Shown here piece after piece: positions 1-64,000 of a DNA stretch of 64,000 nucleotides. Numbering within the stretch: the stretch's first letter is position 1; each line of letters opens with the position of its first letter. The DNA is from Nitrospira sp. (GTDB lineage: Bacteria > Nitrospirota > Nitrospiria > Nitrospirales > Nitrospiraceae). The notes beneath the pieces are model-generated. The model did no database searches. It had not been told where the DNA came from and worked only from the letters and a program-made list of their open reading frames with translations. Location: positions 4,144,900 to 4,208,899 of the forward strand of contig CP092081.1 of the NCBI GenBank assembly GCA_022226935.1, written 5' to 3'. Position numbers and translations under genes: made by a program.

Positions 1-147
1 GCTGGCCTACTCTCCACCGCTTCCCAGCCCCGAAGGGCCAGTGCTGATCGTGGATTCGTTCTCGCTTACCGCTGCGGGGCAGTCCCGGATTTCCACCGGG
101 TTCCCTTTTTGATCTCTGAGCGCACTCAGAGAACCAGCACGAGGCGC
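1..147 (-). promoter_or_regulatory. Cobalamin (B12) riboswitch, truncated at left edge
   Basis: Read on the minus strand, the stretch carries the conserved cobalamin aptamer order: a GGAACCCGGTGGAAATCC core, then GACTGCCCCGCAGCGGTAAG, then a CACTGG box, then CTGGGAAG, and finally a GAGTAGGCCAGC segment like the closing strand of the aptamer. A perfect short hairpin (tctctgag/ctcagaga) sits before the core. The regulated gene must lie left of the window, so its identity is unknown; B12-synthesis, B12-import or B12-independent isozyme genes are the usual targets. The right-hand limit near 147 is approximate. Confidence 0.88.
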
Positions 148-472
148 AATCTAGGGCGAGAGAACATTCTTGTCAATAGGCGGAGAATGAAAGGAACTGG
201 CGGAAGCAGGGATTTTGAACGAGTACTAAGACGGTGTATCAAGCGGATCGTGAAATGTCCCGCCGGAACCACACGATCGATCCAATGAAGGATTCACCTC
301 AGATCCAACCCCCTTCGCTTTGACTTAGCAACACAGCCGAGGCTAATGTACACGACTTTTCGCCTCTGTTGGCGCATCAAAAGTGAAGAAGCTAGTTCGA
401 TAGCTTGCTCTTGTCACCTTCTTCCTGTTGTCCATACTACTCAATGAACTTACGTTCATTCAGACATTCGAT
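148..472. other. Intergenic, no gene seen
   Basis: Divergent intergenic space between the riboswitch (transcribed leftward) and the methyltransferase gene (transcribed rightward). It should hold both promoters, but I cannot assign -10/-35 boxes with confidence. The sequence is noticeably more AT-rich than the receptor array further right. Confidence 0.5.
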
Positions 473-1471
473 ATGACGAACATTTTCATAGCGGTGATCG
501 TCCTTCTTCTGGCCGCACTGGTGATAGGATTAGTGCTGTACGTGCTCTCTCCTCGCAAATATCAGTCTGCCGATTGTGTCGCCAATTCCTATGATGACTG
601 GACGAATGACGGCATTCTTGAGTTCTACTGGGGCGAACATATTCATTTAGGACACTATGGCTCACCACCCCGCAAAAAGGACTTTCTTCAAGCCAAGTCA
701 GACTTTGTGCATGAAATGGTGCAGTGGGGTGGGTTGGACAAGCTTCCTTCCGGTACGACGGTGTTAGATGTAGGCTGTGGCATTGGCGGCAGCAGTCGCA
801 TTCTGGCGCGTGATTATGGCTTTGCTGTCACAGGAATCACCCTCAGCCCTCAGCAAGTGAGACGTGCTCAAGACCTGACCTCCCCAGAGGTGAATGCCCA
901 CTTTCAGGTCGATGATGCGCTGGCGCTTTCGTTCCCCGATGCGAGCTTTGATGTGGTCTGGTCGGTCGAGGCAGGACCGCACATTCCGGATAAGGCACAA
1001 TTCGCTCGAGAGCTGTTGCGAGTGTTGAAACCTGGTGGAGTTCTGCTTGTTGCGGATTGGAATCAGCGGGATGATCGCCAGCTTCCCCTAAATTTTTGGG
1101 AAAAGCCAGTGATGCGGCAACTGCTGGATCAGTGGTCTCATCCAGCATTCTCAAGCATTGAAGGGTTTTCAGAATTACTGGAGAAAACTGGACTCGTGGC
1201 TGGCGAAGTCACCACCGCAGATTGGACTACCGAAACGTTACCCTCATGGCTTGATTCGATCTGGCAAGGAGTTGTCCGTCCAGCAGGGCTCGTTCGGTTC
1301 GGCATGATCGGAGTGGTTAAATCATTGCGAGAAGTGCCCACGTTCCTTTTAATGCGCTTGGCATTTGGGACAGGACTGTGTCGATTTGGCATGTTTCGGA
1401 CCAAACGTGCCCATGTTCATACAAGTAAAATATTGTCTACTCAGTCAGATAGCGGACTTGTACGATCGTGA
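473..1471 (+). CDS. Membrane-anchored SAM methyltransferase, MPBQ/MSBQ (cyanobacterial Sll0418) type
   Basis: A 332-residue class I methyltransferase. An N-terminal hydrophobic helix (IFIAVIVLLLAALVIGLVLY) anchors it in the membrane. The SAM-binding motif I is VLDVGCGIGGSSRIL and a downstream motif is VLKPGGVLLVADW. From memory, the protein follows the cyanobacterial 2-methyl-6-phytyl/solanesyl-benzoquinone methyltransferase along its whole length, including WNQRDDRQ, NFWEKPVMRQLLDQWSHPAF and the C-terminal LMRLAFG-GLCRFGMF block. Those enzymes methylate the ring of tocopherol and plastoquinone precursors. In a non-photosynthetic host the substrate could be another prenyl-quinone. I prefer the ATG at 473; an upstream TTG at 428 would add 15 residues. 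No operon partner is visible. Confidence 0.8.
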   Translation: MTNIFIAVIVLLLAALVIGLVLYVLSPRKYQSADCVANSYDDWTNDGILEFYWGEHIHLGHYGSPPRKKDFLQAKSDFVHEMVQWGGLDKLPSGTTVLDVGCGIGGSSRILARDYGFAVTGITLSPQQVRRAQDLTSPEVNAHFQVDDALALSFPDASFDVVWSVEAGPHIPDKAQFARELLRVLKPGGVLLVADWNQRDDRQLPLNFWEKPVMRQLLDQWSHPAFSSIEGFSELLEKTGLVAGEVTTADWTTETLPSWLDSIWQGVVRPAGLVRFGMIGVVKSLREVPTFLLMRLAFGTGLCRFGMFRTKRAHVHTSKILSTQSDSGLVRS

Positions 1472-1639
1472 GTGCTATTGATCTTTCAAGTAACTAATCA
1501 CTGAGCTCAGATATTGAGGAATCACCTCAACTGCGTTTGAGACGCTAAGGACATGGCCACTAGCCTAGATCTCGCCACGATCCCACGGAAGAGCCAGTCA
1601 GTAGTTAGCAAGCGAGATCTCGATGCGTTCAAAAGTGTT

Positions 1640-1834
1640 TCATCTTGACGGCCCCGGTTCGCAGCATTGAACAAGTAGGCCAATAATATCCAAATCTACT
1701 TCCTCGCCTCCTCTCAAGTCCGGATATGATTCCAGAATGCCATGAAGGATCAGTGCCGGATTGGTTACGGTCGGATTGTCACGCATGAATGCTCCAAATA
1801 CTTCATCAAGTCGGTCATCAAGCGGATCCTTCAT
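1640..1834 (-). CDS. Small hypothetical protein
   Basis: A 64-residue acidic, mostly helical-looking protein beginning MKDPLDDRLDEVFGAFM and containing the segment GGEEVDLDIIGLL. I do not recognise a family. A GGAG sequence about ten bases before the ATG at 1834 supports that start over the ATG nine bases earlier. It stands alone between the methyltransferase and the DUF4238 gene, on the opposite strand. Composition and the ribosome-binding site make it more likely real than chance, but nothing else supports it. Confidence 0.42.
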   Translation of the reverse strand: MKDPLDDRLDEVFGAFMRDNPTVTNPALILHGILESYPDLRGGEEVDLDIIGLLVQCCEPGPSR

Positions 1835-2070
1835 CGACAACATTCTCCGACGCTTTTAGATACGCCGCAATTCAAAGTCTTGCGCGGTCATATCGCATAG
1901 CTTGGAAAGCTAACGTTCGACATTTGAGCCTGTCCCAATAAATCAGAAGGAAGCGAACTAGCAAACCGCAGGTCAATGCAGGTGGAATGCGAGCTTGTGA
2001 TACCACCGAGAATCGGTAACCTGCTGATGCTAATATCCAACTCATTTTTCCTGACAACCTGGTAATCATT

Positions 2071-3072
2071 GTGCACCACAAAAAAAATCACTACATCCCG
2101 CAGTTTTATCTGGGCCACTTTTCGAAGGTACAATCGGGCGATGCAAAGCCAATGCTTTGGGTGTACTCCAAGGATGGCGCTGCCCCACGTAAGCAGTCTC
2201 CCAAAGACACAGCTGCCATAAACCATCTGTATACGACTTCGGCTCCTGGCCTCGCCCCAGATGCACTAGAAATCGCATTTGGTAAACAGGAGGGATTAGT
2301 TGCGCCAATTCTGGCAATGTGGGGCGAACGCGGGGCGGTTCCAGGTATCCACAACTTTAATGAAATCTCGTATTTCCTCGCATTGCTCCACCTACGAAAC
2401 CCGAAAACAGCTCGGTGGTATGAGAGGATGGCAGAAGTGCTCTCATTGGAACGTACAAAAGTCCTCGCAGAGGACACCGGGAAATTTGATGAATTCTGGG
2501 AATGGCTTAGGACGAAAGAAGAGATTCCACCATTGCTAACTAAAGAAATACTGCGGGAGAAATTACTCAACGCTGACGAACACTTCACGGTAAAGTTTGA
2601 CCAGAAATACATCACATTTTCTCCGCTTCATTATGCTGAGTGTGTCAGAGAGGAACTGTTAAAGATGTATTGGTGCCTGTGCACGGGTCCGCAAAATTTT
2701 GCATTCATTACTTGTGATGCGCCCGTCGTAGTAAGATTCAGAGGGAAAAAGGGCGTCGGGTACGGCGGTGGATTTGGACACCCAACAGCAACGGTCGTTT
2801 TTCCCGTTTCGCCCAATGTCTGCCTGTACATGTCTCGAAACTTCAAGGGTAAGGCCATTCACGTTACAGCTGAGTTTGTCAAAAAAATGAACCGCAGAAT
2901 GGCATTCAACGCTGAACGCAATGTATATGCATCTGAGCGGTCCGCAGGAATCGAAAAACTGGTTGAAAAGTATTCGTTTACTCAGAGCCTTCCAAGGATA
3001 GACGCGAAAGAAATCAAGGAAAGTTTTAGAAATCGAAAGACGCAGCCTAATTATCCCGCTGACGAAACATAG
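2071..3072 (+). CDS. DUF4238 family protein
   Basis: A 333-residue protein starting with GTG. The N-terminus HHKKNHYIPQFYLGHFS matches the signature of DUF4238 proteins (H-H-Y-x-P-x-F-Y-L), and later segments such as LLHLRNPKTARWYE and FAFITCDAPVVVR fit that family. The biochemical function of the family is unknown; members are scattered and often lie on mobile or accessory DNA. Codon use is AT-richer than in the receptor array, and the gene ends about 330 bases before a tRNA attachment-site fragment, so it may be cargo of an integrated element (inference). No signal peptide or membrane segment is seen. Confidence 0.7.
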   Translation: MHHKKNHYIPQFYLGHFSKVQSGDAKPMLWVYSKDGAAPRKQSPKDTAAINHLYTTSAPGLAPDALEIAFGKQEGLVAPILAMWGERGAVPGIHNFNEISYFLALLHLRNPKTARWYERMAEVLSLERTKVLAEDTGKFDEFWEWLRTKEEIPPLLTKEILREKLLNADEHFTVKFDQKYITFSPLHYAECVREELLKMYWCLCTGPQNFAFITCDAPVVVRFRGKKGVGYGGGFGHPTATVVFPVSPNVCLYMSRNFKGKAIHVTAEFVKKMNRRMAFNAERNVYASERSAGIEKLVEKYSFTQSLPRIDAKEIKESFRNRKTQPNYPADET

Positions 3073-3404
3073 TGCTGGCCCACGCTCTTTCGATCTGACC
3101 TGATCGGTTCCTGCTTTACTCTTCCGCATCCTCTGCTACCACGCTCCTACCAGGACAGGACAAATCACCTCTATCTGTCTCCACTTGAGCAGTAGAGCAT
3201 GCTTTGGCTTCACGTAGGTTTAGATGGTCTGTGGCAGACTTGAGACACTTTGTAAACCGCAGGTGAGCTAGTCTCTCTCAATGCATAAACTACTAAATAT
3301 CAACTGACCATGCACCGTGCAACACTTTGATAACACAAGGCATAAATATGTCATGCTTTGCATTATACAGCGCATGCAAATAGATGATAATTAACGTTTC
3401 TTGT
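3073..3404. other. AT-rich intergenic stretch, no gene seen
   Basis: No convincing coding region or RNA gene. It lies directly before the tRNA-Phe 3' fragment, and where the 5' half of that tRNA would be expected there is no D-arm or acceptor strand. Confidence 0.5.
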
Positions 3405-3950
3405 CAGCCCTGAAAAGGCTGGTGTCGACAGTTCGATTCTGTCCCTCGGCACCATAAATCGCGCACTTCGAGATTGTTCTACGTAGGAATGGTGGCACTT
3501 GAGTGGCAGTAAGTGGCACCTCAGAGCCATTTTCGCCATTCAGAAGCGCCTCAGTGAACGACTCCGACCGAGTGACCGCATCTCGCAATCGGCCGTCCCA
3601 ATTGTGAATGTAATACTTGGCTGAATCGGGCAGCGGCTCGCCTTTCAGGGTCTGAATCACAGCGTAATCCACACCACATTGCATCAGCCACGTTGCGAAG
3701 GTATGCCGGAGATCGTGGAAGTGCAGGTCATGAATCTCAGCTTGCTCACAGGTTCTCCTCCAACTATGCTTAAAAGAGTTCCCATTCTTCCATTGACCAA
3801 AGAATCGCCGCCAATCCGTAATAGCCCTCCGAACAGTGCTTCATATGCCAATCGGTTAAGAAGGATTGTTTTGGGAACGCCCTTGATCTTCGTTCGACCA
3901 GGCGCCGGCGCCTCCACCACCCGTCTCCCAGCTGCATCAGCCATTCTTCA
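3394..3950 (-). pseudogene. Tyrosine recombinase (phage-type integrase), frameshifted remnant
   Basis: On the minus strand the C-terminal catalytic part of an integrase can be read in two frames. One frame gives PGRTKIKGVPKTILLNRLAYEAL, which corresponds to the segment before the catalytic core. The frame then shifts, and the other frame gives FKHSWRRTCEQAEI, followed by the box II motif FHDLRHTFATWLMQCGV. The last residues (GQNRTVDTSLF) are translated out of the tRNA-Phe fragment itself, typical of an integrase lying against its own attachment site. The final Y region is not clearly recognisable and the N-terminal domains are missing or scrambled further right. It is inactive. Confidence 0.75.
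3405..3454 (+). tRNA. tRNA-Phe (GAA) 3' half, attachment-site fragment
   Basis: The sequence folds as the 3' half of a tRNA: anticodon stem CAGCC/GGCTG with loop CTGAAAA (anticodon GAA, U33, A37), a five-base variable region GTGTC, a T-arm GACAG-TTCGATT-CTGTC, the acceptor strand CCTCGGC, and ACCA. No D-arm or 5' acceptor strand (GCCGAGG) lies upstream, so it is not a functional tRNA. Fragments of this kind mark the ends of elements that integrate into tRNA genes, and a tyrosine-integrase remnant abuts it on the right. Confidence 0.85.
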
Positions 3951-4517
3951 TGGGCTCAATGAGCTTGTTCTCGCGCAAGCCAATTCGGAGGGCTGCCATA
4001 ATTGTTCCACATCGAATGTAAATCCAGGATTTCTTAGTAAAGAAATCACCGTAAGCGGCTGATGTAGATCCGCAACGAAGTGAATCAAGACGTTAATGCC
4101 TTCTGACGCTTCGCTGGATCGATCGAGCTATCAGAGAGCGCGAGCGTTTCACCGATACGACATTTGCCCTGGCGAAGGCGGCGGCGACATGGGGACACCA
4201 GCCGTGGCAAAGGCGTCAAAAGTCTCGTGATTGTGCATCGCCATCGGTTGCCCTTGCGGTGAATGCACATGCCGCCAATCATCGTGAGGTCACGGTGGTG
4301 CAACTGCAGGTTCGTTGGGAAGATTACGCTTCGAACGTCCTGGGTTTTGTGCCGCTCGCATCCTTCACCATGCGGCTCAAACAGTTTTGAGATAGGTTTT
4401 AGAGGAAATTGTCACACTAGCTGCGGTTCACAAAAGGGCGAATTTCATCTAGGTCGCCAATTCGTTCGTGCATCATTTTCTTAGAGAGGCATGACGTCCG
4501 GCGAAGCAGTCTCACCA
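3951..4517. other. Degenerate mobile-element DNA
   Basis: No intact gene. Minus-strand fragments (such as MAALRIGLRENKLIEP and GKCRIGETLALSDSSIDPAKRQKAL) may be the missing N-terminal part of the adjacent integrase, but frames are broken and the match is too weak to call separately. Confidence 0.35.
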
Positions 4518-4821
4518 TTACCAAACTCGCATCCATCCATGCACGACCGCAAGGAGTATCATTCCCAGGGAGATCAACAAACTGATCACCATCGATAGCT
4601 CGTCCCGCACCGGATCAACTCCTTCCACGCGTTCCAGCATCCTGCGAACGATTTTAGCGTCGTTGGAAATCCGTAATTCGTTCCAACTCCTCCGTTTCGC
4701 TCTCGCGCAGCATGCTCAGCGTGCGCCCTGTCATCGGAAAACTACAAGCATCGCAGGTCACGGTAGCACCACTAGGAATTAACCTGACCTGACGGCACAG
4801 AGGACAAGCTCGAATTTTCAT
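4518..4821 (-). pseudogene. Zinc-ribbon/transmembrane small protein, apparently frameshifted
   Basis: From the ATG at 4821, preceded by a strong AAAAGGAGACG ribosome site, a 55-residue protein begins MKIRACPLCRQVRL and carries two Cys pairs (CPLC and CDAC), then stops at 4654. Overlapping in the next frame, a run continues with NDAKIVRRMLERVEG and a transmembrane segment VISLLISLGMILLAVVHGW, ending at 4518. Joined by one shift, the two make a sensible protein of about 100 residues, a zinc ribbon followed by a membrane helix. It could be a frameshift mutation, a sequencing error, or two translationally coupled genes. It lies 18 bases after the 66-residue gene and probably shares its transcript. 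Confidence 0.55.
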
Positions 4822-4839
4822 ACGTCGTCTCCTTTTGAG

Positions 4840-5040
4840 TCAGTGTGTCCGGTGTGTGTCGGCGAGCACCCTCGTCCCGAGTTTCTCAATGGCCGTATCT
4901 GCCAACCTCATCACGTTGCGAGCAAATTTGACAAATTCCGCATATTTGAAGGCCACTGTGACCGGACCATATGTAAGATAGACTCGTCCGCAGCCACACA
5001 TTTCCAATATGGGCGAATCATTAGAATGAGCACAATTCAT
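4840..5040 (-). CDS. Small conserved-looking protein with CGCG motif
   Basis: A 66-residue protein beginning MNCAHSNDSPILEMCGCGRVYLTY. The ATG at 5040 has a near-perfect AAGGAGG ribosome site eight bases upstream, which decides the start over the longer open frame. Cysteines at positions 3, 15 and 17 could bind a metal. The pattern CGCGRVYLTYGPVTVAFKYAEFVKF, split between a Cys cluster and a short helix, looks like a real fold, but I cannot name a family. It heads a two-gene transcript with the zinc-ribbon gene downstream. Confidence 0.6.
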   Translation of the reverse strand: MNCAHSNDSPILEMCGCGRVYLTYGPVTVAFKYAEFVKFARNVMRLADTAIEKLGTRVLADTHRTH

Positions 5041-5639
5041 AAGATACCTCCTTAACTGATGCCGTGAGTCGTCATTCCTCATCGGTGTGCGTGATGTCCT
5101 AACTAGAACACCTCGCAGGATCTCGCAATCCATACTATCGACCGTATGATCGAATGCGAATCGATAGATCCAGTCGAAATCCAGGACGAAAGTCGTGAGA
5201 TCTGAAAAGGGAAATGGCGTTGAAACCCCATAGAATCGGTGAAGCCGCTGTAATGAGTCTGCATGATAGGTGTCGTGAATTGTCGAAGATCCTGGTCGGA
5301 CAGTCGGCCATCTGAGAGAACGATCAACATCACGACTCCCTCCTGGCCAACATTTCGGCCTGACGATTCACAGGAGCGATGGAGAGCACTCGGAAAACAC
5401 AGGGCGAGCCACGAAGTGGATAACGTCGATAAATCAAGCATCATATAGCGACCCGGCACAAAGACGAATAGATTCATTCGGAAGACTGCTCGAGACACCT
5501 GCGGTGATTGCGCTTGTGAGGTCCGCGCTGAGGGTGTAGGTCTGTTCGTCGTCATGAATACGGGAACTTCATCGAAAGCTCTTCCCCACCAAGCGATCAG
5601 TAAGCGCATGCGACATTTCATGATATTAGTTCTCAAAAT
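5041..5639. other. Long stretch without a recognisable gene
   Basis: A minus-strand open frame of 188 codons crosses this stretch (5103-5669). Its translation has no recognisable domain, signal peptide or convincing start site, and it overlaps the IS3 remnant at one end. I treat it as unassigned, possibly decayed element DNA. Confidence 0.35.
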
Positions 5640-6095
5640 CAAAATAGTGCATCTTCCAGCTCTTGTCAAGCATGAACTTCAAGCCGGTAGTCGGGAAATG
5701 ATTTTCCCCTGATTTCGGGAACACCTGGTTAGGCGACAGCATCCTCGCCTCAAGCTCTGCCGGAATCGGATAGCCGAGGGTCGAGTGGCGGCGCTGCCGA
5801 TTATAAACACTTCGAAGTATTGAAGGATCTCCTGCCGAGCCTCCTCCCGCGTCCGTACAGGCGATGATGAATCAGTTCCCGTTTCAAGGTACCGAAGAAG
5901 CTCTCGATGCGGGCTTTGTCCTGGCAATTCCCTTTTCGCGACATGCTGACAGTCATGCCAGTTGCCGTGAGTGCCTATTGTTCGGAGAGAACTGCCTACT
6001 GACTGCCGCGATCCGAATGGTGGAGAAGAGCGAGTTGTGGATGTCGTCGCTACAGTGCCATGTAATGGCTTGTCAAGCAGCAGCTCCCATGTTGG
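5640..6095 (-). mobile_element. IS3-family transposase (orfB) remnant
   Basis: Read on the minus strand through several frame changes and stops, the rve integrase core of an IS3-family OrfB is plain: ELLLDKPLH, then LLHHSDRGSQ (5999-6025 region), then [43 protein letters not shown] and the C-terminal RRHSTLGY-like segment. At least two frameshifts and an in-frame stop right after DRGSQ make it inactive. The N-terminal part and orfA are missing; no terminal inverted repeats could be identified. Confidence 0.8.
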
Positions 6096-6259
6096 TACAT
6101 GACGTGAGCGATGATGATGGGTTCAATGGCGACAGAAACGTCGCCAATTCTCCGGTCTCAAGCCCTGGAGAGCTATGGAAAACCGGTGAACGATCTGCAG
6201 GAACTCGCCCGGACTCATTACCAGGCCTTACTTCGGAAAGTGCAGGTCCAGCATAGCAT

Positions 6260-7152
6260 CATGACCCATACCTCCCGTTGTATTTCCCGGAGGCCGAAGG
6301 CTACTACACTAACTCCCGTGCGCAGTGGTTGACGCAGCAGCTGCATCGGTTTCTTTGCCCCGCCGCCACCACGTGCTATTCGCCAGACGCGTTTGAGCAG
6401 AAGGCGTGGACTGGGGTGGGCCGCAAAGTGAACAAACGCGGGTTTCCTCGCCGACCTCTATGTCACGGCCTCTCACAGTATCGGGCTCGCTGTGGCGGAA
6501 GATTCCGAGGCCATCCAGATGTTCCGTGTGATGTTGGCGGAACATCAGCACCTGTGCGCCACCCGGGCCGCGATTGAGCAGCAGGCCGATCAGGCGCTTC
6601 AGTCCCGTCCCGACTATCAACGATTGCGAACCTTACCGGGAGTCGGACCGATTCTTGCGCTTACGATGGTGGCCGAGGCCGTCGACCTGCGCAGGCTTCC
6701 GCATCACCGACAATTCCTCAAGTTTTGCGGGTTCGATCTCAGCACGCAGCAGTCCGGACAGTTTCGTGGGATGAGCCGGCTCTCGAAGCATGGCAATGTG
6801 CGGCTCCGCTCTGCCTTCTGGATGGCCGCGAATGGGACGGTCCGGATGCGGCAGCATACGTTTCGCGAAAAGTATGCGCGGTATATCAAGGCCGATCTGC
6901 AAAATCCGGATCGGAAACACAAGGCCCTCTGCGCCCGTCGCCACGGTGGCGCGCCTGGCGCATGGCCTGATCAAGACAGAGACCGATTATCGGCCGTATT
7001 TTGAGGCACTCCCTCCCCGTGGAGCACTCCGTTCGCGGGGGCCGTCGAAGCAGGTGCTGACCTCGCAGATCATGCTTGGAGCTTCCACTGGGGCTGCCTA
7101 CTGTATGGAGTACGGTCAAGGCCTGAACGAGGACCTTGTATCACTATGGTGA
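6260..7152 (+). mobile_element. IS110-family transposase remnant
   Basis: The plus strand shows the C-terminal two thirds of an IS110/IS116-type transposase in three frames. The first block reads YFPEAEGYYTNSRAQWL. The next gives LYVTASHSIGLAVAEDSEAIQMFRVML. The longest block (6492-6950) contains LRTLPGVGPILALTMVAEA, the helix-hairpin-helix motif of the transposase_20 domain, and GQFRGMSRLSKHGNVRLRSAFWMAA. A final shift at about 6940 leads into ARLAHGLIKTETDYRPYFEAL. The N-terminal DEDD domain is absent, so the element is dead. Confidence 0.8.
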
Positions 7153-7460
7153 GCAGCGCCTCACACCATGTAGAAAAGCATTAGATGTTTGCCGTTCGTG
7201 CAGTGGCCGGTCCGACGGTACGGGAGAGATCTGCCCGCAGTGCGTGCTTGCGTTCCGCCTCTCTGCGACGTATTTCTCATCCCATGACACCTGCCCTGCG
7301 AAACCGCTCTTCAATAACTGTCACGTTTTACCAATCGGGAGTTCATCGGCGACACGCATCGCGGGATAGGCCGCCCGCTGCGTTACGCCGACTTCAGACA
7401 CGCAAGCGATGGGAGATCCAAATCACTTCGCGTACCTCTTGACAAGGTTCGCAGAAGAAT
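7153..7460. other. Intergenic stretch, no gene seen
   Basis: Between the IS110 remnant and the Fur-box-like site. Open frames here have no recognisable product or ribosome site. Confidence 0.4.
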
Positions 7461-7479
7461 GATATTGAGAACCATATTC
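7461..7479 (+). promoter_or_regulatory. Fur-box-like operator
   Basis: The 19 bases gatattgagaaccatattc match the classic Fur box GATAATGATAATCATTATC at about 14 positions and keep its inverted-repeat form. It lies 100 bases before an AraC-type regulator and the first tonB, and a Fur-family gene exists at 19816-20313. Iron repression of this operon is therefore likely, by inference. Confidence 0.5.
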
Positions 7480-7533
7480 AACTAACCTCTCTGCACATCT
7501 GCAGTTGAGGCCCGAGGAATTCGATTCCCTGAG

Positions 7534-7568
7534 CCCACGGTCCCTTTTGATCGTGGGTTTTTCTTTTT
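7534..7568 (+). terminator. Rho-independent terminator in the leader of the AraC-TonB operon
   Basis: A nine-pair stem (cccacggtc/gatcgtggg) is followed at once by TTTTTTCTTTTT. The ribosome site of the AraC-type gene begins directly after the T-run, leaving no room for a promoter in between, so transcripts from the Fur-box region would have to read through this hairpin. Confidence 0.7.
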
Positions 7569-7579
7569 GGGAGGCGAGC

Positions 7580-8098
7580 ATGTTTCATAAAAGCAGCACC
7601 TACGGTCAAGCCGAATATACCGCGCGTACAGTGAGTTCAACTATCCCTGACGCTTCTCACTTTGGGCCTCAGACGAGATCTGGGTCATCTGGCGCTGTGG
7701 CGGAAGATACTATGGCAGGTTCCTCCGTAGTGCAGAAATCTTGCGTAAAGACGCTGGGCCACGACCCTGTGGTAGAGCGTCTCTGCGCATTTCTCTCTGG
7801 TCGTGTCAGTGAACGAGTCACCTTGAAGGAATTGTCCCGCTTTCTGGGCTATTCTGAAAAATACGCCTCGGATGTTTTCCAGCGTTATATGGGGCGTCCG
7901 TTCTCAAAACACCTGAAGCAACTTCGTCTCGACAAAGCCACTTCCATGCTGCTGGAGGAGCGGCACACTATCACCAAGATTGCCGAATCCGTTGGATTCA
8001 GTGACGCTTTTGCCTTCAGTCACTTCTTCAAACGAGCCGTCGGCTGCTCCCCCACTGAATATCGCAGACAACAACTCCGACAGGCGGATATGGCATGA
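7580..8098 (+). CDS. AraC/XylS-family transcriptional regulator (DNA-binding domain only)
   Basis: A 172-residue protein whose last 100 residues form an AraC-type double helix-turn-helix: VTLKELSRFLGYSEKYASDVF in the first and ITKIAESVGFSDAFAFSHFF followed by KRAVGCSPTEYRR in the second. The first 65 residues show no ligand-binding domain, so it is shorter than typical iron-regulator relatives such as PchR. The ATG at 7580 has a GGGAGGCGAGC ribosome site; an upstream TTG would run through the terminator and is rejected. Its stop overlaps the tonB start by four bases (ATGA), so the two are translationally coupled. It probably controls siderophore-receptor genes, by position. Confidence 0.82.
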   Translation: MFHKSSTYGQAEYTARTVSSTIPDASHFGPQTRSGSSGAVAEDTMAGSSVVQKSCVKTLGHDPVVERLCAFLSGRVSERVTLKELSRFLGYSEKYASDVFQRYMGRPFSKHLKQLRLDKATSMLLEERHTITKIAESVGFSDAFAFSHFFKRAVGCSPTEYRRQQLRQADMA

Positions 8099-9015
8099 AT
8101 CTTCGAGTCCCACTGACCTCACTGGGCGCGTGGATCTTCTCCATGGTCATACATGCGTCGGGTTTCTGTGTCGCAATTCTCCTGGCGGCGGAATTTTCTG
8201 TGGTGCCGCAGATTGGTCCATTTCGCTGGGATGTCACATTGGTGGCGGCTTCGCAGCCAGAACCGTTCAGTTCGGAGAAGCCCATCCCCACGCTGGCCTC
8301 ATCGGCTCGGATGGAGTCTGTCAGCGATGATCTGTCTTTGCCCCCGACTACGCCGACCGTTCACCGAGTGCCTGCTTCGACTCGCTCCGTCAGGAAACAA
8401 ACGGTTCTTGCGACCGATGGTCGCATGTCCCCAAGCTCTCCCCCCCATGGCTCTATCGACGCAGCAACGCCTGTGGAGGATTCCATGGATGTTCCTAGGC
8501 CTCCCGCCGACACCTCCCCTCAAGAACCTAGCACTGAAAGCTCCACGGCCCCAGCCGCGACGGTCTGGCCGATGACGAGTTCCTCACTGGCCGAGCTGCC
8601 ACCACCTGCCGTGGAAGCGTCCGACCGATCAAACATGGCGATGGAACCCTTGGTGCCGGAGGGGCCTCGCTTGGTGAGCCTACCGGCGCCACAGTTCAGG
8701 CCTACAGCGGTTTCACGCCATGCACAACCCGATTATGGCTGGCTGGCCAGCATAATTGCCACCGAGGTCGAACACATCAAACGGTACCCGGCTCACGCGA
8801 AATGGCACCGATGGCAAGGCAAGGTTGTTGTCCAGGCGGTCATCCATGAAGATGGCGGCATCAGCGATATTCAGGTGGTGGAGTCTTCAGGACATGACAC
8901 GCTCGACCAGGACGCCATCGCATTGCTAGAACGCATTTCTCCGGTGCAGTTGCAGTATCCACTCGATCAATCATCCATTGTCGTACGCATCCCAATTGGC
9001 TACCGCCTGGAATAG
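8095..9015 (+). CDS. tonB: TonB energy-transducing protein (first copy)
   Basis: A 306-residue TonB. A single N-terminal membrane helix (AWIFSMVIHASGFCVAILLAA) contains the conserved S-x3-H pattern that contacts ExbB-ExbD. A Pro/Ser/Thr-rich periplasmic spacer follows (about residues 50-200). The C-terminal TonB domain includes RYPAHAKWHRWQGKVVVQAVIHEDGG and VVESSGHDTLDQDAI. It spans the periplasm and powers outer-membrane receptors. No exbB or exbD is next to it, unlike the second tonB at 60810, so it must borrow ExbBD from elsewhere. It is coupled to the AraC gene and followed 10 bases later by the first sigma factor. Confidence 0.92.
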   Translation: MNLRVPLTSLGAWIFSMVIHASGFCVAILLAAEFSVVPQIGPFRWDVTLVAASQPEPFSSEKPIPTLASSARMESVSDDLSLPPTTPTVHRVPASTRSVRKQTVLATDGRMSPSSPPHGSIDAATPVEDSMDVPRPPADTSPQEPSTESSTAPAATVWPMTSSSLAELPPPAVEASDRSNMAMEPLVPEGPRLVSLPAPQFRPTAVSRHAQPDYGWLASIIATEVEHIKRYPAHAKWHRWQGKVVVQAVIHEDGGISDIQVVESSGHDTLDQDAIALLERISPVQLQYPLDQSSIVVRIPIGYRLE

Positions 9016-9025
9016 GACCGTGACT

Positions 9026-9553
9026 ATGCAACATGAGCACACCATCCCCTGTCTCTCAGCATTTGAACAGCACCATAACGATCTGCTGAGGTTTTTTACC
9101 CATAAACTCGGCTGCCGGGATCTCGCGGCGGACTGTACGCAAGAAACATATGTGCACCTGGTCCGCATGCGCTCCACTATCGATGTGCAAAACCCCCGTG
9201 CATTTCTCTTTCGCGTGGCCGCCAATCTGGCGGTGGACAATCTCCGTAAGATCCGCATTCGCCGGGAAGCACTAAGTGTCGACCCGCCCCCCGACAATGC
9301 CCCTAGCATGGCGCCCTCGGCAGAAGAGGCATTAGATGCCAAGCAACGGCTGATCCAAGTGGAACGCGCCATTGGTGAACTTTCGCCCAAGTGCCGAAGT
9401 GCCTTGCTGATGAATCGTTTAGAGGGAAAAACGCATCGGGAGATCGCAGAGGAACTGGGGGTATCGGAAAGTATGGTTGCAAAGTATGTCATCCAGGCGC
9501 TGAAGCACTGCCGTGCGCGCCTGGATGCGGAAGAGATGCCGTTTCGTTCGTAA
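9026..9553 (+). CDS. FecI-type ECF sigma factor, cassette 1
   Basis: A 175-residue ECF sigma factor. Region 2 shows HNDLLRFFTHKLGCRDLAADCTQETYV and NPRAFLFRVAANLAVDNLRK; region 4 ends with EGKTHREIAEELGVSESMVAKYVIQALKHC. In FecI systems such a factor is held by FecR and released when the receptor binds its ferric ligand, then transcribes the receptor gene. The ATG at 9026, just after the tonB stop, is preferred over an upstream start inside tonB. It is the only sigma gene of the array without its own long upstream region, so it is probably co-transcribed with araC-tonB and iron-controlled with them. Confidence 0.9.
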   Translation: MQHEHTIPCLSAFEQHHNDLLRFFTHKLGCRDLAADCTQETYVHLVRMRSTIDVQNPRAFLFRVAANLAVDNLRKIRIRREALSVDPPPDNAPSMAPSAEEALDAKQRLIQVERAIGELSPKCRSALLMNRLEGKTHREIAEELGVSESMVAKYVIQALKHCRARLDAEEMPFRS

Positions 9554-9647
9554 CTGTTGCAAGCTCGCATCCATCCGTCTTATACAGTAGCTGTGCGCCT
9601 CAGGTTTGGCCGAAAAGCCGCCTGGCATGCGTGCGACGGATGGATAG

Positions 9648-10637
9648 ATGTCCGACGCGAATCACCCACAACCTCCTTCAGCACTCGAAGACGAGGCCCT
9701 TACGTGGGTCGTACGCCTTCACTCCGGCCATGCTTCCGGCCAAGATGTTCGCGCCTGTGCGGCATGGCAAAACATCAGTCCGGCTCATCAACGCGCTTTC
9801 CGGGAAGCTTCGATCTTGTGGGACGAGATCGGTTCCGTAGACTCCTCGAGGCGTGCATCTTCCCAAACCATATGGCCTGCTGATCCCCATAGGCGTAGAT
9901 GGTGGCCGCGCCTCCGAAGATGGAGCCTTGTCGCCTGTTTTTCCCTTCTGACGATCGCTTGGTTCTCCTGGAAACCCCTCCTCAATCAATTTCGTTTTCA
10001 GACAGCCGAGCATCGGACCGCGGTCGGGCAACAAGAAGAGGTCGTCCTTCAGGACGGCACCCGGCTCACGCTGAACACCGACACCGCGCTCAACGTGGTA
10101 TTCACGCCACAACAGCGCGAGATCTACCTGCTCAAGGGAGAAGCGGCCTTCTCAGTGGCACCCGACTCGATGCGGTCTTTCATCGTCAGGAGCCAAGACA
10201 CCGCCACCACCGCATTGGGTACGAAGTTCACGGTACACACGCAAAGTGATTCGGTGACGGTCACCGTTTCGGAGCACACCGTACAAGTTTCCGCTCTACA
10301 TCGCCCCGCTGCGGCAGACATGGTGGTTCGAGAGGGACAACAGGTCTCCTATTCAACCGATGGGGGCTGGAGCGGGGCTCGGTCAGTGGATACCAACCAG
10401 GTCTCCGCATGGCAACGAGGCAAAATGATTTTCGAAGCCCAACCATTGGGAGCCGTGGTGGCAGATCTCAATCGATACCGTCACGGCCATATCTTTATCC
10501 TGAATCCTTCCCTCCGCACGTTACCGGTGACCGGTGTATTCGAGATCAACGATCCTGAGGCTGCCCTGCGCGTCATCGAACAAACGCTCGGTATCCACGA
10601 CACCAATCTCAGTCCGTATTTCCTATTCCTGCATTGA
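9648..10637 (+). CDS. FecR-family anti-sigma/sensor, cassette 1
   Basis: A 329-residue FecR protein. The cytoplasmic N-terminus (residues 1-85, EDEALTWVVRLHSG and HQRAFREASILWDEI) binds the sigma factor. One membrane helix (SLVACFSLLTIAWFSW) follows. The periplasmic FecR domain has VGQQEEVVLQDGTRLTLNTDTAL and LLKGEAAFSV, ending with a DUF4974-like C-terminus (LPVTGVFEINDPEAALRVIEQTL) that meets the receptor STN domain. It lies 94 bases after its sigma gene and about 180 bases before its receptor. Confidence 0.9.
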   Translation: MSDANHPQPPSALEDEALTWVVRLHSGHASGQDVRACAAWQNISPAHQRAFREASILWDEIGSVDSSRRASSQTIWPADPHRRRWWPRLRRWSLVACFSLLTIAWFSWKPLLNQFRFQTAEHRTAVGQQEEVVLQDGTRLTLNTDTALNVVFTPQQREIYLLKGEAAFSVAPDSMRSFIVRSQDTATTALGTKFTVHTQSDSVTVTVSEHTVQVSALHRPAAADMVVREGQQVSYSTDGGWSGARSVDTNQVSAWQRGKMIFEAQPLGAVVADLNRYRHGHIFILNPSLRTLPVTGVFEINDPEAALRVIEQTLGIHDTNLSPYFLFLH

Positions 10638-10818
10638 ACGCGCAACAACTCCCTGCCCGTCCCGAATGCCCTCGCAGGATTTTTTCACCTGACAGATAAA
10701 TTTTACTGCAGTCTGAACGGCTCCGTCCGTCTTTACCTATGGGCACTCCCGGGAGAGGGGGCGGCCAGAGCCTGCCTCCGTGCATATCCTTGGACATTGA
10801 ATGAGCAGAGGGGGAATC

Positions 10819-13374
10819 ATGCAGCTTTCATGGCAGTTCATTATTATCGCAATCCTGTCGGCCGTATCTTTTCAGGCGGCCGGCGCCCCGGCCGAGGCGG
10901 CACATGAAACCGTTTCCGCCGACCAGCCGGGCGTCTTTTCTGTGGCGCAGGCCTCATCCGGCGGCGAGTTGCCGGAACCGACAGAGTTCAACATCCCGCC
11001 GCAACCGCTGGGTTCGGCCATTACCGCATTTGCTGATCAGGCTAATTATCGTCTCTTGGTTCCCTCGGATATGACAGAAGGCAAGACCAGCACCGGCGTG
11101 AGCGGTCGTCACACACCGGAAGATGCGCTGGCGCTCATGCTGGCCGGAACAGGACTCAGTTACCGGCTCACCGAGCCCCGCACCATGACGCTCGAACCGG
11201 CGGCCGCCTTGCCGGCCCCAGCGGCAACTCTGGCGCAGTCGACTACGCCGGAACCCCGGAATCCCAATACGGAGATCCCCCGATCCGCGAAGCCGGTAAA
11301 AGTGCCGGAAATCGTCGTGAAGGAAGTCGAAGATCGTGGGTACACCGTCGATGAATCGTCGGCGGCCACGCGTGTCCCGGTCGCCATTCATGACACTCCC
11401 CGGTCCATTGAAGTGGTCACGAGACAGGTGTTGGATGATCAACGGATTATTCGCATGGAGGATGCGCTTCGTAACGTCAGCGGCGTTTCCGCAACCAATA
11501 CGAACGGGGGCAGGGCCGCGGATGTCAGCATTCGAGGTTTTCAAAGCGCCCTGAACGTATTCAAAAATGGATTTCGAGATGACAGCACCTTCGGCTCGCG
11601 AGCCGCGCGGGATACCATTAACATTGAAAGCATCGAGGTGGTGAAAGGACCTCCGTCATTCCTCTACGGCCGGTCCGATCCCAGCGGTATCGTCAATCAA
11701 ACGACCAAAGCCCCGTTGAAAGATCCTTACTATTCGGCTGAGATGATCGTCGGAAGCTACAATCTTTACCGTCCGACCATCGACATCGGCGGGCCGTTGA
11801 ACGAAAGCAAGACCCTCACCTACCGCTTCAACGGATTGTATGAATCGGCTGAAAGTTATCGTGAAGGGGTCAAGTCCGAGCGCATCTTCCTGACACCGAC
11901 ATTCGGGTGGGAAGTGAGTTCCCGAACCACCATTCGATTCGAAGGGGAATATTTATACAATAAGTCACCGATCGACCGTGGACTGGTCGCATTTGGCGGC
12001 GGCGTGGCGCCGATTCCCATCGGACGTTTTCTAGGGGATCCTACCCGCCGCCCGGAAACGCAACAAGGGAAGGCAACCCTGACCCTATGGCACCAGATCA
12101 ACGACATGTTCAAATGGCGCACCGCTTTTCGAGCGGCCGTGACAAAAGAACGCTATTCGAGTCTGGAATCCAATATCATGGACGAGTCGACCGGACTCCT
12201 CAATCTCGCGCGATATGAACTTCCCGGAACGTTCCAGAGCCATTATTTGCAAAACGAGTTACATGGACTGTTCTCGACAGGTTCCATTAAGCACAAGACC
12301 ATTTTGGGTATTGAATTAGGCCGGGAGGCCTCCCGCCAGCAAGCTTTCGGCGATTTCGGAGGATCAGGCAGTTTCATCGATATTTTCAATCCCGCTAATC
12401 GACTGTTTGTCGATGCGCCGCTCACGAAGTTCAGCGACACGTCGCAGCACAACAATGTCATCGGCGCCTATTTCGGCGACCACCTTGATCTGCTCGACAA
12501 TTTGCATATGCACTTCGGCGGGCGGTTTGATTTGTTCGAACAGAATATCACCAACAATCCGAACGATTTCACGCCGGATTCCAGCAAGGATACTAAGACC
12601 GACACGGCATTCAGCCCGTCAATCGGACTCACGTATCAACCCTGGAAACCGATTGCCATTTATGCCAATTACACGGAATCCTTCGCTCCGCAAAGTGCAG
12701 GATCACGAAGCATCAACGGAACATTGTTCTCGCCTGAGCGTGGAAAATCCTACGAGGGAGGCATTAAATACCAGGCCTTCGAAGGAAGATTACGATCCAC
12801 GATCGCACTATTCGACGTCACGAAAAAGAACGTGTTGACATCCGATCCCTTTAACGGATTCTTCTTCTCCGTCGCGACCGGCGAACAACGCAGCAAGGGC
12901 GTGGAATTCGACGTGGCCGGTCAGATCCTGCCGGGATGGGACATCATCGCGAACTATGCCTACATCGACACGCGAGTGACCAAGGATCTGTTGTTTGCAG
13001 AGGGCAGCCGCGCGCCGAACTCGGCCTTACACCAAGGAAGCTTGTGGACCACCTACTTCTTTCAAGAAGGCGTCGCGAAGGGATTCGGGGCCGGCATCGG
13101 GATGTATGCGCAGGGGAAACGCAACGGGATTTTTCAGTGCCAAGATCCCCTCAATTGCCAAGCGCCATTCGAGATGGCCGGTTATGTTCGCATGGATGCC
13201 GCACTGTACTATCGGAAGCAGGAATTCTTCAAACGAACCAACCTGCTCGCGGCAATCAACTTCACCAATGTGCTTGATCAACGGTATTTTGTCGGCGCGC
13301 AAAATTTCCGCGAAATTGTCTATACCGGGGCGCCGTTCACCGCCATCGGGTCACTCAAGTTCGAGTTCCACTGA
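10819..13374 (+). CDS. TonB-dependent siderophore receptor with STN domain, cassette 1
   Basis: An 851-residue outer-membrane receptor. The signal peptide comprises about the first 25 residues. The STN signalling domain starts at FNIPPQPLGSAITAFADQA. A TonB-box-like stretch VPEIVVKEV precedes the plug (NVSGVSATNTNGGRAADVSIRGF, VVKGPPSFLYGRSDPSG), then a 22-strand-type barrel ending SLKFEFH. The terminal His replaces the usual aromatic residue. A loop near the end has two cysteines (QCQDPLNCQ). The ATG at 10819 has the ribosome site AGAGGGGG; an in-frame ATG six codons earlier is possible. The ferric ligand is unknown; the family is siderophore-type. Confidence 0.9.
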   Translation: MQLSWQFIIIAILSAVSFQAAGAPAEAAHETVSADQPGVFSVAQASSGGELPEPTEFNIPPQPLGSAITAFADQANYRLLVPSDMTEGKTSTGVSGRHTPEDALALMLAGTGLSYRLTEPRTMTLEPAAALPAPAATLAQSTTPEPRNPNTEIPRSAKPVKVPEIVVKEVEDRGYTVDESSAATRVPVAIHDTPRSIEVVTRQVLDDQRIIRMEDALRNVSGVSATNTNGGRAADVSIRGFQSALNVFKNGFRDDSTFGSRAARDTINIESIEVVKGPPSFLYGRSDPSGIVNQTTKAPLKDPYYSAEMIVGSYNLYRPTIDIGGPLNESKTLTYRFNGLYESAESYREGVKSERIFLTPTFGWEVSSRTTIRFEGEYLYNKSPIDRGLVAFGGGVAPIPIGRFLGDPTRRPETQQGKATLTLWHQINDMFKWRTAFRAAVTKERYSSLESNIMDESTGLLNLARYELPGTFQSHYLQNELHGLFSTGSIKHKTILGIELGREASRQQAFGDFGGSGSFIDIFNPANRLFVDAPLTKFSDTSQHNNVIGAYFGDHLDLLDNLHMHFGGRFDLFEQNITNNPNDFTPDSSKDTKTDTAFSPSIGLTYQPWKPIAIYANYTESFAPQSAGSRSINGTLFSPERGKSYEGGIKYQAFEGRLRSTIALFDVTKKNVLTSDPFNGFFFSVATGEQRSKGVEFDVAGQILPGWDIIANYAYIDTRVTKDLLFAEGSRAPNSALHQGSLWTTYFFQEGVAKGFGAGIGMYAQGKRNGIFQCQDPLNCQAPFEMAGYVRMDAALYYRKQEFFKRTNLLAAINFTNVLDQRYFVGAQNFREIVYTGAPFTAIGSLKFEFH

Positions 13375-13397
13375 TCACCATCGGGCATCGACGATGG

Positions 13398-13439
13398 CCT
13401 GGCGAGGCAGTTCCTCATCCCGAGGACTGCCTCGCCAGG
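13398..13439 (+). terminator. Hairpin after receptor 1
   Basis: A 14-pair perfect inverted repeat (cctggcgaggcagt/actgcctcgccagg) with a 14-base loop lies 24 bases after the receptor stop. There is no T-run, so it may act as an mRNA 3' stabiliser or a factor-assisted terminator. Confidence 0.55.
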
Positions 13440-13533
13440 CGACCCATTCGACAACAGGCCACTGCCTAGCCTTCGGCTAGAACCCCTGACGAGTTTCTCC
13501 GCTATTCGCCTGCCAGTCGGAGCAGACGCAACG

Positions 13534-13740
13534 CTATTCCGGAAGATGCTTGATGGAGGGGAGATTGAGATACGCCTTGATATCAGCGAGTGCGATGACC
13601 ACCAATTCGCCGCAGCGGTGGCACTTAATCACCACTCCCCGCTTTTCAAGTCGAGCAGTCAGTCGGCCGCAGACGCAGCGCACATCCTGTGTTTCAGATG
13701 GTGTTCTTGATGACATACGGCACGGTCCCCATGGAGACAC
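13534..13740 (-). CDS. Small Com-like zinc-ribbon protein
   Basis: A 68-residue protein with two cysteine pairs 18 residues apart (RCVCGRL and KCHRCGEL) around a short strand, the arrangement of a zinc ribbon of the Com type. The C-terminal part is a plain helix. Two starts are possible: GTG at 13740 or ATG at 13716; both have modest purine-rich upstream sequence. It sits alone on the opposite strand between cassettes 1 and 2. Nucleic-acid binding would be a guess. Similar short zinc-ribbon genes occur elsewhere in the window (51855, 59317, 4821). Confidence 0.55.
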   Translation of the reverse strand: MSPWGPCRMSSRTPSETQDVRCVCGRLTARLEKRGVVIKCHRCGELVVIALADIKAYLNLPSIKHLPE

Positions 13741-13841
13741 ACCTCTCTAATATATGACGTATGAACCCGTCAAAACCCTACCTCGCTGGCCGGCCGTTGT
13801 GATCCCTCATAGAAAATTTCCTCTGTCGGCAGCATTTCAGG

Positions 13842-13857
13842 AAATGGAACATTCAGC
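13842..13857 (+). promoter_or_regulatory. Weak copy of the sigma-gene upstream element
   Basis: GAACATTCAGCGATCC, 93 bases before the cassette 2 sigma gene, shares the first eight bases with the GAACATTCCCTTCC element found ahead of the cassette 7 sigma gene and at a similar distance. Only the left half is conserved. Confidence 0.3.
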
Positions 13858-13934
13858 GATCCGCTTGTGATCTGTTAGAGTGCCTCCGCTGTCGAGCCCC
13901 CGGTATAAGCCGGTACCCTTATCGTCGCAGACCG

Positions 13935-14552
13935 TTGAAACGCCGCATGTCAAACTGGTCGGATCGTCCCCCTACAGGATTTTTGAGCCTCTCCTGCACC
14001 ACCGCTGAGGAGGACCAACCTGCGCCCTTGGCCTCGCTCGATACGTTGGTTAACTTTGTTCGAGGAGAACAAGGTCCATTACTGCGCTTTCTGACCTGGA
14101 AAGTTCGATGCCCGTCGGCGGCGGCCGACCTGATCCAGGAATTGTACCTTCGCATAGTCACCCTGGCGAACCCTGAACACGTTCGAAATCCCCGCAATTT
14201 CCTCTACACCACCGCAAAGCATCTCGCGATCGACCATCTGCGACGGGAGGAGCGTGTCGCATCACGATCGACCCCACTTGATCAAGCAGCATCTCTTCCG
14301 ACCGCAATTCCAGACGCCGAGACAACCGTCGACGCAAAGCACCGGCTGGCAGCAGTGCTGCAGGCCATTGAAAGCATGCCCCCGAAGCGTCGGGCCGTGT
14401 TCGTGATGTTTAAATTCGAGCACAAAAGCTATCTGGACATCGCCCTAGAGCTCAACATCTCCATCAAAACCGTCGAAAACCACCTGACGAAAGCCATGAG
14501 CTATTGCCGCGCGCGATTCGAGGCGTTGGACGGCTCGACCGCCAAAGAATGA
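13935..14552 (+). CDS. FecI-type ECF sigma factor, cassette 2
   Basis: A 205-residue ECF sigma factor with a longer N-terminus than its neighbours. Region 2 is seen in EQGPLLRFLTWKVRCPSAAADLIQELYLRI and NPRNFLYTTAKHLAIDHLRRE. Region 4 is seen in HKSYLDIALELNISIKTVENHLTKAMSYCRARF. The start could be the ATG at 13935 or the one at 13947. It would activate the FecA-type receptor two genes downstream. Confidence 0.87.
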   Translation: MKRRMSNWSDRPPTGFLSLSCTTAEEDQPAPLASLDTLVNFVRGEQGPLLRFLTWKVRCPSAAADLIQELYLRIVTLANPEHVRNPRNFLYTTAKHLAIDHLRREERVASRSTPLDQAASLPTAIPDAETTVDAKHRLAAVLQAIESMPPKRRAVFVMFKFEHKSYLDIALELNISIKTVENHLTKAMSYCRARFEALDGSTAKE

Positions 14553-14635
14553 ATCCGCCCTTGAGTCGTTCCGGCAAACCGACTATTCTCAGCCGCATAT
14601 GCCGTTCGGGTGTAGCCGGCTGAGAAGGATGAACC

Positions 14636-15652
14636 ATGCCCGCATCTGACAACAGCAGAACGCCACAACATCAGGAAGCCGGTCGTCCATGGGAGGAAGC
14701 AAATGCATGGATCCTGCGCGTACATTCAGGAATCATGTCGGAACAGGAACGGCAAGACTTGGCCGCATGGCGTCGACGGGATGCGGTTCATGAGTTTCAG
14801 TTCCAACAAGCCGAGCAATTCTGGCAGGCGCTGAACGGACTGGCTTCTGAGGTCCACCGCGAACCCCTTCCCTGCCAGGTGACTGATTCTTCAGTCGAAG
14901 CCGTCCCTGCTTGCTCCGGATTGTCCACCTGGTCCCGGCATAAGTGGCGGTGGGGTACGGCCATCGCCGCGCTCATTATACTGACGGCATTCGCACCGAG
15001 CCTGTGGTCCCTCATAGAGTTTTGGTCTGCCGACCATCACACTCATACGGGGGAGCGCGCGACGGTCGCTCTGACCGACGGTTCCCTCGTGCATCTCAAC
15101 ACCCAATCAGCCTTGTCCGTCACTCTGTCGAGTCACCGGCGCAGCCTGTCGTTGAAGCAGGGTGAGGCGCTGTTCGAAGTCGCTCACGATCCCGCCCGTC
15201 CCTTCGATGTGGCCGTCAACGGGCGCGTGGTGCGGGCGATCGGCACGATATTCAATATCGAGCATGACGGCCACCGGACCATCGTCAGCGTCCTGGAAGG
15301 AGCGGTTCGCTTGTTTGAGAAAGAGAACGTCAGCGAAATTCACGCTGGTGACCGGGTCGTCTTCGTCGACAAACAACGAGCCTCCGCGCCGGAACCCTTC
15401 AGTGCTTCTGCTGTCACGGCCTGGCGCCGTCAGGAACTGATATTCGATCACATGCCGCTCGAGGACATTGTGGCTCAAATGAACCGTTACCGGACGGATA
15501 CTATCGTCGTCTTAGGCTCCGCGCTTCGGGCGCAACAGATTACGGGAAGTCTCGCCTTAGATAACCCGGCACATTCGCTTGACTTGCTGCAGCATACCGT
15601 CCCGTTTCACATCACCCGCCTGACGCCGTTCCTTACAGTCCTTTCACTCTAA
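14636..15652 (+). CDS. FecR-family anti-sigma/sensor, cassette 2
   Basis: A 338-residue FecR. The N-terminal sigma-binding part reads EEANAWILRVHSGIMSEQERQDLAAW. The membrane helix is GTAIAALIILTAFAPSLW at about residues 105-125. The periplasmic part contains TGERATVALTDGSLVHLNTQSAL, LKQGEALFEVAHDPARPFDV and a C-terminal DUF4974-like region (QITGSLALDNPAHSLDLL). An AAGGATG ribosome site supports the ATG at 14636. The next gene is the FecA-type receptor. Confidence 0.9.
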   Translation: MPASDNSRTPQHQEAGRPWEEANAWILRVHSGIMSEQERQDLAAWRRRDAVHEFQFQQAEQFWQALNGLASEVHREPLPCQVTDSSVEAVPACSGLSTWSRHKWRWGTAIAALIILTAFAPSLWSLIEFWSADHHTHTGERATVALTDGSLVHLNTQSALSVTLSSHRRSLSLKQGEALFEVAHDPARPFDVAVNGRVVRAIGTIFNIEHDGHRTIVSVLEGAVRLFEKENVSEIHAGDRVVFVDKQRASAPEPFSASAVTAWRRQELIFDHMPLEDIVAQMNRYRTDTIVVLGSALRAQQITGSLALDNPAHSLDLLQHTVPFHITRLTPFLTVLSL

Positions 15653-15745
15653 GCCGTTCTGCCCCCAAAAGGGGCAATCCGTCCTCGGCAATTCCCGGAC
15701 GAAACTCCGATAAGGCTCGCCTGCGGAAAAATTGTGAGACGGAGT

Positions 15746-15759
15746 AGGGAATGTTCGGT
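15746..15759 (-). promoter_or_regulatory. Inverted copy of the GAACATTCCCT element
   Basis: On the minus strand this reads cgaacattccctac, sharing GAACATTCCCT with the cassette 7 sigma upstream element, but inverted relative to the receptor gene that starts 65 bases to the right. The other copies all point along the plus strand, so the role here is unclear. Confidence 0.3.
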
Positions 15760-15823
15760 CTCCCCGTCGTCCTTTATGCGATGTGGCTCGTGTGAATTTT
15801 GCTCACCGCTGAAAGGAGACGAT

Positions 15824-18409
15824 ATGTATCGCATACTGTGGACTGCGCTAATCTGTTTCGGGATGATCGGCGCTGCCATCGGGACAGACGGCGTGGCCGT
15901 GGCCGAACAGGCGGCTACCCTGCGTGTAGACCCAGTCGCATTCGACATTCCCCCACAACCGCTGGCCTCGGCACTGCGCGCTTTTCGAGATCAGGGCGGG
16001 ATTCGGTTCATCCATCGTGCAGAACTTGTTCAATCAGTCGACAGCAACGGCGTTGTCGGGCAGTACTCCCCAGACGACGCGCTTGCCATGCTGTTGAAGA
16101 ATACTGGATTGACGTACTATGCCGCGGACGACAGCACCGTGATCGTGGAACAAGCGGCCTCGCGGCACTCACCCGACACAGCCGATCAGTCCGCCGCCAT
16201 CGTGCCAACTGGGAACCCCGATTCACAGAGGGCTGGGGAAGAGGCAGAGATAAAAGTTCCTCTGGTCGAAATCATCGGAACATCCGAAAACGCCCTCGAT
16301 TACATTCCCGGCTCCGGCCGCGTCATCACCAAGGAAAGCATCGAGCAAAACCATCGCCTGACCATCAATGAAGCTCTCCGCGAGGTGCCGGGGGTTCATG
16401 TGCGAGATGAAGACGGTTTGGGCATCAGGCCGAACATCGGCATCCGAGGCTTGGATCCGACCAGGAGCCGCAAGGTGCACATCATGGAGGATGGCGTCCC
16501 CATCATGATGATGCCGTACGCCGATCCGTCGTCCTACTATTTCCCTCCGATCTTTCGTTTCGATCGAATCGAAGTACTGAAGGGCAGCGGACAGTTGCTC
16601 TACGGTCCACAAACGATCGGCGGCGTGATGAACTTCATCACCCGCATGCCCTCGGCCAAACCGGAAGGGAACTTTCAGTTTTGGGGCGGCAACAACAATT
16701 ACTTCAACACCCACTTCGACTACGGAGGCACCTGGGGTAAAAGCGGCTACATGGTGGATTACACCCACTATCAGAGCGACACGCCGCGTTTCACCAACGT
16801 GCGGGCCAAGGTGGACGACATCACCTTCAAGACGGTTCAAGAGTTGAGCGACCGCACGCAAATCATGGCCAAGTTCAATTACTATCGCGAAGATTCCGGT
16901 ATCGGCTACCAAGGATTGACCGAATCCGAATGGGGCTCGCCGCGCGGGCAGGACCGGCAAACCCTGTTCAAGAACGACCACTTCGATTTCCGTCGAATGG
17001 GCGCGCATGTCGCGGTCAACCATATGTTCACCGCCAACCTGACGTCGACCACCAACTTCTTCGGCCATTATATGAGCCGCGACTGGGCACGGCAAACGAC
17101 GCAGGGCATCAACGCCGATGGTAGCCTCAACGGCGCGCTGCAGTTCGGCAACGCCATTCCCGCCACTGCCTTCGGGGCAGTCCCCGGCAATGCCCGGTTC
17201 ACCAACGAACGTGAATACTGGGTCTACGGGGTCGAATCCCGCTTCAAGTACGATCACTCACTCCTTGGCGTCAACGCGACGGCCGATTTCGGCGCGCGCT
17301 ATATGTATGAGCAGTCGGACCGAAAGCAATTCCGGAATACGGGATCAGGTATCGGCGTCACATCGAGCTGCTTCTTGGCCGTAGCCGGCGCCACCTGTTT
17401 GAACGAAAACAACTTGCGTACCACGAACGCCTACGCCCTGTTCTTTCAAGAACGCCTCGTCTTCGGCCAATTTACGATTACGCCCGGCGTGCGCGTCGAG
17501 CACATCAATTACGACCAGTACGACCGGCTGCAAAACAACGGCAACGGGGCGTTCGGGAAAGCCAATTTCACCGAAGTGCTGCCGGGAATCGGCGTGACGT
17601 ATGCGCCGTTCAAAAACCACACGTTCTTCTTCGGCGCGCATCGCGGCATGTCGCCCCCGCAAATCTCCGACGCGATCACCGGCACCGGAGCCGTGGTCGA
17701 CCTGGGACCGGAATTGAGCTGGACGTATGAATTGGGCACCAGAGGCAACCTGGCCCACTGGGCCGGGTATGAATTCACCCTCTTCCAGATGGATTTCGAC
17801 AACCAGATCATCTCGCAGTCGGCGGCGGGCGGTACCGGCGCAACCCTGACGAGCGCGGGAGAAACCAGGCATCGGGGCATCGAGTTCGCCACCAGTCTGG
17901 ACCTGTGGGATGCGATGAAGGGACGAGATAAGGACCAGGATGTGACGCTCGATTTGAACTATACCTGGGTGGCGCAGGCCGAGTTCATCGGCACGCGCAA
18001 CAGCTCAATCACGGGTGCGGCGCTCCTGCCCACGGAGGCGGCGGTCGTGAGTGTCAGCGGCAACCGGCTGCCCTACTCGCCCAAACATCTGCTGACGGCG
18101 GGAATCGGGTATACCAATCGGGCGTTCAGTCTCGGCGCGTTTAATGCGAGACTGGAAGCCCAGTGCATCAGCGATCAGTTTGGAGACGACCGGAACATTA
18201 TCGCCCCGACAGCGAACGGACAACGAGGCATCGTCCGAGGATGGTGCATGATGAACGCATCGGTCAACCAGTATGTGAAGAAGATCAACACGACGTTCTT
18301 CTTCGTCGCCAAGAACATGCTGGATCAAATGACGATCATGGACCGCACCCGCGGCATTTATCCCGGCCTCCCGGCGCTCTGGCAAGCCGGCGCCAAATGG
18401 ACCTTCTAA
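15824..18409 (+). CDS. TonB-dependent receptor of the FecA (ferric citrate) type with STN domain, cassette 2
   Basis: An 861-residue receptor. The signal peptide (MYRILWTALICFGMIGAAIG) is followed by an STN domain (AFDIPPQPLASALRAFRDQGG). The plug differs from the other six receptors and resembles FecA: DGLGIRPNIGIRGLDPTRSRKV, IMEDGVPIMMMPYADPSSYYFP and KGSGQLLYGPQTIGGVMNFIT. The barrel ends with the usual terminal Phe (KWTF). The ribosome site GAAAGGAG precedes the ATG at 15824. Ferric citrate or a related carboxylate chelate is the most likely ligand, by family; this is not proven from sequence. A PepSY reductase-type gene follows. Confidence 0.9.
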   Translation: MYRILWTALICFGMIGAAIGTDGVAVAEQAATLRVDPVAFDIPPQPLASALRAFRDQGGIRFIHRAELVQSVDSNGVVGQYSPDDALAMLLKNTGLTYYAADDSTVIVEQAASRHSPDTADQSAAIVPTGNPDSQRAGEEAEIKVPLVEIIGTSENALDYIPGSGRVITKESIEQNHRLTINEALREVPGVHVRDEDGLGIRPNIGIRGLDPTRSRKVHIMEDGVPIMMMPYADPSSYYFPPIFRFDRIEVLKGSGQLLYGPQTIGGVMNFITRMPSAKPEGNFQFWGGNNNYFNTHFDYGGTWGKSGYMVDYTHYQSDTPRFTNVRAKVDDITFKTVQELSDRTQIMAKFNYYREDSGIGYQGLTESEWGSPRGQDRQTLFKNDHFDFRRMGAHVAVNHMFTANLTSTTNFFGHYMSRDWARQTTQGINADGSLNGALQFGNAIPATAFGAVPGNARFTNEREYWVYGVESRFKYDHSLLGVNATADFGARYMYEQSDRKQFRNTGSGIGVTSSCFLAVAGATCLNENNLRTTNAYALFFQERLVFGQFTITPGVRVEHINYDQYDRLQNNGNGAFGKANFTEVLPGIGVTYAPFKNHTFFFGAHRGMSPPQISDAITGTGAVVDLGPELSWTYELGTRGNLAHWAGYEFTLFQMDFDNQIISQSAAGGTGATLTSAGETRHRGIEFATSLDLWDAMKGRDKDQDVTLDLNYTWVAQAEFIGTRNSSITGAALLPTEAAVVSVSGNRLPYSPKHLLTAGIGYTNRAFSLGAFNARLEAQCISDQFGDDRNIIAPTANGQRGIVRGWCMMNASVNQYVKKINTTFFFVAKNMLDQMTIMDRTRGIYPGLPALWQAGAKWTF

Positions 18410-18432
18410 CGTCCTAGTCCACACACGTTACC

Positions 18433-18469
18433 AGTCCCCTCATCCGCCGAAAGGCCGGATGAGGGGACT
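18433..18469 (+). terminator. Hairpin after receptor 2
   Basis: A 14-pair stem (agtcccctcatccg/cggatgaggggact) lies 23 bases after the receptor stop, separating it from the PepSY gene. It has only a short pyrimidine tail, so termination may be partial. Confidence 0.6.
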
Positions 18470-18667
18470 GTTCCCTCCGACCAGGTGTCGTGTTTGGTCC
18501 GTCGTACGTCTCTTATTGTAAGACCGATGCAGGTCCTCCGGTTTCGTGTGTTTAACCCGCATCGACGAAAGCAAAGGGACGACATCATCGTGCAAGAGCT
18601 TGAGCCGGCTCGGCCACGTCCGGGAGCGCAGCGAACGACCATCGTCCAGCCAAGCCCAGCAGCCGGT

Positions 18668-19810
18668 ATGCGCTCTTCCACTCCTCGGTCCTGGAAAAAA
18701 ATTTGGTTACAACTGCATTGGTACGTGGGCCTCTTTGGCGGCGCGCTGTTCGTCCTGACCAGCCTCACAGGGAGCCTTCTGGTCTTCTACAAGACCATCG
18801 ACGAATGGCTGAACCCCGATCAGTTGATCCGAACTCCCGGAAATGCACGGCCTCTGAGCGAGATCCTGGCCGGCGCGCAGGCGGCACATCCGGAATGGTC
18901 CGCTCCGGACACTCTCATTTTTCCCCTCCACGACCGCGATACGTTCCATGCCTGGTTCAAGGATCCGGCGGTCGCGCCTACCGGAGAGCATTGGCACGTC
19001 GTGGCCGTCGACCCCTCGACCGCCCGCCCCTTGAGCGATCGTCGCTGGGGAGCCTTTTTCGTGTCGGTCATCTATGAATTGCATCAGGAGTTACTGTTGG
19101 GAAGACCAGGCGAGATCTTCGTCGGCATCATGGCCCTGTTTCTCCTCCTCTCGGTAATCAGCGGCCTCTACCTTTGGTGGCCAAAGCCGGGGAAGCTCCG
19201 CCGCGCCTTGACGTTTCAGCCCGGTAACAGTCTCATCCGAACACACTATGACCTGCACAAGCTGACCGGCCTGGCCGGAGCGATGTTACTCACGCTCCTT
19301 GCCTTGACAGGGTTCTATTTGGAATTCCCTAACGTCGTCACCCCGGTCGTGAGGTGGTTCTCTCCCGTTGGGGATGCATCGCCGGAAGGACAGCCGCAGT
19401 CCGAATTACAGGCTGGGGTATCGAAGATTCCCCTCGAACAGGCGGTCGCGATCGCCCGTATGACCTTTCCCAATGCCCAGACAATGTGGATCGGCCTACC
19501 TCAGCATGAGCGGGACAGTTATTCCGTGGGACTCCGGCAACCGGGAGAAGTCCGACAGGCGGGAGGACAAACCGAAGTGTGGATCGACCAATACAGCGGG
19601 ATCGTGCGGCGAATCACAGACTGGCGCCGTTTCACTCGTGGCGAAACATTCCTATCCTGGCTCTTCCCCTTGCATAACGGTGAAGCCTTCGGACTCGCGG
19701 GGCGATGGATGGTCTTCGCCGCGGGATTCACGCCGCTTCTTTTGTACGGAACGGCACTGCGGATGTGGTGGTTGAAACGCGACGCCCACAGACGCCGTCG
19801 GGAACATTAG
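18668..19810 (+). CDS. PepSY-domain transmembrane protein, putative ferrisiderophore reductase (copy 1)
   Basis: About 380 residues with four main membrane segments and a large periplasmic PepSY region between the first two. Four histidines recur at equivalent places in all PepSY proteins of the window: LQLHWYVGLFGG, YELHQELLLGRPG, YDLHKLTGLAGA and FPLHNGEAFGLAGR. In the FoxB/PiuB-type relatives such histidines are thought to hold heme, and the proteins reduce ferric siderophores at the inner membrane. The start is uncertain: the ATG at 18668 places the first helix normally, while longer forms begin at 18485 or 18527 and would add a basic tail. It follows cassette 2 and converges with fur. 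Confidence 0.82.
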   Translation: MRSSTPRSWKKIWLQLHWYVGLFGGALFVLTSLTGSLLVFYKTIDEWLNPDQLIRTPGNARPLSEILAGAQAAHPEWSAPDTLIFPLHDRDTFHAWFKDPAVAPTGEHWHVVAVDPSTARPLSDRRWGAFFVSVIYELHQELLLGRPGEIFVGIMALFLLLSVISGLYLWWPKPGKLRRALTFQPGNSLIRTHYDLHKLTGLAGAMLLTLLALTGFYLEFPNVVTPVVRWFSPVGDASPEGQPQSELQAGVSKIPLEQAVAIARMTFPNAQTMWIGLPQHERDSYSVGLRQPGEVRQAGGQTEVWIDQYSGIVRRITDWRRFTRGETFLSWLFPLHNGEAFGLAGRWMVFAAGFTPLLLYGTALRMWWLKRDAHRRRREH

Positions 19811-19815
19811 AGACG

Positions 19816-20313
19816 TCAGAGACGTCGCAACAGGCCTGTACCGGCCACGCGGCAGTCCGCACAGAGCCCGTACAGTTCCAGATTCTGCGCGGTGAGGTAA
19901 AAGCCATTGGCCTCCGCAACCTGCTTCCGCAGCCGTTCGATGGTCGGGTCCTCGAACTCGACGATGTGACCGCACTCGGTGCAGATGAGATGATCGTGAT
20001 CGCCTTTCGCAAAAAGGTTGTCGTACTGCGTTTCTTCGCCGAAGCGCCGAGCCTGCGCAAAACCCTTCTCGCACAACACCCGCATCGTCCGATAGATCGT
20101 GTTCAGGGGCGCACGATGGCCTTGCCGATTGAGTTGACTATACAACTCGCGGATCGTGATGTGCTCGCCTTGCAAAAAGGCCTGGACGATCCGTTCACGC
20201 TGGACGCTCCAATTCTGCCGTGTTCGGCCAAAACTCGTTCGAATCCGTTCGATTCCCTCGTCCAATCGCCGCTCCTGCCGGTCGGCGCGAGACCGCATCG
20301 TCATCGCTTTCAT
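19816..20313 (-). CDS. Fur-family transcriptional regulator
   Basis: A 165-residue Fur-family repressor with an N-terminal extension of about 35 residues. The winged helix includes ITIRELYSQLNRQGHRAPLNTIYRTMRVLCEKG. The dimer and metal site is seen in GDHDHLICTECGHIVEFED, with a second Cys pair GLCADC near the end for structural zinc. It could be iron, zinc or peroxide sensing; the HDHLIC variant with CTEC does not decide this, but its place inside an iron-receptor array favours iron. A GGAG nine bases before the ATG at 20313 supports the start. It converges with the PepSY gene, five bases apart. Confidence 0.9.
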   Translation of the reverse strand: MKAMTMRSRADRQERRLDEGIERIRTSFGRTRQNWSVQRERIVQAFLQGEHITIRELYSQLNRQGHRAPLNTIYRTMRVLCEKGFAQARRFGEETQYDNLFAKGDHDHLICTECGHIVEFEDPTIERLRKQVAEANGFYLTAQNLELYGLCADCRVAGTGLLRRL

Positions 20314-20440
20314 CAGCCGATTCTCCTGGGTTGTCGGTTGGAGCAGACGTGCCGTCTGACCGCCTCTCCATAGTTAAGACGTACGAGTCGGCACTCTCCA
20401 TACCCGGGAAGCACGCTAGGGCCGAATAGATCGGGAAGAT

Positions 20441-20454
20441 GAGCATTCCCTTTC
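20441..20454 (+). promoter_or_regulatory. Repeated element GAGCATTCCCTTTC ahead of cassette 3
   Basis: This 14-base string is identical to the one at 59657-59670 and differs by two bases from those at 39926 and 46287. It starts 80 bases before the cassette 3 sigma gene. The GAAC/GAGC start resembles an ECF -35 box, but an operator is equally possible. Confidence 0.5.
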
Positions 20455-20520
20455 AGGCCGTCTTCCACTTACTATCCGGCGCATGAATCGCAGGGTCGTC
20501 GGGAAACACGACAGGAATCC

Positions 20521-21033
20521 ATGTCGGAAGTAACACAGCACGACCTGTCGGCATTGGTCCGCGAGCACGCGCCGGATCTGCAGCAGTTTCTCGCCCGCCG
20601 CTTGGGGTGCGTCGACACAGCGAAAGACCTCGTGCAGGACACGTTCCTTCGGGTGCTTCAGAACAAGCCAGGCGAAGTCCTCGGCAATCCGCGCGCGTTT
20701 CTCTTCCGAGTGGCCACGAACTTATTGATTGATCATCACCGTCGCCAGCAACATCGGGACACGATGACACTGGATGATCCTGAGCGCCCGCTCGATCAGG
20801 CGGACCAGGGTCCTTCCATTGAAAGAGTCGTGTGGTCGAAGCAGCAGGTCGCGCGCCTGACACGGGCTATTGAGGAACTGCCTCCGAAGTGCCGCCAGGT
20901 ATTTCTGCTCATCAAATTTCACCATTTAACTCACGCGGAAGTGGCGACCAAACTCGGCATTGCTCAGAGCACGGTCGTCAAGCACATGATCAAGGCGGTC
21001 GACTTTTGTCGCAGCCGGCTCGACGAGCCCTAA
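20521..21033 (+). CDS. FecI-type ECF sigma factor, cassette 3
   Basis: A 170-residue ECF sigma factor. Region 2: HAPDLQQFLARRLGCVDTAKDLVQDTFLRVL and NPRAFLFRVATNLLIDHHRR. Region 4: HHLTHAEVATKLGIAQSTVVKHMIKAVDFCRSRL. AGGA precedes the ATG. It is followed after about 105 bases by its FecR and should drive receptor 3. Confidence 0.9.
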   Translation: MSEVTQHDLSALVREHAPDLQQFLARRLGCVDTAKDLVQDTFLRVLQNKPGEVLGNPRAFLFRVATNLLIDHHRRQQHRDTMTLDDPERPLDQADQGPSIERVVWSKQQVARLTRAIEELPPKCRQVFLLIKFHHLTHAEVATKLGIAQSTVVKHMIKAVDFCRSRLDEP

Positions 21034-21139
21034 CCCGATTGCCGCTGCCGCATGGATGTTTACCAACTGTGACGCGTCTCCTCTTATGGAGGGAACGGTC
21101 GAGCCGACAACGTGACAAGGCCGCAGCTATGGCGCTACC

Positions 21140-22141
21140 ATGACCCATTCGATGGGTACATCAGACCCCAACACTCTCGCGTCAACCGCATCGGCCTGGC
21201 TGGTCCGGATGGAAACCGGAACCGTCACAGCCGACGAGCGTCGGCTGTTTGCCGAGTGGCTGTCCGAGGATCCGGCCCATCCTGCCGCCTATCGTGAGGC
21301 CGAACAATTTTGGCGCGCGTTGGATGGCCTGAGCGCGGACGATATCCGTACGTGGGATCGATTCCTGCCTCAGGAGCCGGCCGATACCTCGACGCCTCCA
21401 TTTCTTCCATGGCGGCGATACACGGCTCTGGCTGCGTCCGTTCTCCTCGTCGTGGCGATCGGCGCCTGGGCCGCGTTGGCGTGGCTTCCGGTCGGCGACT
21501 ACCGCACGGCCGTCGGAGAGCAGCGCACTGTTGCCCTCTCCGACGGCTCAACGGTGCAACTCAATACCGACACCGCACTGTCTATCACCATGACGGATGA
21601 CGCCCGTCGTCTGACACTCCATCGAGGAGAGGCGTTCTTCACGGTCGCGCCCGATTCCAGCCGCCCCTTCGAAGTTACGGCCGATCACGGGGTGATTCGC
21701 GCCTTGGGAACCACCTTCAACGTCCGCACCGAACCCGATCAGACCACCGTCACCGTGGCTGAACATGGCGTCAAGGTCATGTTGGAGTCCGATGTCTCCG
21801 TAGATGTGCAGGCGGGGGAACGGATTCAGTATCACCGGAACCGATGGCTCGGGCCGGTAGAGCGGACGAACATGACCCGCACCTTGGCTTGGCAACGGCA
21901 CCGGTTGGTGTTCGATAATGACCCGCTGCCCGTCGTCCTGGCTGAACTGGCGCGTTATCGTTCCGGTCGCCTCGTGTTTCTACGCGATCACTCTCTCAAC
22001 GAGCTTCTGGTGACCGGGTCGTTTGATACCGATCGTTTGGATCGCTTCCTCCCTGCCCTGGAGGAAAGTCTTCCGGTCCGCATCGTCAGCATCGCCGATC
22101 GCATCTATCTCTTCTACCGATCCCGCCCCGAAAAATCTTAA
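21140..22141 (+). CDS. FecR-family anti-sigma/sensor, cassette 3
   Basis: A 333-residue FecR with the N-terminal domain ASAWLVRMETGTVTADERRLFAEW, a membrane helix TALAASVLLVVAIGAWAALAW, and the periplasmic part VGEQRTVALSDGSTVQLNTDTAL and LHRGEAFFTVAPDSSRPFEV. The C-terminus (LLVTGSFDTDRLDRFLPAL) is shorter but of the DUF4974 kind. Starts at 21140 or 21152 are both possible. Confidence 0.9.
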   Translation: MTHSMGTSDPNTLASTASAWLVRMETGTVTADERRLFAEWLSEDPAHPAAYREAEQFWRALDGLSADDIRTWDRFLPQEPADTSTPPFLPWRRYTALAASVLLVVAIGAWAALAWLPVGDYRTAVGEQRTVALSDGSTVQLNTDTALSITMTDDARRLTLHRGEAFFTVAPDSSRPFEVTADHGVIRALGTTFNVRTEPDQTTVTVAEHGVKVMLESDVSVDVQAGERIQYHRNRWLGPVERTNMTRTLAWQRHRLVFDNDPLPVVLAELARYRSGRLVFLRDHSLNELLVTGSFDTDRLDRFLPALEESLPVRIVSIADRIYLFYRSRPEKS

Positions 22142-22245
22142 CTCGCAGCATTTTGCAGTAGACCTTTCTTGTCATTCGTCCGTCGTAGTGAATGGACCGT
22201 GATCGGTTCCTGTGACATTTCGCATTACGACGGAAAGGATGACCC

Positions 22246-24810
22246 ATGTTTGCGTTCCGATTTGCCGGATATCGCCACCACTTCGTTCGTCTGCACCGGG
22301 CGTGCCCTCTCGCCCGCACTTTCGTGTTGCTCAGCCTGTTGATGCTGCATTCAGTGCCCATGGTATCGGCTCAAGGACCGGAGATCTCCGCAGCCTCCCC
22401 GCAGAGGTTCGACATTGCGCCCCAGTCGCTGTCATCCGCCTTAGTGCAGTTTTCCGCTATGGCGCAGATTGAACTGTTGTTCGATGCAGCCATGACGCAC
22501 GACCTCCGGACTCAAGGAGTGTCGGGCGACCTCGTTCCCACAGAGGCTCTGCACATCCTCTTGCAGGATACGGGGCTGCGCGCCCGCACCACATCTTCAG
22601 GGAGCATCACGCTCGAACGGATGTCCGTCCCGCCATCCACCTCCTCGGCCGGTGCGTCCGGTCTCGCGACGGCAGCGACGCCTGAGGCGGCGCCTCGACC
22701 CGCCGCACAAAAGTCGGTGAAAGTTCCTGAGATCGTCGTGAAAGATGTCCACGAACGAGAGGACGACACTCAGACCTATGTGGCGGAAGACGCGATTTCA
22801 GCGACAAGAACCGACACCCCGATTCGTGATGTCCCGCAATCGATTCAAGTCATCACGCGCAAGGTCATCGAGGAGCAGCGCACATTCCGGTTGCAAAACA
22901 CCCTGGAGAATATTTCCGGCATCAATGCGACGGAATCCGCCGCGTCGCTCTACGATTCGTTGATCATTCGAGGATTCACGGCCACGGATCGCAGTTACTT
23001 CCGAAACGGCTTGCTCGACCCCTTCGCACAGTTCACAGCATCGGACACGTACAACATTCGCCGGCTGGAAGTCCTGAAAGGCCCGGCTTCCGTCCTGTAC
23101 GGACAGGGAGATCCGGGCGGCGTGATCAATATCGTGACGAACAAGCCCCTGCCGAACGCCGCCTATTCGGCGAATGTGACGCTCGGCAATTTTCATTTCT
23201 ACCGGTCGGAACTCGACGCCACCGGCCCGCTCAATGCCAGTAAGACGGTCCTCTATCGGTTAAACGTGGCGGGGCAAAAGGCCGGCAGTTTCATAGACTA
23301 CGCCAATCGAGACGTGGCCGCGATTGCACCGAGCATCACCTGGTTGATGAGCTCGCGCACCACCTTGACGGTCGATGCCGACTACCTTCGACGCTGGAGC
23401 AACGATCCGTACGGTCTGCCGGCACAGGGCACACTGATTCCGAACATCAACGGTCCCATTCCGCGGAATCGATCGGTCACATTGGGAGAGTTCAGCACCT
23501 TCAACCGCACCTCCTATCGCGTCGGATATGACCTGACCCATCAGTTCAACGACAAGTGGTCCATTCGTAATGCTTTTCGCCACACGATTGTGGAAGACGA
23601 CAAGAATAATCTCTATGCCTCTCCCGTTTCCTTGGACCCCGACGAACGCACCTTCCAACGCTTCCAGGTGCTCCAACCGCAGATCGCGCGTCGGCATGCC
23701 AACTCGATGATCACGAATGTCGTGGGGCACCTTCGCTTTCTGGAGATGGACCATACTTTGCTGACCGGCGTCGAACTTCGGCAAGAAAAGACGGATCGCT
23801 TCGCGTTTACGTTCGCCGGGGCGCCACCGATCGACTTGTTTGCCCCCGATTATTCGCTCGCGCCGCTGCCGTTCACGGGTGACCTCGTGAGCTCGCAGTC
23901 AGAGAACAGGACCGCGGGGATCTATGTCCAAGATCAAGTGACGATCTTGCCCAATTTGAAATTCATGGGCGGACTACGATTCGACTATATCCATCAATCC
24001 ACCCAAGCCGTGGGAGCCGATGAACGGAGATCGGACGATCATGCCGTCAGTCCCCGTTTGGGGCTGGTGTATCAGCCGATCGAGCCCCTCTCCCTGTATA
24101 CCTCGTGGACCAGAGGATTCCAGGCCAGTTCGCTGCTCAACGTGAATCCCAATGGAGGGTTGTTCAAACCCGAACGGTCGACACAGTACGAGGTCGGCAT
24201 GAAAACGTTCTTCTTCGACAACCGCGTCTCGGCTACCCTGGCTTGGTTTCACCTGACCCGTGAAAATCTCCTGACCCCCAATCCCGATCCCGGGCTCGCC
24301 GCCCTGGGCTACTCCGTTCAAACTGGTGAGCAGCGCAGCCAAGGCATTGAATTGGATATCACCGCGCAACTGACGCCGGGATGGAATATCCTCACCGGGT
24401 ATGCCTACACCGATGCCGAAGTCACAAAAGACAACGACACGTCGTTGGTCGCCAAACGGCTCGCCAACGTGCCCTACAATAAATTCACGTTCTGGTCGAC
24501 TTATCACGTCCAGGAAGGTTTGTTGCAAGGTTTCGGGGTCGGCGGTGGGCTCTTCGCCTACACGAGCCGGAACGCCTCCATCTTCGGAGATCAAACCGAG
24601 ATGCCCGGGTATATCCGCGCCGATGCCGCTCTGTACTACAACCATGACCTGCAGAAGGGCAACTGGATGGGGGCGAAGAGCATGCATCTCGCCCTCAACA
24701 TCAGAAATCTTCTGGATCAGCGGTATGTGGCCACCTCCTACAACGGTTCGAGCCTGTTCTTTTTCGGCGAGCCTCGGACCGTGCTGGCCACTGTTGGGGT
24801 AAGGTTCTAA
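22246..24810 (+). CDS. TonB-dependent siderophore receptor with STN domain, cassette 3
   Basis: An 854-residue receptor. A long signal region (to about residue 41, VPMVSAQG) is followed by STN (RFDIAPQSLSSALVQFSAMAQ), the TonB-box-like VPEIVVKDVHERED, then the plug (NISGINATESAASLYDSLIIRGF, VLKGPASVLYGQGDPGGVIN) and a barrel ending VGVRF. The ribosome site GGAAAGGATG fits the ATG at 22246. A small lipoprotein gene begins four bases after its stop. Siderophore type; ligand not known. Confidence 0.9.
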   Translation: MFAFRFAGYRHHFVRLHRACPLARTFVLLSLLMLHSVPMVSAQGPEISAASPQRFDIAPQSLSSALVQFSAMAQIELLFDAAMTHDLRTQGVSGDLVPTEALHILLQDTGLRARTTSSGSITLERMSVPPSTSSAGASGLATAATPEAAPRPAAQKSVKVPEIVVKDVHEREDDTQTYVAEDAISATRTDTPIRDVPQSIQVITRKVIEEQRTFRLQNTLENISGINATESAASLYDSLIIRGFTATDRSYFRNGLLDPFAQFTASDTYNIRRLEVLKGPASVLYGQGDPGGVINIVTNKPLPNAAYSANVTLGNFHFYRSELDATGPLNASKTVLYRLNVAGQKAGSFIDYANRDVAAIAPSITWLMSSRTTLTVDADYLRRWSNDPYGLPAQGTLIPNINGPIPRNRSVTLGEFSTFNRTSYRVGYDLTHQFNDKWSIRNAFRHTIVEDDKNNLYASPVSLDPDERTFQRFQVLQPQIARRHANSMITNVVGHLRFLEMDHTLLTGVELRQEKTDRFAFTFAGAPPIDLFAPDYSLAPLPFTGDLVSSQSENRTAGIYVQDQVTILPNLKFMGGLRFDYIHQSTQAVGADERRSDDHAVSPRLGLVYQPIEPLSLYTSWTRGFQASSLLNVNPNGGLFKPERSTQYEVGMKTFFFDNRVSATLAWFHLTRENLLTPNPDPGLAALGYSVQTGEQRSQGIELDITAQLTPGWNILTGYAYTDAEVTKDNDTSLVAKRLANVPYNKFTFWSTYHVQEGLLQGFGVGGGLFAYTSRNASIFGDQTEMPGYIRADAALYYNHDLQKGNWMGAKSMHLALNIRNLLDQRYVATSYNGSSLFFFGEPRTVLATVGVRF

Positions 24811-24814
24811 GGCC

Positions 24815-25081
24815 ATGCCGTTGATCTTGATTGGGACAGGTCTTCTCTTCGCCCTTCTGTCCGCCTGCGCTGAGGGCCGGTGGGTGCATACGGACAGGAC
24901 CGACGGCCAAATGCAGGACGATTGGAATCACTGCAAGGAGGAGGTGCTCGCGGGGGAAGAGCATAGGAAAGAAACCCTCGCCGGCGGCATCAACTTAAGC
25001 GGCTGCATGCACTCGAAGGGCTATCGCTACGTCGAAGACCCCGGGCCGAAGACAGAAACTGACTCCGCGACACGACACTGA
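24815..25081 (+). CDS. Small lipoprotein following receptor 3
   Basis: An 88-residue predicted lipoprotein: hydrophobic start MPLILIGTGLLFALLSAC with Cys18 as the lipidation site (lipobox LLSAC). The mature part is polar and has two further cysteines (WNHCKEEV and GCMHSKGYRYVE), perhaps a disulfide. Beginning four bases after the receptor stop, it is likely in the same transcript. I do not recognise a named family, although the CMxxKGY ending is seen in small exported proteins. A periplasmic or outer-membrane accessory role would be a guess. Confidence 0.7.
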   Translation: MPLILIGTGLLFALLSACAEGRWVHTDRTDGQMQDDWNHCKEEVLAGEEHRKETLAGGINLSGCMHSKGYRYVEDPGPKTETDSATRH

Positions 25082-25085
25082 CACC

Positions 25086-25111
25086 GCAGGTGCTGCCTGT
25101 GCGGCACCTGC
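25086..25111 (+). terminator. Hairpin after the lipoprotein gene
   Basis: An inverted repeat (gcaggtgc/gcacctgc) starts five bases after the lipoprotein stop. It lacks a T-run, so termination strength is uncertain. Confidence 0.4.
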
Positions 25112-25280
25112 CCCGTCCCCGCCCGTCCCCTCCGAATCCGTGCGGCCCTCCTCGATGCGGATCTTCCGGACGCCTTCATCGCCCATATCGCCATTCCGCC
25201 ACCTTGCGGCAGGTTGGGTTTTTTACATCTCGCCCGTCAGCCCTTTTCAGGAAGGACATCCATCATTCAGGAGTGTAGAC

Positions 25281-25865
25281 ATGGCCGTTGCGGCCCAAGC
25301 CAATTATGATGCGGTCAACGCCCACTCCGCCCGGCAAGAACCTGCCTCAACAATGGAATCCAATCCGAGCAATCGAACGCTGGGCGCTTACACAGAATAC
25401 TATCGCGAGCTTCTCAGCTTCCTGACGGCCAAGCTTCGTTGTCCGCACGAAGCGGCAGACTTGGCGCAGGAAACGTTCGCCAGACTCCTCGCGATCGATA
25501 ACCCGAACGTGGTCCGCCAACCGCGAGCCTTTCTCTATCGCATCGCCCGCAACCTCGCCATCGACTCGAGCCGGAAATATTCCGTCCGTAATCGGTTCTT
25601 TATCGATCTCAGCGAGCTGGAAGAAGCCCCTTCCGCCGCCCCGCTACCGGATTATCTGGTCGAGGGCAATCAACTCAGACGCGCACTGGATCAGACGATC
25701 ACTGAAATGCCGCCTCGCCGGCGGGATGTCTTTCTGCTCTACCGCTTCGCCGGGTTGAAGCAGGCGGAAATTGCCGAACGGCTCGGCATTTCAACCTCGA
25801 TGGTGGAGCGGCACTTGATGAAGGCCATGGCGCAATGCAGACAACGATTGCAATCATATCTGTGA
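25281..25865 (+). CDS. FecI-type ECF sigma factor, cassette 4
   Basis: A 194-residue ECF sigma factor with about 35 extra residues at the N-terminus. Region 2: YRELLSFLTAKLRCPHEAADLAQETFARLL and QPRAFLYRIARNLAIDSSRK. Region 4: AGLKQAEIAERLGISTSMVERHLMKAMAQC. The ATG at 25281, after CAGGAGTG, is chosen; an ATG at 25353 would remove the extension. A weak CCATTCCGCC element lies 90 bases upstream, where stronger copies lie before other sigma genes. Confidence 0.88.
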   Translation: MAVAAQANYDAVNAHSARQEPASTMESNPSNRTLGAYTEYYRELLSFLTAKLRCPHEAADLAQETFARLLAIDNPNVVRQPRAFLYRIARNLAIDSSRKYSVRNRFFIDLSELEEAPSAAPLPDYLVEGNQLRRALDQTITEMPPRRRDVFLLYRFAGLKQAEIAERLGISTSMVERHLMKAMAQCRQRLQSYL

Positions 25866-25899
25866 CACCCGTCTCACGAGTCCGAGGCTCCGGTCGGCC

Positions 25900-26940
25900 A
25901 TGAACGATTCATCGCCTCCATCTGGACCGACTGCGGCCGAGGACGCCCTCCGATGGTTTCTGCGGCTGCGGGAACCGGACTGCTCCGCCGAGGAGACCAG
26001 GCTCTTCGAACAATGGCTGACCGCCGCCCCTGCCCACCGCACAGAGTATCTGACGGTACAGGCGACGTGGAAACATTTGGATGCCGTTGCGACTCGACCG
26101 AGTCCCGAATTGCAACGCCACCTCGCCCAGGCGATGACCATGCACGCGAAACCTCAGAAAGAACATCAGAGAGAACATCGGAGCAGGGTCATCGGGCCAT
26201 TGACGGCGTTGGCGGCGATGCTTCTTCTGGTGAGTGGAACCTTGTGGTGGTGGTCGTCTTTCGCGGTCACGGAAAGCACATACCGCACGGCCAAAGGAAT
26301 GCACCAGACCGTCTCCCTGTCCGATGGCACGATCATGGATCTCAATACCGACAGCCACGTCACGGTACGAATGTGGGGTCGCGGCCGGCAGGTGATCCTC
26401 CACACGGGTGAAGCCTACTTTACGATCGCAAACGATACGGCGAGGCCGTTCGAAGTCGTCGCACTCAACGGGCGGATCCACGACATCGGCACGCAATTTT
26501 CGGTCTATCGGCAGGCCGAGCGCGTCCTGGTAGCCGTCGAAAGCGGAGCGATCGACGTGACCGTTCCCTCCTCGGGCCATGGGCCTTCACAAGCCCACAT
26601 CCTGAGTCCTGGAGAACGAGCCACCTACACCACGACGGGCGAGTGGTCGCAGCTCGATCAGGTCGACCCGCGGAGAATCGCAGCCTGGCGGCAGGGCACG
26701 CTCCGGTTCGAACGCATGCCGTTGATTGACGCCATCCGGGAAGTCGAACGCTACTGGACCGGGCGGATTCTCCTGGCCGATCCGGCGTTGGGAACCATCT
26801 CCGTGAGCGGGGTGTTCAACCATCATGATCTTGCCGAGTTTTTTACGGCGCTCCCGACCATTATCCCGGTTCAGGTCACCCGTCGCGACGGGGCCATTAT
26901 CCTCAGCGCTCCGCTGATACCGCCCGCGCGTCCGCAGTAA
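25900..26940 (+). CDS. FecR-family anti-sigma/sensor, cassette 4
   Basis: A 346-residue FecR: cytoplasmic part AEDALRWFLRLREPDCSAEETRLFEQW, membrane helix LTALAAMLLLVSGTLWWWSS, and periplasmic part KGMHQTVSLSDGTIMDLNTDSHV, LHTGEAYFTIANDTARPFEV with the C-terminal ISVSGVFNHHDLAEFFTAL. It lies 34 bases after its sigma gene, the tightest sigma-FecR spacing except cassettes 5 and 7, so co-translation or co-transcription is likely. Confidence 0.9.
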   Translation: MNDSSPPSGPTAAEDALRWFLRLREPDCSAEETRLFEQWLTAAPAHRTEYLTVQATWKHLDAVATRPSPELQRHLAQAMTMHAKPQKEHQREHRSRVIGPLTALAAMLLLVSGTLWWWSSFAVTESTYRTAKGMHQTVSLSDGTIMDLNTDSHVTVRMWGRGRQVILHTGEAYFTIANDTARPFEVVALNGRIHDIGTQFSVYRQAERVLVAVESGAIDVTVPSSGHGPSQAHILSPGERATYTTTGEWSQLDQVDPRRIAAWRQGTLRFERMPLIDAIREVERYWTGRILLADPALGTISVSGVFNHHDLAEFFTALPTIIPVQVTRRDGAIILSAPLIPPARPQ

Positions 26941-27049
26941 ATCCCTGACACGTTCACACCGGCAGGTTGGGGATCCGCTCCCTCACTCGTCTTCTGTACT
27001 GATTGAGAATGGTGTTCACCGCCACAGATCCGCATGAGGGAGCACGATA

Positions 27050-29509
27050 ATGACCGTGAGGAAATGCGATATCGCCCAACCCACGCGAGCCACGGTGAGC
27101 CGGTGGCTGCGCGCGCTCGTCCGAGCCTTGGCAGCCCTGCTGGCAATCACGAATCTGGCCGCGGCACAGGCGAGTGCCCACGATGCGGTGCTGCCGTTCG
27201 ACATTCCGGCCCAATCACTGCCCGCGGCGCTGGATGCCTTTGCGGAGCAGGCTCATGTTCAGATGCTCTACACGGCGGACAGTGTGAATAATCTGCAGTC
27301 CACGCCGGTCTCCGGACAACTGTCGGCCGAACAGGCGTTGCAACAGCTCTTGCAAGGCACCGGGTTATCGTTTCGGTCCGGGGGACCGAACACCATCACG
27401 GTCGTGACCTCGCCGGCGGAGTCGAGCCACGAAAGCGCTCCACCCGCACAGGATCGCTCACGCACACAGAAACCGGTCAAGGTGCCCGAAATCGTGGTGA
27501 AGGACGTACAGGCGCGCGAAGACGCCACCTCCTACGTTGCGGATGAAACGAACACGGCCACGAAAAGCGACATCCCGTTACTCGAAACGCCGCAGTCCAT
27601 CAGCGTCATCACGCGCGCCCGCATGCAGGCGCAGGAGATCAATTCGATCGCCGAAGCCTTGCGCTATACCCCCGGTGTTCAAGGCGAGCCGTTCGGGTTC
27701 GATTCCCGCTTGACCTGGCTCAGGTTTCGAGGATTCGACAACACCACGAACGGCCTCTTCAAGGACGGTCTGCAACTCCGGAATCCGGCCTTCGGCATCA
27801 GCTATAACCTGGAACCCTACGGCGCGGAACAGTTGGATGTGCTGCGCGGACCGGCATCTTTTCTGTACGGGCAGGGAAGTCCCGGAGGGCTCCTCAACTA
27901 TGTTTCGAAGCGGCCGACACAGGAGTCGCTGCATGAAGTGCAATTCCTGGCCGGCAATTTCGGCCGCTACGAAGGCCGATTCGATTTCGGAGGCCGGATC
28001 AAAGACAGCGACACCTTCGCCTTCCGGCTGACCGGCTTGTTCAGGGAAAGCGGCACGCAGATCGACAATGTGTCGAACGATCGCGTGTACCTCGCACCGG
28101 CTTTGACCTGGCGCCTGGCCCCCAGCACCAGCGTGACCTTTTTCGCGACCTATCAGAAAGACCGGGCAGGCGCGACACCCTGGTTGCCTGCCGAGGGGAC
28201 ATTACGACCCAATCCCAACGGATTTCTTCAGCCGCAGCGGTTTACCGGTCAGCCTGGAATCGATCGATACCACCGCACCGAACATTCCGTCGGCTATGAG
28301 TTCCACCACCAGATTTCTGAACATTGGAAGTTTCTGCAGAAAGTGCGCTACAACGCGAACGAGACCGACAGTGTTTCGACGTATGTCTTTGGGGTGGAGC
28401 CGGACCAGCGTACGGCGCTTCGAGACCAGTGGACCAGTTATGGCAAGTTGAGCGCCATCGCGCTCGACAATCAGTTGACCGGAAAACTGTCCACCGGTCC
28501 GTTCCATCATACCTTGCTGGGCGGCATCGATTTACAACGGGTTTCCCTGCGCTATCATCAAAATTTCGCGGAAGCCTCCTCGATCGACCTCTTCAATCGG
28601 CATGACTATGGCGCGCTGGGCGTCGTCCCGTACTTCGACAGCAGGCAGGACACGACGCAATTGCAAACCGGCGTCTATCTTCAAGATCAGGTCAAGATGT
28701 TCGACAAGTGGCTGCTCACGCTCGGGGGCCGCCACGATTGGGCGAGGAATGAGACCACCGACAACGTGGCCGGCACCACCAGCGTTCAACATGATCGCAA
28801 AGCGACCGGTCGCGCCGCACTGACCTATCTGTTCTACAGCGGGCTCGCACCCTACGTGAGCTACTCGACGTTCTTTTTACCCTCTATCGGGGTCGGCGCC
28901 GACGGTCGACAATTCAAGCCGGAAACCGGCCGCCAGTATGAGGTCGGGGTGAAATATCAGATTCCCCACACCCGCGCATTCCTCACGGCAGCAGTGTTTG
29001 ATCTCATGCGAGAAAACTATGTGCAGACCGATCCGGGCACGTTCCTGCCGGTCCAGCGCGGCGAGGCCCGTTCTCGAGGACTCGAACTGGAAGCCGTCGC
29101 CAGCTTCGATGCGGGCTGGGACCTCATTGCCTCTTACACGCTGATGGATAACGAGATCCGCGAAACCATCGATCCGGTGGAGCAGGGAAAACGCTTGCTG
29201 CAGATCCCCTCCCAATTCGGTTCCTTGTGGGCGAAATACACCGCCTCCCGAGGGAAGTGGAAAGGCCTGGGAATCGGCGGCGGCGCGCGTTATACCGGCT
29301 ACAATTATGCCGATGCGGCCAATACCTTCCGTGTTCCCAGTTTCGTGGTGGGAGACGCCGTCGTCGACTATACCTGGAACCATTATCGATTCGCCCTGAA
29401 CATCAGCAACATCTTGAACCATAACGCCTTCACCTGCTTCAACGAGGGCACCACCTGTACGTTCGGCGAGCGGCGCACCGTGGTGGGAACCGTCGCCTAT
29501 CGATGGTGA
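27050..29509 (+). CDS. TonB-dependent siderophore receptor with STN domain, cassette 4
   Basis: An 819-residue receptor. The signal peptide ends near AAAQASA (about residue 43). STN: LPFDIPAQSLPAALDAFAEQA. TonB-box-like VPEIVVKDVQARED. Plug: YTPGVQGEPFGFDSRLTWLRF and VLRGPASFLYGQGSPGGLLN. The barrel ends VAYRW. A Cys pair near the end (AFTCFNEGTTCTFGERRT) matches the last-loop disulfide of ferrioxamine/ferrichrome-type receptors. A GAGGGAG ribosome site precedes the ATG. Confidence 0.9.
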   Translation: MTVRKCDIAQPTRATVSRWLRALVRALAALLAITNLAAAQASAHDAVLPFDIPAQSLPAALDAFAEQAHVQMLYTADSVNNLQSTPVSGQLSAEQALQQLLQGTGLSFRSGGPNTITVVTSPAESSHESAPPAQDRSRTQKPVKVPEIVVKDVQAREDATSYVADETNTATKSDIPLLETPQSISVITRARMQAQEINSIAEALRYTPGVQGEPFGFDSRLTWLRFRGFDNTTNGLFKDGLQLRNPAFGISYNLEPYGAEQLDVLRGPASFLYGQGSPGGLLNYVSKRPTQESLHEVQFLAGNFGRYEGRFDFGGRIKDSDTFAFRLTGLFRESGTQIDNVSNDRVYLAPALTWRLAPSTSVTFFATYQKDRAGATPWLPAEGTLRPNPNGFLQPQRFTGQPGIDRYHRTEHSVGYEFHHQISEHWKFLQKVRYNANETDSVSTYVFGVEPDQRTALRDQWTSYGKLSAIALDNQLTGKLSTGPFHHTLLGGIDLQRVSLRYHQNFAEASSIDLFNRHDYGALGVVPYFDSRQDTTQLQTGVYLQDQVKMFDKWLLTLGGRHDWARNETTDNVAGTTSVQHDRKATGRAALTYLFYSGLAPYVSYSTFFLPSIGVGADGRQFKPETGRQYEVGVKYQIPHTRAFLTAAVFDLMRENYVQTDPGTFLPVQRGEARSRGLELEAVASFDAGWDLIASYTLMDNEIRETIDPVEQGKRLLQIPSQFGSLWAKYTASRGKWKGLGIGGGARYTGYNYADAANTFRVPSFVVGDAVVDYTWNHYRFALNISNILNHNAFTCFNEGTTCTFGERRTVVGTVAYRW

Positions 29510-29521
29510 CGGGCGTCACCA

Positions 29522-29556
29522 GAACCGAGGCCGGCAGGCGTTCCGGCCTGTGGTTC
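29522..29556 (+). terminator. Stem-loop after receptor 4
   Basis: GC-rich imperfect hairpin (gaacc..aggccgg/ccggcct..ggttc) starting 13 bases after the receptor stop, without a T-run. It is a likely transcript end, modest confidence. Confidence 0.4.
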
Positions 29557-29914
29557 CGTTCAAGCCACGTGCGCCGGCGAGGCATGACCATCCGCATGAC
29601 GAGACCATGCCTGACACACCCGGACCGCGAAGATCACCCCGTCCTCACGCAGGTGTCGACGCATAGCGAACGCGCGAGGATGGCGTGCCTCCGTCCCTCT
29701 GCTCTCGACGGTTCCACATAGGCGCGTGACTCTCCGCGAGCGGCAAAACAACCTACCACGCTCCGCTGAGGCGGGGTCTCTTTTCCCCTCGCCACAGGAT
29801 TTCAGCCGTTCGGCGAAACTCCGGATGTTGAGCATGGTGTTTCAGCGGTGATGCATGTAGGGTCTGCGCGTCCACTGCGTGATGGTTGTGTTCCGTATGA
29901 CATCGACCGACATC

Positions 29915-29929
29915 GAACAACTCCCTCGC
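29915..29929 (+). promoter_or_regulatory. Diverged sigma-gene upstream element, cassette 5
   Basis: GAACAACTCCCTCGC, 83 bases before the cassette 5 sigma gene, resembles GAACATTCCCTTCC with one extra base and two changes, at the distance typical of this element. The 29557-29914 stretch otherwise contains no gene I can support. Confidence 0.3.
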
Positions 29930-29997
29930 TGGCATCAGCCGCCGGCGTTTATCCTCGACGGACTCCTGCTGCCCCCAGGCACACCCCGATTGTATCC

Positions 29998-30516
29998 ATG
30001 AGCACATCGTCCCCTTCAGAGTTGGAAGGATTTTTTCGGGACTACCGATCTGAGCTGGTTGCCAGGCTGAGACGCATCGTCGGATGCGCCGACACCGCTG
30101 CAGACCTTCTGCAAGAGACCTACTTGCGCGCCATGGGCAGTCCGCATGAACTGAAGATCGCGTATCCGCGCGCCTATCTCCATCGAATCGCCACAAATTT
30201 GGCACTTGATCACCTTCGGAAGCAAAAGCTGCGGGCTCCCCTCCACGTGCCGCTGGAGGACGCGGCAATCGTGCCCAGCGGTGCCCCGGCACCCGTGGAT
30301 GAAATCTACGGGAAGCAGCGGCTGGCCGTCTTTCAGAACGCGTTTCTGTCTCTTCCACACGTGACGCAACACGTGTTGTGGCTGCGCCGGGTGCAGGGAT
30401 GTCCGCACGAAGAAATCGCGACGCGTCTCAATTTGACGAAACGACAAGTGGAAAACCATCTGGCCAAAGCGCTATACCATTGCCAGAAAGCCCTCGACGA
30501 CCTCACGGGGGCATGA
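29998..30516 (+). CDS. FecI-type ECF sigma factor, cassette 5
   Basis: A 172-residue ECF sigma factor. Region 2: YRSELVARLRRIVGCADTAADLLQETYLRAM and YPRAYLHRIATNLALDHLRK. Region 4: QGCPHEEIATRLNLTKRQVENHLAKALYHC. The ATG at 29998 matches the family N-terminus; upstream in-frame starts would add an unlikely 50 residues. Its stop overlaps the FecR start (ATGA), so sigma and anti-sigma are translationally coupled here, unlike in most other cassettes. Confidence 0.88.
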   Translation: MSTSSPSELEGFFRDYRSELVARLRRIVGCADTAADLLQETYLRAMGSPHELKIAYPRAYLHRIATNLALDHLRKQKLRAPLHVPLEDAAIVPSGAPAPVDEIYGKQRLAVFQNAFLSLPHVTQHVLWLRRVQGCPHEEIATRLNLTKRQVENHLAKALYHCQKALDDLTGA

Positions 30517-31478
30517 TGGTGACCGGCGTGGCCGACCAAGAACGCGATCTGCTCAGAGAAGCGGCCGAATGGTTTGCGCGAGCCGATGCCGAGGATTTTA
30601 CGGAGGCGGAACGCCGGCGGCTCGAGACCTGGCGCCGGCGCAGTCCGGCGCATGACGAGGCGTTCGAGCGCGTTTGCCGCACGTGGGGGGCAACGGACCT
30701 CGCCGTGGCACTCGAGTCCGTTCCACCGGCTGACATGCCGACACGGCAACGCCTGCACCGTCGGCGTCGAATCCGGTGGGCCGCCGCCGCCACCCTGTTG
30801 GTGATCGCGGGATGGTGGGCCCTGGGCAGCAATTTTCTCATCACCCTCCGGTCGGACTATGCCACCGCGACCGGCGAACAACGAACGATTCACCTGCCCG
30901 ATCAATCGTCCGTGGTTCTCAACACGAATACGGCGCTGGTGTCGCATGTCGAAGGCACGAGTCGCCTCATTCACCTTCTACAAGGCGAAGCATTGTTTCA
31001 AGTACGAGCCGATGCGACTCGGCCGTTCATCGTGGAACACGCGGGGCATCGGGTGCAGGTGCTTGGGACCGAATTCATCGTGCGTGAACGGCAGGACATC
31101 ACGACGATCACGGTGGTCCACGGTGTGGTCCAGGTCACCAGCACGAATCCGGCATCGTCTTCGATCCAACTCACGGCTGGTCAACGGGTGTCCATCGGGC
31201 CTAACGGCGCAGGGCCTGTCTCCCAGGTGGCGGCGGCCGATGCCACGGCCTGGACGCGCCGACGTCTCGTGATCTCCGATCAACCACTTTCCGAAGTCAT
31301 CGACGAGATACAACGGTACCATTCCGGTTCCATTGTGATCTGGAACCCGTCGGCCCGCGAGATTCGAGTCACCGGCATCTACGATCTCACCAATATGGCC
31401 GAAACCTTGACGGTGCTCGCCAAGACACTGCCGATTCACATGGATCGGCTGACCGACCGGTTGATCATTCTCCGGTAA
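30513..31478 (+). CDS. FecR-family anti-sigma/sensor, cassette 5
   Basis: A 321-residue FecR: REAAEWFARADAEDFTEAERRRLETW in the sigma-binding part, membrane helix WAAAATLLVIAGWWALGS, then TGEQRTIHLPDQSSVVLNTNTAL, LLQGEALFQVRADATRPFIV and the C-terminal IRVTGIYDLTNMAETLTVL. It overlaps the sigma stop by four bases. The receptor starts about 155 bases downstream. Confidence 0.9.
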   Translation: MMVTGVADQERDLLREAAEWFARADAEDFTEAERRRLETWRRRSPAHDEAFERVCRTWGATDLAVALESVPPADMPTRQRLHRRRRIRWAAAATLLVIAGWWALGSNFLITLRSDYATATGEQRTIHLPDQSSVVLNTNTALVSHVEGTSRLIHLLQGEALFQVRADATRPFIVEHAGHRVQVLGTEFIVRERQDITTITVVHGVVQVTSTNPASSSIQLTAGQRVSIGPNGAGPVSQVAAADATAWTRRRLVISDQPLSEVIDEIQRYHSGSIVIWNPSAREIRVTGIYDLTNMAETLTVLAKTLPIHMDRLTDRLIILR

Positions 31479-31632
31479 TAGCAAAATTTTTTCCTCTGCT
31501 TTCCCGGACCGCCCCTCTCCATACGTTAATCCCATAAGCGCGCGTATCGTGACAAACCGCTGAGAGTCGCATGCGTTCCTTCAGAACGCGTCATTGAACT
31601 CCTGCACAGAGTGTTGAGAAAAGGAGGCTTCT

Positions 31633-34176
31633 GTGAGCAGAGTGCCCACGTCGTGGTGTGTGTTCTCGGATCGGATGCGACGTCGAGTCGCGGGATGCGT
31701 CCTCTTTCTCTGCCTCATGCCGGCCATGCTGCCTGTCCTATCCCACGCGCAATCGGAACAGGTCTTCGAATTCGATATTCCCCCGCAGCCGTTGGATCAA
31801 GCCTTGAAATCGTTTGCGGCGACGACGGATTTCCTCCTCAGTTACGATGCCGCGATGACCAGAGGGCGTGTTTCGACGGGAATCACCGGCCGATACGCCC
31901 CGGTGGAGGCGTTGACCCGATTGTTGACGGATACAGGGTTGAACTACCGATTTGCCAACGAAAACACCATCACCCTCCAACCCGTGAACAACCCGATTCT
32001 GACCCCGGTTGTGCCTCCACAGAGCCAGAGCTTTCCTCCCGGCGCAAACGAGCGGCCATCCGGCGACAGTGAGAAAGCGGTCAAACAGAAGCTCGTCAAA
32101 GTGCCGGAAATCCTCGTGAAAGACGTACGCCAACGCGGCGACGACACCACCTCCTATGTGGCGGAGGAGACAAGTGCCTCGACGAAAACCGAGACGCCGC
32201 TTCTCGAGACGCCGCAGACCATCAACGTGGTGACGCGCGCCGAGATGAATACGCGGCTGGTGCAAAACGTCAGCCAGGCGGTCATGTACACACCCGGCGT
32301 CCTCACGGAAATGTATGGGCCCGCCATGCGGGACGACTACTTCAATATCCGCGGGTTCGATGCGCCGCAATTCCTGGACGGGCTGGGATTGGTCGGCGTC
32401 AACTACGGCAACTTGCGCATCGAGCCCTACGGGCTGGAACGTGTCGAAATCCTCAAAGGTCCGGCATCCATGTTATATGGCCAAAGTTCTCCCGGCGGCT
32501 TGGTCAATATGACGAGCAAGCGGCCGACCGAGGTGCCGGTGCGGGAATTGCTGCTGACCGGCGGCAGCTTTGGACGAATCCAAGGCGGGCTCGACCTCGG
32601 CGGACCGATCGATGAGCAAGGGCGGTTGCTCTTTCGGATTACCGCGCTGGGCCGTCATAGCGACACGCAGATCGATTTTGCCAAGGACGATCGATATTTC
32701 ATCGCCCCGAGCCTGACATGGCGCCCCAGCCGCAACACATCGTTCACGATTCTCAGCCAATTCCAGAAAGACGATGCAGGCAACACCTTGCAATTTCTTC
32801 CTCCGGAAGGGTCTCTGCTCGGGAATCCGAACGGCAGGATTCCGATCAATCGATTCGTCGGCGAGCCAGAGTTCGACCGCTGGAAACGGCAACAGTATAC
32901 CGCCGGGTACGCGATGGAGCATCGCTTCAACGAGTCCTGGAAATTGGAGCAGAACTTCCGGTATGCCCATGTGCGAACCGATTACCCCACGACGTTTTAT
33001 CTCGATTTCGTGCGGGACGGCGACGGCGCGCCGGTGGATTTCCGCACGATCAGCCGGCTGGCCGGTCTCTATCGCGATCTCGCCAATACGGCTACCCTGG
33101 ATACCCGCGTGCAAGGGGCGTTCGAAACCGGACTCTTGAGGCACACGCTGTTGTTCGGAGTCGATTACCGGCGTCTCTGGGGTCGCTCACAGCGCGGGTT
33201 TTCCGATTCGCCCGAACTCGACGTGTATGCGCCGATCTACAATCAGCCATGGGTCAGGCCGGAGATCGATTTCACCAGCGCGCAGCAGCGGGATCAAGTG
33301 GGTCTCTATACACAAGACCAAATCAAGTACAACCGAGTCTTGCTCACGCTGGGAGCCCGCTACGACTTCGTCAACGCCGATACGCAACTCAACGACCTGT
33401 TCTTCAACGAGCAGAGCGCGATACGTCAACGGGACAATGCCGCGACCTATCGCGTCGGGTTGAGTTACCTGTTCGACAGCGGCATCGCTCCCTATGTCAG
33501 CTACGCCACGTCGTTCCAACCGGAAGCGGGAACCGACTTTTCGGGAACACCGTTCAAACCCACAACAGGGCAGCAGTACGAGGCCGGAATCAAATTCAAG
33601 CCGGTCGGCTATAATGCGCTCCTGACGGTCTCTGTCTATCACTTGCTCAGACAGAATATCGTCACGCCGGATCTCACCCCGGGGCATTTCGGTTTCAACG
33701 TTCAGACAGGCGAGGCACGGGCGCAGGGGTTCGAGGTGGAAGGCAAAGCCAATCTCACGCAGGCACTCGGCCTGATCGCCGGCTATTCTTTCACCGACAC
33801 GAAGGTCACGGAGAGTAACGATCCCGCAACCCTGGGCCGTCGACTATCCCTGACGCCCAAACACCAGGCGTCATTCTGGATGGACTATGGGTTCCAGGAC
33901 GGACCGCTGGCCGGACTGAACCTGGGCGGAGGGACTCGATATACCGGCTCGAACTTTGGCGATCTGGCCAATAGTTTGAAAGCTCCGTCGTACGTGTTGT
34001 TCGACGCCGCCGTCCGATACGACCTGCGGCTGGTCCACGACTCCCTGCGAGGCGCAGAGTTGAGCGTCAATCTGAACAACCTCCTCGACCGTGAATACGT
34101 GGCAACCTGCGCGGATGCATCGTGCTTCTATGGATCTCGTCGCACCGTATATGCGAGTCTGCGGTATCGCTGGTGA
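31633..34176 (+). CDS. TonB-dependent siderophore receptor with STN domain, cassette 5
   Basis: An 847-residue receptor starting with GTG, placed by an AAAGGAGG ribosome site. The signal peptide ends near LSHAQS. STN: FDIPPQPLDQALKSFAATTDF. TonB-box-like VPEILVKDVRQRGDD. Plug: YTPGVLTEMYGPAMRDDYFNI and ILKGPASMLYGQSSPGGLVN. The barrel ends LRYRW and has the last-loop Cys pair ATCADASCFYGSRRT. The plug and barrel most resemble receptor 4 of this window. Siderophore type; ligand not known. A PepSY gene follows after about 350 bases. Confidence 0.9.
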   Translation: MSRVPTSWCVFSDRMRRRVAGCVLFLCLMPAMLPVLSHAQSEQVFEFDIPPQPLDQALKSFAATTDFLLSYDAAMTRGRVSTGITGRYAPVEALTRLLTDTGLNYRFANENTITLQPVNNPILTPVVPPQSQSFPPGANERPSGDSEKAVKQKLVKVPEILVKDVRQRGDDTTSYVAEETSASTKTETPLLETPQTINVVTRAEMNTRLVQNVSQAVMYTPGVLTEMYGPAMRDDYFNIRGFDAPQFLDGLGLVGVNYGNLRIEPYGLERVEILKGPASMLYGQSSPGGLVNMTSKRPTEVPVRELLLTGGSFGRIQGGLDLGGPIDEQGRLLFRITALGRHSDTQIDFAKDDRYFIAPSLTWRPSRNTSFTILSQFQKDDAGNTLQFLPPEGSLLGNPNGRIPINRFVGEPEFDRWKRQQYTAGYAMEHRFNESWKLEQNFRYAHVRTDYPTTFYLDFVRDGDGAPVDFRTISRLAGLYRDLANTATLDTRVQGAFETGLLRHTLLFGVDYRRLWGRSQRGFSDSPELDVYAPIYNQPWVRPEIDFTSAQQRDQVGLYTQDQIKYNRVLLTLGARYDFVNADTQLNDLFFNEQSAIRQRDNAATYRVGLSYLFDSGIAPYVSYATSFQPEAGTDFSGTPFKPTTGQQYEAGIKFKPVGYNALLTVSVYHLLRQNIVTPDLTPGHFGFNVQTGEARAQGFEVEGKANLTQALGLIAGYSFTDTKVTESNDPATLGRRLSLTPKHQASFWMDYGFQDGPLAGLNLGGGTRYTGSNFGDLANSLKAPSYVLFDAAVRYDLRLVHDSLRGAELSVNLNNLLDREYVATCADASCFYGSRRTVYASLRYRW

Positions 34177-34522
34177 GACGCGATACCCTGTCGTGACGCG
34201 AGGCCGACGCCGGTTCCCACCGACATCACCGGACGACGCGAAATACCGGGGAATCCTTCCCCCTGCCACAGGTCGCCCATCGCTTCGTCATCACCCACTA
34301 CGACGACGGAGAGTGTTCGTAACACCGTGTCGGTTGGTCGCTCGAAGAACGGTGCCGCTTTCTGCCGGATTTGGCTGAAACGTTCGAATAGCGGCCGGCA
34401 CCGGACATAGTCCCCCTCGTCCTCTGGCGGGCGCTTTCCATCATGGATATCCGTTGGGGGATCATTGCCTTCTGACGGCCAAATTATGTACGCATAAGGG
34501 CAAGCACGATTGCGAGGATGCT
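34177..34522. other. Intergenic stretch, no gene seen
   Basis: Between receptor 5 and its PepSY gene. No gene or convincing terminator; the length suggests the PepSY gene may have its own promoter. Confidence 0.4.
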
Positions 34523-35791
34523 ATGAACCATATCGCACTTCTCCTTCACCGATGGGCTGGATTGCTCATGGCCGGATTCCTGATCGTGTCGGGACTGACC
34601 GGCGCCGTGATTTCTTGGGACCACGAGCTGGATGAGTTGCTCAATCCACATTTGACTCGTGTGGAAACCCAAGGCCGTTCGCTTGATAGTCTCGAGCTCG
34701 TCCGCATGATCGAAGCCCGTGACCCGCGTGCGCGCGTCAACCTGATGCCGATGCAAGCGGAGCCTGGTGAATCCCTGGCCTTCGGCATCGACCCTCTTGT
34801 CGATCCGGCCACCGGCCGATTATACGAGATCGGCTACAACCAGCTGTTCATCAACCCTGCGACAGGTGAAGAGTTGGGCCGGCGCGAGTGGGGGGGCGTG
34901 TGGCCGGTCACGAAAGAAAACCTGATGTCGTTTCTCTACCGACTGCACTATACGCTGCATCTGCCCGAGATGTGGGGGATCGATCAATGGGGCATCTGGT
35001 TCATGGGTGGCATCGCGATCCTCTGGACGCTGGACTGCTTCGTCGGATTCTATATCACGCTTCCCCGGCAGCTGCAGAATCACAGTATGCTCGACCCGTC
35101 TCGTGCCGGTTGGTGGGCACGCTGGGCCCCTTCCTGGAAGATCAAGTTCTCCGGCACCTTCCGGCGGATCAATTTCGATATCCACCGCGCGTTCGGCCTC
35201 TGGGCTTGGGGATTGCTCTTCATGTTGGCCTTTACGGCCTTTTCCATGAATTTGTATCGGGAGATATTCTACCCGGTCATGTCGCTGGTCACGCAGGTCA
35301 CGCCCTCCCCCTTTGACCTGCGCGAGCCGACCGATAAACATCAGCCGATCACCCCGGCGATCGGCTATGCGCCGATTATCGAGCGGGCCAGAGAAGAAGC
35401 CCGGAAGCGGGGTTGGCGCGAACCGCTGGGCGATGTGTTGTACAGCGCGGAATTTGGTATTTATGGCGCCCGGTTTTTCCGGCCCGGAGATGATCATGGC
35501 GCGGCCGGCGTCGGCCCGCCGGTGTTGTATTTCGACGGAGGGGACGGGCAGTACCTCGGCGATTATCAACCCTGGAAAGGGACCGCCGCCGATCTTTTCG
35601 TGCAAGCCCAATTTCCGCTGCATTCCGGGCGGATTTTCGGTCTGCCGGGACGGATTCTGATTTCCGTGATGGGACTCGGGACGGCAATCCTGTCCATCAC
35701 GGGGGTCATCATCTGGTGGAGAAAGCGAGCCGCCTACGCCAGACGCGAGCAACGGCAAGAAGTGCAGTCGCCGGCCATGACCGCGACATGA
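34523..35791 (+). CDS. PepSY-domain transmembrane protein, putative ferrisiderophore reductase (copy 2)
   Basis: About 422 residues, longest PepSY protein of the window. The four recurrent histidines are present: LLLHRWAGLLMAG, YRLHYTLHLPEMWG, FDIHRAFGLWAWG and FPLHSGRIFGLPGR. Membrane segments lie around residues 10-30, 150-175, 210-235 and 360-385 (approximate). It belongs to another branch than copies 3 and 4. FoxB/PiuB-type ferrisiderophore reduction is the likely role, inferred from family and position after cassette 5. A GAGG ribosome site precedes the ATG at 34523. Confidence 0.82.
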   Translation: MNHIALLLHRWAGLLMAGFLIVSGLTGAVISWDHELDELLNPHLTRVETQGRSLDSLELVRMIEARDPRARVNLMPMQAEPGESLAFGIDPLVDPATGRLYEIGYNQLFINPATGEELGRREWGGVWPVTKENLMSFLYRLHYTLHLPEMWGIDQWGIWFMGGIAILWTLDCFVGFYITLPRQLQNHSMLDPSRAGWWARWAPSWKIKFSGTFRRINFDIHRAFGLWAWGLLFMLAFTAFSMNLYREIFYPVMSLVTQVTPSPFDLREPTDKHQPITPAIGYAPIIERAREEARKRGWREPLGDVLYSAEFGIYGARFFRPGDDHGAAGVGPPVLYFDGGDGQYLGDYQPWKGTAADLFVQAQFPLHSGRIFGLPGRILISVMGLGTAILSITGVIIWWRKRAAYARREQRQEVQSPAMTAT

Positions 35792-35866
35792 GACTAAGAT
35801 GCAGGATACGTTCGTATGTCCCACGAACCGGGAATGCGCCGGAATTCATGATGGAATGTAGGTGAC

Positions 35867-36250
35867 ATGGCGTCTCCACGTGGGTTTACCGTTTGGTTCA
35901 CGGGCCTGCCCGGTGCGGGGAAGACGACCCTCGCGCGGTTGCTCGCGACCGAATTGGGCCGGCGCGGCCTGCGGGTGGAAACGTTGGATGGCGATGAAGT
36001 CCGGCAGCGCCTGACCAGGGGATTGGGGTTTAGCAGAGCCGACCGCGATGAAAATGTTCGCCGCATTGCATACGTGGCGAAACTCCTGTCTCGAGTCGGC
36101 GCGGTAGCGATCGTGGCCGCGATTTCCCCCTATGCGGCGGCACGAGAGGCGGCACGAGCGGAAATCGAAACGTTTGTCGAAGTCTTCGTCCGATGTCCGC
36201 TTACCACCTGCATGTCACGCGATCCCAAGGGACTCTATGCGAAAGCCCAT
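35867..36250 (+). pseudogene. cysC: Adenylylsulfate kinase gene, 3'-truncated
   Basis: The first 128 or so codons encode an APS kinase: P-loop [15 protein letters not shown], then [23 protein letters not shown] and [15 protein letters not shown], up to [10 protein letters not shown]. The usual last 60-70 residues are missing; at about 36250 the sequence changes abruptly into a PepSY gene in another frame, which lets the open frame run on to 36316. APS kinase phosphorylates adenylylsulfate to PAPS; this copy lacks the C-terminal part and is unlikely to be active. Confidence 0.82.
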
Positions 36251-37031
36251 TGTGGTACCTCATCCACAAATGGACGAGCCTTATCTGTACTGTCTTTCTC
36301 TTGTTGCTCTGCCTGACCGGTCTGCCGCTGATCTTCGGGAAAGAGGTCAACCGTTGGACCGGCATGGCGGTGGAACCGCTGAAGATGGCTGCCCATCTGC
36401 CCCGTGCTGACTTAGATGTGATGGTGGCCGATGCCCGCGCACGACGACCACACGACCATGTGCAGTTCGTGTCTCAAGACGACGGACCGACTTGGTTTGT
36501 CTTCATGGGTGAGACGCCCGATGCCCTCGAACAGTCGCGACGTTCATGGATGACGGTCGGACGGGTGAGTTATTGCAAGATATCCCGCTCCGCCAGGGGT
36601 TCATGTACGTCATGCTGAAGCTGCATGTCGATCTCTTTGCGGGATTACCAGGTACGTTGTTTTTGGGCGCGATGGGCCTGTTGTTCATCGCATCGGTGAT
36701 CTCCGGCATTGTCGTATACGGACCTTTCATGCGAAAGCTGCCGTTTGGAACAGTCCGCCAGGAGGGCAGTCGGCGGTTGACCTGGCTCGATCTGCATAAT
36801 CTGCTGGGCATCGTCACTGTCGCATGGGTGCTGGTCGTGGGGCTGACGGGCGTGATCAATACGCTGGCGCGGCCGATCTTCGCCCAGTGGAAAAATACGG
36901 AGTTGGCCGAGATGACGGCACCTACGCGAGGCAAATCACCACTCACTCAGTTTAGTTCGTTTCAGCAGGCGGTCGAACAGGCCGAGGCAACGCAGGTCTT
37001 GGCAGAGCGTGAGTTGAAAGCCGCATTGTGA
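36250..37031 (+). pseudogene. PepSY-domain transmembrane protein, truncated and frameshifted
   Basis: The sequence matches PepSY copies 3 and 4 closely ([68 protein letters not shown]). The first ten or so codons are replaced by cysC, the frame shifts near 36540, and the last third, including the fourth histidine and last helix, is absent (the frame ends after AEREL). It is a dead third copy of the cassette 6/7 PepSY gene. Confidence 0.85.
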
Positions 37032-37072
37032 GTTGACGGTCAGACCTCCGAGAGGTCATCCGCCAAAAGAAA

Positions 37073-37471
37073 CTATCCGCTGCCGCCGCCGAGCTGCTTT
37101 CGCAGCCAGCGGATCAGTTCATCCTTCGGCATTTTGCCGGCCGCGACCCGGCGCGTCGCGGTTTCGAGGTCTTGGGGAGCAATGGTCAGATCAATGCCGT
37201 TCTTATCGAGGAACACAAACGCTGCCATCACTGCCGCTCTTTTATTGCCATCGAAGAACGGGTGGTTTTGAGCGAGGTGGAAAAGATAGGCCGCGGCCAT
37301 AGTGGCGAGATCCTCATGCAAATAGACACCGCCAAACTGTTGCCGAGGCATGGCGACGGCTGCATCGAGAAGGCTGTGCTCTCTTATTCCTCCCATGCCG
37401 CCTTCGTGTTCAATGGCGCTGGCGTGAATGATCATCACGTCCTCCACGCTGAGAAAGACGATCTCTTTCAT
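37073..37471 (-). CDS. Doc-family (death-on-curing) toxin
   Basis: A 132-residue Fic/Doc-fold protein with the active-site motif HPFFDGNKRAAVMAA, the form used by Doc toxins, and the N-terminal LSVEDVMIIHASAIEHEGG typical of that family. Doc-type toxins phosphorylate translation factor EF-Tu. It lies four bases after a small AbrB-like gene on the same strand, which would be its antitoxin. Orientation is opposite to the surrounding receptor array. Confidence 0.88.
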   Translation of the reverse strand: MKEIVFLSVEDVMIIHASAIEHEGGMGGIREHSLLDAAVAMPRQQFGGVYLHEDLATMAAAYLFHLAQNHPFFDGNKRAAVMAAFVFLDKNGIDLTIAPQDLETATRRVAAGKMPKDELIRWLRKQLGGGSG

Positions 37472-37475
37472 CGGG

Positions 37476-37703
37476 TCAGTCCGCCAATCGCTTGAGCATC
37501 GGCCCGTATCGACGACGCATCTTCTTGAGCGACTCCTCGACCTGCTCTCGCCCTATTCCGACGTTGGCCGGCGTGATGACGAGGGCATTACCGCTGAGTG
37601 TGATCTGAAGGGGGGTGTCCTCCTTGATGCCGAGCGCTTCCATCATCGGCTTTTCGATGACCAGCGCCATGCTGTTCCCATGCTTCTGAAGGGTTTTGAT
37701 CAT
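37476..37703 (-). CDS. AbrB/MazE-type antitoxin
   Basis: A 75-residue protein starting MIKTLQKHGNSMALVIEKPMM, the swapped-hairpin AbrB/SpoVT/MazE DNA-binding fold, followed by LGIKEDTPLQITLSGNALVI and a basic, helical C-terminal tail that probably neutralises the toxin. The ATG at 37703 follows GAGGTGCGAG; the longer open frame (to 37724) would add seven residues and is less likely. It precedes and probably represses the Doc gene. Confidence 0.82.
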   Translation of the reverse strand: MIKTLQKHGNSMALVIEKPMMEALGIKEDTPLQITLSGNALVITPANVGIGREQVEESLKKMRRRYGPMLKRLAD

Positions 37704-37724
37704 CTCGCACCTCAGTTTGCACAA

Positions 37725-37743
37725 TGTTATAACATGATCATGT
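37725..37743 (-). promoter_or_regulatory. Palindromic operator ahead of the toxin-antitoxin pair
   Basis: Two palindromes, gttataac and acatgatcatgt, lie 20-40 bases upstream of the antitoxin start. On the minus strand a TATAAC -10-like box overlaps the first. AbrB-type antitoxins usually bind such repeats to autoregulate. Confidence 0.4.
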
Positions 37744-37884
37744 CGATGTCCATCACGTCTTCTTGTTCATGACGCGAGAGTTTTCGTTCTCGGCCATGTT
37801 CGATTTTGAGTGCAGGATCTGACCGATCACCATCGAACCTGTTCCAGAGAGGCGGAGTATCTCGTTGAGGAGAGTAATGCGAAC

Positions 37885-38010
37885 GCATGACCTATGCGGA
37901 GGTGGGCATCGGCCTGGAAGATTTCGCAGAGTACGGTGGTCAAACAGATAGTGAAAGCGTTGGCGTTTTGCAAACAGCGTGTCCAAGAGGACAGTGTCTC
38001 GCAGCCGTTT
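37885..38010 (+). pseudogene. FecI-type sigma factor, C-terminal remnant of a lost cassette
   Basis: Only the region 4 helix-turn-helix remains, in two frames: MTYAEVGIGL, then after a one-base shift KISQSTVVKQIVKALAFCKQRV. The recovered pattern matches the other sigma factors of the array (compare QSTVVKHMIKAVDFC in cassette 3). No region 2 is present. Confidence 0.7.
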
Positions 38011-38039
38011 CTTGATGGAACCATCACGCTCCTCAAGCG

Positions 38040-38862
38040 CTATCGTTCCACAGGGTCTACCGCATCGGAACCGCATGGACCGCGGCGGCGCTCCTTCCTA
38101 AGAAATTGGCGGATCGCCGGCGCGATTGCGGCCACGGTCGCGGCCCTGACGGTCGGCCTGTGGTGAATGAATGTGGAATCCTCTCCTCCCGACTATGTCA
38201 CCGAGACAGACGAAATGCAGACGGTTGCCTTGCCTGACGGCTCGCAGGTGGACATGAAGACGAGCACCGCGATGACCGTCGAGATGCGTCAGGACAGGCG
38301 AAGGATTTCTCTCTCCAGGGGCAAGGCATTCACCACCTTGGCTGCGTTCCACATCACCCAGCCCAGCGCGTTTATTAATCCTGCCACAAACACGTTCAGC
38401 GTCGAAGGCGAGCAGCGCAACCGGGGATTGGAGTTCAACGTATTCGGAGAGGTGGCGGAGGGTCTTCGACTTCTCGGCGGGACGAGTTACATTGATGCCG
38501 AACTGACGAAGACTGAAGGAGGCGTGAATCAAGGCAATAAAGCCGCGGTGGCCCCGTTTCAACTCACGCTCTACGGGGAATGGGATGTGCCTTTCTTGCA
38601 CGCGCTGACCGTCACCAGCCGTATCACGCATGCCTCCTCGCAATATGTCAATTTCGAGAATACCCAAAGACTACGAGAATGGACCCAGTGGGATCTCGGT
38701 GCGCGGTATCGGTTTGAACGGGCCGACGGCAAACCCAGTACGATCCGCGCGTTTCTGGAGAATGTCCTCGACAACAAGGCCTGGTATGGCAGTTCCCAAG
38801 CCGGACAGATCTTTATGAGAGATCCTCGTACGTTTTTACTCTCGACCACGTTTGATTTTTAG
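38040..38862 (+). pseudogene. FecR fragment fused in frame to the C-terminus of a TonB-dependent receptor
   Basis: First part: a FecR membrane helix (WRIAGAIAATVAALTVGLW), a stop at 38163, and then an ATG at 38167 that begins the periplasmic FecR domain (DEMQTVALPDGSQVDMKTSTAM, ISLSRGKAF). At about 38331 the sequence passes in frame into a receptor barrel (LAAFHITQPSAFINPATNTF, VEGEQRNRGLEFNVFGEVAEG, ending STTFDF). The 231-residue open frame is thus a chimera left by a deletion of several kilobases. It has no signal peptide and should be non-functional. Confidence 0.8.
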
Positions 38863-39311
38863 GATGACCTTCCACGCGCATTCACGGTGAATGCGCGCGC
38901 GCACGATTTTGCGACAGGTTGCCGATGAACGAGGGAAAGATCGAGTGGTCCGAAAGGCTCATTCTGAGGTTCTGGCGAGGCGACGCTCAACACGCAGAGA
39001 CGGCAAAAAAATTTACGCCAGACCAGTCGGCTGCGCCGTGATATGCAGGTATTCGGCTCACCGTTTTTCGCACACCTCCCCTCAATCTTGAAATCGAACA
39101 TGGTCATCTGGCGCCAAAGCTGGCATATTTCTTCGCCAACCGGCTCACTCACGACCAATCCGTCACGCACGCCTCACGACGTTCATATTGAGCTGTGAGG
39201 AGTGACGTTGATTTTTCACCTCCATCGGCTGTAGAGATCTGCCGGCGAACGTCGTCCAGGTACTGGGCGACGCGCGCGCGCGAAGAACCGGGCAGACTAG
39301 GAGTTATTCAC
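38863..39311. other. Intergenic stretch, no gene seen
   Basis: Between the decayed cassette and the small membrane protein. Open frames are short and unrecognised; probably remains of the same deletion. Confidence 0.4.
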
Positions 39312-39512
39312 ATGATAATGACGAGCTTACGCAAGAGTCAGATTTGGGGAATGCCGATTGCCCTCGGCGTCGTGAGCGCCGTTGGCTTGCTCTCCGCTCT
39401 TCTTGGAGACGGTGTATGGGACGCGCTGTCCTGGATTGCGTTGACGATCCCGATCGCCGTTCCCTTATGGCACATCGCCCGATCTACGCCCTGCGAGCGC
39501 CACGGCGCATAA
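39312..39512 (+). CDS. Small two-helix membrane protein
   Basis: A 66-residue protein with two hydrophobic helices, MPIALGVVSAVGLLSALLG and WIALTIPIAVPLWHIA, joined by a DGVWDALS turn. I recall proteins of this size and pattern next to PepSY and siderophore receptor genes in Proteobacteria, but cannot name the family. Start at 39312 or the ATG six bases later. It lies downstream of the collapsed cassette and may be its surviving partner. Confidence 0.6.
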   Translation: MIMTSLRKSQIWGMPIALGVVSAVGLLSALLGDGVWDALSWIALTIPIAVPLWHIARSTPCERHGA

Positions 39513-39925
39513 TGGCCACCAGAAGATGTCGTCTTACCCCGGCGACGTGCCGGTGCCCCATCTCCGACCGAAGGCCGGGATTCAGATACACCACTGCTGT
39601 CGAGCCGATACAAACTCCACCATGTTCGATTGCGAACAGTGCGGTTCACGCGAGATCGTACGTCTTACTCTATAGCCCCTCTGTCCCAGTTCGACAGAGT
39701 GCCCCGCCCCTTCAACAAGGCGCCGGGCAGCACGTAGGGAGCCGGACGATATACCCCCGTTCGGCTCCCTACTTCTTTTGGCTCCATGCTGCTTGGTCCA
39801 AGGGGAGCAGCCATAACAAGGACGGAACCTCTCCTGACGCTCGGCGAGGCGCTGCGCAACAGGCGCGATGTTCAGGGTAATCGCCACCACCGGTCTGCAT
39901 TTTTTGCCGTCGTGATACGGAACCC
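39513..39925. other. Intergenic stretch with a terminator-like hairpin
   Basis: No gene supported. It contains the hairpin at 39736-39774 and short minus-strand frames that look like chance. Confidence 0.4.
39736..39780 (+). terminator. Rho-independent-like terminator
   Basis: A 14-position stem (gtagggagccggac/gttcggctccctac, with one G-T pair) followed by TTCTTTT. It probably ends transcripts coming from the small membrane protein region. Confidence 0.55.
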
Positions 39926-39939
39926 TAACATTCCCTTCC
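39926..39939 (+). promoter_or_regulatory. Repeated element TAACATTCCCTTCC ahead of cassette 6
   Basis: It shares 13 of 14 bases with the cassette 7 copy and lies 110 bases before the preferred sigma start at 40036. It would lie only 29 bases before an alternative ATG at 39955, which argues for the downstream start. Confidence 0.5.
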
Positions 39940-40035
39940 GGCCCTCAACCTCTTATGATCGTGCCGCCGGATCGAACGGCATCGGCCACCATCGGCGCCA
40001 CACGCGATCGAGTGCCTTCGACAACTCACACCATC

Positions 40036-40536
40036 ATGCACAGCGAACTTTTCCATCTGTTTCAATCCTGCGTGCTGGACCTTCGGCGGTTCTTGTTCAA
40101 ACGCGTTCAATGTGAAGACACGGCGGCGGACTTATGCCAGGACACATATCTTCGGCTGGCACGGCTCAAATCGTCCGCCCACGTGCACAATCTTCGCGGA
40201 TTCATCTTTCAAATTGCAGACAATTTAGCCATCGATCATCTTCGATCACGGACGCGCTTTCAGCAACAGTATGGCGGCCCTCCGTCGGACGAACTGGCGG
40301 CATCGGCGCCACTCCCGGATCGCGAGTTCGCCGCCAAACAAGAACTGGCGATTCTAGAAACGGCCATCGCTGAATTGCCCCCCAAATGCCGGAGGGCATT
40401 TCTCCTGCATCGCGTGCGGCAGCTGAGTTATGAGGAAATCGCGATTCAACTCGACATCGCGCAATCGACCGTCGAAAAACATATCAGCAAGGCGCTGGCG
40501 CATTGCCGGCATCGACTGAATCAGAGGGGTCGATAG
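40036..40536 (+). CDS. FecI-type ECF sigma factor, cassette 6
   Basis: A 166-residue ECF sigma factor. Region 2: SCVLDLRRFLFKRVQCEDTAADLCQDTYLRL and NLRGFIFQIADNLAIDHLR. Region 4: RQLSYEEIAIQLDIAQSTVEKHISKALAHC. The ATG at 40036 (MHSELFHLFQ) fits family length. Its FecR begins about 30 bases after the stop. Confidence 0.88.
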   Translation: MHSELFHLFQSCVLDLRRFLFKRVQCEDTAADLCQDTYLRLARLKSSAHVHNLRGFIFQIADNLAIDHLRSRTRFQQQYGGPPSDELAASAPLPDREFAAKQELAILETAIAELPPKCRRAFLLHRVRQLSYEEIAIQLDIAQSTVEKHISKALAHCRHRLNQRGR

Positions 40537-40565
40537 GACAGTCGACGGACACATCGAAATTTGGG

Positions 40566-41600
40566 ATGATCCCTCCCGACTCATCATTCGCAGGACCTAT
40601 GAGTTCGACGTCTACACCAGACCCCGAAGCGCATGTGATCAAGGAAGCTTCCGAGTGGTTCGCTCGCCTTCGCGCCACGGATGTGACGCCGCGCGAACAG
40701 GACGCATTCACGCAGTGGAAAGCACAACACCCGACGCACGAAGAGGCCTACGACGCCTTGTGCCGCTTGTGGGCCAAGCTGGAAGAGCCCAGTCACGCGG
40801 CCTTTCGAGCCGAACGCCCCATCGCGAGTCCATCGGGCCACTCCCCGCCTACCGAGAGAAATCCGTCCGCATCGAGAATCCTTGGCGGTAAACGGAGCCT
40901 GGTGTTCGCCGCGGTGATCGCGTTGCTGACGACGGTGGCGGCACTCTGGATTCCACATGCGCTGCACAGGTGGAAGAGCGATGTCAGCACCGAGGCCGGT
41001 GAACAACGTCACCTGAACCTCGCGGACGGATCCACGGTGCTGCTGAATACTCAGAGCGCGCTGGCTATCGGAACCTGGCGAGATCGCCGCGAGGTGACCT
41101 TGCTCAAAGGAGAAGCCGCCTTTTCCGTCACACCGGACCCCGAGAAACCGTTCATTGTCGCGGCGGGACCCGGAACGGTTCAGGTCGTTGGGACGAAATT
41201 TTCGATCCGTAAACATCCGGATCGTGTCACCGTGACGGTCTCAGAAGGTACCGTCACCATTCACGCGACGGTCTCAGCTGATCCGGTACGAGTCCAGGCG
41301 GGCCAGGAAGTCTCTTACGACACACAGGGTATCGGCCCCATTAGAAACGCCGATTTCATGAAAGCCTTGGCCTGGCAGCGAGGACAACTGGTCTTTACCA
41401 TGGAGCCCTTGTCCGGCGTCATCGATGAGCTCAACCGATACCATTCCGGCGCCATGATCCTGGCCAATCCCGCCCTTCGTCCACGAGTGGTCAGCGGAGT
41501 GTTCGCGACGAACGATCCTCTGCGCGTCCTTGATGCGATTACCCAGACGCTCCACGTTCGCTCTCTTTCCATTGCCGGCCGCGTGGTTCTTCTCTACTGA
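40566..41600 (+). CDS. FecR-family anti-sigma/sensor, cassette 6
   Basis: A FecR of about 344 residues: IKEASEWFARLRATDVTPREQDAFTQW, membrane helix LVFAAVIALLTTVAALWIP, periplasmic AGEQRHLNLADGSTVLLNTQSAL and LLKGEAAFSVTPDPEKPFIV, C-terminal PRVVSGVFATNDPLRVLDAI. Starts at 40566 and 40599 are both plausible; one at 40503 would overlap the sigma gene. The receptor follows after about 150 bases. Confidence 0.88.
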   Translation: MIPPDSSFAGPMSSTSTPDPEAHVIKEASEWFARLRATDVTPREQDAFTQWKAQHPTHEEAYDALCRLWAKLEEPSHAAFRAERPIASPSGHSPPTERNPSASRILGGKRSLVFAAVIALLTTVAALWIPHALHRWKSDVSTEAGEQRHLNLADGSTVLLNTQSALAIGTWRDRREVTLLKGEAAFSVTPDPEKPFIVAAGPGTVQVVGTKFSIRKHPDRVTVTVSEGTVTIHATVSADPVRVQAGQEVSYDTQGIGPIRNADFMKALAWQRGQLVFTMEPLSGVIDELNRYHSGAMILANPALRPRVVSGVFATNDPLRVLDAITQTLHVRSLSIAGRVVLLY

Positions 41601-41747
41601 CGGCACCTCGGCACTCACAGCTTCTCCATCACACCGCTCGAAGGTTTATTTCATTTTTGAATAGTGGTCATCCGCCGCGCATTCGTCTTAACGATACAGC
41701 AGGCAGCAGTGCCTTTCGACAAGCGTTCACATATGGAGGCGGCAGTG

Positions 41748-44222
41748 ATGCGACTCGGCACAATCCGGATGATGGTGGCAGGCGTTCTGGTGATCGGATA
41801 CGTGGCATTCGGGAGCACGCCGGTTCAGTCACAAGACTCATTTCAGCAGGAAACATCCGCATCCATGACCTTCGATATTCCCGCCCAGCCGCTCATCAAT
41901 GCGTTGATAGCCTTCTCCGCGCAGACCGGGATGCAGGTCCTATACGAAGGAGCCATCGCGCAAGACGTGTGGAGCCCGGGTGCGACCGGAACATTGCTCC
42001 CTGCGGAGGCGTTGCACAGCCTTCTGCGAAATACCGGCTTGTCATACCGCACCACCCCCAATGGAACGGTAACGTTGGAGCGCGGGTCCCTGCCTCCCCT
42101 TCCGCCCGCCTCCTCGGTCGCTCCTCCTGAACAACCATTCGCCTCACAGGGCGCCTCAGCGCAGATGCAACCCGGACGAAAGCCCGTCAAGGTTCCTGAA
42201 ATCGTGGTCAAGGACATTCGCGAGCGCGACGACGATGCGGCATCCTACGTCGCGGAAGAAAGCAGCACGGCGACGCGCACGGACACGCCGATGATTCAAG
42301 TGCCGCAATCGGTCGGCGTGGTGACCAGAAGATTGATGGACGATCAAAAAGCGATCCGGGTGGAGCAGGCGCTCCGGAACGTCAGCGGCGTGGCGATCGG
42401 TTATAGCGCGCAAGGGCGAGCCGCCAACGACACGATGTTTTGCCGAGGCTTTCCCTGCGCCTTTTTCAAGAACAATCTGCGCAACGACGATTTTCAACAA
42501 TCGTTCGCGTTCCGCGATATCGCCAACATGCAGCGGCTCGAGGTCCTCAAAGGTCCGGCCTCGGTGCTTTATGGCCGCAGCGAACCGGGCGGCATCATCA
42601 ATATCTTGACCAAACAACCCCTCGCAGATCGCTACGCATCGATCGAGCAAATCGTCGGCAGCTACGACTTCTACCGCACGATGGTGGACGCGACCGGCCC
42701 GCTGGACGAAAAAAAGACCCTGCTCTACCGCATCAATGGCGCCTACGAAAATACCGGAAGTTTTCGGGATTTCGTGCATGGGCAACGCTATTTCATCGCA
42801 CCGGCCTTCGCATGGAAGCCGAGCAGCAACACCACCGTCACGATCGAATCGGAATACATCCGGGATCGGCTGTCGTCCGACGGCGGCTTGCCCGCAATCG
42901 GACGCAACATCGCGCCGATCCCCCGCACTCGCTTTTTGGGAGAGCCGTTCGATTCGACGGGGGTCGAAGAAGCGCGGGTCAGTCTGCGGGTGGCGCATCG
43001 GTTCAACGACAATTGGCAGATCGAGAGCCAATTCCGGGCCGACGAGAGCACGATCATCGGCCACTTTACAAATCCGGGCTCCGTTCAGGCCGATAATCAG
43101 ACCTTGACGCGTCTGCTGTTCGATCAGCTCGCCGATACGTCCAGCTATTACTGGCGGAACGATGTGATCGGGAAAGCGACCACCGGCTCCATCAAGCACA
43201 ATGTGCTGACCGGCGTGGAGATCGGGAGACAATCAGGCTCGTTGGATATCGCCACCGCGCCGTTCGGAACCATCAACATTTACAATCCGATCTATAACCA
43301 AACGCTGGTCCCGTCGCTCACCAAGGCCCGCCTGGTACGCACGTTCGCCAATGCCGTGGGTGTCTATATTCAAGACCAGGTCGAAGTATTCCCGAATTTC
43401 CACGTGCTCGCCGGCGCGCGCGGCGATTATTTCTATCAACACAGCATGTCGGCGAACGGCGACACGAAGGCGGAAAATGTCGGCTTCAGCCCTCGTATCG
43501 GCGTCACGTATCAACCGATTCAGCCGGTGGCGTTCTATGCCAATGTCACGCGGTCGTTTCAACCGACGTTCGGGCCGTTCGCTGCGGTCAACAATTTATA
43601 TATCCCCACCACCGGCACACAGTTCGAGGCGGGCATGAAAGCGGACATCGTGCCGGGACGCCTGACGTCGACGTTGGCGGTGTACCGCATCCTCAAAAAA
43701 AATGTTCTCGCCACGGACCCGAGTAATTTTCTCTTTCAAATTCAGACGGGCGCCCAGCGCAGTCAGGGCATCGAATACGACCTGACGGCGCAGCTCACGC
43801 CCGCCTGGAAAGTGATCGCCACTTATGCGTATACCGATGCCCGCGTGGCCGCCGATACGGTGATCGCGGTGGGCAATCGACTCCCGTTGATCGCACGCCA
43901 TACGGGCAGCTTCTGGACCACGTACGATTTTCAAGGAGGCATGCTCTCAGGATTCGGCGTCGGGGCGGGTCTGTATCTGGTCGGCGAGCGGGCCGGCGAC
44001 ATCAATAACACCTTCGAGCTGCCGGGATATGTGCGGACCGACGCGGCCCTGTACTATCGCAAACAGGATGTCTTTTCGCACACCAATCTCGTGGCGCAGC
44101 TCAACATTCAAAATCTGCTCGACCAGAACTATTATTCCGGCGGCTTCCAAACGCGAGGCGCGTCGGCCTTTGCCGGCGCGCCGCTCACGTTCTACGGGTC
44201 GGTCAAGTTGGAATTCAATTAA
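41748..44222 (+). CDS. TonB-dependent siderophore receptor with STN domain and CRGFPC plug motif, cassette 6
   Basis: An 824-residue receptor. The signal peptide ends near TPVQSQD. STN: MTFDIPAQPLINALIAFSAQTG. TonB-box-like VPEIVVKDIRERDDD. Plug: RNVSGVAIGYSAQG, then DTMFCRGFPCAFFKNNLR, in which the usual RGF is flanked by Cys232 and Cys237, and VLKGPASVLYGRSEPGGIIN. The barrel ends VKLEFN. The ATG at 41748 has GGAGG eight bases upstream. It is very similar to receptor 7 over its whole length. A PepSY gene and an O-methyltransferase follow closely. Confidence 0.9.
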   Translation: MRLGTIRMMVAGVLVIGYVAFGSTPVQSQDSFQQETSASMTFDIPAQPLINALIAFSAQTGMQVLYEGAIAQDVWSPGATGTLLPAEALHSLLRNTGLSYRTTPNGTVTLERGSLPPLPPASSVAPPEQPFASQGASAQMQPGRKPVKVPEIVVKDIRERDDDAASYVAEESSTATRTDTPMIQVPQSVGVVTRRLMDDQKAIRVEQALRNVSGVAIGYSAQGRAANDTMFCRGFPCAFFKNNLRNDDFQQSFAFRDIANMQRLEVLKGPASVLYGRSEPGGIINILTKQPLADRYASIEQIVGSYDFYRTMVDATGPLDEKKTLLYRINGAYENTGSFRDFVHGQRYFIAPAFAWKPSSNTTVTIESEYIRDRLSSDGGLPAIGRNIAPIPRTRFLGEPFDSTGVEEARVSLRVAHRFNDNWQIESQFRADESTIIGHFTNPGSVQADNQTLTRLLFDQLADTSSYYWRNDVIGKATTGSIKHNVLTGVEIGRQSGSLDIATAPFGTINIYNPIYNQTLVPSLTKARLVRTFANAVGVYIQDQVEVFPNFHVLAGARGDYFYQHSMSANGDTKAENVGFSPRIGVTYQPIQPVAFYANVTRSFQPTFGPFAAVNNLYIPTTGTQFEAGMKADIVPGRLTSTLAVYRILKKNVLATDPSNFLFQIQTGAQRSQGIEYDLTAQLTPAWKVIATYAYTDARVAADTVIAVGNRLPLIARHTGSFWTTYDFQGGMLSGFGVGAGLYLVGERAGDINNTFELPGYVRTDAALYYRKQDVFSHTNLVAQLNIQNLLDQNYYSGGFQTRGASAFAGAPLTFYGSVKLEFN

Positions 44223-44237
44223 ACCCGGATATTCATT

Positions 44238-45371
44238 ATGTTGACCCTAGCAGCGCTGAAACGCTGGTACGTCATTCACAAATGGACGAGCCTGATTTGC
44301 ACGGTCTTCTTGCTGCTTCTCTGCGTGACCGGTTTGCCCATTGTCTTTCGAGACGAACTCGCCGTCTGGCTGGGAGACGCAGTCGAACCGCCCGAGCATG
44401 CGGCGGCCCTGCCGGTGAATCTCGAGGAGCTGGTGAAGGATGCGCACGCGCGGCATCCGGCAGGCCACGTGAAATTTCTCACCCTCGACGAGGATCATCC
44501 GGCCTGGTTTGTCTCGTTGGGAGAGACCCTCACGGCGCAAGACAATACGGCCTTGTTTATGTACGACTCCAGAACCGGCGCGTTTCTTCACGATCGGCCT
44601 CTGAATCAAGGCATGCTCAATTTTCTTTTGAAACTGCATGTCGAACTCTTGGCCGGCTTGCCCGGCACGCTCTTTCTCGGAGCTATGGGCCTGCTCTTTG
44701 TCGCCTCCGTGATTTCCGGCGTCGTGGTGTACGGACCCTTTATGCGCAAACTGCCGTTCGGCACCGTCCGGCGGCAAGGGAGCCGGCAGCTCACGTGGTT
44801 GGATCTGCACAATCTGCTGGGAATCGTCACGGTGGTCTGGGTGCTCGTCGTCGGGATCACCGGCGTGATCAATACATTGGAAGTGCCGTTATTGAGCTAT
44901 TGGCAACGCACCGAGTTGGCGGGAATGATCGCGCCCTGGAAAGGCAAACCCGCTCCGTCGGTCATGAAGCCGGTCGACGATGTCGTCGGCGCGGCGCAGG
45001 CGGCGGCGCCCGGTAGGGTCATCCGTTTCGTGGCATTTCCCGGGACGCGCTTCGCCAGCCCCCATCACTATATGGTGTTCATGCGGGGGCAGACACCGCT
45101 GACGGCTCGACTCCTGACGCCGCTGCTCATCGATGCGGAAACGGCGCACGTCACCGATGTACGAACACTGCCGTGGTATTTGACGATGCTGCGGCTCTCG
45201 CAGCCGCTACATTTCGGGGATTACGGCGGGCTGCCCTTGAAAATCGTCTGGGCACTGCTCGACGCGATCACGATCGTGGTGCTGGTCAGCGGCTTGTATC
45301 TGTGGAAAAAGACGCGGCAGGCTCCCGAGGACATCGGGCCCATCGAGGTCGCGGCACAACGGAGCGCATAA
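44238..45371 (+). CDS. PepSY-domain transmembrane protein, putative ferrisiderophore reductase (copy 3)
   Basis: A 377-residue four-helix membrane protein. Conserved histidines: [14 protein letters not shown] in helix 1, LKLHVELLAGLPG in helix 2, LDLHNLLGIVTV in helix 3 and QPLHFGDYGG before helix 4. The PepSY parts are periplasmic. It begins 15 bases after the receptor 6 stop and is probably in its operon. It is close to copy 4 and to the broken copy at 36250. Likely heme-dependent release of iron by reduction (FoxB/PiuB relatives; inference). Confidence 0.85.
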   Translation: MLTLAALKRWYVIHKWTSLICTVFLLLLCVTGLPIVFRDELAVWLGDAVEPPEHAAALPVNLEELVKDAHARHPAGHVKFLTLDEDHPAWFVSLGETLTAQDNTALFMYDSRTGAFLHDRPLNQGMLNFLLKLHVELLAGLPGTLFLGAMGLLFVASVISGVVVYGPFMRKLPFGTVRRQGSRQLTWLDLHNLLGIVTVVWVLVVGITGVINTLEVPLLSYWQRTELAGMIAPWKGKPAPSVMKPVDDVVGAAQAAAPGRVIRFVAFPGTRFASPHHYMVFMRGQTPLTARLLTPLLIDAETAHVTDVRTLPWYLTMLRLSQPLHFGDYGGLPLKIVWALLDAITIVVLVSGLYLWKKTRQAPEDIGPIEVAAQRSA

Positions 45372-46067
45372 ATGCGTGAGTCAATTCCCAATCCGCTTCA
45401 CGATCCGCGTGCCGAAGCCGTCCTTGCGCGCCTGCATGCCCAAGGCGAGCGGGAATTCAAATATCTGCTCGCGCATGGCCTGGTGCATATGCTTCAGCGC
45501 TGGGTCACCCGGCGCACGCCAGACATCCATTGGGATTTTCTCCGGGACAAGCTGATTCCCCTGCACCCCGATAAATGCCGTTTGGCCTATGTGCTCTGTT
45601 GTTCGTTACGGGCGCAGCGGGTGGTGGAATTCGGAACGTCGTTCGGCGTTTCGACGATCTATCTGGCTGCCGCCGTGCGTGACTCGGCGCAGGGCGGGAC
45701 CGACGGCCTGGTCATCGGGACGGAGATCGAACCCACCAAGGCGGCTGCCGCGCGGGCCCATCTCGCCGAGGCCGGCCTGGCTGAGTTCGTGGACGTTCGT
45801 GAAGGCGATGCGCTGGAGACGTTGCAAAATGTCGGCGGCCCGGCGGATTTTTTATTGCTGGACAGTTGGACGCGCTACGCGCGGCCGATCATCGAGATCA
45901 TGGCGCCGCAGCTCCGGCCTGGCGCGATCGTGATGGCCGATAACGTGGGGCAACTGCCCGGCGCCTATCGCGCCTACACCGACTATATCCGCAATCCGGC
46001 GAACGGCTTTCGCTCGACGCTTTGGCCCTATAAAGGAGGCGTGGAAATTTCCGTGCGCCTGCCGTGA
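45372..46067 (+). CDS. SAM-dependent O-methyltransferase-like protein
   Basis: A 231-residue class I methyltransferase. Motif I: VVEFGTSFGVSTIYLAAA; an acidic SAM-binding turn GTEIEPTKAAAARAHL; then EGDALETLQNVGGPADFLLLDSW and LRPGAIVMADNVGQLPGAY. This is the layout of the caffeoyl-CoA/COMT-like O-methyltransferases, whose metal-site aspartates are seen at LLLDSW and ADNVG. Its ATG follows the PepSY stop directly. Substrate unknown; a catecholate or hydroxylated chelator from the receptor's ligand is one idea. Cassette 7 has no counterpart. Confidence 0.8.
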   Translation: MRESIPNPLHDPRAEAVLARLHAQGEREFKYLLAHGLVHMLQRWVTRRTPDIHWDFLRDKLIPLHPDKCRLAYVLCCSLRAQRVVEFGTSFGVSTIYLAAAVRDSAQGGTDGLVIGTEIEPTKAAAARAHLAEAGLAEFVDVREGDALETLQNVGGPADFLLLDSWTRYARPIIEIMAPQLRPGAIVMADNVGQLPGAYRAYTDYIRNPANGFRSTLWPYKGGVEISVRLP

Positions 46068-46286
46068 GAGGTGAAACACGTCCGCATTTTCGTCAGCCAG
46101 GCAAAGGGGACAGATTGAAACGGACGATGTCGTGCAGCCATGTATTGTTCGGCACGCGAGACGGAGCCCGAGCAACAGAAAGAACGTACAGGGCTCAGCG
46201 ATCATGGCCGCACCGGTCGGCTCAGTGCCGGACAGGACTTGCGTGACAGAGAAACCTTCAAGGCAGATTGTTATTTTCCAGAAATC

Positions 46287-46300
46287 GAACATTCCCTTCC
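46287..46300 (+). promoter_or_regulatory. Repeated element GAACATTCCCTTCC ahead of cassette 7
   Basis: This is the best form of the element, in the setting gaaatcgaacattcccttcc, 98 bases before the sigma ATG. The 317-base gap 46068-46384 otherwise holds no gene I can support. Confidence 0.5.
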
Positions 46301-46384
46301 TCTCTTGACGGCTGGTACCTTTCGCATCGGATCACGAGGCGGAAACGGCTCTGTCGCCGTCTGTCTCACCGTCGGAGAGGCTGC

Positions 46385-46900
46385 ATGTTGCCCGTCCAGG
46401 ACTTCGAAGAACTGTTTCATTCCGCGCGCAATGATCTCCGGCGATTTCTTTCGCGGCGGGTCGCGTGCCCCCATACGGTCTCCGACCTGATGCAGGAAGC
46501 GTTTCTGAAATTGATGGGGGCGCCGCCCGCGACGGACATCAGGGATCCGCGCGCCTATCTGTTCAGGATCGCAGCCAATATTGCCATCAATCATGGACGG
46601 AGCAGCCGAGAAACGCTCCTGCCTGCCTGTGCGCCGACCCTCTCCGACGAACGATCGCTGGAAATTGTGGATGAACGGACTCCTGAACGAGTCTTGGACG
46701 GCAACCGGCAACTCCAGCGCGTGATGGAGGCGATCGAATCCCTGCCGCCGCGCTGCAAGGAAGTTTTTGTGCTCTACCGGTTCCATAACCTCAGTCAAGC
46801 CGATATTGCCGAGAAATTGGGCATTTCACCGAGCATGGTCGAAAAACACGTGATTCGCGCGATGCGGAATTGCCGCGACGCCCGAGATCAAGCGACCTGA
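46385..46900 (+). CDS. FecI-type ECF sigma factor, cassette 7
   Basis: A 171-residue ECF sigma factor. Region 2: ARNDLRRFLSRRVACPHTVSDLMQEAFLKLM and DPRAYLFRIAANIAINHGR. Region 4: HNLSQADIAEKLGISPSMVEKHVIRAMRNC. GGAGAGG precedes the ATG at 46385, preferred over a longer in-frame start. The FecR gene begins 11 bases after its stop. Confidence 0.88.
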   Translation: MLPVQDFEELFHSARNDLRRFLSRRVACPHTVSDLMQEAFLKLMGAPPATDIRDPRAYLFRIAANIAINHGRSSRETLLPACAPTLSDERSLEIVDERTPERVLDGNRQLQRVMEAIESLPPRCKEVFVLYRFHNLSQADIAEKLGISPSMVEKHVIRAMRNCRDARDQAT

Positions 46901-46910
46901 GGATCTTGGC

Positions 46911-47948
46911 ATGCCGTGTGTCGAAGAGAGTGCAGGACCTTTCATGGATCGACCGAAAGAGAACGGGCCGGATAGGCCGGACTCCGAAGAGCCCTACGAC
47001 GCCGCGGTCCGCTGGCTGCTGGCGCTCCGGCGGCCCGGCCTGACTCAACGCGATCGAGAGGCGTTTGAGCAGTGGCTGCATGCGGATTCCACGCATGCCC
47101 GCGCCTTCGAACGCTGCCGACTCGATTGGGAGGGGCTGGAACCGCTGTCGGCCGTGTACGGCCCGCAGAGCGACCTGAAGAAGGCGTCGTCGGTTCCTCG
47201 CTTTCGGACAAGATGGGGCTGGGTCCAGGCCATCGGACTCGCCGCCGCATTAGCGGCCGTCGTCACGATGGGGGTGTTCGTGATGAACCGGTTCCGTCCG
47301 ACATTCGACACTACGGCCTCCACGCAGGTGGCCGAACAGACGACCCTCACGATGACGGATGGTTCACGCATCGATCTGAACGGCCGTTCCAAGATCCGCG
47401 TGCAATATTATCGCGGGCGGCGCCTGGCTTATTTGGAGGAAGGTGAAGCGCTGTTCGACGTGGCAAAAGATGCCGACCGGCCGTTCATCGTCGACGTGGG
47501 GATCGGCACCGTTCGCGTCGTGGGCACCGCATTTCAAGTCACACGCCAGCCCGATCGGCTGGCGGTCATGGTATCGCGCGGAGAGGTGAGAGTCGAACAG
47601 ACGGGCGCGCCCGCAAAGGCCGTGTCCCTCGTGGCCGGTCAAGGGGTGTCTGTCACAGCCGCCGGGTTGGAACCGATCCACCCGGTTGCGGCCGACAATA
47701 TCGGGACGTGGAGAAAGCACGTGTTGGTGTTCGATCGCGCTCCGCTTCGGGATGTGGTCACGGCCCTCCAGCGCCAATATCACGGCACGATTCGGATCGA
47801 TGCCGCCGCGGCCGATCTTCCTCTCACGGCGGTCATACAATTTTCCGATATCGACACAACGTTGGCCTCCTTGCCGCGCACGCTTCCCGTCGTTGTCGAT
47901 CATCCACTGCCGACGGAATGGCACATTCGCCGCGCAGTGAAGTCGTAG
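46911..47948 (+). CDS. FecR-family anti-sigma/sensor, cassette 7
   Basis: A FecR of up to 345 residues: YDAAVRWLLALRRPGLTQRDREAFEQW, membrane helix AIGLAAALAAVVTMGVFVM, periplasmic AEQTTLTMTDGSRIDLNGRSKI and LEEGEALFDVAKDADRPFIV, C-terminal DLPLTAVIQFSDIDTTLASL. The ATG at 46944 would shorten it by 11 residues and is equally good. Confidence 0.9.
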   Translation: MPCVEESAGPFMDRPKENGPDRPDSEEPYDAAVRWLLALRRPGLTQRDREAFEQWLHADSTHARAFERCRLDWEGLEPLSAVYGPQSDLKKASSVPRFRTRWGWVQAIGLAAALAAVVTMGVFVMNRFRPTFDTTASTQVAEQTTLTMTDGSRIDLNGRSKIRVQYYRGRRLAYLEEGEALFDVAKDADRPFIVDVGIGTVRVVGTAFQVTRQPDRLAVMVSRGEVRVEQTGAPAKAVSLVAGQGVSVTAAGLEPIHPVAADNIGTWRKHVLVFDRAPLRDVVTALQRQYHGTIRIDAAAADLPLTAVIQFSDIDTTLASLPRTLPVVVDHPLPTEWHIRRAVKS

Positions 47949-48114
47949 GGTCCACCGTCCGCTCATCCGGCTTCTTGCTCCCTTGCGCCGCCGCGCAGAC
48001 TCATGCCGACTCCATTATTTTTTTCTTTCTTCGAAAACGGTGGTGAGGATCTTCCGGGATGGTGTGTCGTAGGAGGTGAGGAAGACACATACTTTCCGCG
48101 AAGGAGGACCATCT

Positions 48115-50583
48115 GTGGCTTATCGATCACTGCCTTTCCTACGACCCCTGCTGGTCGGAATGGGAATCATCGTGTATACGGCGTTGTCAGGGACCATGCT
48201 CTGGTCGTCGCCGGCCGCTGCGCAAGAGCACGATTTCAATATTCCCGCGCAGCCGTTGAGCCAAGCTTTGATCGAATTCGCGACGCAGGCCGGGGTGTCG
48301 GTGAATGCCGACTCGGAATTGCTCACCGGCCGGCAGAATCAGGCGGTCATCGGGCACTATGCCGACGATACGGCGTTGGAGCAATTGCTGAACGGCACCG
48401 GCCTGCAGTCGAGCCAGGTCGGTGTCAACACCTTCACGATTCTGCCGGCGCCCGCGCCGGCCGGTCCTCACAGCCTGGATCCGGCGTCGTCCGGCGCTGC
48501 GGCGGCCGCCATGGCACAGGACCATCCAAAACCGCCGAAACCGGTCACAGTGCCGGAAGTCGTCGTGAAAGATGTCAAAGAGCGCGACGACGACACGCAA
48601 TCGTATGTGGCAGAGGAGGCCAGCACGGCGACCAGGACGGAGACGCCGCTGATCCAAGTGCCGCAATCGGTCGGCGTGGTGACCAGAAAAGTCATGGACG
48701 ATCAAAAGGCCATCCGTGTCGATCAGGCCTTGAGAAACGTGAGCGGGATCGCGTTTTCGGATACGGGCCAGTCCGGGAACGCCGGCGACATCCTTTTTTG
48801 CCGCGGCTTTCCGTGCGACTATTTCAAAAACTACATGCGCAACGGATCAGGGCAGGCGCAGACCTTTCGCGATATCGCCAACATTCAGCGCATCGAGGTG
48901 CTCAAAGGTCCGGCCTCGGTGCTCTATGGACGGAGCGAGCCGGGCGGCATCGTCAATTTGACGACCAAGCAGCCGCTCCCGGATCGGTTTGCGTCCCTGG
49001 AACAGATCATCGGCAGCTATGGACTCTCCCGCACCATGGTGGACGTGACCGGCCCTCTCGATGCGAACAAGACCGTGCTGTTTCGCATCAACGGCGCCTA
49101 CGAAAATGCGGGCAGCTTCCGAGATTTCGTCAACAGCCAGCGGTACTTCGTGGCGCCGGTCGTGACGTGGAATGCGAGCAACAAGACGACGCTGATCGTC
49201 GACGGAGAATATGTGCATGATCACCGCACCCCGGACCTCGGGTTCCCGGCGTTGGGACGAGGACTCGCGCCACTTCCTATCAGCCGGTTTCTCGGTGAGC
49301 CGTTCGACACGCTCAAAACCGAGGAATGGCGAGGCGGCGCGGCGTTGATCCATCAGTTCAACAAAGATTGGCGGATCGAAAGCCGGTTTCGATTCGACAA
49401 GAGTGCCACGTCCGCGTCGCGCACGTATGCCGCCGGCTTGTTTCCGGACAACCGTACATTGGGACGGTTCTACATCGAGCAACTGGCCGAGGTTTCCAGT
49501 TTTTATTGGCGCAACGACGTGATCGGCACGGTGCACACGGGAAGCATCCGGCATGCCCTGTTGGCCGGAGTGGAAGTGGGGCGGCAGTCGACGGACTACA
49601 CCACGGGGCTGGTCCCCTTCAGCTCCATCGATATTTTCAATCCGATCTATGGGCAATCCGGGATGCCGCAAATCGCGCGATCGCCCACCATCGAAAGCTT
49701 TGCCAATTCCGCCGGCGCGTATGTGCAGGATCAAATCTCGATTCTGGATAATCTGCATGTGCTGGTCGGCGCGCGGGGCGACTATTTTTATCAGCACAGC
49801 ACGAGCGGGACTGCCCGCGTCGATACGAAGGCGGAAAATGTCGGCTTCAGCCCGCGCATCGGCGTTACCTATCAGCCCATCAATTCGGTGTCGGTCTATG
49901 CGAACGTCACCCGTTCCTTCATCCCGACCTTCGGCCCCTTCGCGGCGGCATCCAATCTCACCGTGCCGTCGACCGGCACCCAATACGAAGCCGGCGTCAA
50001 GACCGATATCGTGCCGGGACGATTGACGTCGACGGTCGCAGTCTACCGGTTGGTCCGGCGGAATATTTTGACGCAAGATCCGAATGCCCCGTTGGGTATT
50101 TCCGTGCAGACCGGCGAGCAGCGAAGCCACGGGATAGAAATCGATCTGGCGGCGCAATTGACGCCGGCGTGGAAAGTCATCGCGACCTATTCCTATATCG
50201 ATGCGCGGATCAGCGCCGACAATACCTTTGCGGTCGGCAACCGGTTGCCGTTGATTGCCCGCCATACCGGAAGCCTGTGGACGACCTACGACATTCTCGA
50301 AGGCCCGTTGCAGGGACTCGGGGCGGGCATCGGCATGTTCGCCGTGGGAGAGCGGGCGGGCGATTTGGGCAACACCTACGAAATGCCGGGCTATGTCAGG
50401 ATGGACGCCGCCCTGTATTATCGAAAGCAGGACATTTTCCCGCGCATGAACCTGGTCACCCAGCTGAACGTGCAGAATCTCTTGGATAAGGACTATTTCT
50501 ACGGAGGGCCGGGAATCCGCGCCTACAATTACCTCGGGGCTCCGCTCAGTTTCCTGGGTTCGGTCAAGTTGGAATTTTATTAA
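48115..50583 (+). CDS. TonB-dependent siderophore receptor with STN domain and CRGFPC plug motif, cassette 7
   Basis: An 822-residue receptor starting with GTG at 48115, set by AAGGAGG eight bases upstream. An earlier GTG at 48076 is rejected because it overlaps its own ribosome site. The signal peptide ends near SPAAAQ. STN: HDFNIPAQPLSQALIEFATQAG. TonB-box-like VPEVVVKDVKERDDD. The plug has ILFCRGFPCDYFKNYMR with Cys229 and Cys234 around RGF, and VLKGPASVLYGRSEPGGIVN. The barrel ends VKLEFY. It is a near-duplicate of receptor 6; the N-terminal STN domain is less similar, suggesting it answers to its own FecR. Confidence 0.9.
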   Translation: MAYRSLPFLRPLLVGMGIIVYTALSGTMLWSSPAAAQEHDFNIPAQPLSQALIEFATQAGVSVNADSELLTGRQNQAVIGHYADDTALEQLLNGTGLQSSQVGVNTFTILPAPAPAGPHSLDPASSGAAAAAMAQDHPKPPKPVTVPEVVVKDVKERDDDTQSYVAEEASTATRTETPLIQVPQSVGVVTRKVMDDQKAIRVDQALRNVSGIAFSDTGQSGNAGDILFCRGFPCDYFKNYMRNGSGQAQTFRDIANIQRIEVLKGPASVLYGRSEPGGIVNLTTKQPLPDRFASLEQIIGSYGLSRTMVDVTGPLDANKTVLFRINGAYENAGSFRDFVNSQRYFVAPVVTWNASNKTTLIVDGEYVHDHRTPDLGFPALGRGLAPLPISRFLGEPFDTLKTEEWRGGAALIHQFNKDWRIESRFRFDKSATSASRTYAAGLFPDNRTLGRFYIEQLAEVSSFYWRNDVIGTVHTGSIRHALLAGVEVGRQSTDYTTGLVPFSSIDIFNPIYGQSGMPQIARSPTIESFANSAGAYVQDQISILDNLHVLVGARGDYFYQHSTSGTARVDTKAENVGFSPRIGVTYQPINSVSVYANVTRSFIPTFGPFAAASNLTVPSTGTQYEAGVKTDIVPGRLTSTVAVYRLVRRNILTQDPNAPLGISVQTGEQRSHGIEIDLAAQLTPAWKVIATYSYIDARISADNTFAVGNRLPLIARHTGSLWTTYDILEGPLQGLGAGIGMFAVGERAGDLGNTYEMPGYVRMDAALYYRKQDIFPRMNLVTQLNVQNLLDKDYFYGGPGIRAYNYLGAPLSFLGSVKLEFY

Positions 50584-50587
50584 CGTC

Positions 50588-51748
50588 ATGCTCAACGCCG
50601 ATGCGCTCAAACGTTGGTACGCGGTGCACAAGTGGACCAGTTTGGTCTGCACCCTCTTTTTGCTGATGCTCTGCCTGACCGGCCTGCCCTTGATCTTTCG
50701 TGATGAACTGACCTTCTGGCTGGGAGACGCGATCGAACCGCCTGAACAGGTAACCGCGTCGGCGCCCGTCGACCTGAATGCGCTCGTGCAGGATGCGAAG
50801 GCCCGGCGCCCTCAGGACGCGGTGAAGTTTCTCACGAAAGACGACGAGTATCCGATGTGGTTCGTGTCGTTGGGCGAAACCCCCATGGCGCAAGACAATT
50901 CCGCGCTCTATATGTACGATACGCGGACCGGCGAGTTCCTCAAGGAGTTTCCGATCGGCCATGGGCTGGTCTATGTGTTACTGACGCTGCACGTCGAAAT
51001 GTTCGCCGGCCTGCCGGGGACGCTGTTTCTCGGATTCATGGGACTGGTGTTCGTGGCATCCGTCGTCTCAGGAATCGTCGTCTACGGGCCGTTTATGCGG
51101 AAACTGCCGTTCGGAACCGTGCGCCGGGAACGCAGCACCCGCTTGGCCTGGCTCGATCTCCACAATCTCCTGGGCATTGTGACGGTGACGTGGGTGCTGG
51201 TCGTCGGCGTGACGGGTGTCATCAACACCTTGGATCGGCCCCTGCTGGGCTACTGGCAGATGACCGAAATCGTCGACATGCTGACGCCGTGGCAAGGAAA
51301 GCCGGCTCCGGCGACCGTGATACCGGTGGATCGCGCCATCCAGGCCGCGGAAGCCTCGGCGCCGGAGTTGGCCGTTCGATTCGTCGCTTTTCCCGGAACC
51401 CCCTTCGCCGGGGCGCACCATTACATGGTGTTCATGCGCGGCCATACCCCGTTGACTGCCCGATTGTTGACGCCCATCCTGATCGATGCCGAGACGGCGC
51501 ACGTCAGTGACAGCCGGAAGCTGCCATGGTATCTCACGGCTCTGCTGCTCTCGCAGCCGCTCCATTTCGGGAACTATGGCGAGATGCCCTTGAAACTAAT
51601 CTGGAGCCTGCTCGATCTCATCACCATCGTCGTGCTGGGCAGCGGAGTCTATCTCTGGTGGGCAAAGCGCACCTTATCCGTGGATCAGATCCTGTCGGAA
51701 CACGACGTGCCGGTTGGTATGGTTCCGCCCTCTGCGACCAGCCGGTGA
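50588..51748 (+). CDS. PepSY-domain transmembrane protein, putative ferrisiderophore reductase (copy 4)
   Basis: A 386-residue protein very similar to copy 3: YAVHKWTSLVCTLF, LTLHVEMFAGLPG, LDLHNLLGIVTV and QPLHFGNYGE with the four histidines, and the shared YGPFMRKLPFGTVRRE. The shared block between helices 2 and 3 makes the duplication with copy 3 and the 36250 pseudogene evident. It starts four bases after the receptor 7 stop, in the same transcript. No methyltransferase follows. Confidence 0.85.
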   Translation: MLNADALKRWYAVHKWTSLVCTLFLLMLCLTGLPLIFRDELTFWLGDAIEPPEQVTASAPVDLNALVQDAKARRPQDAVKFLTKDDEYPMWFVSLGETPMAQDNSALYMYDTRTGEFLKEFPIGHGLVYVLLTLHVEMFAGLPGTLFLGFMGLVFVASVVSGIVVYGPFMRKLPFGTVRRERSTRLAWLDLHNLLGIVTVTWVLVVGVTGVINTLDRPLLGYWQMTEIVDMLTPWQGKPAPATVIPVDRAIQAAEASAPELAVRFVAFPGTPFAGAHHYMVFMRGHTPLTARLLTPILIDAETAHVSDSRKLPWYLTALLLSQPLHFGNYGEMPLKLIWSLLDLITIVVLGSGVYLWWAKRTLSVDQILSEHDVPVGMVPPSATSR

Positions 51749-51854
51749 TGGAGTGATGCGGCATCTCTCCGCAGCATGAACGAGCTCTGGCGCCGCCGGT
51801 CCTCCTTGAGGACCAGGACACTTCATCCACGGGATGGGCAACTACCAAGGAGAG

Positions 51855-52124
51855 TCAGGCGGCAAGCTCGATCGGTTGCTCTTCCCTGTGCTCACTCACT
51901 TCGTCGGCCTCAGGTGGTCGTTCACGATTACGGCGAATCACCTCGTCGACGAGGTCACCGCACTGCACACATCGGCTGGCCCAGAACAAATAGCCCTCCA
52001 CGCTTTCCGCGAGATCCAGGCATCGTTTCTTAATCAAGAATCCCCCGCACCGACGGCAGGAATGGGAATCGCAGGCTGTCGGGTGTTCGCCGGTCGTCGT
52101 TCCTAGGCCCATCGTCATATTCAT
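51855..52124 (-). CDS. Small zinc-ribbon protein
   Basis: An 89-residue protein. Two cysteine pairs frame the core, SCRRCGGFLIKKRCLDLAES and RCVQCGDLVDEVI, with a charged C-terminal tail. The GAGGAGATG ribosome site precedes the ATG at 52124. The same pattern (CxxCGG-x2-hydrophobic-x-D ... RCxxCG-x3-D) occurs in the 54-residue protein at 59317, so they are members of one family, which I cannot name. Possible nucleic-acid or protein binding only. Confidence 0.7.
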   Translation of the reverse strand: MNMTMGLGTTTGEHPTACDSHSCRRCGGFLIKKRCLDLAESVEGYLFWASRCVQCGDLVDEVIRRNRERPPEADEVSEHREEQPIELAA

Positions 52125-52419
52125 ATTTCATCTCCTCTCAGTGGTATGGGCCTCAAACCTGTCGGTCATGCCTCCAGATAGCAAGACGGCCTCAGGATGG
52201 GAACTCGTGCGGTTCCTTGGGGATTTTTGAAATGACCCTAGGCGGGATTGGTCTCCATGCGGAATTCGAGGCCGATAGCGTCATGCCTCAGGCCAATAAA
52301 TTTCTCGTGCGTGATCTGTAGACGTTGGAGGCTGGCAGTTGCTAGTATCCGACGATGAAACCGGCGTGTACTCTTTAGATCATCGACACGATATGATCGA
52401 TACGATCAAGAAAGGAACT

Positions 52420-52983
52420 ATGATTGCCATCGGAAAACCGGTCCCTGACGGAACTTATCAGGCCTACGCCGAAGACTCGATTCGATCCGTGACATTCAAT
52501 GACCAGCGGGGAAAATGGTTGATTGTCCTGTTTTACCCCGGCGATTTTACCTTCGTCTGCCCAACGGAGCTGGCGGAGATGGCGAAACTGTATCCGGAAT
52601 TCCAAAAGCTCGGCGCGCAAGTCTGGGGGGTCAGCACCGACTCCGTCTATGTCCACAAGGCATGGCATGACGCGTCGGCGACGATTCGATCCGTCACATT
52701 CCCGTTGATTGCCGATCCGACCAGGGCGCTGTCGCGGGCATTCGGAGTGTATCTGGAAGATGACGGCGTCGCGCTCCGGGGAACGTTTTTGATCGATCCC
52801 GACGGAGTGTTACGCGCCTGTGAAATCCATGACAATAGTATTGGCCGGAATGCCGCTGAAACGCTGCGCAAGCTTCAGGCCGCGATCCGAGTCCGCAACG
52901 GCGAAGGCGAGGTTTGTCCTGCCAATTGGCAACCCGGGCAAGCGACGTTGAAGCCCGGCCTGGATCTGGTCGGAAAATTGTAA
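52420..52983 (+). CDS. Peroxiredoxin, AhpC-type (2-Cys)
   Basis: A 187-residue thioredoxin-fold peroxidase reducing H2O2 and organic hydroperoxides. The peroxidatic Cys lies in FYPGDFTFVCPTELAEM and the resolving Cys in GEVCPANW near the C-terminus; FGVYLEDDGVALRGTFLIDPDG is typical. The ATG at 52420 with AAAGGA upstream gives the normal family N-terminus (MIAIGKPVP); a longer frame starts at 52339. A strong hairpin follows. The 295 bases before it (52125-52419) contain no other gene. Confidence 0.9.
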   Translation: MIAIGKPVPDGTYQAYAEDSIRSVTFNDQRGKWLIVLFYPGDFTFVCPTELAEMAKLYPEFQKLGAQVWGVSTDSVYVHKAWHDASATIRSVTFPLIADPTRALSRAFGVYLEDDGVALRGTFLIDPDGVLRACEIHDNSIGRNAAETLRKLQAAIRVRNGEGEVCPANWQPGQATLKPGLDLVGKL

Positions 52984-53006
52984 CTCGACCTCTGCCATGG
53001 ACTTTG

Positions 53007-53039
53007 GAACGCCCCGTGTCTTCTCGGAACGGGGCGTTC
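53007..53039 (+). terminator. Hairpin after the peroxiredoxin gene
   Basis: An 11-pair perfect stem (gaacgccccgt/acggggcgttc) lies 24 bases after the stop; the following sequence has only a weak T content. Confidence 0.65.
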
Positions 53040-53383
53040 GTCCCACCCCTTTCGAGATTCCGCTTCAATCGTAAGGGCCGGTTACGGCGCAGGCGCTCTC
53101 ACCACATCGCCATGCCTCTCTCCGGTCTCATGATCTTTTTCGCGATCGATTTTCCGATCGGCTGAACCGGTCTCTGTTTCCGACCGCATGCCGCGAGTGG
53201 GCGTGGTGGCGGTGCGGCTCTCATTCGCCGCTTGTTCAGAAAATGGCAGTGCCACATTCGATTGAGTGGACCGGCTTGCCTGGAAAATAGGCATGGCCTT
53301 TTTCCGCAGTCCTGGATTACAGTCAGCCGTAGATCTGCCTGCCCCACCGATCATGCGCTGCCACGCGAAGAAAGGAGTCGATC
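53040..53383. other. Intergenic stretch, no gene seen
   Basis: No supported gene. A minus-strand frame of 90 codons here has chance-like composition and no ribosome site. Confidence 0.4.
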
Positions 53384-53785
53384 ATGAGAGGATATCTCGT
53401 TCAAATCGAAGACGCCACGCGCGACAATCAGCATTACCGCCGGGTGCTCTTTACGGCGCAACACTCGCAACTGGTCTTGATGAATCTCAAGCCCGGCGAA
53501 GAAATCGGAGAAGAGGTCCATGAGTTGGACCAGTTCATTCGCTTCGAAGAGGGCGAGGGCACCGTCGTGCTCGACGGAGAAACACATGCGGTGAGCGACG
53601 GGTTTGCGGTCGTCATTCCAGCCGGAACCAGGCACAATGTGATCAATAGCGGGAAAACGGCCTCACTCAAACTGTACAGCCTGTACAGCCCACCGGAACA
53701 CAAAGACGGCATCATCCATAAAACGAAGCAGGAAGCCGACGCGGATCACGACCATCACTTTGACGGTCGGACTTCCATGAAATAA
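53384..53785 (+). CDS. Cupin-domain protein
   Basis: A 133-residue single-domain cupin. The barrel is seen in LVLMNLKPGEEIGEEVHELDQFIRFEEGEGTVVLDGE and DGFAVVIPAGTRHNVINSG, which correspond to cupin motifs 1 and 2. The first metal motif has E-x-x-H instead of H-x-H; the second has the usual His. The His/Asp-rich C-terminus (DADHDHHFDG) might bind metal. GAAAGGAG precedes the ATG. Enzymatic role unknown. Confidence 0.82.
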   Translation: MRGYLVQIEDATRDNQHYRRVLFTAQHSQLVLMNLKPGEEIGEEVHELDQFIRFEEGEGTVVLDGETHAVSDGFAVVIPAGTRHNVINSGKTASLKLYSLYSPPEHKDGIIHKTKQEADADHDHHFDGRTSMK

Positions 53786-53827
53786 TCCGCGCCTCGCATG
53801 GTCGCCGATGGGTGGGAGCTCCGATCG

Positions 53828-55117
53828 ATGATCCTTCGCTGCTTACTGCTACTGGGGCTTTTTTTCCCGCCTACTCCCCTGCTGGCTGGGTCGGAGAAAC
53901 ATTCTGCCGCTGATCAGCGCGTTGCCGGCCAAGGCTCGGGAGGTATCAACCGGCTCGACCAGCAGAACAAGCCCTATGTGATTCTTGTGTCGCTCGATGG
54001 CTTCCGGGCCGATTACTTGGATCGCTTCGATCTGCCCAATTTCCGGCACCTGATCGAGAATGGGGTGCGAGCGGAAGGGCTCATTCCGGTGTTTCCTTCG
54101 ATCACCCGTCCCAACCACTATTCTATGGTGACGGGACTCTATCCCGAGCACCATGGCATCGTCGGGAATGTGTTCTATGACCCGGCGCGGGAACAGGTCT
54201 TCTATGATGAGCCATCGTTGCGTGATCGCACCTGGTACGGGGGCCAGCCCATCTGGGTCGCTGCGGAAACGCAAGGGATGGTGACAGCCTGTTACTTGTG
54301 GGTCGGGTGTGCAACACATATTCTTCAAGGGAGTCGGCTGAGGTATGTAGCGCCGGACGGCGAACACATTACAAACGATCGGCGGGTCGATCAAATCTTG
54401 GCCTGGTTGCAGTTGCCTCCCGAGCAACGGCCCCATCTGATGACCTTATATATGGATGACCTCGATGAGGCAGGGCACCGGTTCGGCATCGAATCCCACG
54501 AGATTGCTGTTGCGGCCCAGGCCGTGGACCAGACGCTCGGCCTCTTGCTCGACCGTCTCGAGACCTTGTCCATCCGTGACCAGATCTATCTGGTCATAGT
54601 GAGTGACCACGGCATGTTGTCTGTCCGGCACGACCAGTTCGTATGGATGGACGATCTGATTCAGGAGAAAACACCTGATGAGTGGATCGGCACGCTGGGG
54701 TCTTATGCCAGCTTGCACTTGAACCCGGCTGTGCATGATCCCGCCAAGACGCGAGACCAGCTCAATGCCTCGCTCCAGCATGGGCGCGCCTACCTCCGTG
54801 AGGAGGTGCCGGAGTCATTGCATTATCGCCAGGATCGGAGGATCGGCGATGTGGTGATTCTCATGGACATGCCTTATCTCATTTTGTGGAAGGAATATGA
54901 ACCGGCTATTTTGGGTGGAGAACATGGGTGGAGTCCGGCTCATCCCGAAATGCACGGCATCTTTGTGGCGACGGGTCCCGGCATCAAACGAGGCGCCATT
55001 ATTCCCGCGTTCGAAAACATCCACATCTATCCGTTTCTCGCGGAATTGTTGCATCTGGACATTCCGCCGGACATCGATGGCCGGCCGGGATGGTTGAGAG
55101 GAGTCGTGCTCGAATAG
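53828..55117 (+). CDS. Exported alkaline-phosphatase-superfamily enzyme, ectonucleotide pyrophosphatase/phosphodiesterase type
   Basis: A 429-residue secreted protein with the signal peptide MILRCLLLLGLFFPPTPLLAG. The catalytic elements of the NPP family are present in order: SLDGFRADYL (metal Asp), FPSITRPNHYSMVTGLYPEHHG (nucleophile Thr), YMDDLDEAGHRFG, VSDHGM, and GEHGWSPAHPEMHGIFVATGPG. Such enzymes split phosphodiester or pyrophosphate bonds in nucleotides. The start at 53828 has GGGAG upstream; 53798 is possible. It converges with the S9 peptidase gene. Confidence 0.88.
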   Translation: MILRCLLLLGLFFPPTPLLAGSEKHSAADQRVAGQGSGGINRLDQQNKPYVILVSLDGFRADYLDRFDLPNFRHLIENGVRAEGLIPVFPSITRPNHYSMVTGLYPEHHGIVGNVFYDPAREQVFYDEPSLRDRTWYGGQPIWVAAETQGMVTACYLWVGCATHILQGSRLRYVAPDGEHITNDRRVDQILAWLQLPPEQRPHLMTLYMDDLDEAGHRFGIESHEIAVAAQAVDQTLGLLLDRLETLSIRDQIYLVIVSDHGMLSVRHDQFVWMDDLIQEKTPDEWIGTLGSYASLHLNPAVHDPAKTRDQLNASLQHGRAYLREEVPESLHYRQDRRIGDVVILMDMPYLILWKEYEPAILGGEHGWSPAHPEMHGIFVATGPGIKRGAIIPAFENIHIYPFLAELLHLDIPPDIDGRPGWLRGVVLE

Positions 55118-55136
55118 TGTGGAGACTGGGCCGGCT

Positions 55137-57260
55137 TCACCGACTACTTCGAAGGCCGATATCTACGAGCGGCCCATCGAGATGCGTTGCGAGAAACCGT
55201 TCCATTTCACGAAAGAACGTGAGACGATCTTCCTGCCGGCTGAGGTGGTGGTCGCCGTCCGGCAATTCGACATACCGCACGTGCTTGAAGCCTGCACTTC
55301 TCAAAGCCTCGACCATCGCGCGAGATTGTTCGACAGGCACAACCCGGTCTTCCGCCCCATGCACCATGAGCAGCGGAGTGCGTATCTTGTCCGCATGGTT
55401 GACCGGAGATGTGGCCTTCAGTCGATCGCGGTCGGACCATAAGCTTCCCAATTGTCGTTCTGCTCCTAGCTCATACCCCAGAAACTGACGTCTCTCTTCT
55501 AGCAGTTTTCGAAGATCCGACACTCCCGCAAAACTCACGGCGCAGCGAAAGAGCTCCGGCGTTTTGACGACTCCCATCAACGCCGCATATCCCCTGTAAC
55601 TCCCACCCACGATACAGATGCGTTTAGCGTCGGCGATTCCCTGGTGGATCGCGTACTGCGCGGCATCCGTCAGATCGTCCTGCATTTCGAGCCCCCAGCG
55701 CTTGAATCCCGCCTGCAAGAAATCGTTGCCGTAACCACTGGATCCTCTAAAATTCACTTGTAGCACCGCCCATCCTCGGCTGGCGAAAAATTGGGTCCAA
55801 TAATCGAAATCCAACACATCTCTGCTGCTTGGGCCACCATGCGGCAGCACAATCAACGGCACAGGCTGTTGAGCATTCGCCGGACGAGTCACATACCCAT
55901 GCAGGGCTGTGCCGTCCCTGGCTTTGAGATGTACCGACATGGGTGCGACCAGTTCCTGCGCCGGCAGTTTCGGATACCCTTCGACCATCAACGTCAGCTG
56001 ATTGAGCTCGACGTTAAAGAGATACCATTGAGGAGGTTGCCTCGCACTGCTGGAAACGACGATGTGTCTGCGGCCATTCTCGCTGCTGCTGCGGATATTG
56101 TTCATTCGTCCGGGAAGCGCCAGATCAATCTCAGTCTGGAGTTCTTTGGTTTCCGAATTCCAATACAGGTTCTCGGATACGTCTGCGTGATACCGAACGC
56201 CGACAACTTGTTTGAGCCAGGACGAATAGATGAGACCACCCTCGATATCGTAGGAGGCATGTGATGCGCGGAGGGTCGGCGGCACCTGCGGCTCAGCAAT
56301 ATTGATGCTGTAGACGGCGGTACGTCCGTCGAGCGGTTGCTCGACAAACAGAATATTGGGGTCCTCGTCGAAGCCCAAAGGAATCATATCCGGTTCATTC
56401 AACGCGTCATATTTTCGCAGCGTCCGCCAACGGTCCTGTCCGACCGGTTTGACGAGTATGTGAACGATGGTCCCTTCGATGGCCATTCCCAATCGCACGA
56501 CACCCTGTCGATCAGCCATCCAATGTCGAATCCCATAGGTGCTTCCCTCGATCAACTCTCGGCGTCCGGTATACAGATCCAATTTGTAGACATCGGGATA
56601 CATCACGGTTTTAAGATCCAGTGCGATGAGCACGGATCGGCTGTCTCCAGGAATTCTTCCAATGACCCTATCTTGAAGCTGCGGAACATGTTCTCGACTG
56701 AGGCCGCGAGCGTCCGCGGACAGCATCACTAAATCTGTCTTGAGTTCAGACCCATCGCGATTGACGGCTATGAGACGTGTTTGTATCCACCTGAACGGCC
56801 CTCCCAAACCATACGCCACATCTGCCACGGCGACCCCGATGATGAGCCTCTCGTCATTCACCCACTGAAACCATCTGAGCGAGTAGGTTTTATTGTCACT
56901 CTCAAACAACTTGCGGCGCTGTTTTCCATCATACGTCGTCGTAACCAAATACGTTTTGTCTTCGATATTTTGGATAAAAGCGAGGAAGGTTCCGGAAGGT
57001 GATAGTGCCATGCGGCTAACCTCAGGGAGAGAAGCCAGGGCCTTGAGATGAATTCGTCCGGACGGTTCTTTCCTGACCTCTATCGGCACTGGCTCGGGAA
57101 TCGGTTGCTCCACCGACTGGCAGCCTCCGATGAGCGCGACCGTCACCATCGACATCGTCAACCGCGCAATGCGATCTGCCGGCCGAATTCTTCTGCGGAA
57201 GCCCGGCATTGTGCATTGTAGGAAAACGGCTATCTCCATGAAGAACGGACGACCAAACAT
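55137..57260 (-). CDS. S9-family (prolyl oligopeptidase-like) peptidase, lipoprotein
   Basis: A 707-residue protein with a beta-propeller N-terminal part and a C-terminal alpha/beta hydrolase domain. A lipobox (VALIGGC) near residue 47 suggests attachment to the membrane. The hydrolase part shows the oxyanion-region LPHGGPSSRD, the nucleophile motif GGSYRGYAAL (Ser554), GAEDRVVPVEQ (Asp) and DGDHHLS (His). The usual motif is GGSYGGY, so Arg556 replaces a glycine. The family hydrolyses oligopeptides; here probably periplasmic. The start at 57260 has GAGG upstream, but a shorter form from 57209 would put the signal sequence nearer the end. Confidence 0.87.
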   Translation of the reverse strand: MFGRPFFMEIAVFLQCTMPGFRRRIRPADRIARLTMSMVTVALIGGCQSVEQPIPEPVPIEVRKEPSGRIHLKALASLPEVSRMALSPSGTFLAFIQNIEDKTYLVTTTYDGKQRRKLFESDNKTYSLRWFQWVNDERLIIGVAVADVAYGLGGPFRWIQTRLIAVNRDGSELKTDLVMLSADARGLSREHVPQLQDRVIGRIPGDSRSVLIALDLKTVMYPDVYKLDLYTGRRELIEGSTYGIRHWMADRQGVVRLGMAIEGTIVHILVKPVGQDRWRTLRKYDALNEPDMIPLGFDEDPNILFVEQPLDGRTAVYSINIAEPQVPPTLRASHASYDIEGGLIYSSWLKQVVGVRYHADVSENLYWNSETKELQTEIDLALPGRMNNIRSSSENGRRHIVVSSSARQPPQWYLFNVELNQLTLMVEGYPKLPAQELVAPMSVHLKARDGTALHGYVTRPANAQQPVPLIVLPHGGPSSRDVLDFDYWTQFFASRGWAVLQVNFRGSSGYGNDFLQAGFKRWGLEMQDDLTDAAQYAIHQGIADAKRICIVGGSYRGYAALMGVVKTPELFRCAVSFAGVSDLRKLLEERRQFLGYELGAERQLGSLWSDRDRLKATSPVNHADKIRTPLLMVHGAEDRVVPVEQSRAMVEALRSAGFKHVRYVELPDGDHHLSRQEDRLTFFREMERFLATHLDGPLVDIGLRSSR

Positions 57261-57567
57261 GGCGCATCCTCATCGAATGTATGTGAACAGCACGGCGCGC
57301 GAAGGAGAACCCAGTGTATGAAGGGACTGAAAAACGGTCAATTGAACGATACAAATCCGCAGCCACTTCACGATCGGACATCACGAGCAGCCATCCTCTT
57401 TACGAACTGCCTGTTCCCATCGGCCAGATCTAGGGAAAACCGGCACTTGCCCTTTCCCAGCCCTCTTTGCCGTAACGATCTCGTACCTCGACGTGTGGAA
57501 CTGCCCGCCTGATACGTCTCTTACTTTAAGAGCCCTTCACGACTCACTCCACCAAGGCAGGCATCCG
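57261..57567. other. Divergent intergenic stretch, no gene seen
   Basis: Space between the divergently read S9 peptidase and CbiX-like genes; should contain both promoters. No clear boxes. Confidence 0.4.
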
Positions 57568-59280
57568 ATGACCAGAACCGGCAGCGCATCGAACATGTTC
57601 CGACGAGAGGTGCTGTTCTTCCTCGTGGCCATCCTGTGTTGGTCCTTCGCCTCAGCAGAGACGGCCCAGGCCAAGACGGGATTTCTGATCGTCGCACCAG
57701 ATCGAGGGGCGTTGGGGAATCAGGACATCAGAGCCCTGTTCGCCGAATTTTCAGCCAGCTATTCGCCGGCCTCGTTGGTATTCGTCGGGCGTGACTACCG
57801 GGGAGTCGGAAGCGAATACTCCCAATATGTCAATCGCGCCCTGCTCGAGCTCCGTCAAGCCGGCGCGATGAGCGTGGCGGCCATCCCACTATTTGTGTCC
57901 TCTGCCGATCCGATCCTTCAGCGAGTCAAGGCCTCCCTCCCCGGGTATGGGCATGTAGAGCGAATCGATTGGGCCCCGGCGATGTCCGAGAGCTATCTGA
58001 TCGGCCAGGTGATGGTGGATCGCGCCGCCGACTTGAGCCGAGATCCGGACCATGAACAAGTCATCATCGTGGGGTTCGGCGCCACGGACGCGGCCAACGA
58101 GCAGGCCATGCAGGCCGATTTGAAAAAACTGTCCGACTACCTCGTGCGCTACCGGCGTTTTCATGAATCGCGCACCCTGGTCTATTACGATCAGGTGTCG
58201 CCGATGGCCGAAGCCAAGAATGCCTCGGCCGACGCGATCATGACACAGACGGCGGCGAAGAAAGGCCACGCCCTCGTGCTCTTCGCCACGCTCGGACCCA
58301 AGTTCGACCACACGATGGCCTTGACCTCTTCCTTCCGGAACAGGTTCCAGGAGATGGACGTGTCGTTCGCCCAGGATGAACTCGTGCCGCATCCGAATGT
58401 GCTCCGATGGATGAAGAAGACGGCCAATGCGTACCTTCCTGCGACAGCCAAGGAAATCGGAATCGTCATCATGCCGCACGGCGCCAATCAGGTCTGGAAT
58501 GATGCCGTCGAACGACTGGTAGCGCCGCTCACATCCACCCATCAGATCGAGATGGCATTCGGCATGGGCGATCCCGCGGTCATTCAATGTGCGGTGGAAC
58601 GGTTGGAGAGCAGGAACGTCAGGCGGATCGTGCTCGTGCGTCTGTATGCGCTCGCGCGCCATCTCAAGGATCGTACGGATTATGTGCTGGGCCTTTCGAA
58701 CGCCCCGCCGTCGAGCGGGCATGGCGGCCATGACGGCGGCAGAACACCTCCCCAGCAGATACGCAGCGCAGCATTGTTCGCCTCATTCGGCGGGTATGAG
58801 GAATCACCTGAGGTTGCCCGCATCCTCCACGAACGCATCGTGCAACTGAGCCGCGAGCCGGAGCAGGAGACGGTGCTGCTGATTGCGCACGGCGACAGAA
58901 CGGATGAAGGCAATGCCGTTTGGCTCTCGGTCATGCAGGCGCACATCGAACGGCTGAGACAGGATCCTCATTGCGCCCAGCTCAAGGCGATTCGAGCCGC
59001 GACCGTGCGGGAGGATTGGCCGGAGCAGCGTGAGAAGGCGGTCAAGGAAATCCGAACCATGATTGAAGAAGCCTCACATAAGGGCCGGGCGCTGCTGGTG
59101 GCCGACCGGCTGTACGGAGCCGGCCCCTACAGACAACTCTTCGAAGGGCTCGACTATACCTTGAACGATCAGGGGCTTGCCCACCCCGCGCTGACCGAAT
59201 GGCTTCGGACGGGCATCGAGCGAGCGGTCGCAGCCATGGCGCAACCGGCCCCGGAAGGTGACGGCATGACGACCCGGTAA
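57568..59280 (+). CDS. Exported CbiX-like (sirohydrochlorin chelatase fold) protein
   Basis: A 570-residue protein with a signal peptide (LFFLVAILCWSFASAETAQA). The rest is built of chelatase-type units: KTGFLIVAPDRGALGNQDIRALFAEF near residue 40, GIVIMPHGANQVWNDAVERLVAPL near 290, and ETVLLIAHGDRTDEGNAVWLS near 445. CbiX enzymes use a His in the motif GHGS to insert cobalt into sirohydrochlorin. The first unit here has no His (PDRG) while the second (PHGA) and third (AHGD) keep it. Being exported, it is unlikely to be a normal cytoplasmic cobalamin enzyme; metal or tetrapyrrole handling in the periplasm is an inference. ATG at 57568 or 57595. Confidence 0.78.
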   Translation: MTRTGSASNMFRREVLFFLVAILCWSFASAETAQAKTGFLIVAPDRGALGNQDIRALFAEFSASYSPASLVFVGRDYRGVGSEYSQYVNRALLELRQAGAMSVAAIPLFVSSADPILQRVKASLPGYGHVERIDWAPAMSESYLIGQVMVDRAADLSRDPDHEQVIIVGFGATDAANEQAMQADLKKLSDYLVRYRRFHESRTLVYYDQVSPMAEAKNASADAIMTQTAAKKGHALVLFATLGPKFDHTMALTSSFRNRFQEMDVSFAQDELVPHPNVLRWMKKTANAYLPATAKEIGIVIMPHGANQVWNDAVERLVAPLTSTHQIEMAFGMGDPAVIQCAVERLESRNVRRIVLVRLYALARHLKDRTDYVLGLSNAPPSSGHGGHDGGRTPPQQIRSAALFASFGGYEESPEVARILHERIVQLSREPEQETVLLIAHGDRTDEGNAVWLSVMQAHIERLRQDPHCAQLKAIRAATVREDWPEQREKAVKEIRTMIEEASHKGRALLVADRLYGAGPYRQLFEGLDYTLNDQGLAHPALTEWLRTGIERAVAAMAQPAPEGDGMTTR

Positions 59281-59316
59281 TCGGAACGATCTACTTTCAC
59301 ACGAAAGGAATGGACG

Positions 59317-59481
59317 ATGAATTGTCTGAAATGCGGCGGATACATGATCATTGAGCGCGTGCTGGATTTTTATGCCAAAGACTCCAAATGGCGTTGCATC
59401 AACTGCGGGGCGACCAAGGACACCCTCGCGTCGCTTATGAAGGCTCGCAACACCTCGACCGCATCGAGCCCGACTGGCTGA
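59317..59481 (+). CDS. Small zinc-ribbon protein (54 residues)
   Basis: Starts MNCLKCGGYMIIERVLDFYAK and has a second pair WRCINCGATKDTL; four cysteines in two CxxC pairs form a zinc ribbon. ACGAAAGGAATGG provides the ribosome site. It resembles the core of the 89-residue protein at 51855 (CGG, an acidic residue after the second strand, RCxxCG). It lies 36 bases after the CbiX-like gene and may be co-transcribed. Function unknown. Confidence 0.7.
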   Translation: MNCLKCGGYMIIERVLDFYAKDSKWRCINCGATKDTLASLMKARNTSTASSPTG

Positions 59482-60023
59482 GCCCCAATTCCTTGCCTCG
59501 CCCCTCCCGCCCGATCCGCCAGCGAAGCCCGGATCGTGAAGTCCGGTTCCGCCCATGCGCCATGGAGCACGTTTGGGCCATCCGGCAGCCTGGCGCATGG
59601 TTCACAAATGTCCTGTGAACCGATTAGGCCTTCTGGCGACACGATCTCCGGCAATCGAGCATTCCCTTTCCATCCTTCAGAAACTATCCTTCTCCTTTCT
59701 GGCTTCATGCGCCGGGATCCATGCGGAATATGCGGACCGCCTAAAGTCCTAGATGCTCGAAGCTGATGCGATACCGTACCTCCTCGTCAGCAATACACTG
59801 TGGGTGAAATAGGGGCCGAAGGGATTCAGCGATGTATCAGGCGCATTTATCTCAACTATAGGACGAGATATTGCCAATAAAATACTGATTACAAAGGATT
59901 AATTTTTTTTCACCAAGCATGGTGCAGAATTCTGAGTCTCATACGTCTTAATTAGGTGACTCTGTGTTTCGATTTTCCTCTTGGCACGGGTGACGTGTTT
60001 TAACCCTCTAAAGGATTACCAAA
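59482..60023. other. Long intergenic region ahead of exbB
   Basis: No gene supported. It holds the GAGCATTCCCTTTC element and an AT-rich stretch (59870-59920) that could be a promoter or upstream activating region for the exb-tonB operon. Confidence 0.45.
59657..59670 (+). promoter_or_regulatory. Repeated element GAGCATTCCCTTTC upstream of exbB-exbD-tonB
   Basis: Identical over 14 bases to the copy ahead of cassette 3 (20441). It lies 367 bases before exbB, farther than in the sigma cases, but no other gene intervenes on this strand. Confidence 0.5.
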
Positions 60024-60449
60024 GTGGACAGCCTTAAGCACATCGTGGATTACGGGATTATCGGGCTCCTGCTGGCCCTGAGCCTCTGGGCGCTGGCAGT
60101 GGCCGCAGAGCGCTGGATCTTCTATCGGCGCATCGACCTCAGGCGATACCGCTCCCAAGAGGAATTCGAAGTGGTCCTGACGAAACGGTTGGTTGTGATC
60201 GGAACGGTGGCTGCAAATGCCCCCTACATCGGCTTGTTGGGAACAGTGCTTGGCATCATGTTGACGTTCCACACCATGGGCTCATCGGGCACCATGGCGG
60301 TTCAGACCATCATGGTCGGCTTGAGCCTCGCGCTCAAGGCCACCGCGGTTGGTCTGTTGGTAGCCATCCCATGTGTCGTGCTGAACAACGTCCTCCGGCG
60401 GCGGGTCACCGAATTGATCACCCAGTTCAAGATTCAACATGGGACGTGA
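60024..60449 (+). CDS. exbB: ExbB/TolQ-family proton channel
   Basis: A short 141-residue ExbB with the GTG start at 60024 after AAAGGATTACC. Helix 1 is YGIIGLLLALSLWALAVAAERW, then APYIGLLGTVLGIMLTFHTMG with the loop of the MotA/TolQ/ExbB domain, and LALKATAVGLLVAIPCVVLNNVL. With ExbD it forms the proton channel that powers TonB. It lacks the long N-terminal extension of some homologues. The last 11 bases overlap exbD. Confidence 0.9.
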   Translation: MDSLKHIVDYGIIGLLLALSLWALAVAAERWIFYRRIDLRRYRSQEEFEVVLTKRLVVIGTVAANAPYIGLLGTVLGIMLTFHTMGSSGTMAVQTIMVGLSLALKATAVGLLVAIPCVVLNNVLRRRVTELITQFKIQHGT

Positions 60450-60813
60450 TATCGACCAGATCAATGTGATTCCTCTGGTCGACGTCATGCTCGTTCTGTT
60501 GGTCATTGTCTTGACCACGGCCACGTTCATCACGACGGGGCAAGTGCCCGTTCAGCTGGCGAAGGCGCAGGCGGCCTCAGATCGAAAGGATGTGCCGCTC
60601 GTCGTGACTCTGACGGCGGAGGGGACGCTCTTCATGAACGATCAACCGGTTCCCCCGGACGGATTGCGGGGCATACTCAATCCCCACTCGCGCGAATCGT
60701 CTGTCCTGGTGCGCGCCGATCGAGTGACGGTCCTCGACCGATTCGTGTCCGTCGTCGATGAGATCCGCGGCTTAGGCTTCCAGCAGGTCAATCTTGAGGT
60801 GGTTCGCTCATGA
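60439..60813 (+). CDS. exbD: ExbD/TolR-family protein
   Basis: A 124-residue ExbD. DQINVIPLVDVMLVLLVIVLTTATF is the single membrane helix with the conserved Asp (PLVDVMLVLL) needed for proton use; the rest is periplasmic (LVVTLTAEGTLFMNDQPV). It overlaps exbB at its start and tonB at its end, so the three genes are translationally coupled. Confidence 0.92.
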   Translation: MGRDIDQINVIPLVDVMLVLLVIVLTTATFITTGQVPVQLAKAQAASDRKDVPLVVTLTAEGTLFMNDQPVPPDGLRGILNPHSRESSVLVRADRVTVLDRFVSVVDEIRGLGFQQVNLEVVRS

Positions 60814-61832
60814 GTCTGGCTCTGCCATTGGACACATCGCAGCGCCAGCGAGCCTCTCTCTGCTGGGCCTTTTCCATGTCGATCCACGGTCTTTTCATCG
60901 GCATGGCCGTCATGTTGCTCACGGAAATACCGCCGCCGCCCACGCCTGCCTTCAAGTGGGACGTGGCGGTCGTTCAACCAGCACCCCCTGCGGCAGAACC
61001 CGCTCCACCGCCGCCCGTAGAGTCGCAGCCGCAGCCCACGCCTCAACCGGTTACACCGCCCAAACCCAAGCAGGTTCCGGTAGCCAAGGCCGAGCCCGTC
61101 GTCCGCCAAGTGCAGAGGGTAGAGCGGCAGCCGGTCCAGCAGGTTCAGCCCGTTCAGGAAACAGTGCCGGTGCAGACGGCCCAGGCCATTCAGCAAGTCA
61201 CGACACAACAAACAGAAGCCGTAACGCGTGACGTCCAGGAGGCGGTCACGCCCGTCGCTGAAGTCGTCCAGCAGGACGTCGTCGAGCAAAGCACGCCGGC
61301 CCTGGAGGAAGTGTCGCCGTTCCAGCCGGTCACGACCGCCGAGCCTCTCACCCGTCAGGCGGAGGCTGTCGCCGCAGTCGCGGCGGTGGTGAATGAGGCT
61401 CCAGCGGTGGAATCGGTCCCCGCGCCGATTGAGGCGATTGAACAGGTCCGGCAGGAAGTGATTCAGCGACCGGTACAAACCGTCCAGCAACGCGTCGTCA
61501 AGCATCGGGCGGTCCAAGCCCGACCGGAAGCCCAGGCGGATTTCGGATGGCTCGGCCAAGAGATCTGGTCTTCAGTCGATCAACGCAAGCGCTACCCCGC
61601 CGAAGCCAAACGAAACCATTGGGAAGGCCGGGTCATCCTTCGCCTCACGATCGAACAACATGGCGCGGCAGTCCATTTATTGGCGTTGTCCCTGGAAAAA
61701 AGCTCCGGGCACTCGGTGCTGGATCGCCACACGCTTGAAATGGTCCGCAACGCCTTTCCCCTGAAGGTCAAACACCAAATGGCGCGATCAAAGATTCAAC
61801 TGGATGTGCCTTTTTCCTACCACATGGAATAA
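60810..61832 (+). CDS. tonB: TonB energy-transducing protein (second copy)
   Basis: A 340-residue TonB. Helix AFSMSIHGLFIGMAVMLLTEI with the S-x3-H signature; then a very long spacer (about residues 45-250) that is first Pro/Lys-rich and then strongly Val/Gln/Glu-rich (VQRVERQPVQQVQPVQETV). The C-terminal domain reads RYPAEAKRNHWEGRVILRLTIEQHG and SLEKSSGHSVLDRHTLEMV. Part of the exbB-exbD-tonB operon. Probably the main energy supply for the array's receptors. Confidence 0.92.
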   Translation: MSLALPLDTSQRQRASLCWAFSMSIHGLFIGMAVMLLTEIPPPPTPAFKWDVAVVQPAPPAAEPAPPPPVESQPQPTPQPVTPPKPKQVPVAKAEPVVRQVQRVERQPVQQVQPVQETVPVQTAQAIQQVTTQQTEAVTRDVQEAVTPVAEVVQQDVVEQSTPALEEVSPFQPVTTAEPLTRQAEAVAAVAAVVNEAPAVESVPAPIEAIEQVRQEVIQRPVQTVQQRVVKHRAVQARPEAQADFGWLGQEIWSSVDQRKRYPAEAKRNHWEGRVILRLTIEQHGAAVHLLALSLEKSSGHSVLDRHTLEMVRNAFPLKVKHQMARSKIQLDVPFSYHME

Positions 61833-61871
61833 TGACCCTTTCAACCGATAAACCGAATAATGGAGATTCCT

Positions 61872-62330
61872 ATGTCATTACGTCATGCCTTTGTCCATTC
61901 TGTGTTCCTGGTGACAGCCGCTTCCATCGCCGCAATGCTCTCCATGTCGGCAGAGCCGACCTTAGCGCAACACAATGGCGACAAGCCGTTCCACGCTCTC
62001 GTGACCGATGCCAAGGACATGCAAACCGACTTAAAAAACGTCGTGTTTTATTGGGAAGAAAAAGTCAGTGAGACATCGTTCATCCCGCATGAATTGAAGC
62101 ACCTCCCCGTGAAGCGAGGCACCGCCACGGTGAACATCAAGTTCGACGGGGTCAAGCAGATTGAAGTCACGGCGGCGGGGGAAAAGACCCCACCGACTCT
62201 GCATATCACGCTGACCAGCGGCAAGACGGGAGATTTTCCCTTGGCGATCGATGGAAGCTTTAAAGGCGATTCGGACTTCGGCCAAGTCGACCTCCCCGTG
62301 CATGGCTTGAAAAAACTTGAGTTTAAGTAG
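61872..62330 (+). CDS. Exported protein of unknown function in the exb-tonB operon
   Basis: A 152-residue protein. The signal peptide ends near PTLAQ. The mature part is rich in alternating hydrophobic residues (TVNIKFDGVKQIEVTAAGEK, LHITLTSGKTGDFPLAIDG), suggestive of a beta sandwich. ATG at 61872 with GGAG upstream; 61860 would also be in frame. It lies 40 bases after tonB and is probably co-transcribed. I do not recognise a family. Confidence 0.68.
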   Translation: MSLRHAFVHSVFLVTAASIAAMLSMSAEPTLAQHNGDKPFHALVTDAKDMQTDLKNVVFYWEEKVSETSFIPHELKHLPVKRGTATVNIKFDGVKQIEVTAAGEKTPPTLHITLTSGKTGDFPLAIDGSFKGDSDFGQVDLPVHGLKKLEFK

Positions 62331-62404
62331 AAGGTTAGGGTACCGCAACAAAGACGCGTTGCGAATATTTTGTTCGAAGGAGCAGGACTACCAGCACCAG
62401 CCCC

Positions 62405-63484
62405 ATGACGCTCCGTCGCACCACCTATTTCCTGATCCTCATATTGACGGCGATCTCCGTCATGTATGCCATAAAATGGATCGGCCTGACGCCGGTTCCC
62501 GCGTCAGAAGTATCAGGCGGGCCACAACCGGCAACCACCGTGGTGTTGGCTCCGGTGACGATTGACCGGATCCGGCATACCATCAAAGCGGTCGGAACAT
62601 TGCGCGCCAACGAAAGCATCATGATCCGTCCGGAGATCGCAGGACGTATCCGGCAGGTCTGGTTTGAGGAAGGCCAGGCCGTGGAGAAGGATCAGCTCCT
62701 GCTCGAACTCGACGATTCCGAGCTCCAGGCTGAATTGGCTCAGGCCGCGGCACAACTGAAGGTCTCCCGTCTCACCCATGAACGATTGAAACAGTTGGAC
62801 TTGGACGGCAAACGCTACGTGCCGAAACAGCAACTCGATGAAGTGGCGGGGGCACTCCAAGTGTCGCATGCCAACCACAGTCTGTATGCCACTCGATTGG
62901 CTAAAACGAAGATTCGCGCGCCGTTCTCGGGCATGACCGGTATCCGCCGAGTCTCACCGGGCGACTACGTCGGTACCGGTCTGGACCTCGTCAACCTGGA
63001 AGACCTGGCCCAGCTCAAGATCGACTTCAAGGTGCCGGAGACGCTCCTGCGCCATCTGGCGCCCGGCCAACCCATCGAGTTGACTACTGATGCCTATGCA
63101 GGTGACACCTTTCGCGGCACCGTGTATGTGATCGATCCGCAGGTCGAGCTGACCACCAGATCGGTCCAACTACGAGCCCGCATTCCCAATCCGCAACAAC
63201 GCCTTCGCCCGGGTATGTTCGCCCAGGTCCTCCTGACGTACGGTCAGGAAGAGCGCGCGCTGTTGATCCCCGAAGAAGCCGTCATCCCCAAACAGGGTAA
63301 GGTCTACGTCTATCTGGCCAAAGACGGCGCGGCGCAGCAGCGAGAAATCACGTTAGGCACACGCATCAAAGGGTTTGTGCAGGTGCTGAGCGGGCTCACC
63401 GAACAGGACATCGTCATTCGGGTCGGCCACCATAAACTCCAGGAGGGCGATCCCATCGTCGCCCTGACAGAACCGATCCCCTGA
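62405..63484 (+). CDS. RND efflux periplasmic adaptor (membrane-fusion protein)
   Basis: A 359-residue HlyD/AcrA-type adaptor with one N-terminal membrane helix (FLILILTAISVMYAI). The barrel-sandwich hybrid halves are TIKAVGTLRANESIMIRPEIAGRIRQVWFEEGQAVEKDQLL and KTKIRAPFSGMTGIRRVSPGDYV, with a short helical hairpin between. It links an inner-membrane RND pump to an outer-membrane channel. The pump gene follows after 19 bases. No TolC-like gene is visible in the window. Confidence 0.9.
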   Translation: MTLRRTTYFLILILTAISVMYAIKWIGLTPVPASEVSGGPQPATTVVLAPVTIDRIRHTIKAVGTLRANESIMIRPEIAGRIRQVWFEEGQAVEKDQLLLELDDSELQAELAQAAAQLKVSRLTHERLKQLDLDGKRYVPKQQLDEVAGALQVSHANHSLYATRLAKTKIRAPFSGMTGIRRVSPGDYVGTGLDLVNLEDLAQLKIDFKVPETLLRHLAPGQPIELTTDAYAGDTFRGTVYVIDPQVELTTRSVQLRARIPNPQQRLRPGMFAQVLLTYGQEERALLIPEEAVIPKQGKVYVYLAKDGAAQQREITLGTRIKGFVQVLSGLTEQDIVIRVGHHKLQEGDPIVALTEPIP

Positions 63485-63503
63485 CCTTCCACGGCATATC
63501 CCT

Positions 63504-64000
63504 ATGAGACTGTCCGCACTGTCCATCGAGCGTCCGGTCCTCGCCACCGTCGCGACACTCTTGCTGATGCTCTTCGGGATCCTGTCCTATTCGCGGCTTC
63601 CGGTCCGCGAATATCCGGACATTACCTTCCCGGTCGTGTCCGTGCTCACCGTATATCAAAGCGCCGATGCCCAATTGGTCGAAACGGATATTACCTCCGT
63701 GCTCGAAGACGCGCTCAGCGGCGTCGAGGGGCTTCGAACCCTGCGTTCGACGAGCCGGGAAGGGCTCTCCACCATCAGCCTCGAATTTACGCTCACGCGC
63801 AATCTGGATGCCGCGGCCAACGACGTGCGCGATCGGGTGGCCAGGGTGCAATCCCTGTTGCCCCAAGGCATTGAAGCGCCGCTGATCATGAAGGAAGACA
63901 GCGAATCCGACGGCATCATGTGGCTGGCCTTGATCAGCGACCGGCACAGCGAATTGGACATGACCGACTTCGCCCAGCGCCAACTCAAAGATCGGCTCGC
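63504..64000 (+). CDS. RND-family efflux pump permease, cut by right edge
   Basis: The first 165 residues of an AcrB-type pump: helix VLATVATLLLMLFGILSYSRLPV, then REYPDITFPVVSV and VETDITSVLEDALSGVEGLRTLRS, matching the PN1 entry of the periplasmic porter domain. The usual YPGAS becomes YQSAD. Rest lies outside the window, so substrate class (drugs or multivalent compounds) cannot be told. Confidence 0.88.
   Translation, partial: MRLSALSIERPVLATVATLLLMLFGILSYSRLPVREYPDITFPVVSVLTVYQSADAQLVETDITSVLEDALSGVEGLRTLRSTSREGLSTISLEFTLTRNLDAAANDVRDRVARVQSLLPQGIEAPLIMKEDSESDGIMWLALISDRHSELDMTDFAQRQLKDRL

Follow-up and report, generated by a model that had tools for sequence, protein, structure and literature searches.

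A predicted exported protein of two fused chelatase-like modules in Nitrospira and its possible role in iron uptake

SirB and CbiX-long, which are class II chelatases, are cytoplasmic proteins. The locus described here raises the question of what a chelatase-like protein with several units and a signal-like N-terminus would do in the periplasm of Nitrospira. Its gene lies at 57568-59280 on the plus strand of the window, the whole stretch of 64,000 nucleotides that was analysed, in a genome of one contig (4.23 Mb), and encodes 570 amino acids from an ATG at 57568. The frame could start earlier, at a GTG at 57493 that opens a longer ORF, and the ATG was preferred as it fits the signal peptide. 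The gene is real, the window protein sharing 41-61% identity with 25 further full-length homologues. Its parts are the following.

57568..59280, plus strand: tandem four-unit class II chelatase-like protein, predicted to be exported, 570 amino acids.
57568..57672, plus strand: signal peptide region, residues 1-35, with a helix at 7-27 in the model and cleavage probably after A-x-A, at a putative exact site.
57673..58047, plus strand: unit 1, residues 36-160, related to unit 3; Arg46 (codon 57703-57705) replaces the HG histidine.
58048..58446, plus strand: unit 2, residues 161-293, related to unit 4, without an HG histidine.
58447..58857, plus strand: unit 3, residues 294-430, with invariant His304 (codon 58477-58479), His or Gln at 365, Lys367, and a loop with His385 and His388 that has low confidence in the model.
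58858..59262, plus strand: unit 4, residues 431-565, with invariant His441 (codon 58888-58890), Arg514 and Tyr521.

To describe the family we assembled a neighbourhood set of 28 loci (27 non-duplicate loci and the window), from which the duplicate loci L012, L015, L016 and L017 had been dropped beforehand and the fragment-bearing L018 and L019 left out. Without L040 and L044, which are incomplete or frameshifted, these gave 26 full-length sequences, the window protein and 25 homologues. The N-terminal helix had been read as a signal peptide, and this reading held. Using our own hydropathy and A-x-A criterion rather than SignalP, we found that all 26 sequences have a hydrophobic segment ahead of the first strand, together with a site that is A-x-A-like by a loose definition. 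The 12-residue hydropathy maximum reached 2.0 or more in 22 of the 26 sequences versus none of 49 control N-termini from cytoplasmic-type neighbour families, the two ranges touching (homologue minimum 1.63, control maximum 1.68). None of the 26 sequences matched the lipobox pattern used. Export by the Sec route to the periplasm is well supported by these sequence features. Nor did the homologues prove to be ordinary cobaltochelatases, as all 25 have four units and signal-like N-termini, and an ordinary CbiX-family gene and the ferrochelatase HemH are encoded elsewhere in the genome.

The AlphaFold model of the whole protein (pLDDT 82, pTM 0.82, from a 7-row alignment) consists of four successive repeats with identical strand-helix order. 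The original prediction of at least three recognisable units was right as to a multi-unit protein, and the count is corrected to four. In profile comparisons, unit 1 matched unit 3 (probability 94%, E 1.1e-7) and unit 2 matched unit 4 (95%, E 2.5e-8), while the remaining four unit pairs stayed below 1% each and served as an internal negative control. The N-half (residues 36-293) likewise matched the C-half (98.6%, E 7.5e-16), all E-values of these profile comparisons being from single pairs on shallow alignments. Because units 1 and 3, units 2 and 4 and the two halves match and the other pairs do not, we read the protein as a two-lobe chelatase duplicated in tandem. As modelled, it was shown by computation to be two fused bilobal class II (ATP-independent) chelatase modules.

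Comparison of the models with solved structures pointed to the same superfamily. With the full model, Foldseek returned Bacillus subtilis SirB as the top PDB match (E 3.2e-5), and a second structural alignment again placed SirB first (Z 20.6), with ferrochelatases at up to 19.3, the periplasmic Desulfovibrio vulgaris CbiK-P (PDB 2xvx/2xvz) at 18.1 and Porphyromonas gingivalis FetB (PDB 9b86), which we take to be the same protein as IhtB, at 17.2. CbiK-P carries haem at its tetramer interface. In the full-model alignment CbiK-P and most bacterial ferrochelatases cover residues ~33-293, and the SirB and human ferrochelatase rows cross both halves (to ~560-564), so that the lobe pairing differs between rows. 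Modelled alone (pLDDT 89.6), the C-half gave near-full-length matches to SirB (Z 17.5), CbiX (15.8), CbiK-P (15.4) and FetB (14.9), and its first Foldseek match was Deinococcus radiodurans DR2241 (PDB 2jh3, E 1.7e-5), a multi-domain protein whose structure is chelatase-like by its title. According to the models, the bilobal alpha/beta chelatase fold of the class II superfamily is present in the N-half and the C-half. Searches of the PDB by sequence gave nothing meaningful with the single sequence (beta-lactamases, E 0.05), one unrelated chain with the C-half profile (E 0.34), and with the full profile weak matches to SirB (E 0.0093) and CfbA (E 0.083), with PorV between them as noise. Since direct sequence matches to solved structures are weak, the fold comparison and the half-against-half profiles carry the argument.

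The name CbiX, under which the protein had been predicted, is only loosely right. No Pfam model reached its cut-off on the protein, PF01903 (CbiX) did not match it, and the sole PF01903 match in the genome is a different gene. CbiX-short and CbiX-long have one or two lobes and no signal peptide; here we found four lobes and a signal-like N-terminus throughout the 26 sequences. SirB and CbiX-long resemble the window protein in having two lobes per module, and they differ as enzymes of siroheme or cobalamin synthesis with the His pair in one lobe (accessible text of PMC7689651). IhtB/FetB shares the class II fold and a genetic link to TonB-dependent haem or iron receptors; FetB, however, is a chain of one bilobal module (261 residues), and IhtB is described as a lipoprotein in the part of PMC10913741 consulted, unlike the window family. 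CbiK-P is likewise a periplasmic class II chelatase, but has a single bilobal module with a cobalt-binding histidine, as given in the available portion of PMC4063343, whereas the window protein has two modules and does not conserve the second ligand. The protein is thus one that works like IhtB/FetB and CbiK-P and belongs neither to CbiX (PF01903) nor, lacking a lipobox and having two modules, to IhtB. Among the open-licence papers searched, we recognised no description of an exported four-unit chelatase.

A closer relative of the N-half was found within the genus. Eight Nitrospira loci, e.g. L022:16039-16977, encode a two-unit CbiX-like protein in the same clusters as the four-unit gene. Its N-terminus is signal-like by eye, it aligns with CfbA (E 8.4e-11) and its profile matches the N-half of the four-unit protein (98.3%, E 2.4e-14); unlike that half, it retains the CbiX histidine pair, both residues lying in lobe 1 (His42 and His112, invariant in 8/8). 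By this relationship the degenerate N-half probably descends from a two-unit enzyme of this type. The two-unit gene adjoins a following gene of one sequence cluster, of which the one member scanned was PepSY_TM-like. In the window's own genome a search, run without a positive control, did not find the two-unit protein.

Sequence conservation bears on where an active site would lie. Class II chelatases and their His pairs are treated in PMC7689651 and PMC4063343 (in the sections available). The HG histidine is kept in all 26 sequences in unit 3 (His304) and unit 4 (His441). The first unit had been predicted to lack the catalytic His, which is so, Arg46 occupying the position in 26/26; that statement was an undercount, as unit 2 also lacks the HG histidine and residue 170 in its place varies. 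The one invariant histidine kept in the N-half, His275, lies away from the HG position. The C-half has 53 invariant columns versus 29 in the N-half, and they include Arg514, Tyr521, Glu411, Tyr410 and Asp335. The candidate for a second metal ligand, position 365, is His in 14/26 and Gln in 12/26, and Lys367, kept in 25/26, is placed opposite the second histidine of CfbA by one weak PDB alignment. Because the HG histidines and more of the invariant columns fall there, the site probably lies in the C-half, yet differs from the textbook chelatase site.

This pattern also bears on two other readings of the protein. It might be a non-catalytic periplasmic carrier of haem or porphyrin (a soluble haemophore), in which the fold is kept as a cleft and His304 and His441 serve as axial ligands. 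The variable second ligand and the single invariant HG histidine in each lobe of the C-module speak for such a carrier, and the receptor context described below would suit it equally; the excess of invariant columns in the C-half is more than a simple cleft would seem to need, which is suggestive only. On balance we regard a carrier as possible, if somewhat unlikely. Biosynthetic metal insertion into periplasmic tetrapyrroles, by an exported enzyme of cobalto-, nickelo- or ferrochelatase type, could draw on the fold, as in SirB, CbiK and CbiX, and on a sequence resemblance, weak in both cases, to CfbA (E 0.0029) and CbiK (E 0.021). It is very improbable, given that the second catalytic histidine is not conserved, that HemH and CbiX-family genes exist separately in the genome, and that no tetrapyrrole-synthesis family occurred in the part of the neighbours that was scanned.

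The surroundings of the gene pointed to iron uptake. A TonB-dependent receptor of one sequence cluster is present in 23 of the 28 loci, the nearest being on the same strand in all 23 and within 500 bases of the chelatase gene in nine of the 28. Of the five others, L021, L025 and L034 are short contigs (L021 with receptor fragments downstream of the chelatase), and L037 and L039 have none in the stretch examined. The receptor family was classified in 20 loci, the window included and L014, L032 and L043 outside this set, and in 16 of them the top family of the nearest receptor was haem/haemoglobin (TIGR01785 or TIGR01786). Six exceeded the curated haem cut-off (L028, L029, L030, L035, L036, L038), six scored 227-295 bits (L022, L023, L031, L033, L040, L041), and four had no more than 146-155 bits, scores that ordinary receptors also reach (L024, L026, L027, L042). 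TIGR01785 exceeded 225 bits in 12 of the 19 receptors tested outside the window. As a control, up to 15 candidates in each of 61 whole genomes yielded three receptors above 204 bits, two of which adjoin the chelatase (G054, G059) and the third of which lies in G060, where no chelatase was found. Furthermore, hemP lies just upstream of the chelatase in two Gammaproteobacterial loci, L035 and L036 (PF10636, E 6.5e-18 and 2.5e-17), which have the order hemP, chelatase, haem receptor.

The window itself differs in receptor type from most of these loci. Its genes relevant here are the following.

48076..50583, plus strand: TonB-dependent siderophore receptor, FoxA/FhuA-like (TIGR01783, 373.5 bits, over cut-off), the nearest receptor, 6.9 kb upstream.
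50588..51748, plus strand: PepSY_TM inner-membrane protein (PF03929, E 9.3e-55), a candidate periplasmic iron reductase.
59317..59481, plus strand: zinc-ribbon-like ORF with CxxC...CxxC, 54 amino acids, 36 bases downstream of the chelatase, no family over cut-off.
60024..60449, plus strand: ExbB (TIGR02805 over cut-off; PF01618).
60439..60813, plus strand: probable ExbD, 124 amino acids, overlapping exbB, assigned by position and sequence-cluster membership.
60810..61832, plus strand: TonB (PF03544; TIGR01352).

Zinc-ribbon-like ORFs resembling that of the window also follow the chelatase gene in L013 and L014. The stretch 9648-51748 of the window holds at least seven TonB-dependent receptors (at 10801, 15734, 22246, 27050, 31633, 41664 and 48076), of which three are preceded by the FecR genes scanned (9648, 14636, 21140) and two followed by PepSY_TM genes (44238, 50588); it is a large iron-uptake island. 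Since the nearest receptor is 6.9 kb away and inside this array, its adjacency in the window is weak evidence. The remaining non-haem cases among the 20 are L020, siderophore-type (FoxA/FhuA-like) as in the window, L013, siderophore/FecA-like, and L044, with nothing at 1e-40. Window, L020, L013 and L014 form one clade in the tree (support 95/93), and its three classified nearest receptors are all siderophore-type. Elsewhere, the two contexts occur together in L038, where the chelatase stands between a haem receptor and a siderophore-type receptor that has a PepSY-cluster gene after it.

Receptors of this type raise a further reading, in which the protein of the window clade is a helper of siderophore or free-metal uptake that accepts Fe2+ (or Co2+, Ni2+, Zn2+) freed by a PepSY reductase and delivers it to an importer in the inner membrane, no tetrapyrrole being involved. 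The window and L020 lie near siderophore receptors, PepSY_TM genes occur near the chelatase in the window and in L014, the loop with His385 and His388 offers further histidines, and a ZIP-like transporter adjoins the gene in L014 (E 7.9e-7) and is one gene off in L037 (E 3.2e-4), both below the Pfam cut-off. Because the closest folds are tetrapyrrole enzymes and the wider family adjoins haem-type receptors, with hemP in two loci, we consider such a helper improbable. TonB and ExbB (window), PepSY_TM (also L022 and L045) and ferritin-like proteins (L034, L045) each accompany the chelatase in part of the loci, and one Manganitrophus plasmid carries, beyond the chelatase and three intervening ORFs, a receptor gene and then genes for a PepSY and a ferritin-like protein.

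The original prediction that the protein may capture metal or tetrapyrroles in the periplasm went in the right direction, and the haem-type TonB receptors and hemP in relatives add new support. Tentatively, and at somewhat under an even chance, we favour a role in iron uptake, in which the protein would handle tetrapyrroles in the periplasm and probably holds haem or strips it of its metal. The ligand, haem or a metallo-tetrapyrrole related to it, would enter via a TonB-dependent receptor and be passed to the chelatase-like protein, to sit in the C-terminal module's cleft with His304 and His441 on either side; reverse chelation, for which a PepSY reductase might provide help, could then free the iron, or the tetrapyrrole might be handed onward. 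The PepSY protein would provide the ferrous state, and the N-terminal module may be a structural or binding partner. In other bacteria, FoxB and further PepSY proteins carry out the periplasmic reduction of siderophore iron (as given in the accessible part of PMC13001220). Haem oxygenase (PF01126) was matched in 0/61 genomes and in 3/14 control genomes, so that another haem-iron route would be needed if haem is used.

Several findings count against this tetrapyrrole-handling role, the main weakness being the siderophore-like receptors in the window's own clade. In addition, the second metal ligand typical of the class is not conserved and catalysis is predicted only; in G060 a receptor exceeds the haem cut-off although no chelatase was found, and the gene is patchy; four of the 16 haem-type receptors score in the ordinary range; with the pattern used, Fur-box-like sites near the gene did not exceed chance expectation; and in the model-based alignment SirB and human ferrochelatase cross both halves. 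Promoter and terminator scans near the gene were likewise at or below chance level. The narrower reading, that of an unnamed double-chelatase family which, with no need of haem oxygenase, frees the iron of imported haem in the periplasm and leaves the porphyrin ring intact, is rather doubtful; it would comprise a catalytic C-module and a degenerate N-module, partly plasmid-borne, in nitrite- and manganese-oxidising Nitrospirota and some Proteobacteria. Ring-sparing release of haem iron is an open matter in Porphyromonas and Bacteroides, where IhtB and the CobN-like HmuS/BtuS are candidates (PMC6460266, PMC13227078 and PMC10913741, in the parts available). IhtB, part of a system that includes a TonB-dependent receptor, is presumed to remove the iron of haem (sections consulted of PMC10913741 and PMC6460266), and is called a putative ferrochelatase or reverse ferrochelatase in the accessible text of PMC13227078. 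A conserved exported double chelatase near haem receptors of free-living bacteria is a soluble candidate that can be purified and directly assayed, and a haem-related role, if true, suggests that some Nitrospira would scavenge haem iron from neighbours.

The family is distributed patchily. The protein or a piece of it was found in nine of the 61 genomes, the window's own included. In a survey of Nitrospirota that scored up to three candidates per genome, 24 of 395 genomes had a match at E 1e-100 or better; in seven further genomes the weak match consisted of short pieces, some with stops, or of the two-unit relative only. Among public genomes, 25 loci added Gammaproteobacteria, Acidiferrobacterales and Nitrospinaceae, and the named relatives are mostly Nitrospira and kin. 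Three Candidatus Manganitrophus plasmids bear the gene, with broken frames in one. Broken or remnant copies, one of them on a Manganitrophus plasmid, were seen in L044 and in G014, G038, G197, G328 and G376, which suggests repeated loss. Because presence is patchy and remnants exist, the gene is dispensable. Moreover, the copy in G026, of the same genus as the window, belongs to another clade (L027), which suits transfer or an old duplication followed by loss.

Further genes were noted beside the chelatase. In L020, the window's closest relative, a PPOX-type FMN flavoprotein (TIGR04025, L020:8526-9626) lies between the PepSY gene and the chelatase; it belongs to another NCBIfam subfamily than a HugZ/HutZ-type haem degrader, a candidate that was therefore rejected, and it has no match in the window's genome. 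FeoB was set aside as well, the PF02421 matches in the genome resembling general GTPases. Small ORFs considered as HemP-like (c16, c20, c52) gained no support from Pfam with one member each scanned, and c52 matches DUF6686. A small ORF lies directly 3' of the chelatase in L032 (2386-2607) and L033 (11808-12038, DUF6686-like), and different small ORFs take that position in other loci. Upstream of the chelatase, L022 (3583-6660) and similar Nitrospira loci carry a MacB/LolD-like ABC set of one ATPase and two permeases, all below family cut-offs. In the window, 61860-62330 encodes a protein of 156 amino acids whose N-terminus looks like a signal by eye and to which Pfam gave no match; its sequence cluster also adjoins ExbB/ExbD- or TonB-cluster genes in L013, L014 and L028-L030.

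Finally, a cobalamin riboswitch (88.5 bits) was located at 1-153 on the minus strand of the window. It had been suspected to be a coincidence, and so it proved: it is ~57 kb from the chelatase and its transcript points outward and leaves the window, and for these reasons it gives no support to a B12 link, which we rejected, no connection being seen. The DNA beyond the window edge (L046), in which some stretches are masked, holds on the minus strand a TonB receptor and a frame resembling, by eye, a non-ribosomal peptide synthetase.
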